Shown here piece after piece: positions 1-64,000 of a DNA stretch of 64,000 nt. Origin of the DNA: Ectothiorhodospira sp. BSL-9. Its GTDB lineage: Bacteria > Pseudomonadota > Gammaproteobacteria > Ectothiorhodospirales > Ectothiorhodospiraceae. Both the position numbers and the translations under genes were made by a program. The stretch is from contig NZ_CP011994.1 of the NCBI RefSeq assembly GCF_001632845.1, positions 1,426,001-1,490,000 on the forward strand, given 5' to 3'. The first letter of the stretch is position 1, and the number at the start of each line of letters is the position of its first letter. Below the pieces are notes generated by a model. The model did not search any database. It had not been told where the DNA came from and saw only the letters and a list, made by a program, of their open reading frames with translations.

Positions 1-88
1 GCATGCTGGTGCCACAAGGTACAGCCGGGCGTGCCGTGGACAAGGCGCTGGCCCAGGGCGACGCTGCACAGCCAACCATGACTCTGGT

Positions 89-364
89 TCAATCAATACC
101 CTCTTGCTGCAGCCTGTGCGGGTGGGTTTTTCGATATGGCTGGAGCGTTTCGAGAGCTTTTCTGTAGGAGCTGAAGATGTTTTCCTCGCCAATATCCTCC
201 AGTAGGCCTGCCCGTTTCATGTATTTGAGAACGCCGGGCTTGAGCCCACTGAACATCAGGGTGCAGTTGGCCGCCTGAAGATCGCTTATCAAGGAGCGTA
301 TCTTGTCGATGCCCGAGGCATCGATGCGGTTCAGGCTATTGCCAATCAGACCCGGATGGGTCAC
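89..364 (-). pseudogene. Orphan STAS-domain fragment of a SulP-type anion transporter
   Basis: The 91-residue product matches the C-terminal STAS domain of SulP sulfate/anion transporters: a strand-turn region with IDASGIDKI, then SGLKPGVLKYMKRAGL and a final ENIFSSYRKAL helix. In the family this cytoplasmic domain follows 10-14 membrane helices. None of these is present here: an in-frame TGA lies at 386-388, seven codons before the only start, a GTG at 364. It is therefore read as the leftover tail of a deleted transporter gene. A free-standing STAS protein of the anti-sigma antagonist type is the alternative, but the SulP-like sequence and poor start argue against it. The next gene upstream on this strand is unrelated. 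Confidence 0.6.
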
Positions 365-480
365 CCCGTGCGGAGCCCATGCCCCTCAGTTCCGGTCATC
401 GTTCTCGGGCTCGACCCCCAACTTCTGGCGGTGGTGATCAGCGATCAGGGGCGGGAAACAACAGACGACGACTTTCCCGC

Positions 481-822
481 TCACCCACTCATCTGATCGA
501 AGGCTTCCAGCGCCTGGGCCCCATAGACATAGGACGGACCGCCGCCCATGTAGATGGACAGGCCGATGGTTTCCATGACTTCCTCCCGGGTGGCGCCGTG
601 CTTGATGGCCGCCTTGGTATGAAAGGCAATGCAGCCGTCGCAACGCAAGGCGATGCCGATGGCCAAGGCCATCAATTCCTTATGCTTGGTGGACAGCGCT
701 CCCTCCTGGGATGCGGCTTTGTCCATAGCCCCAAAGGCCTTGGCGACCTCCGGGATGCCGCTGCCCACTTCCTGCATGAGTCCGCCCAGCTGCTTTACGG
801 TCTGATTCCAGTCTTTGTGCAT
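481..822 (-). CDS. Carboxymuconolactone decarboxylase family (AhpD-like) protein
   Basis: The 113-residue all-helical protein carries the CMD/AhpD signature: an ELMALAIGIALRCDGCIAFH stretch with the redox CxxC (Cys-Asp-Gly-Cys) and the following His, then GATREEVMETI. AhpD-like proteins use the CxxC and His for peroxidase or disulfide chemistry; substrate unknown. The ATG at 822 is chosen because GGAG lies 8 bases upstream; the reading frame extends to a TTG at 852 with no better ribosome site. It is transcribed divergently from an ArsR-rhodanese regulator, with a perfect 14-bp palindrome between them, so control by that regulator and a role in sulfur or peroxide redox stress are reasonable inferences. 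Confidence 0.85.
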   Translation of the reverse strand: MHKDWNQTVKQLGGLMQEVGSGIPEVAKAFGAMDKAASQEGALSTKHKELMALAIGIALRCDGCIAFHTKAAIKHGATREEVMETIGLSIYMGGGPSYVYGAQALEAFDQMSG

Positions 823-862
823 GTCCACTCCGGGATTTTTGATGGATGTCAAGGCTTTTTAT

Positions 863-876
863 CTAATGATCATTAG
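863..876. promoter_or_regulatory. Perfect 14-bp palindrome, candidate ArsR-family operator
   Basis: CTAATGATCATTAG is a perfect inverted repeat in the divergent intergenic region between the AhpD-like gene and the ArsR-rhodanese gene. AT-rich palindromes of this kind are usual operators for ArsR/SmtB-family repressors, and the position would allow control of both genes. Confidence 0.55.
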
Positions 877-915
877 AGTGTATTACAAGAAGTCCTCGTC
901 TTAAAAGAAGGCCTC

Positions 916-1632
916 ATGACCCAGACCCATCGCACCCTTCAGGACTTGCTCTATGAGCAGGTGGCTCGCATCGGCAAGGCGCTCTCCAGCCCCAAGCGTC
1001 TGGAGATCCTGGATCTCCTGGCCCAAGGGGAGAAGTCGGTGGATCGCCTGGCGGAAGAGGCGGGCATCGACATCAAGCTGGCCAGCGCCCACTTGCGGGT
1101 GCTCAAGGAAGGCCGACTGGTCATGCCCCGCCGACAGGGGCGTTTCATCTTCTATCGCCTGTCCGGCCAGGATGTGGCCTCCCTGAATGTGATGGTGCGT
1201 TCCGTTGCCGAGCAGCACCTGCTGGAGCTGCGGGCCACCCTCGAACAGATGTCGGGTGCCATGGCAACACTGGACTCCCGCAACCGGACCGATCTGCTGG
1301 CCCAGGCGCGCCAGGGGGAGGTGGTGGTGATCGATGTGCGTCCGCCGGAGGAGTTCGAGGCGGCCCATCTGCCCTTTGCCCGTTCACTCCCCCTGGCGGA
1401 GATCGAGGCCAGGCTGGCCGAACTGCCGCTGGATCGGGAGATCGTGGCCTACTGCCGGGGGCCGTTCTGCGTGCTGTCCGACGAGGCCGTGGCCCTGCTG
1501 CGGCGCCTGGGGTATCGGGCCCACAAGCTCAGCGACGGCGTCTCGGAATGGCAGGCAGCAGGTCTGCCGCTGGAATCCCGGGACGCAATCTCACCCACCG
1601 AACACGAACCCAGGAGTCACCGCCATGCCTGA
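916..1632 (+). CDS. ArsR-family transcriptional regulator fused to a rhodanese domain
   Basis: The 238-residue protein has an N-terminal winged helix-turn-helix (about residues 10-100, with LSSPKRLEILDLLAQGEKSVDRLAEEAGI and a recognition helix around LASAHLRVLKEGRLV) and a C-terminal rhodanese domain (about 120-220). The rhodanese loop reads AYCRGPFCVLSDEAV, so the usual active-site Cys is present in YCRGPFC. Fusions of this type are known in bacteria and are thought to sense persulfide or other reactive sulfur species through the rhodanese cysteine; that function is inferred here. The gene follows a palindromic operator candidate and is divergent from an AhpD-like gene. The C-terminal tail runs into the start of a decayed methyltransferase reading frame. 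Confidence 0.88.
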   Translation: MTQTHRTLQDLLYEQVARIGKALSSPKRLEILDLLAQGEKSVDRLAEEAGIDIKLASAHLRVLKEGRLVMPRRQGRFIFYRLSGQDVASLNVMVRSVAEQHLLELRATLEQMSGAMATLDSRNRTDLLAQARQGEVVVIDVRPPEEFEAAHLPFARSLPLAEIEARLAELPLDREIVAYCRGPFCVLSDEAVALLRRLGYRAHKLSDGVSEWQAAGLPLESRDAISPTEHEPRSHRHA

Positions 1633-1965
1633 CAGAGCCCATTGGGATGAAGTCTACGCCACCCGGCCCAGTGATTCGCTTGTGGAACGCCAGCAACAAG
1701 GTCTGCGACCCGGCGGACGGGTGATCATGGCCACGTTTGCAGAGACGGGCCCGGAGCGCTGCAGTGGTCTGCCGGTGATGCGCTACGGGTCCGAAAGCCT
1801 CCATGCGTCGATCAGGATCATCGCCGCCACGCTTCAATCGAAGCGCGGCGGTTCGGGCATCGGTTCCCGCTGTGGCAGGTCGCGATCCACCCCACCGAGC
1901 GCCGCGAACCGTCGGTGGATAGTCTCGCCGAGGCTCTTGGACGCCACCGGCTACCGATGGCCTGA
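1625..1965 (+). pseudogene. Class I SAM-dependent methyltransferase with a large internal deletion
   Basis: The frame opens with PDRAHWDEVYATRPSDSLVE, the usual N-terminus of small thiol/tellurite-type methyltransferases, then jumps to LRPGGRVIMATFAETGPERC and RYGSESLHA, which belong near the C-terminal half. The region that would hold the SAM-binding glycine loop (roughly 80-100 residues) is missing, so the product cannot bind SAM in the normal way. After the Leu-His-Ala the frame changes: a second coding-looking stretch in another frame (1810-1965, ending in TGA) reads like the tail of an unrelated protein. The gene overlaps the end of the ArsR-rhodanese gene, suggesting it was once its operon partner. 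Confidence 0.6.
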
Positions 1966-2042
1966 CTGATCCTGTCTTATGGTAGGGGACGGACCAACTG
2001 CATGTATCCTACGTACGACATGTGTCGACAGGAGGAATCGCC

Positions 2043-2483
2043 GTGTTCGAGTTGGATGAACGTCTGGAGGCAGACAGCGTGGCAGTGGGAACGCGGGATG
2101 GCTGCCTGGTGCGGCTGTTTCGGGACGCGCGCTATCCCTGGCTGTTGGTGATTCCGGCGATGGGCTGCTTCCGCGAGTGGTGGGAACTGGCACCCGATGA
2201 GCGCCTGGTGGTGGACGGAGTACTTGCCGAGTGTGCCCGTGTGCTGTCAGTCCTGCCCGGTGTTGAAAAGACAAACCTCGCGACGCTGGGCAATCTGGTG
2301 CCCCAGTTGCACTGGCACGTGGTGGGGCGCCACGCGGGTGATCCCGCCTGGCCGGGGCCGGTCTGGGGACACGGTGATCCGGACCCCTACGACCCGGGGG
2401 AGCAGGCGGACCTGGTGGCCTATCTGCGCAGCGCGCTGGATCTTCATGGTGTTGATGTGACTGAATCACACTGTGTGCGATAG
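2043..2483 (+). CDS. HIT (histidine triad) family protein
   Basis: The 146-residue protein has the histidine-triad motif of nucleotide-binding hydrolases in QLHWHVVGRH, preceded by NLATLGNLVP. HIT proteins hydrolyse or transfer nucleoside monophosphates from substrates such as AMP-lysine or dinucleoside polyphosphates; the substrate here is not evident. The GTG at 2043 is chosen because a strong AGGAGG lies 6 bases upstream; the frame also runs back to a GTG at 2022 that overlaps this ribosome site. Residues PWLLVIPAM and EWWEL fit the small HIT-like subgroup common in gammaproteobacteria. Confidence 0.85.
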   Translation: MFELDERLEADSVAVGTRDGCLVRLFRDARYPWLLVIPAMGCFREWWELAPDERLVVDGVLAECARVLSVLPGVEKTNLATLGNLVPQLHWHVVGRHAGDPAWPGPVWGHGDPDPYDPGEQADLVAYLRSALDLHGVDVTESHCVR

Positions 2484-2589
2484 GCCGGCTCGCCAAACCC
2501 AGAGCCCCAGGGCAGTGGCCATGGCCGAGGCTGACAGTCAGCAGCCCGGTATCCCCGGGGCTGTGCAGGTTTTGACGGATTCACGGACA

Positions 2590-3756
2590 ATGCCGCCAAT
2601 GGACGGCGGCCGCTGCATTGCCCATCTCGACATGGATGCGTTCTACGCATCCGTGGAACTGCTGCGCTATCCGCAACTGCGGGGGCAGCCCCTCGTGGTG
2701 GGTGGGCGCCGTGTCATGGCGCCGACGGTTGGCGACGACGGCGTCCTTCAGTTCACCCATCTACGTGATTACCGTGGCCGGGGCGTGGTGACCACCGCGA
2801 CCTACGAAGCGCGTGCCCGGGGCGTGCATTCCGGCATGGGCCTGATGACCGCGGCCCGGCTCGCACCGGATGCGGTTCTGCTCCCTGCTGATTTCACGGC
2901 CTACCGGCACTACTCGATGCGCTTCAAGGTGGCGGTTGCCTCTCTCGCACCGAGGATCGAGGACCGTGGGATCGACGAGATCTATATCGACCTGACCTCC
3001 CATGGCAGCGACCCTGAGCCTATCGCCCGTCGGATCAAGGAGGCGGTGCGTACGGCGACAGGGTTGTCCTGCTCGATCGGCATCGCGCCCAACAAGCTGC
3101 TGGCGAAGATGGCTTCGGAGTTCGACAAGCCGGACGGTCTCACGCACGTGGGTCCCGCGGATCTGGTGGACCGGATATGGCCGTTGAAGGCCAGCAAGAT
3201 CAACGGGATCGGGCCCAAGAGCGCAGAGCGGCTGGCGTCCCTGAATATTCATACCATTGGTGATCTCGCCCGGGCAGAGCTCGGGCTTTTGCAGGAACAG
3301 TTCGGGCCCCGATATGCCGCTTGGCTGCATGACGCCGCCCACGGGCGTGACGACCGGCCGGTGGTTACGGAGGCCGAACGCAAGTCGGTCAGCCGCGAGA
3401 CCACCTTCGAGCGCGACCTGCATCCGCGACAGGACCGTGCCGAACTCACCGGCATCCTGGTGGCGCTCTGTGAACGGGTGGCCGCTGATCTGCAGGCGCT
3501 GGGTGTGCGTGGACGGACCGTGGGCATCAAACTGCGCTATGGGGATTTTCGCACGCTGACCCGGGACCACACGCTGCGCGTGCCCGTTGATGCTCAGGCG
3601 GAACTGCTGGCCGCCAGCCGGGAGTGTCTGCGCCGGGCGCCGATGGATCGGCCGTTGCGGCTGCTGGGCGTGCGCGTGAGCGCCCTGGTGCCGGTTGCCG
3701 ATGTCGCTGAAGACCCGGGGTTCTGGGAGCAGGGCGAGTTGGCTTTCGATGAGTGA
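2590..3756 (+). CDS. dinB: DNA polymerase IV (Y-family, translesion)
   Basis: A Y-family translesion polymerase. HLDMDAFYASVE near the start gives the first metal aspartate; YEARARGVHSGM and GIDEIYIDLT give the finger and second metal site, with Asp-Glu intact although the usual Ser before Ile-Asp-Glu is Gly. Two helix-hairpin-helix regions (INGIGPKSAERLASL) and a little-finger domain follow. Between the first two motifs there is an insertion of about 20 residues (around VMAPTVGDDGVLQF) compared with E. coli DinB. The start is uncertain: the frame runs back to 2473, overlapping the HIT gene; 2590 places the conserved N-terminus close to the start as in the family. It converges on the permease operon to the right. 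Confidence 0.9.
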   Translation: MPPMDGGRCIAHLDMDAFYASVELLRYPQLRGQPLVVGGRRVMAPTVGDDGVLQFTHLRDYRGRGVVTTATYEARARGVHSGMGLMTAARLAPDAVLLPADFTAYRHYSMRFKVAVASLAPRIEDRGIDEIYIDLTSHGSDPEPIARRIKEAVRTATGLSCSIGIAPNKLLAKMASEFDKPDGLTHVGPADLVDRIWPLKASKINGIGPKSAERLASLNIHTIGDLARAELGLLQEQFGPRYAAWLHDAAHGRDDRPVVTEAERKSVSRETTFERDLHPRQDRAELTGILVALCERVAADLQALGVRGRTVGIKLRYGDFRTLTRDHTLRVPVDAQAELLAASRECLRRAPMDRPLRLLGVRVSALVPVADVAEDPGFWEQGELAFDE

Positions 3757-3812
3757 AGCTGATGGCGTTTCGCAAGGCCGGGGAGGTAGCGCCCTGGTCC
3801 GGGTCTTGCGAG

Positions 3813-4952
3813 TCACGAGGATGGCCCGCGACACTGGCTTCGTCCTCCTGCCCACCAGGCTCCTATCGCATACAGTAGTGCCAGGCACCACAGGCCCAGC
3901 CAGGTTGACCGGATCTCCTCCAGTCCCGCGCCCATCTGGTAAACGCGCACAAAGGCATCAATGCTGCCGGTGGAGGGTATGATCAGGCCCAGATTGACCA
4001 GCCAGCCTGGCATGGCCTCGGCCGGCCATGCGAAACCGGCGAGGAACAGTGCGGGAACGCTCACCAGCATCATGACCTGCAGGGCAGTTTCGCGACTGGA
4101 AAACAGGCAGCCCAGCAACAAGCCGAGCAGCGTCACGGCCACAAAACCCGGCAGAACGGCAACCAGCGCCAAGCCTGCGGAACCCAGGTGTGGAAAGCTG
4201 AACAGGTCATACACAACCAACATGTAAAAACCGAATAGCAGGCACTGGAGTGCCAGGTACACACTCACTCGCGCGACCATCACAAGCGGCGCACGATCGA
4301 TCTCCCCCTGCTCTCGCCGCCCGACCTGCACCATGCAGATGCCAATCAGAAAGGTCTGCTGCAGGATCAGGATGAGCACCGCCGGCACCACATAGTTGGC
4401 ATAGCCCCCGTCGGGGTTGTAGAGCTCATGTAAGTCAACCGCTACCGGCATGGCCAGTGCCCTTGCCCCCTCCGGCGAGTGCGCCGAGGTCGTCAGGGCC
4501 CGCTGCTCAACGATATTCTGGCTTAGAGCCAGGCTGGCGCTGGCCGTTGCGTTTGCCACCTGCGAGTAAAGCACCAGGTAGGCGCCGTTGGCGAAGACGC
4601 CGATGCGCGCCGGCTCTCCACGCAGGACCTGTCGACCGAAGCCATTGGGGATTTCGATGTAACCCGCCAGTGCCTTGCGCCGGACGGCATCGCGGACCTG
4701 GTTGACATCGGAGGTGGTGAGCGTGACCTGAACCTGCTCGGTGGCGTCGATCCAGCGCACCAGTTGCCGCGAGAGGGCACTGGAATCGTGATCGACTACG
4801 GCCACAGGCAGCGCGGTGGCTACCTGGGCCTGGTACGGCAGTGGATAAAACAGCGCATAGAAAAGACTGCCGCCGATCAGCACCAGCACGACCGCGCGAT
4901 CACTGAAGATCACGGTCAACTCTTGCCGCATCGTCAGGAGGAAACGCCTCAT
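3813..4952 (-). CDS. ABC-2 type transporter permease, second copy
   Basis: The 379-residue membrane protein shows the ABC-2 (YhhJ/YbhR-like) pattern: one helix near residues 20-40, a large extracytoplasmic domain (about 45-170, starting PVAVVDHDSSALSRQLVRW), then five or so helices in the C-terminal half including QQTFLIGICMVQVGRREQGE and VMMLVSVPALFLAGFAWP. It overlaps the preceding permease by ATGA and ends the operon, converging on dinB. In well-known relatives two such permeases pair with an ATPase and an HlyD-like adaptor to export drugs or other small molecules. No ATPase gene is in this operon, so the energy source or partner must lie elsewhere. Confidence 0.88.
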   Translation of the reverse strand: MRRFLLTMRQELTVIFSDRAVVLVLIGGSLFYALFYPLPYQAQVATALPVAVVDHDSSALSRQLVRWIDATEQVQVTLTTSDVNQVRDAVRRKALAGYIEIPNGFGRQVLRGEPARIGVFANGAYLVLYSQVANATASASLALSQNIVEQRALTTSAHSPEGARALAMPVAVDLHELYNPDGGYANYVVPAVLILILQQTFLIGICMVQVGRREQGEIDRAPLVMVARVSVYLALQCLLFGFYMLVVYDLFSFPHLGSAGLALVAVLPGFVAVTLLGLLLGCLFSSRETALQVMMLVSVPALFLAGFAWPAEAMPGWLVNLGLIIPSTGSIDAFVRVYQMGAGLEEIRSTWLGLWCLALLYAIGAWWAGGRSQCRGPSS

Positions 4953-6070
4953 GCCTGGCCCCAGCTGTCAGGGTCCGTGAACCAGCGCCGCCAGCGCCGC
5001 AATGTCAGCACCGGCAGCAAGGCAAACAGCAGCAAGGCAAACACGTGCCACAGGGCGGCTGCTGGTGGTGCCGCCATCAGCACCTGCGCCGACTGCAGGT
5101 GCAGGAAATACCCTAACGGCAGTGCCTGTGCCCAGAAGGCCGCGAAACCGTCCATGGCCGCGGTGGGAAACGTCATGCCGGAATAGGCGAAGGCCGGGCT
5201 GACCAGCACGCTGGCAACGCTGGTGGCCAGGCGCAGATTGCCCAACAGGCCGAGCAGGAACGCTCCGAGCCCAAAACTGGCGAGGACCAGACCCAGCCAG
5301 CCCAGGATCCAGACGATGAGACTGCCCTTGAACTCGGTACCGAGCAGGCGCAGCAGTACCGCCAGGAGCAACAGCCCGAACACGAAGAACCAGACCATGT
5401 AGGGCAGCAACTTGCCCAGCAGCGCCGTCACCATTCCACCACCGGCGGCGTCCATCCAATCACCCGCGGAACCGTCGCGAAGCTCCCGACCGGTGACGTC
5501 GATGGCCAGCACCACCATCAACACGTGTAGCACCGCAACAGCCAGGGGCAGCGCCAGAAAACGGCCGAACTCCAGCCCGGGGTTGAACAGGGCGTGGCTC
5601 TCCACCAGCACCGCCGGTAACGCCCCCTGGGCCATGCCGATGCCGATAGCCGTGGTCGTCACGGCGGTGCGCACTTCGCGCAGCACCAGATTGCCGGCAG
5701 TCAGGGTCTGGCGATTGTAGTAGAGCTGTATGCGCGGTTGCTCCGCCCGAATGACCTCGCGAGCGAAATCACGTGGCACCACGATGACCGCATAGACATC
5801 ACCCTGCCGGACCCTGCTGGCCGCGGCGTTCATGTCGGGCAGGTGGGCAGCAATCCTGAGGCCGGGCGTGCCATCCAGGGCACGCACCAGTTGGCGAGAA
5901 CCCGCACTCTGGTCCTGGTCAACCACCGCCACGGGCAGTTGGTCGGGCACCTGCTCGATGAAGATCAGCAACAGCAGGCCCGGCAGCATCACCGGCAGCA
6001 GCAGGGTGAACCACCATAGCCTGGGCGTCGCAGCAAAACGCGCCCATTCACGCGCTAGCAGGTGACTCAC
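4949..6070 (-). CDS. ABC-2 type transporter permease, first copy
   Basis: The 373-residue protein has the same plan as its downstream neighbour: an N-terminal helix (WWFTLLLPVMLPGLLLLIFI), an extracytoplasmic domain beginning LPVAVVDQDQSAGSRQLVRAL, and a C-terminal set of helices. The shared VAVVDxDxSAxSRQLVR motif shows that the two permeases are paralogues that probably form a heterodimer. The start overlaps the end of the HlyD-like gene by four bases and its end overlaps the next permease by four, so the three are translationally coupled. No Walker motifs are present in either permease. Confidence 0.88.
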   Translation of the reverse strand: MSHLLAREWARFAATPRLWWFTLLLPVMLPGLLLLIFIEQVPDQLPVAVVDQDQSAGSRQLVRALDGTPGLRIAAHLPDMNAAASRVRQGDVYAVIVVPRDFAREVIRAEQPRIQLYYNRQTLTAGNLVLREVRTAVTTTAIGIGMAQGALPAVLVESHALFNPGLEFGRFLALPLAVAVLHVLMVVLAIDVTGRELRDGSAGDWMDAAGGGMVTALLGKLLPYMVWFFVFGLLLLAVLLRLLGTEFKGSLIVWILGWLGLVLASFGLGAFLLGLLGNLRLATSVASVLVSPAFAYSGMTFPTAAMDGFAAFWAQALPLGYFLHLQSAQVLMAAPPAAALWHVFALLLFALLPVLTLRRWRRWFTDPDSWGQA

Positions 6071-7086
6071 TCTTCGGCCTTGATGCTGCGTTCATCCACC
6101 AGCACGCTCATGCCCGGGCGCAGGTCCGGCACTGCCTCGACAGGTCGGGCGCGCACTTCGAAGGTGCGCAGGTCAAAGCCACCCAGGTCGCGCGAGGAAC
6201 GCCAGGTGGCGAAGTCGGCCATGGGGGCGATGTAGTGCACCTGGAATTCCACGCTGCGCATCCCCAGCGCCGGCAACTGGCCGCTGAAGCGACGTCCGGG
6301 GTGAATGCCGGGCATCAGGTCCTCACGTAGATTAAGCGTGACCCAGGGGCGATCGGTGCGGGTAATGACCAGCAACGGAAATCCGGGACCAACCACCTCC
6401 CCCGGCTCGACGACCCGGTTGGTGACCTCACCGGAGACCGGCGCGAATTGCTGCGCCTCGGCCAGCGTGCTCTGCGCTTCACTCAGCCCGCGCTGGGCCT
6501 GCCGCAGCTGAGCCTCGGCGGCGCGCAGCTCTTCCGGCCGCACTGCGGACCGGGCCATGTGGTAGGCCTCACGCGCGGCATCCGCCTGGGCCTGGGCCGA
6601 TTTTGCCCGGGCCACGGCCTCATCGCGGCGCTGGGTCGGCACCACTCCATCGGTGTGCAGGCTTTCGATGCGGGTTCGGGTTTCAGCAGCCAGTTCGGCC
6701 TGGCTCACGGCCGCCTGCCACTGCGCCCGCGCCGCGCGAATCTGCTCATCACGTGCTCCGCTTCGGGCCATATCGGCCATGGCCCCGGCTGCATCCACCT
6801 GGGCCTGGACCTGGCCCGCGCGCGCCTCCACTTCCGGCATGAACAGCGTTGCCAGTAGATCACCCGTCTCTACCCGGTCTCCTTCTTCCACCTCGATGGA
6901 CGCAACACGGCCACCGACCTTGGCCGCGACCCGAATACTGTCGGCCTCGATCTGCCCCTGCAGGAAGGCCGGTCCGGGGCGGGTCAACCAGAGCAGCAGC
7001 GCAACGAAACACGCCAGGGCGAGGATTGACAGCGTGGTCCAGAGCAGAACACGGCCCAAACGCCGGGATGGAGGGGATTCAGTCAT
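6067..7086 (-). CDS. HlyD-family membrane fusion (periplasmic adaptor) protein
   Basis: The 339-residue protein has one N-terminal membrane helix (about residues 14-34), then a lipoyl/barrel-sandwich half (SIRVAAKVGGRVASIEVEEG), a long alpha-hairpin rich in Ala, Gln and Arg, the second barrel half (FAPVSGEVTNRVVEPGEVV) and a beta-barrel domain ending LRPGMSVLVDERS. This is the layout of YbhG/HlyD adaptors that link an inner-membrane exporter with a TolC-like channel. It overlaps the TolC-like gene by 8 bases and the first permease by 4, which fits assembly of a tripartite exporter from one transcript. Confidence 0.9.
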   Translation of the reverse strand: MTESPPSRRLGRVLLWTTLSILALACFVALLLWLTRPGPAFLQGQIEADSIRVAAKVGGRVASIEVEEGDRVETGDLLATLFMPEVEARAGQVQAQVDAAGAMADMARSGARDEQIRAARAQWQAAVSQAELAAETRTRIESLHTDGVVPTQRRDEAVARAKSAQAQADAAREAYHMARSAVRPEELRAAEAQLRQAQRGLSEAQSTLAEAQQFAPVSGEVTNRVVEPGEVVGPGFPLLVITRTDRPWVTLNLREDLMPGIHPGRRFSGQLPALGMRSVEFQVHYIAPMADFATWRSSRDLGGFDLRTFEVRARPVEAVPDLRPGMSVLVDERSIKAEE

Positions 7087-8461
7087 TGGCGCGTTGCTCG
7101 ATCAGGTTCACCAGTTGTTCTCCGCGACCCACAGCCGTGTACAGGGCGGCTGTGGCCACCCAGGCATCATGACGTGCCGCCAGCTCTCCCAGGGCGACAC
7201 GTGAACGCGCCAACTCGGCATCGATCACATCCATTGATGTTGCAAACCCTTCCTCGAATGCGCGCTGCTGGGCACGCAGGCTTTCATCGGTCAACTCGGA
7301 CGTGGCGGCGAGCGTCCGCTGGCGGGCCAGCGCCCCGTTGAGCCGGTCCACCTGTTGATCAATCAGCAGGGCCACGTCGCGTTGACCTGCCGCCAGACGT
7401 CGATCCACTTCGCTGACTCGCGCCTCTGCCTGGGCCATGCGTGCCCGGCGCTGTCCACCATCAAAAAGGGTCCAGTTGGCCTGGAGGCCAACCACCCATT
7501 CCGGATCGACCAGCGTCAGGTCTTCGGTATACAGCGCACGAGCCCCGAACAGGGAAACGACCGGCAGGAATTCCCCGCGAGTGGCACGCGCCCCGGCGCG
7601 GGCCTGTTGCAGGCGTTGAGCGGCTTCACGCAGGGCCGGGTTGCCATCCTCCGCTGCCGCCTTCCAGGCATCGCGATCCACCGGTGGCGGCGGGGCGGGA
7701 ATCGGGGTCGCTGTGGTCACCGGACGGTCGCTGGCCAGTAGCGCCGCCAGGGCCGCCCGGGATAGCTCCAGCTGTTCACGCGCCACCAGCAGTTCGTTGT
7801 CGGCTTCGGCCAGGGCAACGCTGGCCCGCAGACGCTCGACCCTGGCGATCTGCCCTTCGGTCTCCATGCGGCGCGCGTTGAATTCATGAAGACGCAGACT
7901 TTCCGCGCTGCGTTTGTGTACCTCAAGGGACTCCCTGGCCAGTGCCTGACCAAAAAAGCGCTCGACCAGCGCCACCTCGAGCTCGCCGCTATACCGGTCC
8001 ACCGCAGCCTTGCTGGCCTCCAGTCCAAACCGGGCGGCCTCTCTCCCGGCCTGGATACGCCCACCCAGATACACAGGCTGCACCGCCTGCAGGGACACGT
8101 TGACGAAATCGCGATCCTGTATGTGGTAGTGGCGCGGCAAGTCGGGCAGAGGGAAACCCAACCCAGCCTGCCCGAAGCCCTCGATCAAGGCATCACTGAC
8201 CCGACCAATATCCGCCTCCAGCGGCGCATTCAAATGGCTGTAGCGGCTCTTGAGCTCGACGGTTGGCAGGCGCCGTGCATCGGCCTCAGCACTTTCGGCC
8301 CGGCGCTGCTCCACCGTTGCGCGGGATGCCTGCAGCGTTTCGTTGACGGTGACAAGGCGCTGCAGTGCACTGCGAAAATCCAGCGACAGCGGATCGGGCT
8401 CCTGCCCTGCGGCGACGCCACAATACAGCAGCGCCAACACCGCAAACGACCGGCGCAACAC
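7079..8461 (-). CDS. TolC-family outer-membrane efflux channel
   Basis: Starting from a GTG at 8461, four bases after the stop of the upstream hydrolase gene, the product is 460 residues with a signal peptide (LRRSFAVLALLYCGVAAGQ). Two similar halves follow, each rich in long Ala/Glu/Arg helices, including the family pattern QAVQPVYLGGRIQAGREAA in the first and ANWTLFDGGQRRARMAQAEA in the second. TolC-like proteins form trimeric channels from the periplasm through the outer membrane. The frame is open further upstream to 8602, but that part overlaps the preceding gene and lacks a signal peptide at its start. Its overlap with the adaptor gene supports one export complex. Confidence 0.9.
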   Translation of the reverse strand: MLRRSFAVLALLYCGVAAGQEPDPLSLDFRSALQRLVTVNETLQASRATVEQRRAESAEADARRLPTVELKSRYSHLNAPLEADIGRVSDALIEGFGQAGLGFPLPDLPRHYHIQDRDFVNVSLQAVQPVYLGGRIQAGREAARFGLEASKAAVDRYSGELEVALVERFFGQALARESLEVHKRSAESLRLHEFNARRMETEGQIARVERLRASVALAEADNELLVAREQLELSRAALAALLASDRPVTTATPIPAPPPPVDRDAWKAAAEDGNPALREAAQRLQQARAGARATRGEFLPVVSLFGARALYTEDLTLVDPEWVVGLQANWTLFDGGQRRARMAQAEARVSEVDRRLAAGQRDVALLIDQQVDRLNGALARQRTLAATSELTDESLRAQQRAFEEGFATSMDVIDAELARSRVALGELAARHDAWVATAALYTAVGRGEQLVNLIEQRAND

Positions 8462-8465
8462 GGCG

Positions 8466-9521
8466 TCAGTCCGCTGCCTGGAAGGCAAACGGCTCAGCCG
8501 CCACGAACAGCTCCGACACCTCGCCGGAAAGCACCCGCTCCATGTCCACACCCAGGTCCAGTTTCTGAGTATCCGCACCTTCGCTGAAATCCAGTTGATC
8601 AAGGTCGACCCAGAACACGCTGGGCGAGATCACCGACTCGGCGTAATAGCGCCGCTGCTTGTGGTCGGCGACCACGCGCCAGCGGGTGGTCGAGAGGTTG
8701 GGGGCATCCGCCACGCTGATGCCCCAGGGCACGGAGGTCTGGCGGATGACGCTGAACACCGAGGCAGCGGCGACCCGCGGGTTGTCACTCTGCACCACGG
8801 CATTGATGTAGAACTGGGCGCGCACGAAACGATCGGAAGCACGTACCGTACCGGGCAGGAACTCCCGCGGATTCACGTTTTCCCAGTACTCCAGGATGGC
8901 CTGCTGCCTGTCGTAGGTGGGCTCGTTCGTCATCACCTGATAGTCGCGGCTGTGATGGATGACCATCTCGCCGTCGATGAACTCGATCACCGCACTGTCG
9001 CCCGTCGCGTCCGACACTGACACATGCACCGTGGCGAAGCGACTCGGATCTATGGGAAGAGGCCCCGTCACGACGTCGATGGGGTTGGATTTCAGGTCGG
9101 CGACCGCCTCCGCCACCGTGGCGTAACGGTCGAGCAGATATTGCGGGAAAATCGCCACGGAGATGCGCGGCGTTTCACCATCATCGTCAGGATAGGTGGC
9201 GTCGACCTCCCAAAGCAGGTTGGCCACCAGGCCGGCCTCGTTCATGCCGTCGGCGGTGGAAATATCGTAGCCGGACACGATCAGGCTGCCATAGCGGCTA
9301 TTCCAGGTCACCGAGCGATCTCCGGCCAGCCCGTTTCTCTCCATGCCGCGGGGAAATGCCCATAGGTTGCTGACCATGGGCAGCTTCCAGTCCATGCTGC
9401 GTCCGGTGAGGATACGATCTTGCGGGCCCTGGTAGACCACGCGCGTACAGCTTTCCGCCAGCCCCGAACCCAGAAGACCCGCCACCAGGATGAAAGCGCA
9501 GCTGAAGAACCTTATGGACAT
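8466..9521 (-). CDS. Secreted linear amide C-N hydrolase (choloylglycine hydrolase / penicillin V acylase family)
   Basis: The 351-residue protein has a signal peptide (SIRFFSCAFILVAGLLGSG) followed by ESCTRVVYQG, so that cleavage before Cys would expose the N-terminal nucleophile typical of Ntn hydrolases. Other family signs are TGRSMDW (the Asp), DGMNEAGLVANLLW and VMTNEPTYD (the oxyanion-site Asn). Relatives cleave amide bonds in bile salts, penicillin V or N-acyl homoserine lactones; the substrate here is unknown. It is the first gene of an operon with a TolC-like channel, an adaptor and two permeases, so the enzyme may process or release an exported N-acyl compound. Two duplicated ribosome-site/ATG pairs precede it, at 9521 and 9545; 9521 places the signal peptide directly after the start. 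Confidence 0.85.
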   Translation of the reverse strand: MSIRFFSCAFILVAGLLGSGLAESCTRVVYQGPQDRILTGRSMDWKLPMVSNLWAFPRGMERNGLAGDRSVTWNSRYGSLIVSGYDISTADGMNEAGLVANLLWEVDATYPDDDGETPRISVAIFPQYLLDRYATVAEAVADLKSNPIDVVTGPLPIDPSRFATVHVSVSDATGDSAVIEFIDGEMVIHHSRDYQVMTNEPTYDRQQAILEYWENVNPREFLPGTVRASDRFVRAQFYINAVVQSDNPRVAAASVFSVIRQTSVPWGISVADAPNLSTTRWRVVADHKQRRYYAESVISPSVFWVDLDQLDFSEGADTQKLDLGVDMERVLSGEVSELFVAAEPFAFQAAD

Positions 9522-9557
9522 ATTCAACTCCTGTCTGAATGTCATGTTCAACTCCTG
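9519..9557 (-). promoter_or_regulatory. Tandem duplicated ribosome-binding site and start codon
   Basis: CAGGAGTTGAA followed by one base and ATG occurs twice, 24 bases apart (ATGs at 9545 and 9521), both in frame with the Ntn-hydrolase. The region looks like a small tandem duplication. Initiation at 9545 would put eight extra residues before the signal peptide. Confidence 0.7.
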
Positions 9558-9846
9558 CCTACCCGGTATGCAGTCGAGCCACTGCAGAAAAGCGGCCGGG
9601 TTTGATGAAAGGCTACAATAGTAGGGATCGGTTTGCCATGAGAGCCATCACCGCGACCCAGGGCCTGTTCAGCATGGAAGGCGGGGACAACGACATACCT
9701 GAAATCAGGAAGGTACGGGTAGTCACCACCATTTCCTTCCAGCCTGAAGCGCCTTGATATGGATGCCGGATTCCCAAACTTTTTTGCGCCGAGGCCTTCT
9801 TAACTGTAAGGAACCGATTCCATTTCCTGGCACGTGAGGCTCCCTT
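9558..9846. other. Divergent intergenic region between the exporter operon and dadA
   Basis: This stretch must hold the promoters of both flanking genes. The only symmetric element seen is a short inverted repeat, CCTGAAATCAGG, at 9698-9709. No RNA gene or convincing coding frame was recognised; a 51-codon frame from 9605 has no ribosome site. Confidence 0.5.
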
Positions 9847-11103
9847 ATGAAAATCCTGGTATTGGGCAGTGGCGTGATCGGTGTCACCAGCGCCTGGTAT
9901 CTGGCCAGGGCAGGCCATGAGGTGACGGTGGTTGACCAGCTGGAGGCGCCGGCCATGGAGACCAGTCATGCCAATGCGGGCATGTTGTCGTTCGACCACT
10001 CCACCCCATGGGCTGCACCGGGCGTTCCCTTCAAGGCGGTCCAATGGCTGATGCAGGACCTGGCGCCCCTGTACATCAGTCCGAAGGCCCTCGACATCCG
10101 CGCACTGCGTTTTCTGTTGAGGATGCTGGGGCAGTGCAGCGCCTCGGCCTTCGAGGTGAACAAGGAACGCATGCTGCGGGTGGCCCGTTATAGCGCCGAG
10201 TGCTTCAAGCAGCTGCGGGAAGAACTGCCGCTGGACTACGATGGCCGCCAGAAGGGCACCCTGGAGCTGTTTCGCACGGAGAAGGATCTTGCCGCTGCCG
10301 CCAGCAATGTGGCCATCCTGGAGCGCCATCACATCCCCCATGCACTGCTGGACGTGGACGCCTGCATTCGCCAGGAACCGGCCCTGGCCCATGTGCGGGA
10401 AAAGATCGCCGGTGGGGTGCTTCTGCCGGGGGATGAGACCGGTGATTGCCACAAGTTCACCTGCGCCCTGGCAAAGGCCTGTGAAACCCGTGGTGTGACC
10501 TTTTTGATGAATACCCGGGTGGAGGCCATCGACACCGGCAACGGGAAGATCACCGGTATCAGAACTTCCGCCGGCACCCTGAGCGCCGACCGCTACGTGT
10601 TGGCCCTGGGGTGTGAGTCACCGAGGGTGCTGGGCGGGATCGGAATTCACGTGCCCGTTTACCCCCTCAAGGGCTACTCCCTGACCATGCCGATCCTGGA
10701 TGAGGACAGGGCACCCCAATCCACGGTGATGGACCAGAAATACAAGGTGGCCGTCACCCGCTTCGACCACCGCATCCGGGTGGGCGGGGTGGCGGAGATC
10801 GCCGGGGACAACAAGGACCTGCCGCCACAACGCCGCGCGGCCATCGAGTACGTGGTGCGGGATCTATTCCCCGGCGGTGGCGCGGTGGAGGCGGCGGAGT
10901 TCTGGGCCGGGCTGCGGCCCATGACCCCGGACAGCGTGCCCATCCTGGGCAGTACACGTTACGACAATCTGTTCCTGAACATCGGTCACGGGACGCTGGG
11001 CTGGACCATGTCCCTGGGCTCGTCAAGATTCGTGGCTGATCTGGTCGGCGGCCATTCCACGGATATCGATCCCGACGGCCTGGGCCTGGACCGCTACGCC
11101 TGA
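9847..11103 (+). CDS. dadA: D-amino acid dehydrogenase, FAD-dependent
   Basis: The 418-residue protein is the length of DadA and opens with the FAD-binding motif VLGSGVIGVTSAWYLARAG followed by VTVVDQ, the ribose-binding end of the Rossmann fold. The C-terminal FAD/substrate elements GLRPMTPDSVPILG and NIGHGTLGWTMS are also family hallmarks. DadA oxidises D-amino acids (mainly D-Ala) to 2-oxo acids at the inner membrane and passes electrons to quinone. No alanine racemase or Lrp gene is next to it, so it appears to be a single transcription unit; it converges with the PAS-GGDEF-EAL gene, whose end overlaps its own by 10 bases. Confidence 0.93.
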   Translation: MKILVLGSGVIGVTSAWYLARAGHEVTVVDQLEAPAMETSHANAGMLSFDHSTPWAAPGVPFKAVQWLMQDLAPLYISPKALDIRALRFLLRMLGQCSASAFEVNKERMLRVARYSAECFKQLREELPLDYDGRQKGTLELFRTEKDLAAAASNVAILERHHIPHALLDVDACIRQEPALAHVREKIAGGVLLPGDETGDCHKFTCALAKACETRGVTFLMNTRVEAIDTGNGKITGIRTSAGTLSADRYVLALGCESPRVLGGIGIHVPVYPLKGYSLTMPILDEDRAPQSTVMDQKYKVAVTRFDHRIRVGGVAEIAGDNKDLPPQRRAAIEYVVRDLFPGGGAVEAAEFWAGLRPMTPDSVPILGSTRYDNLFLNIGHGTLGWTMSLGSSRFVADLVGGHSTDIDPDGLGLDRYA

Positions 11104-13631
11104 GCAGGGTATAGCAAGCGTTCCACATCCTCGGCCGGCACCGGCCGACTATACAGATAGCCTTGTCCTTGCACGCAGCCATGATCCAGCAGGAAGTCCC
11201 GCTGCACGGTGTTCTCGATGCCCTCGGCAATGACCTTCAATCCCAGGGTCTCGCCCAGGCCGATGATGGCCCGGATGATGGCGGCATCCTCGGGGTGATT
11301 GGCGGGGTCTTCCTTCATCTCGGAGACGAAGGATTGATCGATCTTGATGGCGTGCACCGGCAGGCGCTTGAGATAGTTCAGGGAGGAATAGGCGGTGCCG
11401 AAATCATCAATGGAGATGCGCACACCATGGGTGTTGAGTTCGGTCAGGGTGCGTATGGTCTGTTCAATGGAGCTCATCGCCGCGCTTTCGGTGATCTCGA
11501 TTTCCAGATCGCTCGCCTCCAGGCCGGTATCGGCCAGCACCCCTAGAATGCGTTCAACCAGGTCCGGCTCCCGCAGTTCCCGTGCCGACAGGTTTACCGC
11601 CACCGTCACGGTCGGCACGTTCCGGGCCTTCCAGGCGCGAATCTGCTCGCAGGCCTGTCGCAGCACCTCCGGCCCCAGTGAGAGAATGAAGCCGGTCTCC
11701 TCCGCCAGGGGAATGAAACGACCCGGAGAGATCATGCCCCATTGGGGGTGACGCCAGCGCACCAGGGCTTCCAGGCTGAGCACGCGCCCGCTGGCCAGGT
11801 CCACCCGGGGCTGATAGACGAGATGGAATTCGTCTCTCTCCAGTGCCTGGCGCATGGCCTGGTCCAGTTCCATGCGTTCCTGTAGTGCCGCATCCATCTC
11901 CGGGGTGTAGAAATGGTAGCAACGCCGCCCCTCGGCCTTGGCGCGATACATGGCGGCGTCGGCATGACGTATCAAGTCCTCCGGCCGGTCGCTGTCGCCG
12001 GGGTAGGCAGAAATGCCGATACTGACCGTCACGGACACCTGCTGGCTCGACAGGGGGATGGGTTGGCTCAGGACCTTCTGGATCTTCTCGAGTACGGGGA
12101 TGGCGTCCTCCGCATGAGAAAGTTTGGGCAGCAGCAGGATGAACGAGTCCCCACCGAAACGGGCCACCGTATCCCCCTCGCGCAACAGGCCGCGCAGGCG
12201 ATGCGCCACCTGGATCAGCAACTGGTCGCCCAGGTCGTGCCCCAGTGAGTCATTGATGACCTTGAAATCATCCAGGTCGATGAACATCACCGCCAGGGCA
12301 TGTTCATCGCGGCGGGCCTGTGCCACTGCCTGACCGATTCTATCCAGTATGAGGCTGCGATTGGGCAGGCCCGTCAACGGATCGTGGAAGGCGAGGTATT
12401 CCAGGCGCTCGTTCAGGGCTCGCTTGTCGGAGATGTCCTCGGCCAGCTTGATGTAGTGAGTGACTTCACCCCGTGCATTGCGGATCGGTGAGATCCGGGC
12501 CCGTTCCCAGTACGGCTCGCCGGACCGCTTGCGGTTGTGGAACTCGCCCTCCCAGGTTTCGCCGCTGCGGATGGTTTCCCACAGCTGGTGAAATTTTGCG
12601 GTGTCTTTCTCGCCGTAGCGCAACATCCCCGCACGCTGACCCAGTACCTCCTCGCGGGAAAAGCCGGTGTTGTCGCAGAAACGTTGATTCACATACTCGA
12701 TCACGCTGTCGGTGTTGGTGAGTATCATGACACTGGGACTTTGCTCCACCGCGTAGGCCAGTCGCTCGCTTTGCTCTTCGGCCAGCTTGCGCTCGGTAAC
12801 ATCCACGGTGGACCCCAGGATCTTGCTCAGGCATCCGTCCGGGCCGTAAACGGCGGAGGCTTGATGCAGGATCCATCGCCAGCCACCAGCCTGGTGGCGC
12901 ATGCGCACCTCGATACGAAATCGCCCCTTGGGCTGGCGTGTGTATTGCTCGAACAGCCGAATATCCTCATCCCGCTCGTCGGGGTGGATCAACGAACGCC
13001 AGGCCTCCATATCATTGTGCAGTTGGTGATCCAGGTAACCCAGTTGCCCCTTGAGTTCACGGGACAACATCACGCTTCCGTCGGGCCTCCACTCGAACAA
13101 GCCCACGTTGCCGCCTTGCACGGCCTCCCATAGCCATTCCTGCTCCTGGAGTCGGGCCGCCATGTTCATGTCCATGCAATAGAGGCGTGAGCCATCTTCG
13201 GCATGGGGCACCACCACATGGCAGGAGAGGACCTTGACGGGGTAGCCTTCGCGATGACGCAGGATCAGCATCTCCGAGGGCGGCAGGTGAACGCCATCAC
13301 GCACCTGCTGCATGCGCTGGTGAAAGACCTCCAGATCTTCCGGGGGAATGATGAGATCTGCCAGGTTGGCACCCAGGGCCTCATGGGCGGGGTAGCCATA
13401 CAGATGCTCGCTGGCGGGGTTCCAGTAAACCACGGTTCCATCCAGCCGATACCCCTGGATCGAGATGTCGGGTACGGTGTCCAGGAGTTGCGTCAGGGCC
13501 GCTTCATCGTGCCGACGCGATTCGTCCACCGCTCCCTCCCGAGCAGCCTCATCCGAGGCTCCCGGCGAAGGGTTTTTGTCCTCTTGCATGCGAGTAATCC
13601 AGTCGCAGTTGATGTATCGCAAGGGTAGCAT
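11094..13631 (-). CDS. PAS-PAS-PAS-GGDEF-EAL cyclic-di-GMP signalling protein
   Basis: An 845-residue soluble protein. Three PAS modules occupy about residues 45-165, 170-280 (PAS_3 type, ending GSTVDVTERK) and 285-405 (ending LAEDISDKRALNERLEYL), then a GGDEF domain (about 415-570) and an EAL domain (about 585-835). The GGDEF signature reads ARFGGDSFILLL, so the fourth residue is Ser instead of Glu/Asp-Glu-Phe; cyclase activity is doubtful. The EAL domain keeps LEALVRWRHP, DDFGTAYSSLNYL and the KVIAEGIEN loop, so phosphodiesterase activity is likely. No membrane segments. The ATG at 13631 has AAGGG five bases upstream. A decayed EAL tail at 15859-15972 is closely related to its C-terminus. 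Confidence 0.93.
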   Translation of the reverse strand: MLPLRYINCDWITRMQEDKNPSPGASDEAAREGAVDESRRHDEAALTQLLDTVPDISIQGYRLDGTVVYWNPASEHLYGYPAHEALGANLADLIIPPEDLEVFHQRMQQVRDGVHLPPSEMLILRHREGYPVKVLSCHVVVPHAEDGSRLYCMDMNMAARLQEQEWLWEAVQGGNVGLFEWRPDGSVMLSRELKGQLGYLDHQLHNDMEAWRSLIHPDERDEDIRLFEQYTRQPKGRFRIEVRMRHQAGGWRWILHQASAVYGPDGCLSKILGSTVDVTERKLAEEQSERLAYAVEQSPSVMILTNTDSVIEYVNQRFCDNTGFSREEVLGQRAGMLRYGEKDTAKFHQLWETIRSGETWEGEFHNRKRSGEPYWERARISPIRNARGEVTHYIKLAEDISDKRALNERLEYLAFHDPLTGLPNRSLILDRIGQAVAQARRDEHALAVMFIDLDDFKVINDSLGHDLGDQLLIQVAHRLRGLLREGDTVARFGGDSFILLLPKLSHAEDAIPVLEKIQKVLSQPIPLSSQQVSVTVSIGISAYPGDSDRPEDLIRHADAAMYRAKAEGRRCYHFYTPEMDAALQERMELDQAMRQALERDEFHLVYQPRVDLASGRVLSLEALVRWRHPQWGMISPGRFIPLAEETGFILSLGPEVLRQACEQIRAWKARNVPTVTVAVNLSARELREPDLVERILGVLADTGLEASDLEIEITESAAMSSIEQTIRTLTELNTHGVRISIDDFGTAYSSLNYLKRLPVHAIKIDQSFVSEMKEDPANHPEDAAIIRAIIGLGETLGLKVIAEGIENTVQRDFLLDHGCVQGQGYLYSRPVPAEDVERLLYPAQA

Positions 13632-13845
13632 GGCACCCTTGTCTAGAATTCCGACACTCTATCAATACTTTTTTGGCTATTCTATTTTCACGGTAGCTTG
13701 GGTGGCCGATCGGAAGTCGTGCACGCAGGTGGGGCGGTGAGAGGCCGGCGCCAAGCGAACAGGCGTCATGGTCGCCAGCGGTGAGGCCTGTTGGCAATAT
13801 GCGTCATGTCCCCGGTGATGGGAGCCATGACCCTGGAGGGGTTCA

Positions 13846-15765
13846 GTGTTTTTTCAACGATTTCGATTGACGCCCAAGCTGCTGATTCTGCTCGGTATAC
13901 CCATGGTGCTGGCGCTGGTTGTGGTGGCCCTCATTGTTATCGCGCAGGTTAACCACCGGGTGGTGGGGTTGATGCACGACGCCGCTCAGAATCGGGCCAG
14001 CGCGGGCTCGGATAGCGTGGGATGGTGGCTGGAGTCGCACATGGGGGTGGTGCGCACCCTGGCGCAGACCCGGGTGCTGGCCTCAGGCAATACCGAGAGC
14101 ATCTCGGGCGTCCTTCAGCACTTTGGTCAGCGCATGAGCGATGAATACGAAGTGCTGTTCTTCGCCGACGTCGATGGCGAAGCCTACTACCACAATGAAC
14201 ACCGCTCGAACTTGGCCGATCGGGGCTATTTCCGGCGTATCGTCCGGGATCAGGCGGACGTGTCCGTGGTCACCGATCCTGTCTACTCGCGCAGTACGGG
14301 AAATCCCATCACCGTACTCGCCCACGCCGTGGAAAATGCGCGAGGTGAAGTGCTGGGGGTGTTGGCCGCCACCGTGACCCTGGACACCCTGTCCCGCATT
14401 GTCGGGCAGGTCATCGACCAACCCGGGGCCATGGCCTGGGTTCTGGATTCTGGCGGCATGACCATCGCCCATCCGGATTCCGGGCGACTCATGTCGGAAA
14501 ATGCCCTTGATGTGACCAATCAGGAGTATGCCGCCATTGCCCGGCGCATGGTGGCTGGTGATCAAGGTATTGGGGAGTACGTGGATGATCAGGGACGCGC
14601 GTTCAATGTGGCGTACCAGCCCATTCCCGATACGCCGGGCTGGTCCCTGGCGGTCGCCATCCCAACGGACCATTTGCTGGCGACAGCGCGCGAACTGCGG
14701 ACAACGCTGATCGTCGTCTTCGGGATCACCCTCTTGTTGCTGGCCGGGATCATCATTTGGGTGGCCCGCATGATCGTGCGCCCGGTGCGTGAAACACGCC
14801 AGGCGCTGGACGATATTGCTGCCGGGGATGGTGATCTCACCCAGCGGCTCAATGAGGATCGCCATGACGAGTTCGGGGATCTGGCGCGCAGTTTCAACGC
14901 CTTTGTCGATGGTGTTCACACTCTCGTGAGGCAGGTCTCGGAGGCGGCCAGTCAGCTGTCGGCGGCAGCCGAGCAATTGTCCGTGTCCAGCCGCCAGGCC
15001 AGTGAGCAGGTTCAACAGCAGCAATCCGAGACCGAGCAGGTGGCGACCGCGATGACACAAATGGCGGCCACCGTGACCCAGGTGGCCGGTAACGCCAGCC
15101 AGGCCGCCGATGCCGCTGCCGAATCGGACCGCGCGGCCCATGCGGGTGCCGATGTGGTGCAACTCACCTCGCGGGAGGTGGGCGAGCTGGCCGAAGAGGT
15201 GCAGAGCGCGGTGTCCGTGATCAACCGCCTGCAGGGCGATGCCGAGAGCATTGGGACGGTGCTGGAGGTGATCCGTGGCATTGCCGAGCAGACCAACCTG
15301 CTGGCCCTCAATGCCGCCATCGAGGCTGCACGTGCCGGCGAGGCAGGTAGGGGGTTTGCGGTGGTGGCCGACGAGGTGCGCACCCTGGCCACCCGCACGC
15401 AGAGTTCCACCCAGGAGATCCGGGCCATCATCGAGAAACTGCAGGGCGCCGCCAATGATGCGGTCAAGGTCATGGATGCCGGGCATGCCAAGGCCACCGA
15501 CGGCGTGTCCTCCGCCGAACGGGCCGCCAGGGCCCTGGAGGACATCACCCGCGGTATCAGTACCATCAATGACATGAACACCCAGATCGCCAGTGCCGCA
15601 GAGGAGCAGTCAGCCGTAGCAGAGGATGTGCACCGCTCCCTGACGCGAATCAGCAGCGGCGTGGAACAGGCTGCCAATGGTTCCACGCAAATTGCAGCGG
15701 CCAGCGACGAGTTGGCGCGACTGGCGGCTGATCTTCAGACGCGGGTGGGGCGTTTCAAGGTATGA
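13846..15765 (+). CDS. Methyl-accepting chemotaxis protein with Cache-type sensor
   Basis: The 639-residue receptor has a membrane helix at about 12-33, a periplasmic double-Cache-like sensor (about 40-280, with [20 protein letters not shown] and [18 protein letters not shown]), a second helix at about 286-310, a HAMP segment (about 311-365) and a cytoplasmic signalling coiled coil. The conserved hairpin tip, [20 protein letters not shown] followed by [18 protein letters not shown], lies near residues 475-515. Cache sensors usually bind small amino acids or carboxylates, but the ligand cannot be read from the sequence. There is no C-terminal CheR/CheB pentapeptide. The start is a GTG at 13846 preceded by GGAGGGG. 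No other chemotaxis genes are nearby. Confidence 0.95.
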
Positions 15766-15858
15766 CTTTGGGAGGCGTGTCTGTAGCCTCCAGATAAAGC
15801 TGGAAGCTCATTCATCGTGTACCGGTTTGCAGCCGGCCCTTGCCGGGGGGCGGTACGA

Positions 15859-15972
15859 TCAGGAATCTTCGGGGTGCAGGTTTTTCGACTGCAAGAGCAA
15901 TTGCTCTGCCTCCTTGGCTGGCACCGGTCGGCTGAACAGGTAGCCTTGCCCCTGCACGCAGCCATGGTTCAG
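15859..15972 (-). pseudogene. C-terminal remnant of a second EAL-domain gene
   Basis: On the minus strand this short frame reads LNHGCVQGQGYLFSRPVPA then KEAEQLLLQSKNLHPEDS and stop. It is strikingly close to the tail of the 11094-13631 protein (LDHGCVQGQGYLYSRPVPAE). A TGA immediately upstream in the same frame shows that the rest of the gene is gone. It is read as the surviving end of a paralogous EAL phosphodiesterase and fills most of the 320-base gap between the chemoreceptor and the SMC-like operon. Confidence 0.75.
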
Positions 15973-16085
15973 TCATGGCCTTACCGTTTGGAGTTGATGG
16001 CAGTGCAGGGCGGCTGCGGGAATGCTGCTGCGGCCGGTCTCTGGCAAGATAGGCCCCTCCGAGGTCAAGGAATCCAGAACGCGAC

Positions 16086-19000
16086 ATGGCGCACCTGTTA
16101 CGCATCGTGATGATTCACGGCCATCTTGAGGGGGTGGTCGAGCTGAATGTGGACGGCCACACCAATATCTGCGGCACCAATGCCTCGGGCAAGACCACCC
16201 TGCAGCGGCTGGTGCCGGTGTTCTACGGCGAGTTGCCCAACAAGGTGGTGCCCAGGACGCGGCAGAAGTTCGACCAATTCTACCTGCCGCACCGCAACAG
16301 CTACCTGGTCTACGAATACCGGCGCGAGGCGGGCGACGTGTGTCAGGCGGTCCTCACGCGCAAGAGCGACGGCGGCGTGGAATATCGCTTTGTCAGTGCC
16401 CCCTATCGCCCCGAAGACTATCTGGTCACGGGCGAGGGCGGTGTGACGGCGCTGGACTATGCCCAGTGGGCCAACGGGCTGCGCCGCCAGGGTGTTGAGG
16501 TATCCCAGAAAATCGGCGCCAGCTCCGAATATCGCGCGGTGATCCAGAACGACTTCACCCAGCAATACGGCAACAGCCGCGAGGCATTGCGTCTGCGTCA
16601 GATGGCGGCCCGTTTCAGCCTGGTACGCCCGGCACATCGCATCCGTCATATGGAAAAGCTGGTCTCTGCGGTGCATGCCAAGGAGGGCAAGATGGACACC
16701 CTCAAGACCATGCTGGCGGCCATCTTCGAGGAGGATGGCGTCGAGTTGCCGGTCACCCGTATCCGCAACACCAAGGCGCGGGAGTGGATCGCCCGCATGC
16801 GCCAGTCCATGCGCCTGGCGCCGCTCCAGCGTGCCCTGGAAGACCTGCAGCGCCTCGACCGCGAGATTGCCGAGCTGGAGACTTCACTGTGTCAGTTTCA
16901 CCCCCGGCTCCAGGCCGACCACCACCATGCCCAGCGGGCCTGGGCCGACCTCGAGGCCCGGCTCAATGAGCTTCGGCGTGACTTCCGGGCTCGCGAGCAG
17001 GCCCATGAGGAGGCGCGCGGCACCCTCGACGACCGGATCAGCGCGCTGGACAGCGAACTGAAGCGGACTCGCCTTGAACTCGATGACCTGCAGCGCCGGT
17101 TCGAGGCCTTCAAGGAGGCCGATATGCCCGGTCTTGAGCGCGACCTCCAGAGTCTGCCTCAGTGGCGCGAGGAGTTGCAGCAACTGCGCGATCACCTGGA
17201 ACTGATGCAGCAGGCGGCCCAGGAGAGCAAGGCACGCCTGAATGCCCGGCTGGTGGAACTGGGTGATCTGCTGGAGCGCCGCAGCGAGGAAACCCAGGCG
17301 CGCATCGATGCCCTCGACAAGGAGAAGGACGCCTGCCGCGAGGCCCGGAGTGAACAGGAACAGCATCTGGAAGCGGACCATCAGGGCCGCCGAAAGGCAC
17401 TGGACGATGATTACCGCAGTCGCCTGGATGAGGGCGCCAACCGGCTTGCCGAACTCAAGGCCCGGCTGGCTCATGACGGCCAGACCACCGAGGAAGCCCA
17501 CGAGGCCCGGCAGGCCCAGGCCCGGGTCGATCAGGCTCAGGGCGAACAAAGCGCCGCCGTCGCCGCGACGGAGGCGGTGCGTGGCGAACTCGACGAGCGC
17601 AAGCGTGAACGCGAGACTGCGGAGCGTGATCTGGAGCATGCCCGTCAGCAGCGTTCCCGGGCCGAGGCGCGCCTTGATGCACTGCTGATCCAGCGTGACC
17701 CCGCCCAGGGCAGCCTGCGGCACTTCCTGCGTCATCATCGTCCGGGCTGGGAACAGAGCCTGGGCAAGGTGATCGCGCCGGAACTGCTGCAGCGTCGCGA
17801 TCTGGCCCCGCAGTTCAACGACGATGCCAGTGACGATCTTTATGGGTTGGTGGTGGACCTCGCAGCCATCGCCCTGCCTGATCATGCCCAGGACGAGGCC
17901 ACCCTGCTGGCCGGGATCGAGGCTGCCCAGCAGGCGCTGGACCAGGCCCGGAAGACCGAAGAGGCCGCCGAGAAGGCGCTCAAGGCCCGCCACGACAAGG
18001 TGCAGGAGGCCGCCGGCCGGCTGGATGGTGCCCGTGCGACCCAGCGCCGCGCCGCCGAAGAAGTGGACTACGCCCTGCAGGCCCGCAGCCAGTGCCGGGA
18101 GCGTCACGAGGCCGCTCGCCAGGCACGCCAGGCCGCCTGCCGTGAGGCGCTCAATGAGCAGGAGGCTCAGCAGCAGGCGCTGAATCATGAGCGGGAACAG
18201 GCCCTGGAGGCACTGGCCGGTACGCACCGCGCCCAGCGCCAGGCCTTGAACGACGAATTCAAGGGGCGGCTGGCCGGTCTGGATGAGCAGATTGCCCAGT
18301 ATCGTGGCCAGTTAACCGGATTCAGGGAGGAGAACCGCCGTCAGCGCGAGGAACTTGAGGCTGCCTTCGAGCGCGAACTGGCCGAGCAGGGTGTGGACAC
18401 CGTTAGCCTGAACCAGACCCGCTCACGCCTGGAGGCCCTGGAGCAGCGCATTCGCCAGACCGAGCGGCGTCGCGAGGAGCTCGAAGCCTACACGCGCTTC
18501 ATGCGGGTGGAGTGGGGTGAGCGCAAGCCGCAGTTGGTGGCGCGGGAGGCTGAACTGGGCGGTGAGCATCAGACCGCTGTGCGCGAGCGCGAGCATCTCA
18601 AGCAGCAGTTCGACACCGCGCGCCGGGAGTACCGTGAGGCGGTCGCCGATCTGGAGAAGCAGCGCAGCGCTGAACAGCAGTTGATCGACACCCTCGCGCC
18701 GTTGCTCACCCGGCTGGATGCACTGCATCTGGAACAGGTCCCGGACTCCCAGGGCGAGGCCCCGGGGGATGCCAGCGAACGCATTGAGCGCGTCCGCCAG
18801 GCGCTGACCGACCATGCCCGCACCCAGGATGAGCTGCGCCGTGGCTGCGAGAAGATGGAGTCCGACCTGATCAAGGGCGCCAGTACCGATTTCCACGAGA
18901 CCCTGGAGGCGGAGCGCAAACGGCTTGAAGACAGCAGCCCCCGCCGTCTGCTGGGTGTACTGGCCGGCATGCTCCAGTTGCTGGAGGGGCGGCAGGAGCA

Positions 19001-19751
19001 ACTCCAGCAGGAAGGACGCAACCTGGGCGACGATCTGGACAAGTTCTTCACCGTGTTCCGCGATCTCAACCGGCGCATCAACGCCCAGAGCCGGCGCCTC
19101 TCCGATGAAGTGGCGGATGATCTCAAGCTGGAGGGCATTGGTCGTGCAGAGGTGAAGATCCAGTCCACCATCGATGAGCTGGGTTTCTGGGAGCCGCTCA
19201 AGCGCTTCACCCAGCACTACCGCGACTGGCGCGACTCCGGCCAGCCGCTGCCCGGTGATGACTACCTGGACGCCCTGGCCGACGTGGTGGAGCTGTTGCG
19301 CAGTGACCAGCAGTACAGCTTCGAGAGCCTGCTGCGCCTGGAACTGCATCTGAACGAGGGGGGAACGGATCTCGTGATCAAGAGCGACCGCCAGTTGCTG
19401 GAGTCCTCCAGTCACGGCATGGCCTACCTGATCCTGTGCAAGTTCCTGCTGGCCTTCACCCGGTTGCTGCGCGGTGAGGCCCAGGTGGCCATTCACTGGC
19501 CCATCGACGAGATCGGCACCCTGGCCTATCACAACGTGGAGAAGGTCTTTGATGCCTGCGACAATAACCGCATCCATATCGTCGGCGCCTTCCCCAACCC
19601 GGAGTCGGACGTGCTGCTGCTCTTTCGCAACCGCTACCTGATCGACCGTGACGAGGCTGACCCGGCCAAACGCCGGCTCAAGCGCATCGAACCGCGCCTG
19701 AGCCGTCTGTCCCAGCGCCTGCAGGCCCGCGCCGAGGAGGTGTCCCCATGA
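16086..19751 (+). CDS. SMC/MukB-like ATPase of a Wadjet/Mks-type system (DUF3584-like)
   Basis: The 1221-residue protein has an SMC layout. The Walker A motif GTNASGKT is at residues 30-37. A very long coiled coil rich in Glu, Arg, Gln and Ala runs from about 230 to 1000. The C-terminal ATPase lobe has a signature-like ESSSHGMAYLILCKFL and Walker B HWPIDEIGTL near 1137-1145. The N-terminus (VDGHTNICGTNASGKTTLQR, VFYGELPNKVVPRTRQKFDQ) fits the DUF3584 ATPase family as I recall it, more than classical MukB or JetC. It heads a four-gene operon with small MksE-like, kleisin-like and TOPRIM proteins, so a loop-extruding complex that recognises and cuts foreign circular DNA, as Wadjet does, is the likely role. 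That function is inferred from architecture. Confidence 0.8.
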   Translation: MAHLLRIVMIHGHLEGVVELNVDGHTNICGTNASGKTTLQRLVPVFYGELPNKVVPRTRQKFDQFYLPHRNSYLVYEYRREAGDVCQAVLTRKSDGGVEYRFVSAPYRPEDYLVTGEGGVTALDYAQWANGLRRQGVEVSQKIGASSEYRAVIQNDFTQQYGNSREALRLRQMAARFSLVRPAHRIRHMEKLVSAVHAKEGKMDTLKTMLAAIFEEDGVELPVTRIRNTKAREWIARMRQSMRLAPLQRALEDLQRLDREIAELETSLCQFHPRLQADHHHAQRAWADLEARLNELRRDFRAREQAHEEARGTLDDRISALDSELKRTRLELDDLQRRFEAFKEADMPGLERDLQSLPQWREELQQLRDHLELMQQAAQESKARLNARLVELGDLLERRSEETQARIDALDKEKDACREARSEQEQHLEADHQGRRKALDDDYRSRLDEGANRLAELKARLAHDGQTTEEAHEARQAQARVDQAQGEQSAAVAATEAVRGELDERKRERETAERDLEHARQQRSRAEARLDALLIQRDPAQGSLRHFLRHHRPGWEQSLGKVIAPELLQRRDLAPQFNDDASDDLYGLVVDLAAIALPDHAQDEATLLAGIEAAQQALDQARKTEEAAEKALKARHDKVQEAAGRLDGARATQRRAAEEVDYALQARSQCRERHEAARQARQAACREALNEQEAQQQALNHEREQALEALAGTHRAQRQALNDEFKGRLAGLDEQIAQYRGQLTGFREENRRQREELEAAFERELAEQGVDTVSLNQTRSRLEALEQRIRQTERRREELEAYTRFMRVEWGERKPQLVAREAELGGEHQTAVREREHLKQQFDTARREYREAVADLEKQRSAEQQLIDTLAPLLTRLDALHLEQVPDSQGEAPGDASERIERVRQALTDHARTQDELRRGCEKMESDLIKGASTDFHETLEAERKRLEDSSPRRLLGVLAGMLQLLEGRQEQLQQEGRNLGDDLDKFFTVFRDLNRRINAQSRRLSDEVADDLKLEGIGRAEVKIQSTIDELGFWEPLKRFTQHYRDWRDSGQPLPGDDYLDALADVVELLRSDQQYSFESLLRLELHLNEGGTDLVIKSDRQLLESSSHGMAYLILCKFLLAFTRLLRGEAQVAIHWPIDEIGTLAYHNVEKVFDACDNNRIHIVGAFPNPESDVLLLFRNRYLIDRDEADPAKRRLKRIEPRLSRLSQRLQARAEEVSP

Positions 19752-20371
19752 TCGAGCACGGCCCCCTGCTGGAGCGCCTGCTGGCCGGCGACTTCATCTG
19801 CGCGGTGAGCGACGAGGCCGCCTTTCGCCACCTGCAGGACGAGACGATTCGCGAACAGATGGATGACTATCTGCGCCCGCTCAACCGTCGCCTGGCCACC
19901 AACACCGATGGGAATGTCTACTTCCTGGCCTGGCTGCGGCTCGACGAGGCCGCCCGGGAGCAGCTCTCGCGCCAGCTTGGCGACACGCTGGGCAGCCTGA
20001 TGCCGATGCTGGAGTGGTTGCAGCTGGTGCAGGAGGCGTTGGGCCGCGATGGCCTGGCGGCACCCGGTGACGTGCTCAAGCCCGCCGACTTCAGCTCCCG
20101 TTGCGAAGACCATCAGGGCCTGCGTGAGCGCCTGGAGCGGCTGGCCTCCGATCCCTTCTTCGGCTCCCAGAGCGACCAGCTGGACGCCCAGCTCAAGCAG
20201 GTCTTCAAGCGCCTCAAGGAGCATGGTTACCTGCAGCAGCCCCACGCCGATCGCCAGTACTACGTGGTGACAGGCAAGATCGACTACCTGATCGACCTGG
20301 TGCGATTCATCCGTGATGAGGAGAATTTGCCCATTGAAGATCAGGCGCCCACTCAGCAGAGCCTGCTATGA
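19748..20371 (+). CDS. MksE/JetB-like small subunit of the SMC-like complex
   Basis: A 207-residue soluble, acidic protein starting in an ATGA overlap with the SMC-like gene. The sequence is mostly helical with a C-terminal winged-helix-like part (QLKQVFKRLKEHGYLQQPHA, then QYYVVTGKIDYLIDLVRFI), the kind of domain found in MukE/MksE/JetB proteins, which bind the kleisin and modulate DNA binding. The identification rests on size, fold impression and position between the ATPase and kleisin-like genes; there is no short diagnostic motif. It ends in another ATGA overlap with the following gene, so the subunits are probably made in fixed proportion. Confidence 0.65.
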   Translation: MIEHGPLLERLLAGDFICAVSDEAAFRHLQDETIREQMDDYLRPLNRRLATNTDGNVYFLAWLRLDEAAREQLSRQLGDTLGSLMPMLEWLQLVQEALGRDGLAAPGDVLKPADFSSRCEDHQGLRERLERLASDPFFGSQSDQLDAQLKQVFKRLKEHGYLQQPHADRQYYVVTGKIDYLIDLVRFIRDEENLPIEDQAPTQQSLL

Positions 20372-21615
20372 GCGGCAACGACCCCCACGCCCTGGAGAGC
20401 CGCCTGATCAGCGCCGGGGTGGAGCGCCTGGCGCTGCTGGGCAAGCATGCCGAGACGCTGATGGCCGGCTACGCCTGCGACGAGGTGCCTCTGGAGGGGC
20501 TGAGCACCACTGCGCTGAACCGCCTGCTGGCGGCCCGCATCCTGTGGCGGCCCGACGAGCAAAGCGGCGTCAAGCTGGCCCCCAAGGTGCGTGAGCTGAT
20601 CGCCGAGATGCTGGCCGACGAGACCCGCCGCCACGTGAATGCCGATGTGGCCGAGACGCTCGAACTGGTGCGCACCCTGGTGCAGAGCTACCGCGAAGCC
20701 CGTGATGCCGGCGAGTACTGGCGCCAGGAGCAGCAACTCCTGCGTCTGCGCCAGGAGGTGGATGATCTCAATGGCCGCTTCGCCGACGCCATCGACAGCC
20801 TGTGGCGGCGGCTCAACAGCGACTTCGGCTTCGTCAGTCGCCTGGGCGACAAGGTCCGCGAGAACGAGCGTGCCCAGAAACAGATCGTGCGCCTGCTGGA
20901 CGGCCTGGAACTGATCGACTTCAACGAACTCATTGAGTTGGTGGGCAGCGATGGCGCCCTGCGCAAGCTGCTGGTCAGCGGCCTGCAGCAGCAACTCACC
21001 CACCACTACACCAGCCTGCGGGAGGTGCAGCGGCGGCTCATCGAACTGATGGCCCGCTTCCGTCAACAGCAGTCGCGCAGCCGTCTGGTGGCCGGCATGG
21101 TGGGCTTCCTGCGCGAGCACCCCAACTTCGTGCCTGGCAACTACGCCATGCGCAGCGAAGTGCCGGAACTGATCAACCGGGCGGCCCCCATCATGCCCGC
21201 GGGTGCCGTGGCCCTGGACCACGATGCCGATGCCCGTCTGGTGGCCGAATTGCTGCATCGCCTGCCTCGGCCTGCATCACGTCCCGAGCCGGTCACAGCC
21301 GCCGGTGCCGCCGAGTTGCCCGAGGACACCCTGGTGGCCGCGCGCCAGCAGGCGCTCAAGGAAGATGTGGAGGGGTTTTATCTGACGGTGGTGGATCACG
21401 ACGGCGAGGGGCTCAGTGCCCTGGAATATCTGCAGGGCAGCGATCTGGAGTGGGATGAGGAGATCTGGCTCTTCCAGGTGATCTCCGAGTATCAGGGCCT
21501 GCCCCGAAGCGAGCAGCGCGCCTTCCGGCTGCGTCAGGTGGAAACCCAGGCCAGCCCCTTTAATCATCTTTACCTGATCCACGACGTCCAGTTGCAATTG
21601 GCGCCGCCGGCATGA
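20368..21615 (+). CDS. Kleisin-like (MksF/JetA-type) subunit
   Basis: A 415-residue helical protein. The N-terminal part (about 1-100) looks like a winged-helix module, the middle (about 100-260) contains long amphipathic helices such as EYWRQEQQLLRLRQEVDDLN and RRLIELMARFRQQQSRSRLV, and the C-terminus (about 330-415) is acidic and probably contacts the ATPase. This order resembles the MukF/MksF/JetA kleisins that bridge SMC heads. Proteins of this kind are sometimes misnamed phosphoenolpyruvate carboxylase; no such catalytic motifs are seen here. ATGA overlaps on both sides tie it to the MksE-like and TOPRIM genes. Confidence 0.6.
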   Translation: MSGNDPHALESRLISAGVERLALLGKHAETLMAGYACDEVPLEGLSTTALNRLLAARILWRPDEQSGVKLAPKVRELIAEMLADETRRHVNADVAETLELVRTLVQSYREARDAGEYWRQEQQLLRLRQEVDDLNGRFADAIDSLWRRLNSDFGFVSRLGDKVRENERAQKQIVRLLDGLELIDFNELIELVGSDGALRKLLVSGLQQQLTHHYTSLREVQRRLIELMARFRQQQSRSRLVAGMVGFLREHPNFVPGNYAMRSEVPELINRAAPIMPAGAVALDHDADARLVAELLHRLPRPASRPEPVTAAGAAELPEDTLVAARQQALKEDVEGFYLTVVDHDGEGLSALEYLQGSDLEWDEEIWLFQVISEYQGLPRSEQRAFRLRQVETQASPFNHLYLIHDVQLQLAPPA

Positions 21616-22502
21616 GCCTGTCACCGGGTGCCTACAGGCTGCTGCGTGAGGTGCGCAAGAAGCTGCTCCACGAGCCCTGCGTGGCTAAATCCCGCGGTGG
21701 CAAGGTCATGGCGGAGATCGAGGCCTGGTGCCATGAGCACGACATGGTGCTGGGCATGCGCTGCTCCACCCGTACCTTGCGCTTCGACCGCGAACTGCTG
21801 GCGCAGATCGACACCACCCTGGTGGCTTCGGGGCTGCCGTCCATCGATGCCAACCTCAGCGGCCTCACCACCGCCGAACAGGCTCGCCACGGCAGCCGCG
21901 AGGAGAAGGGGGTGCGGGAGAACCCGCGGGACCATCGCGTGCTGGCCAGCCTGCCCGCCGGTGCAGCGCGGCCCGGCATCGCCGCGACGCCCCGCCATGT
22001 CCATGATCTGGACTGGCGGCAGATCCAACTGTCTGCCTTTGACGTGCTGGTTCAGGTGGAAAACCTGGACAGCTTCTACGGCCTGGCGCCCGATCTTCCG
22101 GCGCTGGCTTCGTGGTCTTGTCCGCTGCTGCTCTATCGTGGGGACAGCCACTATGGTGGAGGTTTTGGCAGGCTGTCCCAGGCCTGGGCGAGCACAGCCA
22201 GGCCGCATGTCTACTTTGGCGACTTCGATGCCGCCGGTATTCGCAACGCCCTGAGCAGCGGCGCAACCGACCTGCTGCTGCCACCCATCGCCTGGCTGGG
22301 CGAGCGCGCCACCTCCGGGCACCTGCCGGCAGAGCAGCACCACTACCAGGCGGCGCTGCATGACATCGAGGCCAGTCTGCCCGCGGAACACCCCTTCAGA
22401 GACCATCTGGCCATCCTGCTCGGGCAGCAGCGCGGCCTGCGTCAGCAGTGGTTCGGTGAGCAGCTGGTGATCGTGCCGCTGGGCGCGATTCGATCCGGCT
22501 AG
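21612..22502 (+). CDS. TOPRIM-domain nuclease subunit (JetD/MksG-like)
   Basis: The 296-residue protein has a C-terminal TOPRIM-like fold: VLVQVENLDSFYG supplies the acidic first-strand Glu (residue 150), LLLYRGDSHYGGG a Gly-rich turn, and HVYFGDFDAAGI the DxD pair (204 and 206). JetD/MksG proteins have the same arrangement (E...GDxDxxG) and cut plasmid DNA in Wadjet systems. The N-terminal half (about 1-130) is probably the DNA-binding or dimer arm; a segment after EEKGVRENPRDHRVL looks poorly structured. It is the last gene of the operon, joined to the kleisin-like gene by an ATGA overlap. Nuclease function is inferred. Confidence 0.75.
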   Translation: MSLSPGAYRLLREVRKKLLHEPCVAKSRGGKVMAEIEAWCHEHDMVLGMRCSTRTLRFDRELLAQIDTTLVASGLPSIDANLSGLTTAEQARHGSREEKGVRENPRDHRVLASLPAGAARPGIAATPRHVHDLDWRQIQLSAFDVLVQVENLDSFYGLAPDLPALASWSCPLLLYRGDSHYGGGFGRLSQAWASTARPHVYFGDFDAAGIRNALSSGATDLLLPPIAWLGERATSGHLPAEQHHYQAALHDIEASLPAEHPFRDHLAILLGQQRGLRQQWFGEQLVIVPLGAIRSG

Positions 22503-22620
22503 CCTGCGGGCTGTTTCAATCGGACGCCCAATCTCTTGATTATCATATCCATATTCCACGATGATTGTGGACTGCCCGCCTTTATGCGGCTACCCATGCC
22601 CCGCAACCCCGGTACCCTGG

Positions 22621-23235
22621 ATGATCAAGCTTCGAACCTACGTCTTCATGGACTCGCTGCAGCCGCAGCTTGCGGAATATCTGGCCACTGTATCCCAGGG
22701 GTTTCTACCGGTGCCGGGGGACGCCTGCCTGTGGATCGAGGTGTCGCCGGGGATGGCCATACACAGGCTGACCGACATGGCCTTGAAGGCAACCCGGGTG
22801 CGTCTGGCGCAGCAGGTGGTGGAGCGTGCCTATGGATCCATGGTCATTCACCAGCGGGATCAAAGCGATGTGCGCGAGGCCGGGCGGATGCTGCTCTCCC
22901 GGCTGGGTGCCCGCCAGGAGGACCGGGAGAGCTGCCAGGTGGCCTGGCAGGAAGTGATTCGCGGCATCACGCCGGATCACAGCGTGCTCATCAACCGACA
23001 GAACCGTCGCGGCTCCATGATCCTGCCCGGCCAGAGCATGTTCATCCTGGAAACCCAGCCTGCAGGCTACGTGGTGTATGCCGCCAACCAGGCCGAGAAG
23101 GCGGCCCGCATTAACCTGATCGATGTGCGCGCCGTGGGCGCCTTTGGCAGGCTTACACTGTCGGGCAGTGAGGCGGATGTGGATGAGGCCGCACAGGCGG
23201 CCCTGGCGGCCATCGAAAACCCCGCCGGGATCTGA
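22621..23235 (+). CDS. Tandem bacterial-microcompartment (BMC) shell-domain protein
   Basis: About 204 residues from the ATG at 22621, where the conserved [16 protein letters not shown] begins; the frame is open back to 22561. Two BMC-like halves are visible. The second, from about residue 115, carries [20 protein letters not shown] then [20 protein letters not shown], a typical BMC alpha/beta pattern; the first has [20 protein letters not shown] and [20 protein letters not shown]. Tandem BMC proteins form pseudohexameric shell tiles. No other shell, carboxysome or diol/ethanolamine enzyme genes are in the window, so this is an orphan shell-like protein of unknown role, perhaps not forming a compartment at all. 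It is followed after 34 bases by a Nudix gene. Confidence 0.8.
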
Positions 23236-23269
23236 ATCCAGCGACGCCATCAGCAGAGGGGGCTTGGTC

Positions 23270-23839
23270 ATGCATCGTCGGGAATTGCTGGGACTCCTGT
23301 CCCGCCATCAAACGCGCTTCATCGAGGAGTCGGCCCATCTGGATCGGGCCCGCGCCTTTGTGGATGCCCACGAGGATTGCTTCCACTGTGATCTCTGGCC
23401 GGGGCATGTGACCGGCTCGGCCTGGGTGGTCAGCCCCGACCGGCGCCAGGTGCTGCTGATGCACCATCGCAAGCACGGGCAATGGTTCCAGCCCGGCGGC
23501 CATGCCGATGGTGACGCCGATATCCTGCGGGTGGCCCTGCGTGAGACATCCGAAGAGACGGGCGTCGACCCTGCCCACATTCGCCTGGTGAGCGAGGGGA
23601 TCTTCGATCTCGATATTCATGTGATCCCTGCCAGTCCCCGCGGCCCAAGGCATGAACACTTCGATGTGCGGTTTCTGGTGGAGATGGACGATGACATGCC
23701 CATCCCCGGCAATGACGAGTCCCACCAGGTCATCTGGGTGCCGTTGATGCACGTCTCCCGTTACAACAACAACCGCTCCACCTATCGCATGGTGGAAAAG
23801 ACCCGGCGACTGCGCAGCTTGCTGGACGCCTGTGCCTGA
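23270..23839 (+). CDS. Nudix hydrolase
   Basis: The 189-residue protein contains a Nudix box, GGHADGDADILRVALRETSE followed by ETGV, with the catalytic REtsEEtG core intact. The upstream Glu of the GX5E part is Ala, as in some Nudix subgroups that begin GGHADGD. Nudix enzymes hydrolyse nucleoside diphosphates linked to another group; the substrate is not evident. The ATG at 23270 is preceded by AGAGGGGG. A long N-terminal part (about 1-50) includes FVDAHEDCFHCDLWPGHVTG. It lies close behind the BMC-domain gene and may be co-transcribed with it. Confidence 0.88.
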   Translation: MHRRELLGLLSRHQTRFIEESAHLDRARAFVDAHEDCFHCDLWPGHVTGSAWVVSPDRRQVLLMHHRKHGQWFQPGGHADGDADILRVALRETSEETGVDPAHIRLVSEGIFDLDIHVIPASPRGPRHEHFDVRFLVEMDDDMPIPGNDESHQVIWVPLMHVSRYNNNRSTYRMVEKTRRLRSLLDACA

Positions 23840-23845
23840 CGACGC

Positions 23846-24364
23846 TCAGAGCGGCAGACGCAGGGCAGAGAGCCGCCACCAGAACAGATTCTGGCGATGC
23901 AGCACCATGTCCACGGCTTCGCCGTTGTCTGCGGCGATTCTGATCACGAAACGGTCGAAGGCCTCATAGCGCAGGGACACCTGCACATCGTCCCGGGCCT
24001 CCAGCCCCACACCATCCGTGCCATCGGTCACGGGCATGTAGCCACGCAGGATGGCTGCCAGGGAGGCGGGGGAGATCACGGCATCCACCAGCGGCCTGAG
24101 CAGGGCGTCGGCCACGGCCAGGCCCATGGCGCCAAACGGGCTGTCCCGCATGGCCCGGTTGAGTTCACCGGACAGGGAATCGCTCAAGCTCTCGCGCACG
24201 TCCTCGCGCACGGCGGGGAAATCCACATAGCGCGACAGGCGCTCGGTATCCCGGGCCTCGGCTGCTTCCCGCATCTGATCCACGGCATGGTAGGGGGAGT
24301 AAAACACACCGATGACCATGGCCAGCAGGCCCAGGACGATCAGGGGTTTGATGAGCATCTTCAT
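23846..24364 (-). CDS. DUF2939-type membrane-anchored protein
   Basis: The 172-residue protein starts with a hydrophobic anchor (LIKPLIVLGLLAMVIGVFY) and continues SPYHAVDQMREAAEARDTER then LSRYVDFPAVREDVRE, the hallmark opening of DUF2939. The rest is probably periplasmic. The function of the family is unknown. It converges with the Nudix gene (6 bases between the stops) and is divergent in position from nothing on its 5' side except the deaminase, which has the same orientation. Confidence 0.8.
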   Translation of the reverse strand: MKMLIKPLIVLGLLAMVIGVFYSPYHAVDQMREAAEARDTERLSRYVDFPAVREDVRESLSDSLSGELNRAMRDSPFGAMGLAVADALLRPLVDAVISPASLAAILRGYMPVTDGTDGVGLEARDDVQVSLRYEAFDRFVIRIAADNGEAVDMVLHRQNLFWWRLSALRLPL

Positions 24365-24520
24365 GGTGGTGAGGGTCCGAGAGGTTGCGGCAGTGATGAT
24401 CGGCGCCCGGGTTGCCGCAAGCGGGATGGGTCGCAGCGCACGGTGTGATTCAGTGGGCGGTATTGTCCGGATTCGCGCGGGGCTGTCAAAGCCTGCGGCC
24501 CCGTTCAGGGCACGGCATGT

Positions 24521-25126
24521 TCAATAGATGGCGCCGCCGGATTCCACATAGGCCTGTAGTATCTGGGTGGCCTCGGGCCGTAACACGTCCCGTTGTACCT
24601 GGATGCCGCGCCTGGTGAGGGTTTCAGCCCAGTGGTCGGGCTTGGCCCCTTCGTCAAACCCGATCTCGCGCACATCCTCGTCCCGTGCGCCGCAGACCAC
24701 CCGGGACACCCCGGACCAGGGGATGGCGCCCAGGCACATGGCACAGGGTTCAGCGGAGGTGACCAGGGTATGGTGCAGGCGACCGCCATCGCTCAGGTCG
24801 TGATTATCGAGGCGTTTTTGTGCCAGGGCCATGGCGACCATCTCCGCGTGGAGGATGGAGCAGCGGGAGCTGGTTACAAGGTTCAGTCCTGGCGCCACCA
24901 GTTGCCCGTCGGCATCAAACACCGCCGCCCCGAACGGTCCGCCACTGCCCTGAGTCACGTTCTCCCTGGCCAGCGAGATCACGAAGCGCATCTGTGCCTC
25001 ATCCCCATGCAATGGCACCCAGTCACCGCTGAGCTTCTCCAATAGCCAATCCGGCAACCGTATCTTCAGCTCTGGCATGTCCATGGCGATCTCAAGACCC
25101 GTGCAGTGCATCTGAGTGGATATCAT
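24521..25126 (-). CDS. Nucleoside/guanine deaminase of the cytidine-deaminase-like fold
   Basis: The 201-residue protein has the zinc and catalytic motifs of CDA-fold deaminases: HAEMVAMALAQ (zinc His and proton-shuttle Glu) and PCAMCLGAIPWSGV (the two zinc Cys). NLVTSSRCSILHAE and the C-terminal half point to the guanine deaminase/tRNA adenosine deaminase-like group rather than cytidine deaminase proper. The start is uncertain: an ATG at 25126 has GGATGAGG just before it, while the conserved part begins near ATGs at 25084 and 25078 (MDMPELKIRLPDWL). Its substrate cannot be fixed from sequence alone. Confidence 0.85.
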   Translation of the reverse strand: MISTQMHCTGLEIAMDMPELKIRLPDWLLEKLSGDWVPLHGDEAQMRFVISLARENVTQGSGGPFGAAVFDADGQLVAPGLNLVTSSRCSILHAEMVAMALAQKRLDNHDLSDGGRLHHTLVTSAEPCAMCLGAIPWSGVSRVVCGARDEDVREIGFDEGAKPDHWAETLTRRGIQVQRDVLRPEATQILQAYVESGGAIY

Positions 25127-25188
25127 GCCTCATCCGGGCCACGGCGAACACCGGCCGCCTCTCCGCGACCGATCCGTCCGCAGGGGAC

Positions 25189-26136
25189 TCATGTGTCCAG
25201 GTTTTCCGTACTTTGATCCTTGGCGATTCGACGCGGCTTGATCAGGTTGTCCCACCAGGGACGCAAAGCCTTCACCCCCGGCCCAGTGCGCTCCCAACGC
25301 CCATCGGGGTGACGGACCCAGTTGGGTTGGTCGGGGAGCTTTGCTGGGTCGAGGCGGTACCAGCGCCAGCCTTCTACGCGGCGCATTAGGTCCCAGTTGC
25401 CGGAGTAATGCTTATCGCAAAGCTCGTGGTCAGCTCTCGCCACCTCCGCAGCTGGACCTTCAGTCGTACTGTCTTTCATGAATGCGACAATGTAGCGGTA
25501 GATCGCCTCCGCTTCAGTAGTATTCCATAGGCTAAATTGTTTGCCGTCTAGATCCATAAGTTTGTGAGCTTTCGGCGAGGGTGGTGCGCCATCTTTAATC
25601 AAATCATGAGGGGGGCGGACTAACGCCACCTTAGTATTGCAATAGGAGTGAGGTCGGTAAATGTGATTTTCATCATAGATTAGATAGGAAGAGTCTATCC
25701 AGGTTAATGAGTCTATGTTGTTTCGCATTCTCTGGGTGAAGTAAACAATTTGTCGCTCTCTGTCAAATACGACAAATCGGTTTGCTGGCAAAGCTCCTGA
25801 TAGCCAGAAAATTAAGATGCCTATCGGTATTGCAAAAATGGATAATATCGCGATAGCGATTGATTCGTGTTGTTTTATTACAACTAGAAGGGTGAAAGCT
25901 ATTACTGACATGCCTAACCCTAGAGTGCCGATCGTCGTGGCAAGAGAGTGGTAGCCATAAGTAAGAATATTAGATTCCTGCCATGAAGGGCCAGGCCAAT
26001 AATGTTCTCGTTCTGTCTTTTTGCCGTAATGTGTGGTTTGGAATGGTGGTTGGGTATTGTCTTGGGAAAGGGCCACCTTGCTTCGCTCAAATAGTTCACG
26101 GAAAGGGGATGCTACCCATGCGCGTGCGACTGCCAT
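25189..26136 (-). CDS. Putative immunity protein for the adjacent effector (DUF6708-like)
   Basis: A 315-residue protein with two hydrophobic helices (about residues 62-88 and 92-116), then a beta-rich domain (NRFVVFDRERQIVYFTQRMR, WIDSSYLIYDENHIYR) and a C-terminal stretch with RRVEGWRWYRLDPAKLPDQP then RHPDGRWERTGPG. The layout resembles DUF6708-type proteins encoded beside type VI secretion effectors. It lies 40 bases downstream of the effector stop on the same strand, the usual immunity position. The middle of the gene is much more AT-rich than both ends, as is the effector 3' part. This suggests acquisition of matched toxin/immunity modules by recombination. Immunity function is inferred. 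Confidence 0.6.
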   Translation of the reverse strand: MAVARAWVASPFRELFERSKVALSQDNTQPPFQTTHYGKKTEREHYWPGPSWQESNILTYGYHSLATTIGTLGLGMSVIAFTLLVVIKQHESIAIAILSIFAIPIGILIFWLSGALPANRFVVFDRERQIVYFTQRMRNNIDSLTWIDSSYLIYDENHIYRPHSYCNTKVALVRPPHDLIKDGAPPSPKAHKLMDLDGKQFSLWNTTEAEAIYRYIVAFMKDSTTEGPAAEVARADHELCDKHYSGNWDLMRRVEGWRWYRLDPAKLPDQPNWVRHPDGRWERTGPGVKALRPWWDNLIKPRRIAKDQSTENLDT

Positions 26137-26176
26137 AACAGAAGTTCTCCATTCGCTAATACGATGTTGATTATCT

Positions 26177-29100
26177 CTAGTTTGTCTTTGCGCTAGTGTT
26201 TATTGTTGGGGTCTGCTCAACTGTAGGTCTCCAAGTTGACTGTATGCGTACATACTCTTTTTCACTTAGCTTGTTGTTTCGTGAATCGCGGCTAGGCCAC
26301 GAGGCTCGTCTTTCGATTTTGAAGTCCGGGTCATTCCGGTTTGGGCGTAGGACGATTGTCGTGGTTACGCCTGCCACTATTTCTCGGATGGTTGTCTTGT
26401 GGAATAGGCGAATTTTAACCGGAGCCCCGTGGTCGTTCGTTTCTATAATCATCATTTCTTCGATTCGAATTTGCGAGCCGGAAGATCTGAGTAAGATTTC
26501 AACCTCTATGATACCTTTGAGTGAGGCGATTTCGGTTAGCTGGATATTGACTTCAACGAGTACCGGTGAGTTAGGTTCGCGTAGTTGTATGCCTGTATGG
26601 GTTTGCGTGTTGTAAGGGTTTTTTTGCGTTGTGAGGTCATGCATGATTATTTGCGCAGTGATCTCATGGATGATGGAGATCATCTTTTTCAGCTGATCTT
26701 CTGGCGTGGAAACGGGGTGTTCAGGAGGTTTCGTTTCTTTTATGGCTAATTTTCCAAACTGAGATTGGAATAGGGTTTGGGCGAGCTTCGTTCGGTCTTG
26801 ATTCGCAACAATAAGGTTTCCCGTCGTGCCAAGAAGTAAAGCGAACAGTGCGCTAAATCCAAGGATGTTGGCGCCTAATACGGCAACACCGGAAGCTACT
26901 ATTAGTGAGCCCCCTAGTATGACTCCTTTGTTGTTGTTGGTTAGTCCATTAAATATATAGGCGGCACCAGCTCCAAGATCCATTAATCCAGAAAATCTCG
27001 TGAGCGTTATCAGTATGGTCTGTTGTCCTGAGGCTTTATAATTTCGTTGGCGCCGTTTGTGCGCATTATGGTTTGATATGCTTGAGTGCAGTCGTTCTGT
27101 TGAGAGTGCGTGCGAGTAACGATTTTGGTTCTGTTGAGTGATTTTGGGTGCGCCATATTGTGGGAGTATCGACTGTCGAGTATTTGACCAGAACCTAAAC
27201 TCGGACAGCCCGAAAGCGGCTACCGTGCTAAATAGAGAGGCTAGCTGCAGGTTATGTGCAGCCGCTTGTGACCGCCCCATTTCCCCAAGGGCGATTCCAA
27301 GATTAAAAAGTAGCAAAGGCCCTAAAATTGCTCCATAAGCCATTCGGTAGGAGGGGGTGTTGCGGATCATTTGACTTAGGTCACCAAGACTATAGGCGCC
27401 AGTTGGCATTAGAACAGGTACATTTGTTTGGTGGAGTTCTTTATGGATACCTATAAATTCAGATTGCCGGAGTTGGAAGCCTCGAGCAGGAGGATTATCG
27501 AAGGTGAATCCTAAGAAGTGCGATAGCGGTAAGTGCTGGATATGGAGTTCGATGCCCGCAATTCGGTGTGCCATAGTTGCGACATGACTCAAGCTATGTC
27601 TTATGTGCTGGGGTTGTTCGTTCATCGCCGCCTCCGCCAACGCATCGATCAACCGATTCAACGCGTCCGGCGCAAACGTGGCCAGCTGCAGCCGGTCTAT
27701 CTCCAGTAGCGGCTTCATGCGGGGTTCGGTGGTTTCCAGCCATTGGTTGCCGGTGGACCAGTCGATGAGGGTCTGGCGGGTTTCCGGGTCGTCGTTACCC
27801 AGGACGGGGAGGGTGTTGGTGTCCGGGTCGAGAAAGCACCTGAGGTAGGGCAGGGAGGTTTCGCTGTCCAGATCGCGGATGCAGTGGATCCACTGCAGCA
27901 GACCGAAGACCCGATCGTCCGGGCAGGGGCTCTTGGTGTAGTCCTCCAGGGCATGGGCGTAGTGGGGGGATTGCAGCAGCGACAGCAGATCCCGGTTCAG
28001 GGCCTGGAAACGACTGGCCGCCTCTTTCACCTTCTGGTCCCAGGCATTGAGCGTACGGTTCATGCGGGGCACGTCCACCTGGCGCTGCAGGTCGGGCTGA
28101 ACCTGTATGAGACGCTGGATCAGGGTGCCCAGGGCGCGTTCACCATCGATGGCCGATTGTTCGGCCTCGGCCAGATCTTCCAGGCAGGCGTCCATGGACT
28201 GGCGCAGATCCCGGGCTTGTTGCAGTGGGTCGGGGAGGAGCGCGGTGATGAGGCCGTTCACATCCCGCAGTTCCAGGGCCTCGCCGCGCTCGGGTTGCGA
28301 GGCTAGAAGAGGGCGGGGGCGGCCGCCGGGCTGACCGGCGCGACCGAGGCGTCCCATGCGCACTGCTTCGCGCCCCAGGTTCAGTGGGGTGCAACGGGCA
28401 TCCCGCTCGCTGGAGGAGGGCGGGGGCACCCTCCTGGGATCATCCGGTGCCAGGCCGCCGAAACCCTCGATCCGCGCCCAGGTCCACTGCGGCTCACTCA
28501 GCGCCAGTTGGTAATCGAACACCTTCCCGTCAATACGATGCGGGAACAGCAGGCGCGCTCCCACGGGGCAGTGTGCCGGGCGTTCATCCTTGCCCTGCCA
28601 GACCTCAAGGTTCACCTCCAGCCAGGTCCCCTCGGGACCGGCCTCCAACTCGCGCCACAGATGACCGTCGCGAAAGACATAGACCCGGCAGCCGGGTCGG
28701 ATGGCGTCATGCTCTATTCCCCGAATATCCACCGACCGACGCAGGGCCACGGCGACCAGCTGATGTTCATGGCGATGCGCCTCCAGGGCCGGGTCGTTGT
28801 CCGAATCCCGGGGCCGAACGCTCACATCCTGAGCCAGTGGGACGTGATACATGCCCTGGTGGGGATCGTGCAGCGGCAGTACCAGATCCACCGTCTGTGC
28901 CGGCAGGCCAGTAAAGAGCAGGGTGTGAGCATCGCGGCGATTGTTCACGGGGCGCGGGTAGGCGCCGACCGCATCACCCGAGCCGTCCCGGGGTTGGGCT
29001 GTCACTTCCAGTCCGCGCCCCAGAGCCCTGTCCAGATCCACCTCGAGCCGCAGCGCATGAGTCTGCTGCAACGGGGGTGGCTCATTGAAGACCGCAGGAT

Positions 29101-30010
29101 TCAGTTCCGCCGCCTGTCGGCAGCCCGGTTGCATGAGGGGGGCAGGCGGGGTGTTGCGACAGTTGGAGACCATGGGGTCGAACTGCCGTACCGCCGGCAC
29201 GCCCTCGAAGAACACATTACTGGAGCGGCCCACAAACTCCGCGTAACCGCGCCGGGTGCGGGAGCGCACGCCGCCACAGTTGCCGGCCTCGTCACCCCGG
29301 CTGCGGGCGAACCGGGACTGGTGATGACACGCCGCATGACCGTTGACGAACACGCTGCCGGCGGTGCCTGTGGCATCCCGGCTTTCCGCCACATTGGTAT
29401 ACGGGATGGGCTTGCAGCGCTTGCCGATCCTGGTCAGGCACACATCAATACTGGTGAGCCGGCCCTGGGAGCCGGCATGCACGGCGCTGCGGCCGTTGAT
29501 GGCGATGTTGCCGCCGGCACCGGACGTTGCGGGGTTAGCGCTGTCCTCCTGGATGGCCAGCGGCTGGCGATGGACGGAGCCGATCTCCATGCCCAGGCGA
29601 TGCTCGATGGCACGGGCCACCGTGTCCCGTTCGCGAGGGCCCAGAGTGCTGACTGTGCGCTCCGCCTCCAGACCCGTGTCCGGGCAGCGGGAGGGGCGAT
29701 CAGGTTGCGAGGGTGGCAATTGCCAGTGGGGGTCGATGTGCCGGTAAAGGCTGGCGATGCGGTGGTGGCTCGCCGGGGCGCGTCCCAGCCAGTCTCTCAG
29801 GGCGCGGCGCCCATGTTCCAGTGTAGGGAATACCGGTACGCCCTGGGCAACACCGATGGCGCCATGATCCAGGGCCACCGGGCCCAGGCCCAGTAAGCCG
29901 GGGTTATGGGTACGCCAGGAGAGGCTGCCGCCCCGATGGATGGTGACCGTGTCGGAGTCGTCAAAGAAATGCACTTCCGTGTCGGACGCACCGCTGGCTG
30001 ATCGATACAT
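26177..30010 (-). CDS. Large PAAR-like polymorphic toxin, probable type VI secretion effector
   Basis: A protein of about 1277 residues from the ATG at 30010 (AGGGAAG upstream). A first region (about 15-100) carries GGSLSWRTHNPGLLGLG and GAIGVAQGVPVFPTLEHGRR, resembling phage-P5-like muramidase/structural domains. A PAAR-like (DUF4150-type) region follows (about 140-300, with SVFVNGHAACHHQSRFARSR and SSNVFFEGVPAVRQFDPM). A middle part, including helices around 620-740, leads to a C-terminal region from about 800 that is much more AT-rich and has several membrane-type helices (MAYGAILGPLLLFNLGIALG; GGSLIVASGVAVLGANILGF). PAAR-like proteins tip the type VI spike and carry C-terminal toxins. No other secretion genes are nearby. 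The C-terminal activity is not recognised. Confidence 0.75.
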   Translation of the reverse strand: MYRSASGASDTEVHFFDDSDTVTIHRGGSLSWRTHNPGLLGLGPVALDHGAIGVAQGVPVFPTLEHGRRALRDWLGRAPASHHRIASLYRHIDPHWQLPPSQPDRPSRCPDTGLEAERTVSTLGPRERDTVARAIEHRLGMEIGSVHRQPLAIQEDSANPATSGAGGNIAINGRSAVHAGSQGRLTSIDVCLTRIGKRCKPIPYTNVAESRDATGTAGSVFVNGHAACHHQSRFARSRGDEAGNCGGVRSRTRRGYAEFVGRSSNVFFEGVPAVRQFDPMVSNCRNTPPAPLMQPGCRQAAELNPAVFNEPPPLQQTHALRLEVDLDRALGRGLEVTAQPRDGSGDAVGAYPRPVNNRRDAHTLLFTGLPAQTVDLVLPLHDPHQGMYHVPLAQDVSVRPRDSDNDPALEAHRHEHQLVAVALRRSVDIRGIEHDAIRPGCRVYVFRDGHLWRELEAGPEGTWLEVNLEVWQGKDERPAHCPVGARLLFPHRIDGKVFDYQLALSEPQWTWARIEGFGGLAPDDPRRVPPPSSSERDARCTPLNLGREAVRMGRLGRAGQPGGRPRPLLASQPERGEALELRDVNGLITALLPDPLQQARDLRQSMDACLEDLAEAEQSAIDGERALGTLIQRLIQVQPDLQRQVDVPRMNRTLNAWDQKVKEAASRFQALNRDLLSLLQSPHYAHALEDYTKSPCPDDRVFGLLQWIHCIRDLDSETSLPYLRCFLDPDTNTLPVLGNDDPETRQTLIDWSTGNQWLETTEPRMKPLLEIDRLQLATFAPDALNRLIDALAEAAMNEQPQHIRHSLSHVATMAHRIAGIELHIQHLPLSHFLGFTFDNPPARGFQLRQSEFIGIHKELHQTNVPVLMPTGAYSLGDLSQMIRNTPSYRMAYGAILGPLLLFNLGIALGEMGRSQAAAHNLQLASLFSTVAAFGLSEFRFWSNTRQSILPQYGAPKITQQNQNRYSHALSTERLHSSISNHNAHKRRQRNYKASGQQTILITLTRFSGLMDLGAGAAYIFNGLTNNNKGVILGGSLIVASGVAVLGANILGFSALFALLLGTTGNLIVANQDRTKLAQTLFQSQFGKLAIKETKPPEHPVSTPEDQLKKMISIIHEITAQIIMHDLTTQKNPYNTQTHTGIQLREPNSPVLVEVNIQLTEIASLKGIIEVEILLRSSGSQIRIEEMMIIETNDHGAPVKIRLFHKTTIREIVAGVTTTIVLRPNRNDPDFKIERRASWPSRDSRNNKLSEKEYVRIQSTWRPTVEQTPTINTSAKTN

Positions 30011-30120
30011 GGCATGGCTTCCCTGCGCATGGACATGCCCGGAATCATCGCCCGGCCCCTTCCTGAGTTCAAGCCCGAAGGCCGGAACCACCTCACAAAA
30101 GAGGGATCAAATCCATACAG
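29830..30120. repeat. 291-bp direct repeat, copy 1 (within the effector 5' end)
   Basis: This segment is repeated at 30968-31258 at a constant offset of 1138 bases, with only a handful of base differences. It contains the first 60 codons of the effector and about 110 bases upstream. Copy 1 is the functional 5' end. Confidence 0.95.
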
Positions 30121-30200
30121 CAGGGGGGTCAGTAGGGTAGGGGCCAGGACTCTAAAAACGATGCCAACTGCCGGGGAAATCCTCCTTCGTCTTCAAAGGT

Positions 30201-30235
30201 TTGACGCGGCTGACATTTGTACATATGCTCGGCTT
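30201..30235 (+). promoter_or_regulatory. brnT promoter with overlapping operator-like palindrome
   Basis: TTGACG (30201-30206) and TATGCT (30224-30229) are separated by 17 bases, a good sigma-70 promoter. The expected transcription start is at or next to the brnT GTG at 30236, so the mRNA may be leaderless. CATTTGTACATATG (30214-30227), nearly palindromic around TGTACA, overlaps the -10 element and is a candidate site for autorepression by BrnA. Confidence 0.55.
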
Positions 30236-30511
30236 GTGAAAATCGAATATGACATGGATAAGGCCAGGGCCAATCCACTCAATCACGAAGGTGTCACTTT
30301 CGAGGAAGCCAAGCCGGTTCTACTCGACCCCTATGCGCTGACTCTGGAGGATCGGGATTCAGAATATGAACAACGGTTTGTAACGCTTGGGATGGGTTCC
30401 AAAGGACGGATTCTTATAACTGTCTGGACGCTGCGAGCCGATCGAATCCGTATCATTTCTGCCTGGAAGGCCAACCAGATACAAAGGAGGCGCTATGAAC
30501 AACAATTCTGA
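30236..30511 (+). CDS. brnT: BrnT-family ribonuclease toxin
   Basis: The 91-residue product begins VKIEYDMDKARANPLNHEGV then TFEEAKPVLLDPYALTLED, the canonical BrnT opening, and ends RIISAWKANQIQRRRYE, the conserved RxIS(A)RxAxxxExxxYE-like tail with Lys in place of the usual Arg. BrnT is an RNase toxin neutralised by BrnA. A GTG at 30236 fits the family start; the frame is open much further upstream but crosses the repeat boundary. The gene sits between two copies of a 291-bp repeat, overlaps brnA by 17 bases and is transcribed opposite to the effector. Confidence 0.9.
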   Translation: MKIEYDMDKARANPLNHEGVTFEEAKPVLLDPYALTLEDRDSEYEQRFVTLGMGSKGRILITVWTLRADRIRIISAWKANQIQRRRYEQQF

Positions 30512-30788
30512 CCCACTGTTTGGTCGCTACGCTAATCTGGATTTCGAGGAGGCCCAATCGGTAGACTCTATTCCGGCTCTTGCTCGATTGCAGGCTGAAC
30601 ATGGTGGGAAAACGCGCGTAACCATGCGGCTCGACAACGATGTGCTGGCTGTTTTCAAAGCGCGTGCGGAAATCGTAGGCGGCAATTATCAAACCTTGAT
30701 CAACCAGGCATTGCGTGATGCCGCCCAAGGCGTCACTTTGGCCGAAGTAGTGCGCCAAACGATACGGGAAGAGTTGCACACTGACTAA
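30495..30788 (+). CDS. brnA: BrnA-family antitoxin
   Basis: The 97-residue protein has the BrnA ribbon-helix-helix region: TRVTMRLDNDVLAVFKARAE then IVGGNYQTLINQALRDAAQG. BrnA binds BrnT and represses the operon. AAGGAGG lies just ahead of the ATG, and the start overlaps the end of brnT, so the two are translationally coupled. The order toxin-then-antitoxin is normal for this family. Confidence 0.9.
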   Translation: MNNNSDPLFGRYANLDFEEAQSVDSIPALARLQAEHGGKTRVTMRLDNDVLAVFKARAEIVGGNYQTLINQALRDAAQGVTLAEVVRQTIREELHTD

Positions 30789-30830
30789 GTGGATTAAGGT
30801 AGGGGGAACAGTCCCCGCTCCGCACGCCCG

Positions 30831-30967
30831 TGAAGTGGTCCAATTGTAGCGGACACCCCGTTAAGCCTCGTAGGCTATGCATCGGAGGTGTTCATGAGCA
30901 AGAAGGCACGACGTCGATACACGGCGGAATTCAAGGCTGAGGCAGTGGCGTTGGTTGAGCGCCAGGG
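30831..30967 (+). mobile_element. 5' end of an IS3-family insertion sequence (truncated)
   Basis: The sequence from about TGAAGTGGTCCAATTG (30831) through the start of a transposase gene looks like the left end of an IS3-family element. It stops abruptly at the junction with the second 291-bp repeat, so the rest of the element, including the catalytic DDE part, is missing. The exact left boundary is uncertain. Confidence 0.6.
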
Positions 30968-31034
30968 ATACCGGTACGCCCTGGGCAACACCGATGGCAC
31001 CGTGATCCAGGGCCACCGGGCCCAGGCCCAGTAA
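30894..31034 (+). pseudogene. Truncated IS3-family transposase OrfA
   Basis: ATG with GGAGGTG upstream, followed by SKKARRRYTAEFKAEAVALV then ERQGY, the N-terminal helix-turn-helix start of IS3-family OrfA proteins. After 25 or so residues the frame enters the repeat in antisense to the effector and ends at a stop in 31032-31034, giving a chimeric 46-residue frame without function as a transposase. Confidence 0.8.
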
Positions 31035-31258
31035 GCCGGGGTTATGGGTACGCCAGGAGAGGCTGCCGCCCCGATGGATGGTGACCGTGTCGGAGTCGTC
31101 AAAGAAGTGCACTTCCGTGTCGGACGCACCGCTGGCTGATCGATACATGGCATGGCTTCCCTGCGCATGGACATGCCCGGAATCATCGCCCGGCCCCTTC
31201 CTGAGTTCAAGCCCGAAGGCCGGAACCACCCCACAAAAGGAGGATCAAATCCATACAG
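30968..31258. repeat. 291-bp direct repeat, copy 2 (duplicated effector 5' end)
   Basis: Nearly identical to 29830-30120. It holds the upstream region and first 60 codons of the effector (start-equivalent ATG at 31148, minus strand), cut off at 30968 where it meets the IS3-family fragment. The truncated frame continues into the IS sequence to 30861 and cannot encode a functional effector. Confidence 0.95.
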
Positions 31259-31330
31259 ATATATGTCGCTTTTGTTAGTCTGTGAGCCGGTCGGGCTCTG
31301 GCTGCCCTTTCTGCCCAAGGAGTTTTCGTG

Positions 31331-31792
31331 ATGACTTCCCTCAGACGCTTTGCCGCTGCAATCTGCGCGGCGGCTTTCATCGGTCTTGCCGGCTGTGCCA
31401 CCGGTCCCACCCAGGAACAGACCGGGGCCGTGGTGGGCGGGGCCCTGGGCGGTGTGCTGGGCAGCCAGATCGGCGGCGGCACCGGGCGCACGGCGGCCAT
31501 CATTGCCGGCACGCTGGCCGGGGCGGCCATCGGTGGCTCCATTGGTCGCACCATGGATGAAGTGGATCGGGCCCGGCTGTCCAATACCCTGGAGCGCCAA
31601 CCGGACAACCGCTCCACGTCCTGGCAGAACCCCAATACCGGTCATAGCTTTCAGGCCACACCGACCAATACGTTCCAGAGCGGTGGCCGTGATTGCCGTG
31701 AATACACGGTCATCGGCACTATCGACGGCTCCCAGGAGCGCATCACTGGTACCGCCTGCCGTGACTCCCAGGGTCGCTGGATCAACCAGTAA
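31331..31792 (+). CDS. Glycine-zipper outer-membrane lipoprotein (17-kDa antigen-like)
   Basis: The 153-residue protein has a lipoprotein signal with lipobox LAGC (mature N-terminus Cys about residue 21), then a glycine-zipper segment (GAVVGGALGGVLGSQIGGGT then GRTAAIIAGTLAGAAIGGSI) of the Rickettsia 17-kDa/SmpA-like kind and a C-terminal domain with two Cys (GGRDCREYTVIGTI and TGTACRDSQGRW). These proteins are anchored in the outer membrane and affect envelope integrity. AAGGAG precedes the start; a GTG three bases upstream is equally possible. Confidence 0.88.
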   Translation: MTSLRRFAAAICAAAFIGLAGCATGPTQEQTGAVVGGALGGVLGSQIGGGTGRTAAIIAGTLAGAAIGGSIGRTMDEVDRARLSNTLERQPDNRSTSWQNPNTGHSFQATPTNTFQSGGRDCREYTVIGTIDGSQERITGTACRDSQGRWINQ

Positions 31793-31835
31793 GTCGTCTT
31801 CCCATCGGTACAGCCCTTCCCCTTGAGGTCCCTGG

Positions 31836-32258
31836 ATGTTTGCCAACCAGAATCGCGATCAGTTGCGCGCCATGTATTGCCAGGCCTGGCGCAAGCACCA
31901 GGCCGGGGAGCCCCTGGAGCCACTGGAACGCCAGATTGCCGAACTGGTGCAGGAGCACCCCGAGTATCACGCCCAGGTCCAGGACGCGGAGGCCGCCAAG
32001 GCCGCCGAGTTCACGGTGGAGCAAGGTGTCACCAATCCGTTCCTGCACATGGGCATGCACCTGGCCATCCGGGATCAGGTGGGCATGGATCGTCCGGCGG
32101 GCATTACCAAGGCCTATCAGGGCCTGGTGCGTCGCCTGGGCGCCCATGAGGCGGAGCACGCCATGATGGAGTGTCTGGGCACGACCCTGTGGGAGGCCCA
32201 GCGTTTTGGCCGCCCGCCCGACGAGTCGGCCTATCTGGAGTGCGTGCGCAAGCTGTAA
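31836..32258 (+). CDS. DUF1841 family protein
   Basis: The 140-residue soluble protein is typical of DUF1841, widespread in beta- and gammaproteobacteria. It has RDQLRAMYCQAWRKHQAGEP, NPFLHMGMHLAIRDQVGMDR and a C-terminal GAHEAEHAMMECLGTTLWEA segment with several conserved His and Glu residues that could bind a metal. No function is established. It is 43 bases downstream of the lipoprotein gene on the same strand. Confidence 0.9.
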   Translation: MFANQNRDQLRAMYCQAWRKHQAGEPLEPLERQIAELVQEHPEYHAQVQDAEAAKAAEFTVEQGVTNPFLHMGMHLAIRDQVGMDRPAGITKAYQGLVRRLGAHEAEHAMMECLGTTLWEAQRFGRPPDESAYLECVRKL

Positions 32259-32310
32259 TCTTCGGTTCTTCCCCCGAGGAACCGGAGCCCCCGCCTGCTT
32301 TGCAATCCCC

Positions 32311-32335
32311 CTGTGGGAGCGGCCCTCGGCCGCGG
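32311..32335. repeat. REP-like palindromic element
   Basis: TGTGGGAGCGGCC followed by CTCGGCCGCGG has the usual shape of gammaproteobacterial REP sequences (GGAGCGGC...GCCGCG). Such elements scatter between genes and may be mobilised by REP-associated transposases. Confidence 0.6.
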
Positions 32336-32370
32336 AATATCTTTTCAAAAAGAACGCAGAACTGTCCGGG

Positions 32371-32438
32371 CCTTGGGGTGCCCGCTTACAGGGATGTATT
32401 CACGGCGTCCCGCTGTAAGGAATCCGGGCACCCCAAGG
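32371..32438. repeat. Long inverted repeat downstream of the DUF1841 gene
   Basis: CCTTGGGGTGCCCG (32371-32384) pairs perfectly with CGGGCACCCCAAGG (32425-32438), and CTTACAG (32385-32391) with CTGTAAG (32413-32419) inside. The resulting stem-loop has no T-run, so it may be a small repeat element rather than a simple terminator. Confidence 0.7.
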
Positions 32439-32669
32439 TCCTCTCCGGTCTCTGGTTCGGGTGCGAGGTCGAAGGGTTGCCCATTCGCGTCCGAGACTCA
32501 TTTCCATAGTGTCCGCCCGTTGCGAAGCCGCAAAAATGTCATCAGATCCCGGGTTTTGAATGCCTTTCGTCCTGTAATTGCTTGACCCCACGGTTTGTGC
32601 AGGGTAATTTTTGTCATCAATTGTTCACTGCACAAAAAGTGAGTGATCCCATCGGGTACCGGACTGATC

Positions 32670-33563
32670 GTGACTTCCTCAACCTTACAAATCGCACTGG
32701 CAAGTGGATTCATGGCGTCACTGGGCGTGTTGCTGGCTGGTATTCTGGCCATCGCCAACCGTCGCCTGTACGTCTATGAAGACCCGCGCATCGACGAGAT
32801 TGAAGACATGCTGCCGCGCGCCAACTGCGGTGCCTGTGGCGAGGCCGGCTGCCGTTCGTTTGCCGAAGCGCTTGTGCAGCGCCGTATCGATCCTGCCCGT
32901 TGCACCCCGAATGCCGAGGAAATGAACCAGAAAATCGCCGATTTTCTGGGTGTCGAGATGGGTGATCAGGAGCGCAATGTGGCCCGCCTCGCCTGTGCCG
33001 GTGGTTCCCACGTGGCGGCCACCCGCGCCCGCTACCAGGGGCTCAAGTCCTGCCGCGCCGCCGCCATCGTGGCTGGCGGCGGCAAGGGCTGCACCTGGGG
33101 TTGCCTGGGGCTGGGCGACTGCGAGGCCGTGTGCGATTTCGACGCCATCCGCCTGAACCGGCACGGCCTGCCCATTGTGGATGTCGACAAATGCACCGGT
33201 TGCAATGATTGCGTCGACATCTGCCCCAAGAATCTGTTCACCCTTCAACCCGAAAGCCATCGTCTGTGGGTCAACTGCCTCAACAAGGACCCCCAGGACG
33301 AAGCCATGGCCCATTGCCAGGTGGTGTGCACCGCCTGTGGCCGCTGCGCCATCGATGCCCCCGAGGGTCTGATCCGCATGGAGCAGAACCTGGCCGTGAT
33401 CGACTACACCAAAAACGCCCTGGCCTCCCCCGTGGCCATCCAGCGCTGCCCCACCGGCGCCATCGTATGGCTGGAAGGGGCAGAGCCCCGCAAGGGGTCG
33501 GGCGCCCGCAAGGTTACCCGCAAGGAGCCCCTGCCACGCATGGAGCCCCTGCCCCGCGTATAA
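32670..33563 (+). CDS. rnfB: Electron transport complex subunit RnfB
   Basis: About 297 residues from the GTG at 32670 (a GTG at 32643 is also open). An N-terminal anchor helix is followed by the RnfB [4Fe-4S] motif ANCGACGEAGC. Further Cys-rich motifs CTWGCLGLGDCEAVCDF, KCTGCNDCVDICP and CTACGRCAID build ferredoxin-like clusters. RnfB passes electrons from ferredoxin to RnfC in the Rnf membrane complex, which couples ferredoxin and NAD redox to ion transport. Unusually it is first in the cluster, separated from rnfC by the large nifJ gene. The C-terminus ends in a repeated EPLPRMEPLPRV tail. Confidence 0.9.
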   Translation: MTSSTLQIALASGFMASLGVLLAGILAIANRRLYVYEDPRIDEIEDMLPRANCGACGEAGCRSFAEALVQRRIDPARCTPNAEEMNQKIADFLGVEMGDQERNVARLACAGGSHVAATRARYQGLKSCRAAAIVAGGGKGCTWGCLGLGDCEAVCDFDAIRLNRHGLPIVDVDKCTGCNDCVDICPKNLFTLQPESHRLWVNCLNKDPQDEAMAHCQVVCTACGRCAIDAPEGLIRMEQNLAVIDYTKNALASPVAIQRCPTGAIVWLEGAEPRKGSGARKVTRKEPLPRMEPLPRV

Positions 33564-33686
33564 GGCGGCGCAGAACGGAGCTCCGCCGGTCGATTCGATA
33601 CGACCGGCCCTCTGGCATTCCCGCATGGATCGGCGAAGACACCGAATTATAAAACGTAACGGCCTCAGGCCGGCAGGAGAGCGACC

Positions 33687-36600
33687 ATGATCTTCAAGCG
33701 CAAGCCATCGCAGGATTTCAAATACACGGGTACCCGGGCGGCCATGGATGGCAACACGGCGGTGATCCACTGTGAGCGGGAGTCCTCGGACGCCGCGGGT
33801 GCCTACCCCATCACCCCTTCCACCCAGATGGGGGAGATGTGGGCGGAAGAGGTCTCCAAGGGCCATGTGAACATCTCCAATCGTTCCCTGGTGTTCATCG
33901 AGCCGGAATCCGAGCACGCTGCTGCCGCCGTCACCGCCGGCCTGGCCATGACCGGCATGCGCGCCATCAACTTCTCCTCGGCCCAGGGCGTGGCGTTCAT
34001 GCACGAATCCCTGTACGCCGCTGCCGGCAAGCGCCTGCCCTATATCCTCAATGTCGGCTGCCGCGCCATCACCAAGGCCGCACTGAACGTGCACGCCTCC
34101 CACGATGACTACCACTGCGTGGATGACACCGGCTTCTTCCAGGTCTTCGCCAAGAATGCCCAGGAAGCCGCAGACCTGAACATCATTTCCCACAAGGTGG
34201 CCGAGCTGGCCCTGAACCCCGGCATCGTGGGTCAGGATGGCTTCCTCACCACCCACCTGATCGAATCCATGAAGGTGCCGGAGCGGGAACTGATCGCCGA
34301 GTTCCTGGGCCGTCCCGACGACATGATCGACTGCCCCACGCCCGCGCAGCGCATGATCTACGGCGAAAAGCGCCGCCGCATTCCTGCCACCTGGGACGTG
34401 GACAACCCCATGGTTTCCGGTGCCCTGCAGAACCAGGACTCCTACATGCAGCAGGTGGCGGCCCAGCGGCCCTACTTCTACGATCACGTGGCCGAGCTCA
34501 CCGATCAGTGCATGGAAGAGTTCTACCAGCTCACCGGTCGTCGCTATAACCGTGCCCAGGGCTATCGCACCGACGATGCCGAATACCTGATCGTGGGGCA
34601 GGGCAGCATGGTGGCCACCGCCGAGGCCGTGGCCGACTACCTGCGTGCAACCCGCGGCATCAAGCTGGGCGTGGTGAACATCACCATGTTCCGTCCCTTC
34701 CCCGGTGCCCTGCTGGCTGGCCTGCTCAAGGGCCGCAAGGGTGTGGCCGTGCTGGAGCGGACCGATCAGCCCCTGGCGGAAGACCTGCCGCTGATGCGCG
34801 AGACCCGTTCCGCCGTGAGCAAGGCCATCGAGAATGGCGTGGCCGGCAAGGTGATGCCCTACGCCGAGTATCCGTCCTACCGCAGCAGCGACATTCCGCG
34901 CATGTACTCCGGTGCCTATGGCCTGGGGTCCCGCGACCTGCAGCCCGAAGGCCTGATCGCCGCCGTGGAAAACATGCTGCCCAACGGCAGCCAGCGCACC
35001 TTCTTCTACCTGTCGGTGGACTTCATCCGCGACAAGGCGGCCAGCCCCAAGCAGGAACTGCACCAGCAGGCCGTGGAAGAGGCCTACCCCAAGGTGCGCC
35101 AGCTGGCCCTGCGCGGCTCCGAAAACCCGAGCCTGATGCCCGACGAGGCCATCGCCGTGCGTCTGCACTCCGTGGGCGGCTGGGGCGCCATGACCACCGG
35201 CAAGAACCTGGCCATGACCCTGTTCGACCTGCTGGACTTCCACATCAAGGCGAACCCCAAGTACGGTTCCGAGAAGAAGGGTCAGCCCACCACCTATTAC
35301 CTGGCTGCTGCGCCCGAACCCATCCGCGTGAGCAACGAGCTCAAGACCGTGGACGTGGTGCTCTCGCCCGACCCGAACGTGTTCGACCACTCCGATCCGC
35401 TGGCCGGTCTGGTCAAGGGGGGTGCGTTCATCATCCAGTCCAGCCTGGAGAGCCAGGAAGCCGTGTGGCAGAGCTTCCCGCCCGCCGCACAGCGCTATGT
35501 CATCGAGAACGAGATCCGCGTCTTCTACGTGGATGCCTTCAAGATCGCCCGCGACGAGGCCTCCAACGCCGACCTGCAGTTCCGCATGCAGGGCATCGCC
35601 TTCCAGGGCGCCTTCTTTGCCGCCTCCCCGGTGATGAAGCGTCGTGGTCTGACCGAAGAAACCCTGTTCAAGGCCATTGAAGATCAGCTGCAGGACAAAT
35701 TCGGTGGCAAGGGTGCCCGCGTGGTGCAGGACAACCTGCGCGTGGTGCGTCGCGGCTTCGAAGAACTCACCGAAGTCACCGACAAGGTGGTCACCCAGGG
35801 TGCCATCGCCTCCGACCAGATCCGCGTGCCGGATATGCCGGTGATGCTCAAGCGCATGCCCCAGTCCTCCATGGCCAGCTCCGACATCCATCGTTTCTGG
35901 GAGCAGACCGGCAGCTTCTATGTGTCCGGTCAGGGCAACGACAACCTGGCCGACCCCTTCATCGCCCAGTCCATGATCCCGGCATCCACCGGCATCTACC
36001 GGGATATGACCCAGATCCGTTTCGATTACCCGGAATGGAAGCCCGAGAAGTGCACCGCCTGCGGCGACTGCTACACCGTCTGCCCGGACAGTGCCATCCC
36101 CGGCCTGACCAACACCATCGGTGAGGTGTTCGACACCGCCGTGCGTCGCATCGAGATCGGTGGCAAGCCCACCCGTCACCTGCGCCGCGCCGTGCGTGAT
36201 CTGGAAAAGCGCCTGCGCAATGCCCTGACCCAGGCTGGCGACGGCGCCGATGTGCGCGCCGAACTGGACTTCGCCATCACCCATCTGCTGGCCGAAACCG
36301 AGCTGGCCGGTGATGACAAGGTCAAGCTGGAAGAAGAACTGGGCTGGTTGAAGAATTCCATTGGTGATTTCCAGTTCGCCGTGACCAAGCCCTATTTCGG
36401 CGCCCTGGAAAAACGCGCCAAGGGCAGCGGCGGCCTGTTCTCCCTGACCCTCAACCCCTACACCTGCAAGGGTTGCATGGAATGTGTGGAAATCTGTGAG
36501 GAAGACGCCCTGGTGGTGACCCCCCAGAACCCGGAGAGCGTGGACACCATGCGTCGCAACTGGGACTTCTGGATGGATCTGCCCACCACCCGCCCGGACT

Positions 36601-38696
36601 ACATCCGCATTGAGGATCTGGACGAAGGGATCGGTGCCCTGGAGACCCTGCTGCTGGACAAGAAGGCTTACGGCTCCATGAACTGCGGCGATTCCGCCTG
36701 CCTGGGTTGCGGTGAAAAGACCACCGTGCACCTGTTCACCGCCACCGTCACGGCCCTGATGCAGCCGCGCGTGAAGGCGCACCTCAAGAAGCTGGATGAT
36801 CTCATCGAGCGTCTGGAACAGCATGTGCGCCTGAAGCTGGCCGAAGGCATGGATCTGTCCAACGTCCAGGCCGTGAACCAGGTGATCGGTGAACATGCCG
36901 ACAAGGATCTGACCCTGGCCCGCCTGTCCACCGCCCTGGATGCCGGCGGCAGTCACACCCTGGATCCGGACTGGCTGCAGTGGACCAGTGGCGTGCTGTC
37001 CAAGCTCAAGGACCTGCGCTGGCGCTATCTGGAAGGCCCCTCCGGTCGCGGTCGCACCGAGATGGGTGTGATCAACGCCACCGGCTGTACTTCCGTGTGG
37101 GGTTCCACCTTCCCCTACAGCCCCTATCCGTTCCCCTGGGCCAGCCACCTGTTCCAGGACACCCCGTCCATGGCCATGGGTATCTTCGAAGGCCACATGG
37201 CCAAGATGGCCGAGGGCTTCAAGGCGATTCGCATGGCCGAGCTGGAACTGGCCGGCAAGTACGACCCGCTGGAGCATGATGCCCACTTCGCCCAGTTCAA
37301 CTGGGAGCAGTTCAGTGATGAGGAATTCCACCTCTGCCCGCCGGTGGTGGGTATCGGCGGCGACGGCGCCATGTACGACATCGGCTTCCAGAACCTGTCC
37401 CGTGCGCTGATGTCCGGCATGCCCATCAAGGTGCTGGTGCTGGATACCCAGGTGTACTCCAACACCGGTGGCCAGGCCTGTACCTCCGGCTTCATCAGCC
37501 AGGTGTCCGACATGGCGCCCTATGGCAAGGCCTGGAAGGGCAAGGAGGAAACCCGTAAGGAGATCAGCCTGATCGGCATGGCCCACCGCACCAGCTATGT
37601 GATGCAGGGCGCCATCTCCAACGTGACCCACCTGCTGGAGAGCTTCATCGAGGGTCTGAACAGCCGTCGTCCGGCCATGTTCAACGTGTATGCCGTGTGC
37701 CCGCCGGAACATGGCGTGGGTGATGACGTGGCCTTCGCCCAGTCCAAGCTGGCCGTTGAGTCCCGCGCCTATCCCTTGTTCCGTTACAACCCGGATCGTG
37801 GCGTGACCTTCCGCGAGTGCTCCGATCTGGAAGGCAACCCGGCGATGGATGCCGACTGGCCGACCTACACCCTGAAGTATCAGGATGAGAACGGCGAAGA
37901 GGGCACCCTGGAACTGCCCATGACCTTTGCCGACTTCGCCCTGACCGAAGGCCGCTTCCGGAAGCACTTCCGCAAGGCCCCGCAGGACACCTGGAACGAC
38001 GATATGCTGCCGTTGCATGAGTTCCTGGAGATGAGCGAAGACGAGCGGGAAGGACGTTTCCCCTACATCTGGACCGTGGATGAAAAGAACCGTCTGGGTC
38101 GGGTGCTGGTCTCCGAGGAACTGGTGCGTTCCGCTGAAGAGCGCCGTGACTTCTGGAAGCAGCTCAAGGGCCTGCTGGGTCTGGACCACGAAGTGGTGGA
38201 TGCCGACGCTGTGGCCGCGCAGACCCGCACCGACATGGCTCAACGCCTGAGTGCCGCCCTGCTGTCCCTGGCCAGCGGCGAAGGCAATGGCCAGTTGGCC
38301 GCTGCTCTGGAAGGGTCCGCTGCGCCGGCTCCTGCCCAGACACCGGCCCTGGCACCCGCAGGGGCGGCTCCGGCCTCAACCCAGGCGGTGTCCCAGGGTG
38401 CGTCCAATCCGGCCAACGACGGCGGTAACGGCGGGCTGGCCTGGGAATACGAGCCGGTCTGGGTGGAAACCAACGAGTGCACCGCTTGTGATGAGTGTCT
38501 GGAGATCGCCCCCGGGGTGTTCGCCTATGACGACAACAAGCAGGCCGTGGTGGTGGATCCCAAGGGCGGTTCCTACAAGGACATCGTCCGCGCTGCCGAG
38601 AAATGTGCCGCCCTGGCGGTGCATCCCGGTACCCCGGCCAATGCCAAGGAACCGGACGCTGAAAAGCTGATGAAGCGCGCCGCGAAGTTCAACTGA
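33687..38696 (+). CDS. nifJ: Pyruvate:ferredoxin (flavodoxin) oxidoreductase with C-terminal ferredoxin domain
   Basis: The 1669-residue enzyme interconverts pyruvate and acetyl-CoA with CO2 using TPP and [4Fe-4S] clusters. The N-terminal domain has SSDAAGAYPITPSTQMGE and EPESEHAAAAV. The gamma domain begins SVGGWGAMTTGKNLAMTLFD (about 495). Ferredoxin clusters lie at CTACGDCYTVCP (about 788) and CKGCMECVEICEED (about 926), separated by a long helical insert. The TPP domain has GDSACLGCGEKTT (about 1000) and GIGGDGAMYDIGFQNLSRA (about 1225). After an Ala/Pro linker (about 1550-1580) a single-cluster ferredoxin module (CTACDECLEIAPGVF, about 1597) ends the protein. Typical NifJ is near 1170-1200 residues, so this is a long variant. 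The ATG has AGGAG upstream. Confidence 0.93.
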   Translation: MIFKRKPSQDFKYTGTRAAMDGNTAVIHCERESSDAAGAYPITPSTQMGEMWAEEVSKGHVNISNRSLVFIEPESEHAAAAVTAGLAMTGMRAINFSSAQGVAFMHESLYAAAGKRLPYILNVGCRAITKAALNVHASHDDYHCVDDTGFFQVFAKNAQEAADLNIISHKVAELALNPGIVGQDGFLTTHLIESMKVPERELIAEFLGRPDDMIDCPTPAQRMIYGEKRRRIPATWDVDNPMVSGALQNQDSYMQQVAAQRPYFYDHVAELTDQCMEEFYQLTGRRYNRAQGYRTDDAEYLIVGQGSMVATAEAVADYLRATRGIKLGVVNITMFRPFPGALLAGLLKGRKGVAVLERTDQPLAEDLPLMRETRSAVSKAIENGVAGKVMPYAEYPSYRSSDIPRMYSGAYGLGSRDLQPEGLIAAVENMLPNGSQRTFFYLSVDFIRDKAASPKQELHQQAVEEAYPKVRQLALRGSENPSLMPDEAIAVRLHSVGGWGAMTTGKNLAMTLFDLLDFHIKANPKYGSEKKGQPTTYYLAAAPEPIRVSNELKTVDVVLSPDPNVFDHSDPLAGLVKGGAFIIQSSLESQEAVWQSFPPAAQRYVIENEIRVFYVDAFKIARDEASNADLQFRMQGIAFQGAFFAASPVMKRRGLTEETLFKAIEDQLQDKFGGKGARVVQDNLRVVRRGFEELTEVTDKVVTQGAIASDQIRVPDMPVMLKRMPQSSMASSDIHRFWEQTGSFYVSGQGNDNLADPFIAQSMIPASTGIYRDMTQIRFDYPEWKPEKCTACGDCYTVCPDSAIPGLTNTIGEVFDTAVRRIEIGGKPTRHLRRAVRDLEKRLRNALTQAGDGADVRAELDFAITHLLAETELAGDDKVKLEEELGWLKNSIGDFQFAVTKPYFGALEKRAKGSGGLFSLTLNPYTCKGCMECVEICEEDALVVTPQNPESVDTMRRNWDFWMDLPTTRPDYIRIEDLDEGIGALETLLLDKKAYGSMNCGDSACLGCGEKTTVHLFTATVTALMQPRVKAHLKKLDDLIERLEQHVRLKLAEGMDLSNVQAVNQVIGEHADKDLTLARLSTALDAGGSHTLDPDWLQWTSGVLSKLKDLRWRYLEGPSGRGRTEMGVINATGCTSVWGSTFPYSPYPFPWASHLFQDTPSMAMGIFEGHMAKMAEGFKAIRMAELELAGKYDPLEHDAHFAQFNWEQFSDEEFHLCPPVVGIGGDGAMYDIGFQNLSRALMSGMPIKVLVLDTQVYSNTGGQACTSGFISQVSDMAPYGKAWKGKEETRKEISLIGMAHRTSYVMQGAISNVTHLLESFIEGLNSRRPAMFNVYAVCPPEHGVGDDVAFAQSKLAVESRAYPLFRYNPDRGVTFRECSDLEGNPAMDADWPTYTLKYQDENGEEGTLELPMTFADFALTEGRFRKHFRKAPQDTWNDDMLPLHEFLEMSEDEREGRFPYIWTVDEKNRLGRVLVSEELVRSAEERRDFWKQLKGLLGLDHEVVDADAVAAQTRTDMAQRLSAALLSLASGEGNGQLAAALEGSAAPAPAQTPALAPAGAAPASTQAVSQGASNPANDGGNGGLAWEYEPVWVETNECTACDECLEIAPGVFAYDDNKQAVVVDPKGGSYKDIVRAAEKCAALAVHPGTPANAKEPDAEKLMKRAAKFN

Positions 38697-38698
38697 TC

Positions 38699-40045
38699 AT
38701 GGGCGTCATGTCATTCCTGACGGGATTGACCTTCCCCCGGGGGATTCATCCCCCGGAGCTGAAGGAAGATACCCAGCATCAGCCCATCCGGCGTCTGGCG
38801 TTTGCGCCTCGCATGGTGGTGCCGCTGCAGCAGCACTTTGGCCAGCGGGCCAAGGCGCTGGTCAGCCGCCACCAGGAGGTGCTGCGCGGTCAGCTCATTG
38901 CCGAGGCCGACGGCGACATGTCCGTGCCGTTGCATGCCCCGGTGACCGGCGTGGTGGAGGGCATCGAATTGATGCCTTCCGCCCGCGGGCCCAAGGGCGA
39001 GGCCATCATCATCCGTACCCTGCCGGGTGACAGTCAGGCCGTGCGTTGCGCCAAGCCCCGCAATGATCTGATGCAGGCCTCGCGCCGGGAGATCACCCAG
39101 GCCATTCAGGCTGCGGGCCTGGTGGGGCAGGGCGGGGCCGCGTTCCCTACCCATGTGAAGTTGTCCGTGCCCAAGGGGCATGCGGTGGACACCCTGGTGG
39201 TCAACGGCTGCGAATGCGAGCCCTATCTGACCACCGATCACCGCATCATGCTGGAGTACACCGATGATGTGATCACCGGTGTTCGCCTGGCCATGCGGGC
39301 GGTGGGGGCCGAACGGGCCATCATCGGCGTGGAGGACAACAAGCCCGACGCCATCAAGGCCCTGCGCGAGCGGCTGGGCAAGGATGATGTCATCTCCGTG
39401 GGGGTGGTGAGATCCAAGTACCCCCAGGGCTCGGAGAAGATGCTCATCAAGGCCCTGCTGAACCGGGAGGTCCCTTCCGGCGGGTTCCCCTACCACGTGG
39501 GTGCGGTGGTGAACAACGTGGGGACCATGTCCCAGATCGGTCGATTGTTGCCGGCAGGCGAGGGCCTGATCGAGCGGGTGATCACCGTGGCGGGGCCGGG
39601 CGTACAGCGACCGGGCAATTACCTCCTGCCGGTGGGCACGCCCATGCGTTACCTGCTGGAGCAGGTGGGTTTTCAGGGCGAGGATGCCAGTCATCTCATC
39701 CTGGGTGGGCCCATGATGGGGAACACCGTGTCCTCCCTGGACGTGCCCATTACCAAGAGTGTTTCAGGCCTGGTAGTGCTCCCGGAAGTGGAGCCGGGTT
39801 CCGAGGCCGCGCGGGTGCATCCCTGCATCCGTTGTGGTCGCTGTGTGGATGCCTGCCCCGTGGGGCTCAATCCCTCGGACCTGGGGCGCCTGGCTGCCAA
39901 ACGGCAGTATGAAACCATGCAGGAACGCCTCCACCTGAGTGATTGCTTCGAGTGTGGCTCCTGCGCCTACGTGTGCCCGTCCAACATCCCGCTGGTGCAG
40001 TACTTCCGTATCGCCAAGGCCCTGAATCGGGAGCGTATTTCGTGA
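38699..40045 (+). CDS. rnfC: Electron transport complex subunit RnfC
   Basis: The 448-residue protein has the RnfC layout: an N-terminal domain (TFPRGIHPPELK), a flavin/NADH-binding region (GLVGQGGAAFPTHVKL, VVNGCECEPYLTTDH, SEKMLIKALLNREVPSGG) and two C-terminal [4Fe-4S] motifs, CIRCGRCVDACP (about 377) and CFECGSCAYVCP (about 417). It is the soluble NADH-oxidoreductase module of Rnf. The length equals the core form without the Ala-rich extension found in enterics. It starts two bases after nifJ ends, implying co-translation with pyruvate:ferredoxin oxidoreductase, and overlaps rnfD by four bases. Confidence 0.95.
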   Translation: MGVMSFLTGLTFPRGIHPPELKEDTQHQPIRRLAFAPRMVVPLQQHFGQRAKALVSRHQEVLRGQLIAEADGDMSVPLHAPVTGVVEGIELMPSARGPKGEAIIIRTLPGDSQAVRCAKPRNDLMQASRREITQAIQAAGLVGQGGAAFPTHVKLSVPKGHAVDTLVVNGCECEPYLTTDHRIMLEYTDDVITGVRLAMRAVGAERAIIGVEDNKPDAIKALRERLGKDDVISVGVVRSKYPQGSEKMLIKALLNREVPSGGFPYHVGAVVNNVGTMSQIGRLLPAGEGLIERVITVAGPGVQRPGNYLLPVGTPMRYLLEQVGFQGEDASHLILGGPMMGNTVSSLDVPITKSVSGLVVLPEVEPGSEAARVHPCIRCGRCVDACPVGLNPSDLGRLAAKRQYETMQERLHLSDCFECGSCAYVCPSNIPLVQYFRIAKALNRERIS

Positions 40046-41061
40046 CACCACTGCGTATTGAACTCAAAACCTCGCCGCACCTGAAACAGGCCGGCAGCGT
40101 TGAGCAGATCATGCGCAACGTGGTGCTGGCGCTGCTGCCCATCTGCGGGTTCTCGGTGTATCTGTTCGGCATCAGTGCCCTGGCGCTGATGATCACCACC
40201 ACGGTCACCTGCGTGGCCACCGAGCAGCTGTTCAACAAGCTGTCCCGGCGGCCCGGCACTGTGTCCGATTACAGTGCGGTGATCACCGGTCTGCTGCTGG
40301 CCCTGACCTTGCCGCCCTCGTTCCCCTTGTGGATGGCGGCCCTGTCGGGTTTTATCGGCATCGCTCTGGGCAAGGCCATGTTCGGTGGCCTGGGTTTCAA
40401 CCTGTTCAACCCGGCGCTGATCGGTCGGGCCTTTGCGCAGGCGGCCTTCCCGGTATCGGTGTCCACCTGGACGGTGCCCTTCCATCCGGATCGGTTCACC
40501 GAGTTCCTGCCCTCCACGCTGGCCGCGCCCTTCACGACGCCGGCCTCGGTGGATGCCTTCACCACGGCCACGCCGCTGGGGGAGTGGAAGTTCCAGGGCA
40601 TCCACACCGACACCTGGGATCTGCTTACCGGCATGGTCTCCGGTTCCGCAGGCGAGACCTCGGCCATCATCATCCTGCTGTGCGGGCTGTATCTCATCGC
40701 CCGGCGCATGATGAACTGGCGCATCCCGGCGGCGGTGCTGGGCGGGGCCTTCCTGACGGCGGCGGTGTTCTATGCCATCGATCCGGAGTTTTATCCCACG
40801 CCCTGGTTCGTGCTGTTTTCCGGTGGCCTGATGCTGGGGGCCTTCTTCATGGCCAGCGACATGGTGGCCTCGCCGGTGACTCGATCCGGGCTCTGGATCT
40901 ACGGGCTGCTGATCGGCTTTCTGGCAGTGATCATCCGGTTCTTCGGTGGTCTGCCGGAAGGAATCATGTACGCCATCCTGCTGGGTAACGCCATGTCGCC
41001 CCTGATCGAGCGCATGACCCAACCCCGACCCTACGGAACCCGCAAACGGAGGCAGTCATGA
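40042..41061 (+). CDS. rnfD: Electron transport complex subunit RnfD
   Basis: The 339-residue membrane protein starts at a GTG overlapping the rnfC stop (GTGA) and has about nine to ten helices, as in NqrB/RnfD. The loop SVDAFTTATPLGEW matches the covalent FMN attachment site, with flavin joined through a Thr. Other family regions are GFNLFNPALIGRAFAQAAF and GGLPEGIMYAILLGNAMSPL. RnfD moves electrons through the membrane part of the complex. The frame is open upstream to 39943 inside rnfC but that is not coding for RnfD. Confidence 0.95.
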   Translation: MTPLRIELKTSPHLKQAGSVEQIMRNVVLALLPICGFSVYLFGISALALMITTTVTCVATEQLFNKLSRRPGTVSDYSAVITGLLLALTLPPSFPLWMAALSGFIGIALGKAMFGGLGFNLFNPALIGRAFAQAAFPVSVSTWTVPFHPDRFTEFLPSTLAAPFTTPASVDAFTTATPLGEWKFQGIHTDTWDLLTGMVSGSAGETSAIIILLCGLYLIARRMMNWRIPAAVLGGAFLTAAVFYAIDPEFYPTPWFVLFSGGLMLGAFFMASDMVASPVTRSGLWIYGLLIGFLAVIIRFFGGLPEGIMYAILLGNAMSPLIERMTQPRPYGTRKRRQS

Positions 41062-41753
41062 GCACCACGGCATCGGCGGACCCGCAAAGACCGGCGCCTA
41101 CGTCCAGCATCAAGCTCATCGGCACGCTGGGTCTGATTGCCCTGTTTTCGGGGCTGATGGTGGTGAGTGTGTTCGAGTTCACCAAGCCCTACATCGCCGA
41201 GAACCACCGCATTGCCCTGGAACGGGCCGTGCTGGAGGTCATCCCGGGCGCTGCGGAGCGGCGTGAGTTCGTGCTCACCAGCGATGGCGTCTTCCCGGCC
41301 GGGACGGCGCCGGAGCGCGGTCGAACCATTCATGCCGGTTTCGATGCGGAAGGTACCTTCAAGGGCGTGGCCCTGGAGGCCTCCGGGCGCGGCTATGCGG
41401 ACGTGATCCGTATCCTCTACGGCTATGACCCGTCCTGCGAGTGCATTGTCGGCATGACCGTGCTGGAGAGTCGCGAGACTCCAGGTCTGGGTGACAAGAT
41501 CGAGACCGATCCGGCGTTCGTTGCCAACTTCGAGCGCCTGGATGCCCGCCTGGCCACCGACGGCTCGGGCCTGGCCAACCGCATTCGCACGGTGGACCCG
41601 GGTGCCGCAGAGCAGCCCTGGGAGATCGATGGCATCACCGGTGCGACCATTTCTGCGGAGGCCATTGGCAGCATGATTCACCGCAGTGCCGACTCGGTGC
41701 TGCCGGAGCTGGCCCCCCACTGGGCGGCCTTTGAACAGGATATCCAGGACTAA
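41058..41753 (+). CDS. rnfG: Electron transport complex subunit RnfG
   Basis: A 231-residue protein with one N-terminal membrane helix (LIGTLGLIALFSGLMVVSVF) and a periplasmic FMN-binding domain. ETPGLGDKIETD and GITGATISAEAIG are diagnostic; the Thr of TGAT is the expected site of covalent FMN attachment by the flavin transferase ApbE. The start overlaps rnfD by ATGA and the end is three bases before rnfE. No apbE gene is in the window. Confidence 0.93.
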   Translation: MSTTASADPQRPAPTSSIKLIGTLGLIALFSGLMVVSVFEFTKPYIAENHRIALERAVLEVIPGAAERREFVLTSDGVFPAGTAPERGRTIHAGFDAEGTFKGVALEASGRGYADVIRILYGYDPSCECIVGMTVLESRETPGLGDKIETDPAFVANFERLDARLATDGSGLANRIRTVDPGAAEQPWEIDGITGATISAEAIGSMIHRSADSVLPELAPHWAAFEQDIQD

Positions 41754-41756
41754 CCC

Positions 41757-42419
41757 ATGGCGGCCAAGACAGACAAGAAACCGATCACCATGGATACCTT
41801 CCTGAGTGGTATCTGGAAGGAAAATCCGGTGTTCGTGATGTTGCTGGGCATGTGCCCGGTGCTGGCGGTCACCAACTCCGTGGCCAACGCGCTGGCCATG
41901 GGCCTGGCGACCACCTTCGTATTGCTGTGCTCCAATGCGCTGATTTCGGTACTGCGCCACCACATCCCCAAGGAGGTGCGGATCGCGTCCTATATCGTGA
42001 TCATCGCCACCTTCGTGACCGTGGTGGACTACCTGATTCACGCCATCAGCCTGGAGATCTACAACGCGCTGGGCGCCTTCATCCAGCTCATCGTGGCCAA
42101 CTGCATGATCCTGGGCCGGGCCGAGGCCTTTGCCTCGCGTAACCGTCTCAGTGGCACCCTGATCAATGGTCTGGGCATGGGCCTTGGGTTCACCCTTGCG
42201 CTGCTGTGCCTGGGTTCGGTGCGTGAACTGCTGGGCGCCGGCACCCTGCTGGGTATTCCGGTCTTTGGCGAGGCCTTCGAGCCCTGGGTGATCATGCTGT
42301 TGCCGCCGGGCGGGTTCTTCGTCCTGGGCGCATGGCTGCTGCTGTTCGCCTGGATCAAGGAAAGACAGATCAAACGTGCCGCTGCCGGCACCGGGGAGGC
42401 TGCCGCTCATGCACGCTGA
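41757..42419 (+). CDS. rnfE: Electron transport complex subunit RnfE
   Basis: A 220-residue integral membrane protein with six helices, homologous to NqrD. Conserved stretches include [20 protein letters not shown] then [13 protein letters not shown], and [19 protein letters not shown], which holds the Cys that helps bind the intramembrane Fe-S cluster shared with RnfA. The order rnfG-rnfE-rnfA with overlaps indicates one transcript. Confidence 0.95.
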
Positions 42420-42990
42420 TTCCATTGCCTTCATCTTTCTCAATGCGGCCATCATCAACAACTTCGTGCTGGCCCTGTTCCTGGGGATCTGCCCGCTGCT
42501 GGGTGTGTCCGGCAAGCTCACCACGGCCTTCTCCATGGGGTTGGCCACGGCGTTCGTGATGTTGATCAGCTCGGTATCCGCCTGGCTGATCAACGAGGTG
42601 CTCACCCATTTTGATCTGGAATTCCTGCGCCTGATTGCCTATATCGCGGTGATCGCCTCGGCAGTTCAGCTGGTGGAGATGATGATCAAGAAGTACAGCC
42701 CGCCCCTGTATCAGGCGCTGGGAATCTTCCTGCCGTTGATCACCACCAACTGCGCCATCCTGGGCGTGGCGCTGTTCCAGACCAATTACGAGTACAGCTT
42801 CGTGCAGTCGCTGTCCTACAGCCTGGGCGCTGGCGCCGGCTTCATCCTGGCCATCGTCCTGATGGCGGGGCTGCGTGAGAAGCTGGAACTGGCCGATGTC
42901 CCGTCCATCGCCCGCGGCGCCGCCATGAGCCTGATGCTGGCTGGCATCCTGTCCCTGGCATTCATGGGCTTCGCGGGCCTGGGAGGCTGA
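42409..42990 (+). CDS. rnfA: Electron transport complex subunit RnfA
   Basis: A 193-residue six-helix membrane protein, partner of RnfE and homologous to Nqr[21 protein letters not shown] and [17 protein letters not shown] carry the conserved Cys ligands. The start ATG at 42409 overlaps the end of rnfE by 11 bases and has GAGG upstream (in GGGGAGG); the frame open to 42376 is not needed for a complete protein. In many bacteria rnfA is first in the cluster; here it is the last subunit gene. Confidence 0.95.
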
Positions 42991-42996
42991 CTCCGG

Positions 42997-43191
42997 ATGC
43001 TCCAGTACCTCACCGCCTTCCTCATCATCTTTGCCCTGTTCACCGCCTGGGTGCTGGTGCAACACGCCGCCCGACGCTTCGCCCAGCGTCACCCCGAGTT
43101 CGGCCCCGCCAAGGAAGAGGGGGGCGGCTGCGCCTCCGGCTGCGGCGGTTGCGCCTCCGCCCATTCCTGCGGCAAAAAAACCTCTCCCTAG
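42997..43191 (+). CDS. Small Cys-rich membrane protein at the end of the rnf cluster
   Basis: A 64-residue protein: one membrane helix (TAFLIIFALFTAWVLVQH) followed by a short basic/acidic linker and a Cys-rich tail with five Cys (GGGCASGCGGCASAHSCGK). It begins six bases after the rnfA stop and ends inside a large palindrome. Its layout recalls NqrM, the small Cys-containing factor needed for Fe incorporation into the NqrD/NqrE centre of the related Na+-NQR. A role in building the RnfA/RnfE Fe-S site is therefore plausible, but it is inference. Confidence 0.75.
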   Translation: MLQYLTAFLIIFALFTAWVLVQHAARRFAQRHPEFGPAKEEGGGCASGCGGCASAHSCGKKTSP

Positions 43192-43260
43192 CAAAACGGG
43201 GACAGACACCTTTTTTGCCGGCCCGCAGGGCGGCGAAAAAGGTGTCTGTCCCCGTTTTGC
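43191..43260. terminator. 70-bp near-perfect palindrome closing the rnf operon
   Basis: GCAAAACGGGGACAGACACC plus TTTTT at the left pairs with GGTGTCTGTCCCCGTTTTGC at the right, leaving a short GC-rich loop. The arms are about 30 bases. The GGGGACAGACACC core is common in mobile REP/MITE-like elements of proteobacteria, so this may be both a transcription terminator and a small inserted element. It begins at the last base of the Cys-rich gene stop codon. Confidence 0.8.
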
Positions 43261-43307
43261 TCTTTTTGGTAACGTGAATTGGGCCTCACGACGAAAGGAT
43301 GCCTTGA

Positions 43308-44021
43308 ATGGCAAAGCTGCTGATCATCAAGACCGGGACGAAGATCCCCTCCCTTCAGGATCATCCGGGGGATTACGAGCACTGGATCGCCCATGGGATG
43401 CGCTGGCCCATGGAACAGGTGCTTGTTGCCGATGTGCAGGCTGGCGACCCCTTGCCGGACGCGGGCAGTGTGGCGGCGGTGGCCATCACCGGTTCCGGTT
43501 CGATGGTGACCGAACAGGCTCCGTGGATGGTCCGCACCGCCCACTGGCTCACCGGCGCCGTGGATCGGGGGCTGCCGATCCTGGGCATCTGTTTTGGGCA
43601 CCAGTTGCTGGCCTGGGCCCTGGGAGGCCGGGCGGATTACAACCCCCGGGGTATCGAGGTGGGCACTGCCATCGTGAACCTCACCGAGGCGGCCGCCGAG
43701 GATGCCCTGTTCCGTGTGCTGCCCGAGCGGTTCCCGGCCCAGGTGAGTCATAGTCAGTCGGTGCTCGCCCTGCCTGCCGGCGCCGTGCGCCTGGGCTGGA
43801 GTGATATGGACGACCATCAGGGCTTCCGTTTCGGCGAGCGAGCCTGGGGCCTGCAGTTTCATCCGGAATTCGATGACCGGATCGTACCCCATTACGTGGA
43901 GTACTACCGGGAGCGCCTGCTGGAGCAGGGGCGTAATGCGGATGAGTTGCTCGGCCAGGTGCAGGCGGCGCCGGAGAGTGTGGGCGTGCTGGGGCGGTTC
44001 GGGGATCTGGTGCGTGGATAA
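43308..44021 (+). CDS. Class I glutamine amidotransferase-like protein
   Basis: The 237-residue protein has the class I GATase triad: Cys in GICFGHQLLA, His and Glu in LQFHPEF. It lacks any synthase domain and resembles the small stand-alone GMP-synthase-like amidotransferases, some of which hydrolyse gamma-glutamyl compounds. Substrate unknown. The gene is alone, after the palindrome closing the rnf cluster, and converges on hrpA. Confidence 0.88.
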   Translation: MAKLLIIKTGTKIPSLQDHPGDYEHWIAHGMRWPMEQVLVADVQAGDPLPDAGSVAAVAITGSGSMVTEQAPWMVRTAHWLTGAVDRGLPILGICFGHQLLAWALGGRADYNPRGIEVGTAIVNLTEAAAEDALFRVLPERFPAQVSHSQSVLALPAGAVRLGWSDMDDHQGFRFGERAWGLQFHPEFDDRIVPHYVEYYRERLLEQGRNADELLGQVQAAPESVGVLGRFGDLVRG

Positions 44022-44024
44022 ATT

Positions 44025-47000
44025 TTAAGCCCGGTCCAGCGCCTTGCGGTCTTCCTCCAGGCGCTTCACCGAGACCTTTTCCACGGTGCGGATCTCCTGG
44101 GCGAACAGCGATAGGCGCAGTTCCTCGATGCGCCAGCGATAGCGTTGCAACTCCTCCTCCCTGTCGGGATGTACGCCGGCCTTGAGGCGGGTCTTGCAAT
44201 CGTCCCATAAGGGTTCGATGTCCACCCGGGCGCGGCGGTCCTTGTCCGGGGCCTGGTCCAGGCGTTCCAGGCGACGGTCGATGCCGGCCAGGTACTGGGG
44301 GTGGCGGGCGAGCCACTGGGGCGGGGTTTCCAGCACGAAGTGGGGGTAGATCAGGTGATCCAGCTGATCCCGCACGTCTCCCGCCGCCTCGATCCAGGAC
44401 AGGGGCAGGGCACCCTTCAGGCGTGAGCGGATGCCCTGGTAGGCCTCCAGGATCGTGCCCAGCTGCTCACACAGTTCATTGCACTGCCCTACCAGTTCAC
44501 TGCGTCCGGCCTCCAAACGTGCTTCGAAGGCCTCGGCGTCACGGGGCCAGGGATCGGCCATGAACACCCGCTCCACCGCGGCGAAGACCAGGTCATCCTT
44601 CAGGACCTCGCAGCGATCCACCGCGTTGTACTGCAGGCACAGGCGCTGGATGTTGGGCAGGTGGCGGTAGAGATATTTCACCTGATCCCGAACCCCCAGC
44701 ATGAACAGCCGACGCAGCCCGGCCCGATGCGTGGCCCGGGCCCGCACGGGGCTGTCGATGATCACCCGGGCAACGCTGTCGCCCCGGTCCTCCAGGGCCG
44801 GGTAGCCTCGGAGTGTGGCCCCGTGCTGCTCGAACTCCACCGATTCCTCCAGGGGACCAAAGTCCCACTGGGTGATCCCCTCACGCTCGAAGCCCTCGGG
44901 GCGATGTTCCTCGAAGCTTTCCTGGGCATGGCCGGACAGTTCGGCCTTGAGGGCCTCCAGGTCGCGTCCGGCGGTCAGCTCCTGCCCCTGGGCATCCACC
45001 ACCCGGTAGCGCAGGACCAGATGGGGCTCCAGCCGCTGGGGATGCCATTCATCCAGGGGGATGTCGGTGCCGGTGATCTCCCGCAGGGCGCGGCTGATGG
45101 CCGGGATCAGCGGCCCCCGTGGCTCACCCATGCGCCCCAGGGCAGCCTTGGCAAACTCCGGGGCTGGAACGAAATGGCGTCTGATGGCCTTGGGCAGGCT
45201 CTTGATCAGGGCAGTGACCTTTTCCTCCAGCAGGCCGGGGACCAGCCAGTCGCCCACGTCCGGGTCCAGGGCATTGAGGGCGGCCAGCGGCACGGTGAGG
45301 GTGACGCCGTCGGCCTCGTGGCCCGGGTCAAAGTGGTAGCTCAGGGGCAAACGCAGCCCGCCGGTATGCAGCGAGTCGGGGAACTGATCCGCATCCAGTC
45401 CCGGGGCGTCGCGCTGCATCAGGGTGTCCCGGTCCAGGTGCAGGATGGACGGGTCCTCCCGTTCCGCCTGCTTGCGCCAGCGCTCGAAGGAGGCGGCATC
45501 ATGCACCCCGGCGGGGATGCGGCTGTCGTAGAAGTCGTACAGCACCTGCTCGTCGGCCAGCAGATCCCGGCGCCGGCCCCGGGCCTCCAGGTCCTCGATC
45601 TCCCGGATCAGGTCCCGATTATGGACCAGGGCCTCGGCACGGCTGCGCAGGCGCCCGGCCACCAGTCCCTCGCGGATGAACACCTGGCGCGCATCCTCCG
45701 GGGCCACGCGCCCATAGTTCACCTTGCGCTTGGGATTGATGATCAGACCGTGCAGGGTGATGCGATCGTAAGCCCCCACGGTGCCCCGCCGAGGCTCGAA
45801 GTGGGGGTCGAAATAGTGATGCTTGAGCAGGTGACCAGCCACCGTCTCCAACCAGTCGGGCCGGATGGCGGCGCACTCCCGGGCATACACCCGTGTGGTC
45901 TCGGCGATCTCTGCCGCCATCAACCAGCCCGGTGGGCTCTTGAACAAACCCGATCCCGGATGGATGTGGAAGCGGCGGTTGCGGGCACCCAGGTAGTCCC
46001 CCCGCTCGGTCTTCACACCGATCTGATTCACCAGGCCGGTGAGCAGGGCGCGGTGGATGGCGGCGGGATCGGCGGGTTCCTGATTCTCCTTCAGGCCCAG
46101 TTCGTTGAGATGCTGGCGTAGCTGGCCGTGCAGGTCCTGCCATTCGCGCATGCGGAGGAAAGAGATGAATTCCTCCCGGCACCAGGTCCGCAGCTTGGAC
46201 TGGGACAGGTGCCGGGACTGATCCCGCCAGGCCTTCCACAGGTTCAGATAGCTCAGGAAGTCCGAGCCCGGTTCCCGGTGACGGGCGTGGGCCTCGTCGG
46301 CCGCCTGACGCTTGTCGGCGGGGCGCTCCCGCGGATCCTGAATGGCCAGCATGGCGACGATCAGGTTCACCTCCGCCAGGGCCTGCTCGCGGGCGCCGGC
46401 CAGGAGTATGGCGCCCAGCATGGGGTCCACCGGCAGCCGGGCCAGTTGCCGACCCACGTCGGTGATCCGATGGGCGCCGTCCACCGCCTGCAGGGTCTCC
46501 AGCAGCTTGAAGCCATCGCGGATCAGGCGGGTGTCCGGGGGCTCCACGAAGGGGAACTGCTCCGGGTCGCCCAGATTGAGATGGGCCATCTGCAGGATGA
46601 CCGAGGCCAGGTTGGAGCGCAGGATCTCCGGGTCGGTGTACTCGGGCCGCAGCGCGAAGTCCTCCTCGGAATACAGTCGCACGCAGATGCCGGGCCCGAG
46701 CCGGCCGCAGCGCCCCGCTCGCTGATTGGCCGAGGCCTGGGAGATGGGTTCCAGGGACAACCGCTGCAGCCTTGAGCGCCAGGCATAGCGGGCCACCCGG
46801 GCCAGGCCCGAGTCGATCACATAGCGGATGCCGGGCACGGTGAGCGCGGTTTCGGCCACGTTGGTGGCCAGCACCACCCGTCGGCCCGTATGAGGGGCAA
46901 ACACCTTGTTCTGCTCCGCCGCCGAGAGCCGGGCATACAACGGCAGGATTTCCGTGTGTTTGGGGTGATGCTTGCGCAGGGCCTCGGCGGCCTCGCGGAT

Positions 47001-47903
47001 CTCCCGCTCCCCGGGCAGGAATACGAGGATGTCGCCACGGCCCTCGGCGGCCAGTTCGTCCACGGCCTGCAGCAGGGCGTCGTTGAGATCCCGATCGGTA
47101 TCGGCGTCATCTTCCCCCGTCACGGGGCGGTAGCGGACCTCCACCGGGTAGGTGCGCCCTGGCACCGTATAGATGGGCGCATCGTTGAAATGCCCGGCGA
47201 TCAACTCTGGCGCCAGGGTGGCGGAGGTGATGATCAGTTTCAGATCAGGCCGGCGGGGCAGCAGGCGCTTGAGATAGCCCAGCAGGAAGTCGATGTTGAG
47301 GCTGCGCTCATGGGCCTCGTCGATGATCAGGGTGTCGTAGGCGGTGAGATCCGGGTCGGAGCGCAGTTCCGCCAGGAGGATGCCGTCGGTCATGAGCTTG
47401 ATATGGCTTTGCGGACCCACGTGGTCGGAAAAACGCACCTTGAAGCCGACGGTCTCGCCAACACGGCTGTGCAGTTCCTCGGCGATGCGGTTGGCCACGG
47501 AGCGCGCGGCGATGCGTCGGGGTTGGGTGTGGCCGATGAGGCCATCCACGCCCCGCCCCAGAGACAGGCAGATCTTGGGGAGCTGGGTGGTCTTGCCGGA
47601 GCCGGTCTCTCCGCAGATCACCACCACCTGATGCTGGGTGATGAGTTTGGCGATCTCATCACGATGGGCACTGACGGGAAGGTCTTCGGGGAAATCGGGC
47701 TTGGGCAGCGCGGTCAGACGCTGTTCACGGGCCTGTGTGGAGGCCTCGATGCGTTGCTCAAGGCGAGTCTGCAGGCGGTCGGCGGGTTTGCCGGCGTTCA
47801 GGCGGCGACGCAGGCGGTCCACATCCTTGGCGAGGGCGGGGCGGTCGGGGGCCCGGCAGTGTGGCAGGCGGGATGCGAGGGCGTCGGGGGAGGGGCTGGG
47901 CAT
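44025..47903 (-). CDS. hrpA: ATP-dependent RNA helicase HrpA (DEAH box)
   Basis: The 1292-residue protein has the HrpA layout and length. Walker A GETGSGKT is at residues 98-105, the DEAH box lies in TLIIDEAHERSLNIDFL, SATLA and QRAGRCGRLGPG (motif VI) follow, and then the long C-terminal region specific to HrpA includes the HA2/OB-fold and DUF3418 parts (ALNALDPDVGDWLVPGLLEE, RRHFVPAPEFAKAAL). HrpA is a 3'-5' RNA helicase linked to mRNA and ribosome processing. It is separated from the SPOR gene by 57 bases and runs in the same direction. Confidence 0.95.
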   Translation of the reverse strand: MPSPSPDALASRLPHCRAPDRPALAKDVDRLRRRLNAGKPADRLQTRLEQRIEASTQAREQRLTALPKPDFPEDLPVSAHRDEIAKLITQHQVVVICGETGSGKTTQLPKICLSLGRGVDGLIGHTQPRRIAARSVANRIAEELHSRVGETVGFKVRFSDHVGPQSHIKLMTDGILLAELRSDPDLTAYDTLIIDEAHERSLNIDFLLGYLKRLLPRRPDLKLIITSATLAPELIAGHFNDAPIYTVPGRTYPVEVRYRPVTGEDDADTDRDLNDALLQAVDELAAEGRGDILVFLPGEREIREAAEALRKHHPKHTEILPLYARLSAAEQNKVFAPHTGRRVVLATNVAETALTVPGIRYVIDSGLARVARYAWRSRLQRLSLEPISQASANQRAGRCGRLGPGICVRLYSEEDFALRPEYTDPEILRSNLASVILQMAHLNLGDPEQFPFVEPPDTRLIRDGFKLLETLQAVDGAHRITDVGRQLARLPVDPMLGAILLAGAREQALAEVNLIVAMLAIQDPRERPADKRQAADEAHARHREPGSDFLSYLNLWKAWRDQSRHLSQSKLRTWCREEFISFLRMREWQDLHGQLRQHLNELGLKENQEPADPAAIHRALLTGLVNQIGVKTERGDYLGARNRRFHIHPGSGLFKSPPGWLMAAEIAETTRVYARECAAIRPDWLETVAGHLLKHHYFDPHFEPRRGTVGAYDRITLHGLIINPKRKVNYGRVAPEDARQVFIREGLVAGRLRSRAEALVHNRDLIREIEDLEARGRRRDLLADEQVLYDFYDSRIPAGVHDAASFERWRKQAEREDPSILHLDRDTLMQRDAPGLDADQFPDSLHTGGLRLPLSYHFDPGHEADGVTLTVPLAALNALDPDVGDWLVPGLLEEKVTALIKSLPKAIRRHFVPAPEFAKAALGRMGEPRGPLIPAISRALREITGTDIPLDEWHPQRLEPHLVLRYRVVDAQGQELTAGRDLEALKAELSGHAQESFEEHRPEGFEREGITQWDFGPLEESVEFEQHGATLRGYPALEDRGDSVARVIIDSPVRARATHRAGLRRLFMLGVRDQVKYLYRHLPNIQRLCLQYNAVDRCEVLKDDLVFAAVERVFMADPWPRDAEAFEARLEAGRSELVGQCNELCEQLGTILEAYQGIRSRLKGALPLSWIEAAGDVRDQLDHLIYPHFVLETPPQWLARHPQYLAGIDRRLERLDQAPDKDRRARVDIEPLWDDCKTRLKAGVHPDREEELQRYRWRIEELRLSLFAQEIRTVEKVSVKRLEEDRKALDRA

Positions 47904-47960
47904 GGTGCATATTTTGCCTTGGGCAGGCCCTCACCCCAACCCCTCTCTCCAGTCCTCCCT

Positions 47961-48536
47961 TCAACCGGATCCGGGTTTTCTCATCATCATGGTCTGGATC
48001 TGATTGTCATGGAGCCGATCACGGATGCGGTTGAGCTGATCCAGGTCGCTGAACGGGCCCACCTGTACCCGGTGCCAGGTGTCGTTGTTCACTTCCACCT
48101 GCCGGATATTGGCCTCCACCCCCAGCATGGCCAGACTGGCACGCATGCGGTCAGCATCCTGGGAACCCCGGAACGATCCCGCCTGCAGAATGTACTCGCC
48201 GGGCTCCTCCACCCGGGAGGGCGGTGGGGGCTCCCCACCCGGTGCCGACGGTGGGTCCACGCGCGGTTCGGGGACCACCACCTCCAGTTCGGGCAGCAGG
48301 GTGTAGAACTCGAACCGGTGCCGTGATTCCGTTTCCGGCGCCGCTGGTGGTGCCTGCTCCACGCGGGCCTGGGGGGGCACGTCGTCGGAAGAGCGCTGGG
48401 TTTCCAGATAGATCAGCAGCGCAGCAAACAGGCCGATGGTCAGGCCAGCCACACCCCACACCCAACCGGGCAGGGGCGTGCTCTCCTGCGGTGGTGGCTT
48501 GCGTCGGCTGGCCTGACGTCGGGTGGTGCGGGCCAT
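47961..48536 (-). CDS. SPOR-domain membrane protein (FtsN-like)
   Basis: A 191-residue protein with a basic cytoplasmic start, one membrane helix (WVWGVAGLTIGLFAALLIYL), a Pro/Glu-rich periplasmic linker and a C-terminal SPOR domain (EYILQAGSFRGSQDADRMRA then SLAMLGVEANIRQVEV). SPOR domains bind denuded peptidoglycan at the division site. Its ATG shares one base with the argS stop (TAATG). FtsN-like genes behind argS are common in gammaproteobacteria, so a cell-division role is likely. Confidence 0.9.
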   Translation of the reverse strand: MARTTRRQASRRKPPPQESTPLPGWVWGVAGLTIGLFAALLIYLETQRSSDDVPPQARVEQAPPAAPETESRHRFEFYTLLPELEVVVPEPRVDPPSAPGGEPPPPSRVEEPGEYILQAGSFRGSQDADRMRASLAMLGVEANIRQVEVNNDTWHRVQVGPFSDLDQLNRIRDRLHDNQIQTMMMRKPGSG

Positions 48537-50296
48537 TACATCTCCTCGGGTGCGGACACGCCCAGCAACCCGAGCCCGTTGGCGAGCACCTGGCGCACGG
48601 CCAGGATCAGGTTCAGACGGGCATCCCGCAGATCCGCATCATCCACCAGGAACTGGTGGGCGTTGTAGTAGGTGTGGAAGTCATTGGCCAGATCCCGCAG
48701 GTAGTTGGCCACCTGATGGGGCTCTTCCGCCAGGGCGGCTGCCTCCACCAGTTCCGGGTAATGGGCCAGGCCGCCGAGCAGGGCAGCCTCATGGTCTTCG
48801 CTCAGGCGCGCCAGATGCGCCTGACCGTTGGCCAGGTCATGGCTCAACCCCTTGGCCTGCATCTGCCGCAGCACGCTGCAGACCCGGGCATGGGCATACT
48901 GGATGTAGTACACCGGATTGTCGGCGGATTCCGACTTGGCCAGGTCCAGATCGAAGTCCAGGTGCTGTTCGCAGCGGCGCATCACGTAGAAGAATCGCGC
49001 TGCATCCTTGCCCACCTCATCGCGCAGTTCGCGCAGGGTCACAAAGCTGCCCGAGCGCGTGGACATCTGCACCCGCTCCCCACTGCGGTACAAGATCGCG
49101 AACTGGACCAGCAGCACGTCCAGGCGGGCATCGTCCTGACCCAGGGCCTGCAGGGCGGCTTTCACCCGTGGCACGTAGCCATGATGGTCGGCGCCCCAGA
49201 CATCGATCACCCGGTCATAACCCCGCTCGAACTTCTCCATGTGATAGGCGATATCCGAGGCGAAATAGGTGGTCTGACCATTGTCACGCTGGACCACGCG
49301 ATCCTTTTCGTCACCGTATTCGGTGGAGCGGAACCACAGGGCCCCGTCCTTTTCGTACACCTGACCGCTGTTACGCAGGGTTTCCAGGGCGCGGTTCACG
49401 GAGCCCTTCTCGGTCAGCGAGCGCTCCGAGTACCAGGTGTCGTAGTGGACGCCGAACTCCCCAAGATCGTCGCGGATATCATCCAGAATGCTGTTCAGGC
49501 CCAGTTCAAAGACGTAGCGATAGCGGTTTTCACCCAGGGCCTCCTGGGCGCGGGCGATCATGGCATCGATGAAGATTTCCTTGTCGCCGCCGTCGGGTTC
49601 GTCGGCAGGCAGGTCGTTCATGAGCGCCTCGGCACTGATGGCGTAGTCGTTGCCGTGTTCTTGGAACAGGGTGTCGGCGATGTCGCGCACATACTCACCC
49701 CGGTAGCCGTTGGCCGGGAAGTGGAATTCCACCCCGCAGCGCTCCAGATAGCGCAGCCAGACGCTGGTGGCCAGGATATCCATCTGCCGACCGGCATCGT
49801 TCACGTAGTATTCCCGATGCACGTCAAAGCCAACGGTCTCCAGCAGATCCGCCACCGCCGCCCCGTAGGCGGCTCCGCGGCCATGGCCCACATGCAGCGG
49901 GCCGGTGGGGTTGGCGGAGACGAACTCCACCTGCACCCGTTTGCCTTCCCCCAGATGGCTTCGGCCGTAGGCCTCGCCGGAGTCCAGCACCTGGGTGATC
50001 ACCGCCAGACGGGCCGTCTCGCTGATGAACAGGTTGATAAAGCCGGGGCCGGCAATCTCCACCTTGTCCACCAACGGGGATTCGGGCAGATGATCGATGA
50101 GGGTCTGGGCCACGTCCCGGGGCCTGGAGCCCATGGGCTTGGCCAGTTGCATGGCCAGGTTGGTGGCGAAATCACCATGGGCCTTGTCTCGCGTGCGGGT
50201 CAGCTGCACCTCCACATGGTGCCCCTCATTGAGGGCGCCGGTTTGCTTGAGGGCTTGCAGGGACTGCTCGAGAAGGGCCTGGAGTTGAGGTTTCAA
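48536..50296 (-). CDS. argS: Arginyl-tRNA synthetase
   Basis: The 586-residue class I enzyme charges tRNA-Arg. The HIGH-type motif reads [20 protein letters not shown]. The KMSK position is the ArgS-type variant in [20 protein letters not shown]. The N-terminal Add-1 domain (about 1-110) and C-terminal helical anticodon domain ending [10 protein letters not shown] are present. Length is normal. A SPOR-domain gene follows directly with a one-base overlap. Confidence 0.96.
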
Positions 50297-50422
50297 GGTT
50301 CTGGGTATCCGAGATTGGGGCGAAGGGCCTGATTTGCTGGCCAGATTTTACCGGGGTTGGTGGGGTGGGTGAATACCCGGGGGGCAAACCAGGTGCTGGG
50401 GAGGTCTGTGGGATCATTGCTT

Positions 50423-52633
50423 TCACGTCAGGTCCACCGGGTCCACATCGATGGACCAGCGTACCTGCCGGGCGCCGGGTAGCCGGGTCAGTTCCGGTAG
50501 CCAGGGGGTCAGGGCCTGCTGCAGATCCTGCCGCCGGGGCGCGTGCAGCAGCAGGTGCGCCCGGTAGCGTCCCGCGCGGCGCTCCATGGGGGCAGGGGCA
50601 GGGCCCCAGGGATGGATTCCCGGGGGTGAAAGTGACTGGAGGTGGTCTCGCGCCTTTTCGAGAAACGCCAGCGGCGCCTGGGCATCGGCCGCTTCTGCCC
50701 GTAGCAGCGCCAGGGAGGCATAGGGAGGCAGGGCCGCCTCGCGCCTTTCCGTCAGGGCGGTGCGGGCAAAGGCCGTGTAGCCGCCCCCCAGCAGGCTGGA
50801 GAGCAGCGGATGATCCGGCTGGTGGGTCTGAATCATCACCTCGCCAGCCCGCAGGGCCCGACCCGAGCGGCCCGCCACCTGGATGATCGTCTGTGCCAGG
50901 CGCTCCACGGCCCGAAAATCCACGCTGAACAGCCCCTGATCCGCATCGAGAATGGCCGCCAGCGTGACATTGGGGAAATCATGCCCCTTGGCCAGCATCT
51001 GTGTGCCCACCAGAATGCGGTAGCGGCCTTCACGCACCCCCTCCAGTGCCGATTCCAGCGATCCCTTGCGGCGGGTGCTGTCCCGGTCGATGCGAATGGC
51101 CGGGTACTGGGGGAAGTGCTTGTGCAGGGCCTGTTCGATGCGCTCCGTACCCTGTCCACGAGGGGCCAGGGCACTGCCGCAGGAGGGGCAGCGGACCGGA
51201 ATGCCGGTTTCGTGGCCGCAATGATGACAGCGCAGGCGGCGTGCCCCGGCATGCCAGGTCATGCGGGCATCGCAGCGGTGACAATCAGCCACCCAGCCGC
51301 AGTCATGGCAGATCAGGGCCGGGGCAAAGCCGCGCCGGTTGAGGAACAACAGCACCTGACCATCGGCCTCCAGGTGGCGTTGCATGGCATCCAGCAGGGC
51401 GGTGGATAGCCCCTCGTCCATGAACTGCTGGCGCACGTCCAGCACCTTCAGGCGCGGCGCCACCGCGCCCCCGGCGCGCCCGGGGAGTTCGATCCTCTGA
51501 TACTGCCCCCGCTCCACGTTACCCAGGCTTTCCAGGGATGGGGTGGCCGAGCCCAGGACCACCGGCACCGCCTCCCGATGCCCGCGCATCACGGCCAGGT
51601 CCCGGGCGTGATAGCGAAAGCCTTCCTGCTGCTTGAGGGAGCTGTCGTGCTCCTCGTCCACGATGACCAACCCAGGCCGAGCCCAGGGTACGAACACCGC
51701 GGAGCGCGTGCCGATGATCACCCCGGCCTCGCCGGACCGGGCCGAGAGCCAGGCACAGTGCCGTTCCCCCTCATTGAGGCTGGAATGCAGCACGGCGATG
51801 GGGGTGTTCAGGCGCTGGCGAAAGCGCTCCAGCAGCTGGGGGGTGAGGGCGATCTCGGGCACCAGGACCAGGCACTGCAGCCCCCGCTCCAGCACCTGTT
51901 CGATGGCGTGCAGATACACTTCGGTCTTGCCGCTGCCGGTCACGCCTTCCAGTAGATGGCAGGTAAAGCCCCCCAGGCTTGCGGTGATGCGCGAGACGGC
52001 TAACTGCTGGGCCTCATTCAGCACCGGGGCGTCGGGGCGTTCAACCCGGGGTGGCTCCAGACAAGGCTGATGATGGCTGGCCACCAGCCCCTTGTCGATC
52101 AGGGCCTTGAGGGCTGGGCGCGGCTCGCTGTCCTGGTCTGCGCGCAATTGCTCCAGGGTGAGTCCTTCGGGATGTGTCTGCAGGCGGTGCAGCACCGAGG
52201 CCTGGCGGGGGGCGCGGGTGAGGGTGTCGGGGGCGGTGGCCTGGCCCGCCTGCGTGAGCCGGTAGCGCTCGATCCCCCGGGCCATGGCGGCCTTGCCCTG
52301 GCGCAGGTTATTGGGCAGCGCGGTACTGATTACATCCCCCAGTGAGTGGTGATAGTAGTCGGCCGCCCAGCGCAACAGGTTCAGGAGCGGGGTATCCAGC
52401 AGCGGGGTCTCGTCCAGCACTGCCTCGATGTGCTTGAGCCTGCCCTCCGGCAGGTCCGACGTCTGCCCATGGCCGACGACCAGCCCCACCACCCTGCGTC
52501 GACCGAAGGGCACCCGCACCCGAGCGCCCACCGTGGGTAGGGGGCCCTGGGTAGGGGGTAGGTAGTCAAAATGCCCATGCAGGGGGGTGGGCACCGCGAC
52601 CTGAACGATGGAAGCTGGGAATGAACGCGGCAT
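50423..52633 (-). CDS. priA: Primosomal replication helicase PriA
   Basis: The 736-residue protein restarts stalled replication forks. The N-terminal 3'-DNA binding region is followed by a helicase core (LEGVTGSGKTEVYL; DEEHDSSLKQQEGFRYHARD) and a zinc-binding stretch, CHDCGWVADCHRCDARM, CHHCGHETGIPVRCPSCGSA, with the paired CxxC motifs. Motifs GTQMLAKGHDFPNVTL and QVAGRSGRALRAGEV complete the helicase. Length is typical. A transcription terminator for the pnt operon lies between its start and pntB. Confidence 0.95.
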   Translation of the reverse strand: MPRSFPASIVQVAVPTPLHGHFDYLPPTQGPLPTVGARVRVPFGRRRVVGLVVGHGQTSDLPEGRLKHIEAVLDETPLLDTPLLNLLRWAADYYHHSLGDVISTALPNNLRQGKAAMARGIERYRLTQAGQATAPDTLTRAPRQASVLHRLQTHPEGLTLEQLRADQDSEPRPALKALIDKGLVASHHQPCLEPPRVERPDAPVLNEAQQLAVSRITASLGGFTCHLLEGVTGSGKTEVYLHAIEQVLERGLQCLVLVPEIALTPQLLERFRQRLNTPIAVLHSSLNEGERHCAWLSARSGEAGVIIGTRSAVFVPWARPGLVIVDEEHDSSLKQQEGFRYHARDLAVMRGHREAVPVVLGSATPSLESLGNVERGQYQRIELPGRAGGAVAPRLKVLDVRQQFMDEGLSTALLDAMQRHLEADGQVLLFLNRRGFAPALICHDCGWVADCHRCDARMTWHAGARRLRCHHCGHETGIPVRCPSCGSALAPRGQGTERIEQALHKHFPQYPAIRIDRDSTRRKGSLESALEGVREGRYRILVGTQMLAKGHDFPNVTLAAILDADQGLFSVDFRAVERLAQTIIQVAGRSGRALRAGEVMIQTHQPDHPLLSSLLGGGYTAFARTALTERREAALPPYASLALLRAEAADAQAPLAFLEKARDHLQSLSPPGIHPWGPAPAPMERRAGRYRAHLLLHAPRRQDLQQALTPWLPELTRLPGARQVRWSIDVDPVDLT

Positions 52634-52683
52634 GAGGATGGCGACCGGAAAGCAAGGATAGGCACACTACCCCCCCAGGCGCC

Positions 52684-52716
52684 CAAAAAAAAGCCCGGGC
52701 ACAAGGCCCGGGCTCT
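52684..52716 (-). terminator. Rho-independent terminator after pntB
   Basis: On the minus strand, AGCCCGGGC and GCCCGGGCT form a stem with a short loop, followed by a run of T. It lies about 25 bases beyond the pntB stop and would end the pntA1-A2-B transcript. Confidence 0.88.
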
Positions 52717-52739
52717 TCAAGCAGGCAACCCCGAGGGGG

Positions 52740-54122
52740 TTAGCCCATTTCCTTGATGCTGGCGATGAGCTGGCCGGCCACCTTCTGGCCGTCGCCGTAC
52801 AGCATGCGGGTGTTGTCGGCGTAGAACAGGTGGTTCTCCACGCCGGAGAAGCCCGCGCCCTTGCCGCGCTTGATGACGATGACGTTGTGCGCCTCGTCGG
52901 CATTGAGGATGGGCATGCCGTAGATCGGGCTCTCCGGATTGGAGCGTGCGACGGGGTTGACCACGTCGTTGGCGCCGATCACGATGGCCACGTCGGCCGT
53001 CTTGAACTCGTTATTGATCTCATCCAGGTCGTAGATGATGTCATACGGCACACCGGCCTCGGCCAGCAGTACGTTCATGTGACCGGGCATGCGACCCGCC
53101 ACCGGGTGGATGGCGAACTTCACCTGCACGTCACGTTCCTGCAGCAGCTGGGTGAGTTCCCAGATCTTGTGCTGTGCCTGGGCCACGGCCATGCCGTAAC
53201 CGGGAACGATGATCACCTTGTTGGCAAAGGCCATCATCACGCCGGCGTCGGAGGCCTCGATCTCCTTCATGCTGCCGCTGACCTCTTCCTGATCGCCGCT
53301 TGGCGTTTCGCCGAAGGAGGAGAACAGTACGTTGGTCAGGGGACGGTTCATGGCCTTGGCCATCAGCTGGGTGAGCAGCGTACCGGCGGCACCCACCACG
53401 ATACCGGCAATCATCAGCGCGGCATTGTCCAGCACCAGACCCTTGAGGCCCACGGCCAGGCCGGTGAGGGCGTTGTACAGAGAGATGACCACCGGCATGT
53501 CGGCACCGCCGATGGGGATGGTCATCAGCACGCCGAAGGCCAGGGCCAGCAGCACGAACAGGAACAGCAGGGTGCCATTCACCTCGGCGCCACTGAAGCC
53601 GATGATGATGCCCAGCAGCACGGTGGCACCCAGCACGCCCAGGTTGATCTTCTGCTGCATGTCAAAGCGCAGCGACTTCTTGATCAGGCCCTGCAGTTTG
53701 CCATAGGCGATCAGGGAGCCGGAGAAGGCCACGGAGCCGATGATCACACCCGCCACAGCGATGAACTGAATGGTCCAGTTCATGGTGTAGGAGCCCATCA
53801 GGGCCACGATACCGATACCGGCCGCGGCACCGCCGCCCATGCCGTTATACAGGGCGATCATCTGCGGCATGTCGGTCATGGGCACGCGCTTGCCCGTGTA
53901 CCAGGCCAGGCCGCCGCCGATGCCGATACCGGCGATGATCAGCAGATAGTTCACGAAGCCGATCACCTCGGGGTGCAGGAAGGTCACGACGGTGGCGATG
54001 ACCATGCCCCAGCCGGCCCAGATGATGCCGCGACGGGCAGTCACCGGCGAAGCCATCTGCTTCAGACCGATGATGAACAGGATCGCCGCCGCAAAGTAGG
54101 CGAGATTGACGATAAAACTCAT
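52740..54122 (-). CDS. pntB: NAD(P) transhydrogenase subunit beta
   Basis: The 460-residue subunit has about eight to nine membrane helices (dII) and a C-terminal NADP(H)-binding domain (dIII) with VIIVPGYGMAVAQAQHKIWE, AGRMPGHMNVLLAEAGVPYD and VIGANDVVNP then PIYGMPILNADEA. With the alpha subunits it uses the proton gradient to drive hydride transfer from NADH to NADP+. Its ATG directly follows the stop of pntA2 (TAAATG). Confidence 0.96.
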   Translation of the reverse strand: MSFIVNLAYFAAAILFIIGLKQMASPVTARRGIIWAGWGMVIATVVTFLHPEVIGFVNYLLIIAGIGIGGGLAWYTGKRVPMTDMPQMIALYNGMGGGAAAGIGIVALMGSYTMNWTIQFIAVAGVIIGSVAFSGSLIAYGKLQGLIKKSLRFDMQQKINLGVLGATVLLGIIIGFSGAEVNGTLLFLFVLLALAFGVLMTIPIGGADMPVVISLYNALTGLAVGLKGLVLDNAALMIAGIVVGAAGTLLTQLMAKAMNRPLTNVLFSSFGETPSGDQEEVSGSMKEIEASDAGVMMAFANKVIIVPGYGMAVAQAQHKIWELTQLLQERDVQVKFAIHPVAGRMPGHMNVLLAEAGVPYDIIYDLDEINNEFKTADVAIVIGANDVVNPVARSNPESPIYGMPILNADEAHNVIVIKRGKGAGFSGVENHLFYADNTRMLYGDGQKVAGQLIASIKEMG

Positions 54123-54413
54123 TTATTTGGCCCCCTTGCTGGACTTGAACATCTCAAGCATGCGCTCGGTGACCACATAGCCGCCCACGGCATTGCCGGC
54201 GGCCAGGATCACGGCCACGAAGCCGATCAGTTGCTGTAAACCGGTTTCCGCCTGGCCCAGGGCCACCATGGTGCCCACCAGCACGATGCCGTGGACAAAG
54301 TTGGAGCCGGACATCAATGGCGTGTGCAGGATCACCGGCACCTTGGAAATGACCTCGTAGCCGGTGAAGGCGGCGAGCATGAAGATATAGAGTGCAACGA
54401 AACCCTCGATCAT
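54123..54413 (-). CDS. pntAB: NAD(P) transhydrogenase subunit alpha part 2
   Basis: A 96-residue membrane protein with three helices (FVALYIFMLAAFTGYEVISK, VHGIVLVGTMVALG, LIGFVAVILAAGNAVGGYVV). In E. coli this segment is fused to the NAD-binding part of PntA. In Rhodospirillum-like operons it is separate, as here. It overlaps pntA1 by ATGA. Confidence 0.95.
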   Translation of the reverse strand: MIEGFVALYIFMLAAFTGYEVISKVPVILHTPLMSGSNFVHGIVLVGTMVALGQAETGLQQLIGFVAVILAAGNAVGGYVVTERMLEMFKSSKGAK

Positions 54414-55543
54414 GATTGACCTCCTTCCACAAGGCTGCGGGTCGCTTCGTGCTTGATCTCGCCCTCGTGGGTGAGACAGCTCTTGGCAATGATCTCATCT
54501 TCCCAGTCCAGCACCAGCTTGCCCTCGGGCAGCATGGGGGTAAGGAAGTTGAGCAGGTTCTTGGCGTACATCTCGCTGGCGTGCAGCGGCACCTGGCTGG
54601 CCACGTTGAGCGGCCCGTGGATGGTGACACCCCCCTTGGTGACCGTCTTGCCGGGCTTGGTGAGCTCGCAGTTACCGCCACCCTCGGCGGCCAGGTCGAT
54701 GATCACGGCGCCGGACTTCATGCCGCTGACCATCTGCTGCGGAATCAGCATGGGGGAAGGCTTGCCGGGGATCGCAGCGGTGGTGATCAGCACGTCGGCC
54801 TGGCTGATGTACTTGGCCAGCGCCTCCTGCTGCTTTTCCTTCTCTTCATCGGTGAGTTCGCGGGCATAGCCGCCTTCACCTTCGGCCTTGACGCCCAGGT
54901 CCAGGAACTTGGCACCCAGGGATTCCACTTGCTCCTTGGTGGCGGAGCGCACGTCATAGGCTTCCACCATGGCGCCCAGGCGGCGCGCGGTGGCGATGGC
55001 CTGCAGGCCGGCCACACCGGCACCGATGACCACCACCTTGGCCGGGCGGATGGTGCCGGCGGCGGTGGTGAGCATGGGGAAGAAGCGGCAGGACAGATCC
55101 GCTCCCATGATGGCAGCCTTGTAGCCGCCTACCGCGGCCTGGGAGGACAGCACGTCCATGCTCTGGGCGCGGGAGATGCGAGGAATCAGCTCCAGGGCGA
55201 AACTGGAGATCTTCTTCTTCTGCAGCGCCTTGACCACTTCCGGGTGCTTGTGGGCGTGGAACAGGCCGGCAATCATGGCGCCGTCCTTCATCATTTCCAC
55301 TTCTTCCTGCGTGGGTGGGGCCACCTTGACGACGATGTCCGCCTCGCCCAGCAGTGTTTTGGCGTCGTTGACCACGCGGGCATCCGCGTAGGCCTCATCG
55401 GGGAACTGAGCCTCGGCACCAGCCCCCTTCTGAATCATGACCTCGAGACCCATCTTGGCGAATCGGGCGGCCACCGCGGGGTCCAGGGCGACCCGCCGCT
55501 CACCGCGGTCGGTCTCTTTGGGTATTGCAAGTTTGATCGGCAT
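54410..55543 (-). CDS. pntAA: NAD(P) transhydrogenase subunit alpha part 1
   Basis: The 377-residue soluble NAD(H)-binding subunit (dI). PKETDRGERRVALDPAVAAR, YKAAIMGADLSCRFFPMLTTA and the Rossmann motif VVVIGAGVAGLQAIATARRL are typical, and the mobile-loop region follows. It heads the pntA1-A2-B operon, with GGAG upstream of the ATG. A perfect 9+9 inverted repeat lies about 175-195 bases upstream. Confidence 0.96.
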   Translation of the reverse strand: MPIKLAIPKETDRGERRVALDPAVAARFAKMGLEVMIQKGAGAEAQFPDEAYADARVVNDAKTLLGEADIVVKVAPPTQEEVEMMKDGAMIAGLFHAHKHPEVVKALQKKKISSFALELIPRISRAQSMDVLSSQAAVGGYKAAIMGADLSCRFFPMLTTAAGTIRPAKVVVIGAGVAGLQAIATARRLGAMVEAYDVRSATKEQVESLGAKFLDLGVKAEGEGGYARELTDEEKEKQQEALAKYISQADVLITTAAIPGKPSPMLIPQQMVSGMKSGAVIIDLAAEGGGNCELTKPGKTVTKGGVTIHGPLNVASQVPLHASEMYAKNLLNFLTPMLPEGKLVLDWEDEIIAKSCLTHEGEIKHEATRSLVEGGQS

Positions 55544-55843
55544 GGCTTAACTCCGTCTGCCCGTGCAGGGATGATGGCCGGCTGTCGACCGATCCTGGCG
55601 TTGAAGGACTGCAACGGTTCTGGGGTGAATATTGACCACTCGGGGGCCGTCAGGCCCGGTTCTCATGAATTTTTCCGGGGAGTGCCCAAAAACAGGGCAT
55701 GGTAGCGGAATTTTACTGACCTTTGAACATCAAAGGTCTGTCCGTGGCAGCTTTCAAGGCGTTTCAACGGCTTGATAATTGCTTTCTGGGCAGGATTGGG
55801 GCAGAGTCCTCAAGTGCCGGTATAACCTCCGGGGGGCGCAAGG
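55544..55843. other. Divergent intergenic region between pnt operon and HNH gene
   Basis: It contains the pnt promoter region. Two symmetric elements are seen: TGCCC-N7-GGGCA (55683-55699) and a longer repeat at 55718-55738 listed separately. No RNA gene recognised. Confidence 0.5.
55718..55738. promoter_or_regulatory. Perfect inverted repeat upstream of pnt operon
   Basis: GACCTTTGA and TCAAAGGTC are separated by ACA, a symmetric site of operator size without a T-run. It lies between the divergent pntA1 and HNH genes and may bind a regulator of either. Confidence 0.5.
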
Positions 55844-56428
55844 GTGTTTGACTTCACTCAGCAGGTGCTTCGCACCGACGCTTCAGGCATGCCGATGGAG
55901 TGGATCGACTATCAGCAGGCCGTGCGGCTTTACCACGCTCAGCAGGTGGCATTCACCTGCGGCGAACTGCTTTACCGTGTTCGCGGGGGCGTCAATGCCC
56001 GCTCCGGGAGTCGTAGCGTGGTGGAGGTCAACTCCATCATCGCCACCTACGGCACCAACAAGGCGGTGCGCGAACGCTACGTGCCGCCATTGAACAACTC
56101 GGCCCTGTTCAAGCGTGATGCCCACCTGTGCCTGTACTGCGGTCATCCCTTCCCGTACCGGGATCTGTCGCGTGATCATGTCACCCCCATCAGTCAGGGG
56201 GGGCAGGATCACTGGAGCAACGTGGTCACGGCCTGCAAGCGCTGCAACAACCACAAGGCAGGTCGCACGCCGGAGCAGGCTGCCATGCAGTTGCTGGCCG
56301 TGCCCTTCGTGCCCACCCGTGCCGAATACATCTACCTGCAGGGGCGGCGGGTGCTGGCGGATCAGATGGAATTCCTGCAGGCCCATTTTCCGCGGACGAG
56401 TCCGTTGCGCCTTCGGGCGCTGCAGTAG
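55844..56428 (+). CDS. HNH endonuclease family protein
   Basis: A 194-residue protein with an HNH nuclease core: CLYCGHPFPYRDLSRDHVTP then ISQGGQDHWSNVVTACKRCN and NHKAGRTPEQ. Both CxxC pairs that bind structural zinc and the catalytic His in DHV are present. Stand-alone HNH proteins of this size are common in proteobacteria and their targets are mostly unknown. The start is a GTG with a G-rich site upstream. It is divergent from the pnt operon. Confidence 0.88.
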   Translation: MFDFTQQVLRTDASGMPMEWIDYQQAVRLYHAQQVAFTCGELLYRVRGGVNARSGSRSVVEVNSIIATYGTNKAVRERYVPPLNNSALFKRDAHLCLYCGHPFPYRDLSRDHVTPISQGGQDHWSNVVTACKRCNNHKAGRTPEQAAMQLLAVPFVPTRAEYIYLQGRRVLADQMEFLQAHFPRTSPLRLRALQ

Positions 56429-56551
56429 TGCGGTCACGCCGGGTCGGAAAGCGACAAAACCGAAACCAAGTCAAAGCATGGCGCCTGAACCCTGGTGAAT
56501 CGACGCTCGTCGGTTTACAGTCTCGCCTTGTGTTTTGGGGGAGGAGTATAT

Positions 56552-57793
56552 ATGGCTCTTGAGATGTATAGAGAAGCGGTCGATCTCCCCGCCCCGGAGG
56601 CGCGTCGCAAGGATAGCTCGGCGCCAGCCTCATCCGATCGTCCGCCCTCAGGGCTGTCTTCAAACCAAAAAGCAGAACGTACCATGACCTACATTGGCGA
56701 GCCGGACTATCGTCATGGGAGCCCTCAGAGCTTGGGAATCCTGATCACCAACCTGGGTACCCCGGATGCACCCACGCCGGCGGCACTCAAGCGCTACCTG
56801 AAGGAATTCCTCTGGGATCCGCGGGTGGTGGAGGCGCCGCGCCCGCTGTGGTGGCTGCTGCTCAACGGCCTCATCCTCAACACGCGTCCGCGCAAGAGTG
56901 CCGCCAAATATGCCCAGATCTGGGGTAAGGACGGCTCGCCCCTGCTGACCACCACCCGGGCGCAGGGGGCCGCCGTCGCCGAGCGCATGGCGGAGCGTCT
57001 TCCTGGCCCGGTGAAGGTTGCCGTGGCCATGCGCTATGGCAACCCCTCCATCCGCGCTGGCCTGGAGGAACTCCGCCGCGCCGGTGCCCGGCGTATTCTC
57101 GTGCTGCCGCTTTATCCCCAGTATGCTGCCTCCACCACCGGTTCCACCTTCGATGCGGTCACCCAGGAGGTGAGTCGCTGGCGCTGGGTGCCCGAGCTTC
57201 GTTTCGTCATGGGTTATCACGGTGACCCGGCCTATATCCAGGCAGTGGCGGACAGCATCCGCGAGCACTGGCAGGCCAGGGGTCAGGGGGAGCGGTTGCT
57301 TTTCTCCTTCCACGGCATCCCCCGGGACTACCTGGATCAGGGCGACCCCTACCATTGCTACTGCCAGACCACGGCCCGCATGGTGGCCGAGAACCTGGGG
57401 TTGCCCGAGCATCAATGGCAGGTGGCCTTCCAGTCCCGTTTTGGTCGTCAGCAGTGGCTGACCCCCTATACCTCGGAGACCATCGCCGAGTTGCCGGGGC
57501 AGGGTGTGAAATCCCTGGACGTGGTCTGCCCCGGCTTCTCCGCGGATTGCCTGGAGACCCTGGAAGAGATCGCCGACGAAAGCCGCGAGGCCTTCCTGGA
57601 GGCTGGCGGCGAACGCTTCAGCTACATTCCCTCCTTGAACACACGCCGCGACCATACCAACGCATTGGCCGACCTCATCCTGCGTCATATCCAGGGCTGG
57701 CCGGAAGCGGACCCGAAGTACGACTACGAAGCCAGGCGAGAGGCCGGGGAGCGGGTCCGGGAGCGAGCCATGACCATGGGCGCGAAGAACTGA
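56552..57793 (+). CDS. hemH: Ferrochelatase
   Basis: Inserts Fe2+ into protoporphyrin IX in the last step of haem synthesis. ILITNLGTPDAPTPAALKRY at the start of the conserved part, GNPSIRAGLEELRRAGARRI, SFHGIPRDYLDQGDPYHCYC (catalytic His) and VVCPGFSADCLETLEEIADE (catalytic Glu) are all present. The strongest start is the ATG at 56552, with GGGGAGGAG five bases before it; this adds a poorly conserved, Ser/Pro-rich 44-residue N-terminal extension. The ATG at 56684 would give the usual 369-residue enzyme but lacks a clear ribosome site. A molybdopterin-binding/CinA-like gene follows in the same direction. Confidence 0.95.
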   Translation: MALEMYREAVDLPAPEARRKDSSAPASSDRPPSGLSSNQKAERTMTYIGEPDYRHGSPQSLGILITNLGTPDAPTPAALKRYLKEFLWDPRVVEAPRPLWWLLLNGLILNTRPRKSAAKYAQIWGKDGSPLLTTTRAQGAAVAERMAERLPGPVKVAVAMRYGNPSIRAGLEELRRAGARRILVLPLYPQYAASTTGSTFDAVTQEVSRWRWVPELRFVMGYHGDPAYIQAVADSIREHWQARGQGERLLFSFHGIPRDYLDQGDPYHCYCQTTARMVAENLGLPEHQWQVAFQSRFGRQQWLTPYTSETIAELPGQGVKSLDVVCPGFSADCLETLEEIADESREAFLEAGGERFSYIPSLNTRRDHTNALADLILRHIQGWPEADPKYDYEARREAGERVRERAMTMGAKN

Positions 57794-57806
57794 GGCGGAG
57801 GATGGC

Positions 57807-58574
57807 ATGCATATCGCCGCCCTGATCATCGGTGATGAACTGCTGTCCGGCAAGCGTCGCGACAAGCACATGGAGTTCCTGATTCAGGCCCTGAGTCAGC
57901 GAGGCCTGGAGTTGTCATCCGCCCGCTTTGTGGGCGATGACGCCAACCTGCTCACCGAGAACCTTCGCCAGACGCTTGCCAGCGGCGCTGTGGTCTTCAG
58001 CTTTGGCGGCATCGGCGCCACGCCCGACGACCGCACCCGGCAGTGCTTTGCCCGGGCCTCCGGGGTGGATCTGGCCCTGCACTCGGAGGCTGTGGCCATT
58101 CTGGAGGAGCGTTTCGGGGAGTCTACCTACCCCCATCGCATCCGCATGGCGGAGCTGCCCGTGGGTTCGTCACTGATCCCGAACCCGGTCAATCGCATCC
58201 CGGGGTTCAGCATGCAGCATCATCATTGCGTGCCGGGGTTTCCCAACATGGCCTGGCCCATGGTGGAGTGGGTGCTGGACACCCATTACACCCATCTGTT
58301 CGGCAAGGTGCCGGTGATCGAGCGGTTGGTGATGGTGAGCGGTACGCCGGAGTCGGACCTGGTGCCCATCATGGAGGCGGTCATGGAGCGTTTTCCCGGT
58401 ATTCGCCTGTCCAGTCTGCCTTCCACCCAGGCGGGTTGTCGCGAGGTGGAGATGGGCGTCAAGGGCCCGGCGGATGACGCCATGGAGGCCACTCAGATGC
58501 TCCTGGCGGCCCTGGATGCCCAGGGGGTGCGCTGGCAGGAGCAGCCGCAGGTGAGTTCAGCGGTGAAGTCCTGA
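57807..58574 (+). CDS. CinA-like molybdopterin-binding-domain protein
   Basis: The 255-residue protein is a MoaB/Mog-type domain as in the N-terminal half of CinA: IAALIIGDELLSGKRRDKHM and VVFSFGGIGATPDDRTRQCF, followed by VPGFPNMAWPMVEWVL. The pyridine-nucleotide amidase domain of full-length CinA is absent. Stand-alone proteins of this kind are usually called competence/damage-inducible protein A; the actual role is unclear. It starts 14 bases after hemH and ends before a strong bidirectional terminator. Confidence 0.88.
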   Translation: MHIAALIIGDELLSGKRRDKHMEFLIQALSQRGLELSSARFVGDDANLLTENLRQTLASGAVVFSFGGIGATPDDRTRQCFARASGVDLALHSEAVAILEERFGESTYPHRIRMAELPVGSSLIPNPVNRIPGFSMQHHHCVPGFPNMAWPMVEWVLDTHYTHLFGKVPVIERLVMVSGTPESDLVPIMEAVMERFPGIRLSSLPSTQAGCREVEMGVKGPADDAMEATQMLLAALDAQGVRWQEQPQVSSAVKS

Positions 58575-58615
58575 GCGTTTGCGCAGCTGGGCGTCTCGAT
58601 AAAAGCGTCCCAAAT

Positions 58616-58647
58616 AAAAAAAGCGGCCACCGAGGGCCGCTTTTTTT
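58616..58647. terminator. Bidirectional rho-independent terminator
   Basis: AAAAAAAGCGGCC, a 6-base loop, and GGCCGCTTTTTTT form a symmetric hairpin with A- and T-runs on both sides, between the convergent CinA-like and cytochrome b561 genes. Confidence 0.9.
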
Positions 58648-58714
58648 ATTGATGAACGGGCCTGACGGGCCGCGACTCGCCGCACGGGTGCGGGGGAGGC
58701 GCGGCCCGTTTGCC

Positions 58715-59299
58715 TTAGCGGCTCAGGCTGATGCGGTGCATGACCCAGTCGCCACGACGCTTGTGACGCAGGCCGGCACCAATGTGCAGCACCAGCAGGG
58801 CAATGATGCACAGCGCCACGATCATGTGAGCCTGGAACAGCTGTTCAGCCAGGGCCGGGTCCTCGGCGATCAGGGGTGGCAGTTCCCAGGTGAAGAAGTT
58901 GATCGGGAAGCCCGCAGCTGCAGTGGCCAGCCAGCCCACGATGGGCATGGCGATCACCAGCACATACAGCAGGAAGTGCACCGAACGGCTCATGAACCGC
59001 TGGAATCCGGACAGATCCACCGCATAGGGCGGCGTGCCCTGGAGCAACCGCACCAATAGGCGCAGCACCATCAGGCCCAGCAGGGTGATGCCCAGCGTCT
59101 TGTGGGCGATATAGGCCATATTGGCCATGTCCATGCCTACCAGTTCCACCAGGCGCTCATGGCCAAGGGTGCCCAGGGTCAGCCCGCCAATCAGCGCGAA
59201 GACCAGCAAAACGGCAATCAGCCAGTGCAATACGCGCAGCGGAAAGGAATGGCGTGGCAGCCCGGAGGCTACGCCAACACTCGGATAGTCTGTACTCAT
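58715..59299 (-). CDS. Cytochrome b561
   Basis: A 194-residue membrane protein with four helices and conserved His residues in LRVLHWLIAVLL, YIAHKTLGITLLG, SVHFLLYVLVIAMPIVGW and LQ/FQAHMIVALCIIALLVLH. This is the bacterial cytochrome b561 pattern with two b-type haems; the family passes electrons between quinol and acceptors or scavenges superoxide. It ends at the bidirectional terminator shared with the CinA-like gene and has no co-transcribed partner. Confidence 0.92.
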   Translation of the reverse strand: MSTDYPSVGVASGLPRHSFPLRVLHWLIAVLLVFALIGGLTLGTLGHERLVELVGMDMANMAYIAHKTLGITLLGLMVLRLLVRLLQGTPPYAVDLSGFQRFMSRSVHFLLYVLVIAMPIVGWLATAAAGFPINFFTWELPPLIAEDPALAEQLFQAHMIVALCIIALLVLHIGAGLRHKRRGDWVMHRISLSR

Positions 59300-59737
59300 G
59301 GTCGCTCCCTTATTGGTTTGTGATGGGGTCGGCCCCGTCCACAGGTTTGCGTTGACCGACCCATTGGTTAACCCGCATACAGTTTAAGCCCTAATCCGGT
59401 CCCAACATAAGCCACAGGGCTGTAATCGGATCTGCTCGGTGCATTGTCCATGTGGTGTTTCCGCACCCCGTCCCTCCCCAGCTTGGCCGTAGTCGAGGCT
59501 CGCCGTCCTGATCTGTGTCAGTCTGTTGGGCTGGGGCGGGATAATCGCAGGTGCACGCCGTCCCTAATCCCACGACGTTCGTCAGGTGGAACCGGGTGCC
59601 CATTTGGATCATAGTACGTCAAGAGGATCTGTCACCCCGGCGCGTCATGGTCGGGGCCGTTTGCAAAACGACCTGTACGGTGCGCGTTGGCCGATTTTTT
59701 GGGTTGGGTCGTCCCGTTTGCTAAGAGGAGTCGGGCT
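59300..59737. other. Intergenic region without recognised features
   Basis: About 440 bases between the cytochrome b561 gene and a small membrane protein. Short open frames exist on both strands but show no domain, ribosome site or conserved look. No RNA gene was recognised. Confidence 0.5.
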
Positions 59738-59875
59738 ATGTGGTGGTTCGTGATTGGCTATGCTATCGGGCACATCGGCTTCATGATGGGCTCCACGCCC
59801 CTCCTGGCGGTGGGCGGCGCCCTGTTTCTTTACGGGGCCTATGTGGTGGTGTACGGGAAACCTCGGGAGGAGTGA
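59738..59875 (+). CDS. 45-residue hydrophobic membrane protein
   Basis: ATG with AAGAGGAG upstream, then a very hydrophobic 45-residue product: WWFVIGYAIGHIGFMMGSTP and LLAVGGALFLYGAYVVVYG, two short membrane helices, ending KPREE. No family recognised. It is convergent with the tRNA-Ile gene (11 bases away). The clear ribosome site and regular helices support it as a real small gene. Confidence 0.6.
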   Translation: MWWFVIGYAIGHIGFMMGSTPLLAVGGALFLYGAYVVVYGKPREE

Positions 59876-59886
59876 GGGGGGGGGAG

Positions 59887-59963
<77 letters not shown>

Positions 59964-60049
59964 GGTGTTGATGGGTCAGTCTTGAAAGGGGGCGGACTAC
60001 GCCGGGGCGGGTGCCCCGGTGAGTGTAGCCCGACCCACGGGAGAAACGT

Positions 60050-61921
<1,872 letters not shown>

Positions 61922-62035
61922 GAAAACCTGCTCAAGCTGGACCTGTGCGAACCGGGTGAGGCGCTGGCCAGGGGTTAAACGATCAATTGTAGCATTGCGA
62001 TGGGTTGACGACCACTTTCAATGGGCGTAGACCTG

Positions 62036-63820
62036 TCAGGCTGGGTGTTGCGTGCCGGGCTTGCCCTTTCCGGGTTTGAGCACCGCCTTCAACTCTGCCT
62101 TCTCCGCCTCCGTCAGCGGTTGCTGGGCCGCCCTGGCCAGCAGGGTGTCGGCCCGTTGCTGTTCGTACTGGCGATACAGACGGGCCAGGGCATCATCGAG
62201 CATGCGTTCCAGGTGGGCTTCCTCCGAGGGTGGAGGTTGCCATTGAGCCAATTTTAGTAGATGCGGCCACGCTTCGCTGTCTCGCCAGCGCTCCAGCAAC
62301 GCTGCGGTCGTTAGATGGGGGTGCGCATGCAGAGTTTCAAGGACCTTTGCCAGAAGCTTTGCCCCCGGTACTTCCACGGCCTTGAGCCAGTCGCTGTCCT
62401 GTATCCGGGCAGCCAGTGAGGGCTGCTCCAGCAGCAGGGACAGCGCCAGCCTGACGGGGGTGACAGCCAGCTTGCGCCCCAGCACCGGCCGTTTTGCCGG
62501 GGAGCGGCTGGGTTGAGCCTGTGGGGGTGCGCCGGAGGATGCCGGTGCTCCCATCTGCTGCTCCAGCCGCTCGCTGGACACCCCCGACAGGCGGGCCACG
62601 TCGCCGATGATCTGACTACGCAGCAGCCCCTCGGGCATGGTGGTGAGAAGTCTGGCGGCCTCCACACCCAGACCAGCCCGCCCCTCGCGGGATTCCACAT
62701 CGTGACGCTCCCGCAGCCCCTCCAGCAGGGCATCGGAGAGGGGCTGGGCGGCCTCGATGCGAGACCGGATGCCCTCGGGGCCCTCGCGGCGAATCAGGGT
62801 GTCCGGGTCCTCGCCCTGGGGCAGGAACAGGAAGCGCACCTCGCGACCGTCCCGGACCGTGGGCAGGGCCTGCTCCAGGGCGCGCCAGGCCGCCTTGCCC
62901 CCGGCGGCATCGCCATCGAAACAGAACACCACCCGGGAGACCACCCGGAACAGGCGCTCCAGATGGTCGCGGGTGGTGGCCGTGCCCAGGGTGGCCACCG
63001 CATTGCGCAGGCCAAACTGGGCCAGGGCGATCACGTCCATGTAGCCCTCCACCACCAGCAGCTCCTCAAGGCGCGGCGTTGCCTTGCGAGCCTCATAAAG
63101 GCCATACAGCTGCTGGCCCTTGTGGAAGACAGGGGTTTCCGGTGTGTTGAGGTATTTGGGTTCCCCCGGGCCCAGCAGGCGACCGCCAAAACCCACCGTG
63201 CGACCCCGCTGGTCGCGGATGGGGAACATGATGCGGCCACGAAATCGGTCGAAGGGTCGCCCTCCCTCCTTGCGGGAGGTGAGCCCGGCGGCCTGCAACT
63301 CCTCCTCGTTGAAACGGCCGGAAACGGCCTGTATCAGGTCATCCCAGGTGTCCGGCGCAAAACCGAGGCGGTAATCCCGGGCGATAGCCCCGGTGAGGCC
63401 GCGCTGCTTGAGGTAGTCCACCGCCGGGGGGTGCCGGCGCAGGTTGTCGATAAAATGATCCGCCGCCGCCTCCTGGGCGGCGATCAGGCGGGCGAAACGG
63501 TCGTTATCTTCCCGTTGTCCGCCCTCCCGGGGGACCTCCATGCCCGCCTGACGGGCCAGTTCCTCCACCGCCTCCACAAAACCCATGTTGTCGTGGTTCA
63601 TGAGAAAGCCCAGGGCGGTCCCGTGGGCGCCACAGCCGAAGCAGTGATAGAACTGCTTGCGGGGGCTGACGTAGAACGATGGGGTCTTTTCGCTGTGAAA
63701 CGGGCAGCAGGCCGCGTATTCGCTGCCCTTTTTCTTGAGTTGAACGCGGGTGTTCACCACATCGACGATATCGGTGCGGGCCAGGAGTTCGTCGATGAAG
63801 GCAGAGGGAATGCGGGACAT
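62036..63820 (-). CDS. dnaG: DNA primase DnaG
   Basis: The 594-residue primase makes RNA primers at the fork. The CHC2 zinc motif is in CCPFHSEKTPSFYVSPRKQF then YHCFGCG. The TOPRIM core includes VVEGYMDVIALAQFG and VFCFDGDAAGGKAAW. The C-terminal DnaB-binding domain (about 440-594) is Ala/Leu rich. Length is normal. It lies upstream of rpoD as in the macromolecular-synthesis operon, but rpsU is not in front of it; a SPOR-domain gene is there instead. Confidence 0.97.
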   Translation of the reverse strand: MSRIPSAFIDELLARTDIVDVVNTRVQLKKKGSEYAACCPFHSEKTPSFYVSPRKQFYHCFGCGAHGTALGFLMNHDNMGFVEAVEELARQAGMEVPREGGQREDNDRFARLIAAQEAAADHFIDNLRRHPPAVDYLKQRGLTGAIARDYRLGFAPDTWDDLIQAVSGRFNEEELQAAGLTSRKEGGRPFDRFRGRIMFPIRDQRGRTVGFGGRLLGPGEPKYLNTPETPVFHKGQQLYGLYEARKATPRLEELLVVEGYMDVIALAQFGLRNAVATLGTATTRDHLERLFRVVSRVVFCFDGDAAGGKAAWRALEQALPTVRDGREVRFLFLPQGEDPDTLIRREGPEGIRSRIEAAQPLSDALLEGLRERHDVESREGRAGLGVEAARLLTTMPEGLLRSQIIGDVARLSGVSSERLEQQMGAPASSGAPPQAQPSRSPAKRPVLGRKLAVTPVRLALSLLLEQPSLAARIQDSDWLKAVEVPGAKLLAKVLETLHAHPHLTTAALLERWRDSEAWPHLLKLAQWQPPPSEEAHLERMLDDALARLYRQYEQQRADTLLARAAQQPLTEAEKAELKAVLKPGKGKPGTQHPA

Positions 63821-63834
63821 GTGGCCGCTGCTGC

Positions 63835-63852
63835 GGCCCCGAAAACGGGGCC
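63835..63852. terminator. Perfect GC hairpin after the SPOR-domain gene
   Basis: GGCCCC and GGGGCC flank GAAAAC, a short strong stem-loop between the SPOR gene stop and the dnaG start. It lacks a clear T-run, so attenuation or termination is uncertain. Confidence 0.5.
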
Positions 63853-63867
63853 GCCAGGAGAGGAGGG

Positions 63868-64000
63868 TCAGTCGGCCATGGCGTCCTGCACGGCACCAAA
63901 GCTGCGGATGAACGGCTCATTGCGCCGGATGTCTGCGGGCAGGGCCGCGATGGCGCTGCGGGCCGCACTCGCACCGGGATAGGAGCCGAACACGACGCCA
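63868..64000 (-). CDS. SPOR-domain protein, C-terminal end (partial)
   Basis: The gene runs off the window edge. The 43 visible C-terminal residues, VVFGSYPGASAARSAIAALP then ADIRRNEPFIRSFGAVQDAM, match the last strand and helix of DamX-like SPOR domains (YGSY...AxxAxxxLP...RPFxRxFxxxQ), which bind septal peptidoglycan. It lies 47 bases upstream of dnaG in the same direction, where rpsU would be expected. Confidence 0.6.
   Translation of the reverse strand, partial: GVVFGSYPGASAARSAIAALPADIRRNEPFIRSFGAVQDAMAD

Follow-up and report, generated by a model that had tools for sequence, protein, structure and literature searches.

The four-gene operon and its context

The window analyzed in this study, a 64,000-nucleotide stretch of contig NZ_CP011994.1 of Ectothiorhodospira sp. 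BSL-9, carries at positions 16086-22502 an operon of four genes encoding an SMC-like ATPase (A), a small MksE-like subunit (B), a kleisin-like protein (C) and a TOPRIM protein (D), with each open reading frame located where a preliminary description of this DNA had placed it (Table 1). Neighbouring genes share 4-nt overlaps (A/B, B/C and C/D), and the G+C content of the third codon position (0.81-0.85, versus 0.36-0.48 at the second position in genes A-D) is coding-like. The order of ATPase, small subunit, kleisin-like protein and nuclease had also been read correctly and is kept among gammaproteobacterial loci. In whole-genome loci that were found through A and amounted to more than a fragment (the fragment locus L038 was excluded), the order A-B-C occurred in 30 of 30 and D adjoined C in 19 of 30; the presence of D was scored by an all-frame search, as antisense open reading frames mask D in several loci. 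The association of A-D in an operon is far beyond chance. A 312-aa antisense open reading frame over D in the window was rejected as spurious.

Upstream of the operon lie genes for a PAS-GGDEF-EAL protein and an MCP, and downstream lie BMC-domain, NUDIX and deaminase genes; no recognisable defence genes were found among these neighbours. A promoter scan of positions 15700-22700 returned a single sigma-70-like site, on the minus strand, which is about the chance expectation, and an NCBIfam search with B, C and D yielded no useful family.

Table 1. Genes, motifs and domains of the operon, in window coordinates
Feature	Positions	Strand	Basis or remarks
Gene A, SMC-like ATPase, DUF3584/PF12128, 1221 aa	16086-19751	+	PF12128 match; profile match to JetC
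A domains: N-head ~1-240, coiled coil, hinge-like ~541-600, coiled coil, C-head ~990-1190			Predicted from profiles
Walker A GTNASGKT, A residues 30-37	16173-16196	+	G30, N32, G35 and K36 invariant in 31 rows
Hinge-like segment, A residues ~541-600	17706-17885	+	PG-rich conservation peak
Variant ABC signature SSSHG, A residues 1107-1111	19404-19418	+	SGG[EQ] in reference JetC/MksB/SMC rows
Walker B IHWPIDE, A residues 1136-1142, catalytic Glu1142	19491-19511	+	D1141 and E1142 invariant in 31 rows
Gene B, MksE-like (KITE) subunit, 207 aa	19748-20371	+	PF21980 MksE, 36.6 bits (cut-off 27)
C-terminal pentapeptide QQSLL, B residues 203-207	20354-20368	+	Candidate clamp-binding or other docking motif
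Gene C, kleisin-like subunit, 415 aa	20368-21615	+	AlphaFold2 model, Foldseek matches
C layout: N-terminal helices 6-71; long helices 72-250; low-confidence linker ~251-318; C-terminal domain 319-411			
Gene D, JetD/MksG/Topo VI-A-kind TOPRIM protein, DUF7281, 296 aa	21612-22502	+	PF23947, 42.9 bits (cut-off 27)
Glu150 codon of D (VEN motif)	22059-22061	+	Invariant in 20/20; aligns with Glu of JetD TIEN
Asp204-x-Asp206 codons of D	22221-22229	+	Invariant in 20/20; align with GDRD of JetD

The ATPase lineage

Gene A belongs to DUF3584 (PF12128, 771.9 bits against a cut-off of 31); the earlier report of this family in the ATPase holds, although the match is not confined to the N-terminus and spans the full length (residues 8-1187). 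Both nucleotide-binding motifs reported earlier for the 1221-residue protein, Walker A and the C-terminal Walker B, were located, and Walker A and Walker B residues are conserved in 31 of 31 rows of the family alignment. The Walker B form WPIDE[LI]G is found in 25 of the 31 family ATPase rows and an SSxG signature in 29, the exceptions being L037 (FSEG) and L082 (GSEG). Domain borders and coiled coils were placed from a conservation and composition profile together with the PF12128 and JetC profile matches. Compared with the flanking segments, the hinge-like segment is enriched in P and G and reduced in E, K, R and Q, and this composition suggests that it may act as a hinge.

By hhalign, A is related to JetC of Wadjet type I over residues 1-141 (97.3%, E 2.7e-11) and to MksB (80.4%), with 35% for the Wadjet type II ATPase; all 12 cross-role controls of the profile comparisons, those of the partner proteins included, stayed below 3%. 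The best PADLOC JetC score of A is 19.7 bits, and A does not qualify under the JetC ATPase models. Neither PF13555 nor PF13558 is listed for A at E<=10, and PF13558 scores above its cut-off in four of four reference JetC/MksB proteins. The MukB N-domain (PF04310) has no match in the window genome and is above cut-off in 1 of 36 genomes. The suggestion that the operon represents a separate clade is upheld by the ATPase phylogeny, where all 21 family rows group together with 100/100 support; JetC1, MksB, JetC2 and MukB rows fall outside this clade in a tree with long branches and an unsure order between groups, and the five MksB rows likewise cluster by themselves (100/100), apart from the family ATPases. 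A search of 143 genomes returned no full-length JetC3, which is therefore absent from this comparison. The family ATPase lineage stands beside Wadjet I/II, MksBEF(G) and MukBEF as its own.

The partner proteins

The MksE role proposed from the size of B is supported, B passing the PF21980 cut-off, and this model is matched by 29 of 31 family B proteins at E<=0.01. PF21980 is nevertheless a weak marker of MksBEF, because the two reference MksE proteins scanned fail its cut-off and score on DUF4194 instead; a reference MukE passes it strongly. The JetB model PF13835 (DUF4194) gives B 24.5 bits, below its cut-off of 32.7, and is matched by 16 of 31 family B proteins at E<=0.01. Profile comparison of B with JetB gave 6.7% versus 2.6% for the best control, and 4.0% versus 5.0% with a larger alignment.

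For C, the description as a helical kleisin-like protein stands at the level of the structural model (pLDDT 77.7, pTM 0.41), from which the kleisin role comes. Foldseek ranks 1-6 are chains of MukBEF, MukEF, MukF and JetABCD entries (E 1e-3 to 1.4e-2), with the kleisin identity of chains from complexes judged by chain length; the VIA Z of 11.9, at an rmsd of 18.5 A, is weak, a value that common helical bundles also reach. Residues 319-411 are modelled as a helix-helix-strand-strand domain that may be winged-helix-like. A Pfam scan of C found no family at its cut-off, the JetA kleisin models PF18982 and PF11855 gave no match at E<=10 (three reference kleisins score 67-436 bits on these models), and profile comparison of C with JetA reached at most 3.6%. 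Profile comparison thus links neither B nor C to its Jet counterpart.

The TOPRIM active site proposed for D is borne out, its glutamate and Asp-x-Asp being unchanged in all 20 aligned homologues and lining up with those of a JetD, which places D among proteins with a JetD-like active site. The D model (pLDDT 83.4), whose fold assignment excludes residues 1-102, matches MksG 8b7f (Z 10.5; 3.3 A over 146 residues), Topo VI-A 1d3y (10.4) and JetD 7til (8.8); Foldseek alone places Topo VI-A first and JetD fourth. The D profile matches type I JetD (93.6%, E 2.1e-7) and the Wadjet type II nuclease (66.7%). Sequence-only PDB searches gave coiled-coil or chance matches or none, apart from one that returned only MksG, at E 0.4. 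The JetD C-terminal model PF09983 has no match at E<=10 in D, nor any across the window genome, and is matched by 1 of 20 family D proteins at E<=0.01; the PADLOC JetD3 score of D is only 11.3 bits, and D is 296 aa long compared to 375-430 in five reference nucleases. D is a probable DNA-cutting enzyme.

Comparison with known SMC systems

The designation of the operon as a variant Wadjet-type system stands as far as its four roles, Wadjet-like parts and separate clade are concerned, but not at the level of the JetA, JetC and JetD models, none of which recognise it. The Wadjet I, Wadjet II, MksBEF and MukBEF labels of the reference loci used here were assigned from models and gene order. The operon resembles Wadjet type I and MksBEFG in its four roles, in the related SMC head, in an identical TOPRIM active site and in having MksG, together with Topo VI-A, as the best match of the D model. 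It differs from them in gene order (the reference nuclease-bearing loci run kleisin-KITE-ATPase-nuclease), in a DUF3584 ATPase that lacks the AAA_29 and SbcC_Walker_B models and carries the SSxG signature and WPIDE[LI]G, in a kleisin that is not JetA and in a nuclease that is not JetD_C; the family ATPase is also not nested within the JetC clade of Wadjet (JetABCD). Wadjet type II shares the four roles and a nuclease matched by the D profile, but its kleisin is DUF3375 and its ATPase is distant by profile, as judged from one reference locus. The nuclease-less condensin MksBEF, found for example in Pseudomonas, has the same subunit set as the nuclease-less members of the family, and B passes the Pfam model named for MksE, but the ATPases are distinct and the gene orders unlike. 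Likeness to MukBEF lies in the MukF chains among the best matches of the C model and in a MukE that passes the same Pfam model as B; the MukB N-domain, in contrast, is missing from the window genome. The system is Wadjet-like, but membership in Wadjet I/II, MksB or MukB was rejected on the ATPase tree and the models.

Distribution and mobility

The ATPase-first order recurs in Gammaproteobacteria, in a cyanophage and on plasmids. It is not general to the DUF3584 lineage, because two Bacteroidota plasmid relatives run in a canonical-like order (C-sized gene, KITE, ATPase, TOPRIM-like gene). The D-bearing form occurs in 5 of 10 genomes of the genus Ectothiorhodospira, counting that of the host, and in 11 of 5426 E. 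coli genomes, where the copies adjoin AbiEii and integrase genes in both of the regions read from the 11. (The E. coli records give telling names for only two of the four proteins, one of them inconsistent.) A full ABCD set is present in Dolichospermum phage Dfl-JY45, another is plasmid-borne cargo adjoining Tn7-like tns genes, and further copies lie on large plasmids; a scan of IMG/VR gave 306 pattern matches, of which 0 were confirmed. Broken copies occur in E. coli and on plasmids: one ATPase has an internal stop, two copies are split by IS911, and 2 of 11 plasmid copies are defective. An unbroken copy resides on a 40-kb plasmid; from the account of Wadjet in a review (PMC10586767), a plasmid of this size should be subject to restriction. 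The form equipped with D is an accessory one and in part mobile.

Presence and absence of the nuclease gene

Gene D is absent from 35 of the 103 rows of a larger ATPase tree, which was built by a quick search and contains several long branches, and its state changes at least 11-13 times on this tree, 11 of the changes being forced by starred branches. The tree leaves out L127 (broken A) and L159 (truncated contig), and the near-duplicates L026, L073 and L150 were dropped; L110, which has a D remnant, was scored as nuclease-less, and L127, with a broken D, as nuclease-bearing, among the 77. The possibility that nuclease-less genomes carry D at another site was rejected, since D was found in 0 of 11 such genomes and in 4 of 4 D-bearing genomes searched alongside. 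In Shewanella, 13 of 14 loci share their downstream gene whether or not D is present. In Alteromonas, A was found in 59 of 59 genomes, with D beside the core in 3, absent in 55 and not scorable in 1; the 50/50 control gauges the window size used in this search rather than the sensitivity of the D model, since its loci were called with that model.

The omega of A, B and C is 0.012-0.075 in usable nuclease-less pairs, indicating purifying selection. A gave a usable omega in three of the seven pairs without the nuclease and in six of the seven with it, the others being saturated. The omega of D is 2-6 times that of A in 6 of 6 usable pairs. Omega is raised across all genes in the pair L087/L088. 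The changes in D apparently represent loss in place with the ABC core retained. The direction is probably loss rather than regain, although it is not proven, because nearest neighbours by A and by D are discordant in 8 of 61 loci (a distance comparison that leaves out seven divergent loci and L110) and because the tree is quick and long-branched. Since D is missing from so many rows and from elsewhere in the genomes searched, and the core is under purifying selection, the family is not simply a defence system; where D is gone, defence machines may have become chromosome organisers.

The C-terminal tail of the KITE subunit

The pattern Qxx[LM][LIFVM] forms the last five residues of 97 of 108 B proteins, which are mutually related and therefore not a tally of independent cases, compared to 1 of 571 neighbour proteins and none of 9 reference KITE proteins. 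From its sequence, this tail is a candidate docking motif, possibly for the replication clamp. Its second position usually holds E, R, G or Q and is aliphatic in only 2 of 108, and a revised clamp-motif consensus calls for an aliphatic residue there (PMC13254535). Among 13 copies from E. coli, phage and plasmids, only 6 carry the pattern at the very end; the tail is equally common with and without D.

Proposed mechanism and alternative explanations

In the operon, A, B and C probably make up a divergent SMC-KITE-kleisin complex, to which D adds a TOPRIM nuclease of the JetD/MksG type; the action of the system is most likely Wadjet-like. Two A ATPases would be bridged by kleisin C and flanked by B; the complex would load on DNA and extrude loops driven by ATP until it meets the end condition set by a small circular molecule, whereupon D would cut the DNA and the plasmid would be lost. 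Counting against this reading are the lack of recognisable defence genes around the window operon, the broken copies in E. coli and on plasmids, and the intact copy on the 40-kb plasmid. In several marine lineages D would have been lost in place while the ABC core persisted, probably in the role of an accessory condensin. A bolder version, which we hold tentatively and with somewhat less than even confidence, is that of an ATPase-first plasmid-cutting SMC lineage that has repeatedly discarded D in place and turned into a condensin passed on by vertical inheritance, throughout the genus in the case of Alteromonas, with a KITE tail that may dock on the replication clamp.

There are several potential alternatives to a Wadjet-like, plasmid-cutting machine. 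It is conceivable, though unlikely, that the complex serves mainly as an accessory, MksBEF-like condensin of the chromosome, in which D, acting like Topo VI-A, trims or resolves chromosomal entanglements and is no anti-plasmid weapon. The retention of the core without D in many lineages and throughout Alteromonas, the presence of ffh (SRP54, by Pfam) no more than three genes upstream in six named Alteromonas-group loci and the fit of B to the MksE rather than the JetB model are consistent with such a role, but the D-bearing form is patchy and mobile in its host genus, in E. coli and on plasmids, phage and Tn7-like cargo, and the raised omega of D is untypical of a housekeeping enzyme. Less likely still is an anti-phage or anti-invader nuclease working in another mode, for example coupled to replication through the sliding clamp and the B tail, that has no plasmid-size sensor. 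Such an enzyme would accord with the conserved tail, the intact copy on the 40-kb plasmid and the copy within a phage genome; arguing against it are the second position of the tail, the lack of the terminal pattern in many of the E. coli, phage and plasmid copies and the indifference of the tail to the presence of D. An SbcC/RecN-type repair cluster without SMC-complex partners, as might be suggested by a coiled-coil ABC ATPase and a nuclease-like gene sharing an operon, is very improbable and was rejected on the partner genes (MksE-like, kleisin-like and JetD-like) and the ATPase models, since A lacks the SbcC Walker B model carried by the four reference JetC/MksB proteins.

Under the preferred, Wadjet-like reading, the family would add an SMC-nuclease lineage that was missed by the JetABCD models tested. 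Apparently new in this study are the repeated changes in the presence of D over a conserved ABC core and the C-terminal motif of B; docking of this tail on the clamp would, if true, tie the machine to replicating DNA. The chromosome organiser MksBEF of P. aeruginosa likely arose from JetABCD through nuclease loss, according to a review (PMC10586767), and the family offers a test of this idea, with sister strains that have and lack D, a motor under selection and, in the Shewanella loci, a direct comparison of the two states at a common downstream gene. If loss in place is true, the proposed origin of MksBEF and MukBEF from a Wadjet-like ancestor would be watchable as many recent, independent events.

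The operon and its ATPase

All four open reading frames of the preliminary description (A, ATPase; B, MksE-like or KITE; C, kleisin-like; D, TOPRIM) were borne out, with consecutive overlaps of 4 nt and a coding-like codon-position composition, in a genome consisting of a single contig of 3.55 Mb. The closest named relative of A is found in Ectothiorhodospira haloalkaliphila (96% identity). The likeness to DUF3584, proposed for the N-terminus of A, holds for the protein over its full length (771.9 bits) and not for the N-terminus alone, while the Walker A (residues 30-37) and C-terminal Walker B motifs were both confirmed, the latter carrying Glu1142. A conserved, PG-rich segment (about residues 541-600) is flanked on both sides by charged, coiled-coil-like stretches. 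Among 31 rows of the family, by which we mean loci with a DUF3584 ATPase of this type, 29 have the ABC signature SSxG (the exceptions being FSEG in locus L037 and GSEG in locus L082) and 25 have the Walker B sequence WPIDE[LI]G. In contrast, the signature is SGG[EQ] in the reference JetC, MksB and SMC rows and STGE in MukB, and the reference Walker B rows have DEA or DEV.

In the window, an MCP gene lies between a PAS-GGDEF-EAL gene and the operon; in E. haloalkaliphila, an 845-aa gene of the PAS-GGDEF-EAL kind immediately precedes the ATPase gene and the MCP match is elsewhere. The operon is followed by a BMC-domain protein gene, and the 1304-aa and 315-aa proteins listed below are possibly an effector and its partner.

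Coordinates of the operon, its neighbors, and related copies
Feature	Location	Strand	Remarks
MCP gene	window 13846-15765
Gene A, ATPase	window 16086-19751	+	1221 aa
Gene B, MksE-like (KITE)	window 19748-20371	+	207 aa
Gene C, kleisin-like	window 20368-21615	+	415 aa
Gene D, TOPRIM	window 21612-22502	+	296 aa
Lys99 codon of D	window 21906-21908	+
BMC-domain protein gene	window 22561-23235
315-aa protein gene	window 25189-26136	-	no Pfam match; directly downstream of the Tox-PAAR-like gene
1304-aa protein gene	window 26177-30091	-	Tox-PAAR-like domain (Pfam)
Cyanophage four-gene system	L217:5968-12323		209-kb genome
Bacteroidota plasmid relative	L225:7230-13559
Bacteroidota plasmid relative	L226:6272-12556
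Second Alteromonas copy	L284:2452-8936		divergent, with D; genome G806, besides a core copy without D

Relation to Wadjet, MksBEF and MukBEF

Reference loci were gathered with a JetC model and a MukB model and labelled by us from gene order and Pfam matches, giving three Wadjet I, five MksB (one with a JetD_C nuclease), one Wadjet II and one MukBEF locus. In profile-profile comparison, A matched JetC of type I best (97.3%, E 2.7e-11), followed by MksB (80.4%), Wadjet II (35.1%) and MukB (10.8%), and D matched JetD of type I (93.6%, E 2.1e-7); all 12 cross-role controls remained below 3%. With larger alignments D scored 89% against Wadjet I, 75% against Mks and 67% against Wadjet II nucleases, the latter two having reached 12% and 36% with the first alignment. 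The separate clade suspected earlier was recovered in a 32-row tree of ATPase heads, where the 21 family rows group together (100/100) and MksB, JetC1, JetC2, MukB and SMC all fall outside, although long branches leave the order between groups unsure.

D matches DUF7281 in Pfam. Its predicted model (pLDDT 83.4) aligns over residues 103-291 with MksG (Z 10.5), Topo VI-A (8.5-10.4) and JetD (8.8); by Foldseek alone, Topo VI-A chains rank first and JetD fourth, with MksG absent from the best 50 matches. The acidic residues singled out previously, E150, D204 and D206, are invariant across all 20 homologues and align with JetD motif residues, and Q278 is likewise invariant (20/20). Lys99, in a low-confidence stretch ahead of the TOPRIM domain, is the same in all 20 D proteins.

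B exceeds the Pfam MksE cut-off (36.6 versus 27), while no Pfam family reaches its cut-off for C. The six best Foldseek matches of the C model (pLDDT 77.7, pTM 0.41) are chains of MukBEF, MukEF, MukF and JetABCD entries (E 1.2e-3 to 1.4e-2); a second aligner placed MukF first with Z 11.9, but with an rmsd of 18.5 Å and tied with unrelated helical proteins. Profile comparison gave no secure link of B and C to JetB and JetA: B scored 6.7% against JetB (best control 2.6%) but 4.0% with a larger alignment (control 5.0%).

As far as its parts tell, the operon would act like Wadjet. We do not class it as Wadjet, given the separate ATPase clade, the differing signatures, and proteins that go unrecognized by the JetA, JetC and JetD models of Pfam. 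Judged by titles and abstract openings, none of the five papers found to mention DUF3584 deals with this operon, and the literature searched contains no mention of DUF7281, nor of MksB, condensin and Shewanella together; one paper mentions Wadjet along with the sliding clamp. Some E. coli records do name D "Wadjet anti-phage system protein JetD domain-containing protein" and B "condensin complex protein MksE". The lineage may also have been sighted earlier, for example among the diverse MksBEF subfamilies reportedly described by Petrushenko in 2011.

The C-terminal tail of B

The pattern Qxx[LM][LIFVM] forms the C-terminal end of 97 of 108 B proteins (63/72 with D and 34/36 without), compared to 1 of 571 neighboring proteins and none of the nine reference KITE tails, and the residues immediately preceding it are variable. 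Within the Alteromonas genus, all 56 B copies fetched show Qxx[LM]x. Among E. coli, phage and plasmid copies, the tail is at the very end in only 6 of 13; two of the others have QGEF[ND]F, one has QMRLA, and four have nothing similar. The tail resembles the sliding-clamp motif QL(S/D)LF (PMC9690074), but departs from the revised consensus quoted in PMC13254535, where position 2 is aliphatic (just 2/108 here). We regard it as no more than a candidate for binding the sliding clamp.

Absence of the nuclease and retention of the core

D is missing from 11 of 30 whole-genome loci and from 25 of 77 named loci; of these 25, L110 retains a remnant in the form of an 84-residue D match. A genome-wide search found no D elsewhere in any of the 11 genomes tried that lack it at the locus. 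In a 103-row ATPase tree (68 rows with D, 35 without), built by quick search and with several long branches, the pattern of D presence implies no fewer than 13 changes, of which starred branches force 11, compared to an average of 29.6 in shuffles; the seven deeply divergent loci (L033-L037, L077 and L082) all have D. Where D is present, its start lies 16 nt or less from the end of C in 19/19 whole-genome loci, and its frame is open no later than 20 nt past C in 49 of 52 named loci, the exceptions being L118 (0.1 kb), L127 (broken D) and L131 (3.1 kb). In named Shewanella loci, the operon is followed by the same sodium:dicarboxylate symporter gene whether D is present (6/6) or absent (7/8), and A-D and A-C distances are tightly correlated (rho 0.93 and 0.97; 61 loci). 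We read this pattern as repeated loss in place; D may instead have been regained in some lineages, and A and D have discordant neighbors in 8 of the 61 loci.

The core is retained. Omega in usable pairs without D is 0.012-0.075 for A, B and C, a level as low as that of most pairs with D, while D evolves faster (2.2-6.4 times the omega of A in 6/6 usable pairs). In the Alteromonas genus (broad sense), A exceeds the cut-off in 59/59 genomes, split by a stop in one, and B and C follow A in all 59; D is beside three of these core copies and absent from 55, and the contig ends at one. One such genome bears a second copy (see table). ScpA is found in 33 of 36 genomes, operon present or not; for most hosts this makes the complex an accessory to Smc-ScpAB.

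Distribution and mobile copies

Within the window's genus, 5 of 10 genomes have a DUF3584 ATPase above the cut-off; in its class the count is 10 of 369 sampled genomes, and in its phylum 22 of 398, all 22 within the class (the window's own genome is included in each count). A fast search, reaching down to about 85% identity, found copies close to that of E. albertii in 11 of 5426 E. coli genomes, all chromosomal, with an IS911 insertion in two. In the two annotated E. coli regions examined, the copy is flanked by the gsp2 cluster on one side and by AbiEii, TerB, helicase and integrase genes on the other, and in one of them the ATPase has an internal stop.

A is matched by 44 plasmid records, and among the matches listed 38 of 40 exceed 100 kb. 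Eleven of the 44 regions were examined: six have unbroken ABCD with the ATPase first, two are broken (one adjoined by Tn7-like tns genes), one is an ATPase remnant, and two are Bacteroidota relatives. The last two have the canonical Wadjet-like order of C-sized gene, KITE, ATPase and TOPRIM-like gene; the C-sized gene has no family match, while by profile the KITE scores 82 and 97% and the TOPRIM-like gene 81 and 95.5%. An unbroken copy on one 40-kb plasmid fits poorly with the size-sensing model. Among 50,697 phage records, the sole match (E 1e-5) is the Dolichospermum phage Dfl-JY45, whose complete ABCD suggests that the four-gene system is used against competing elements.
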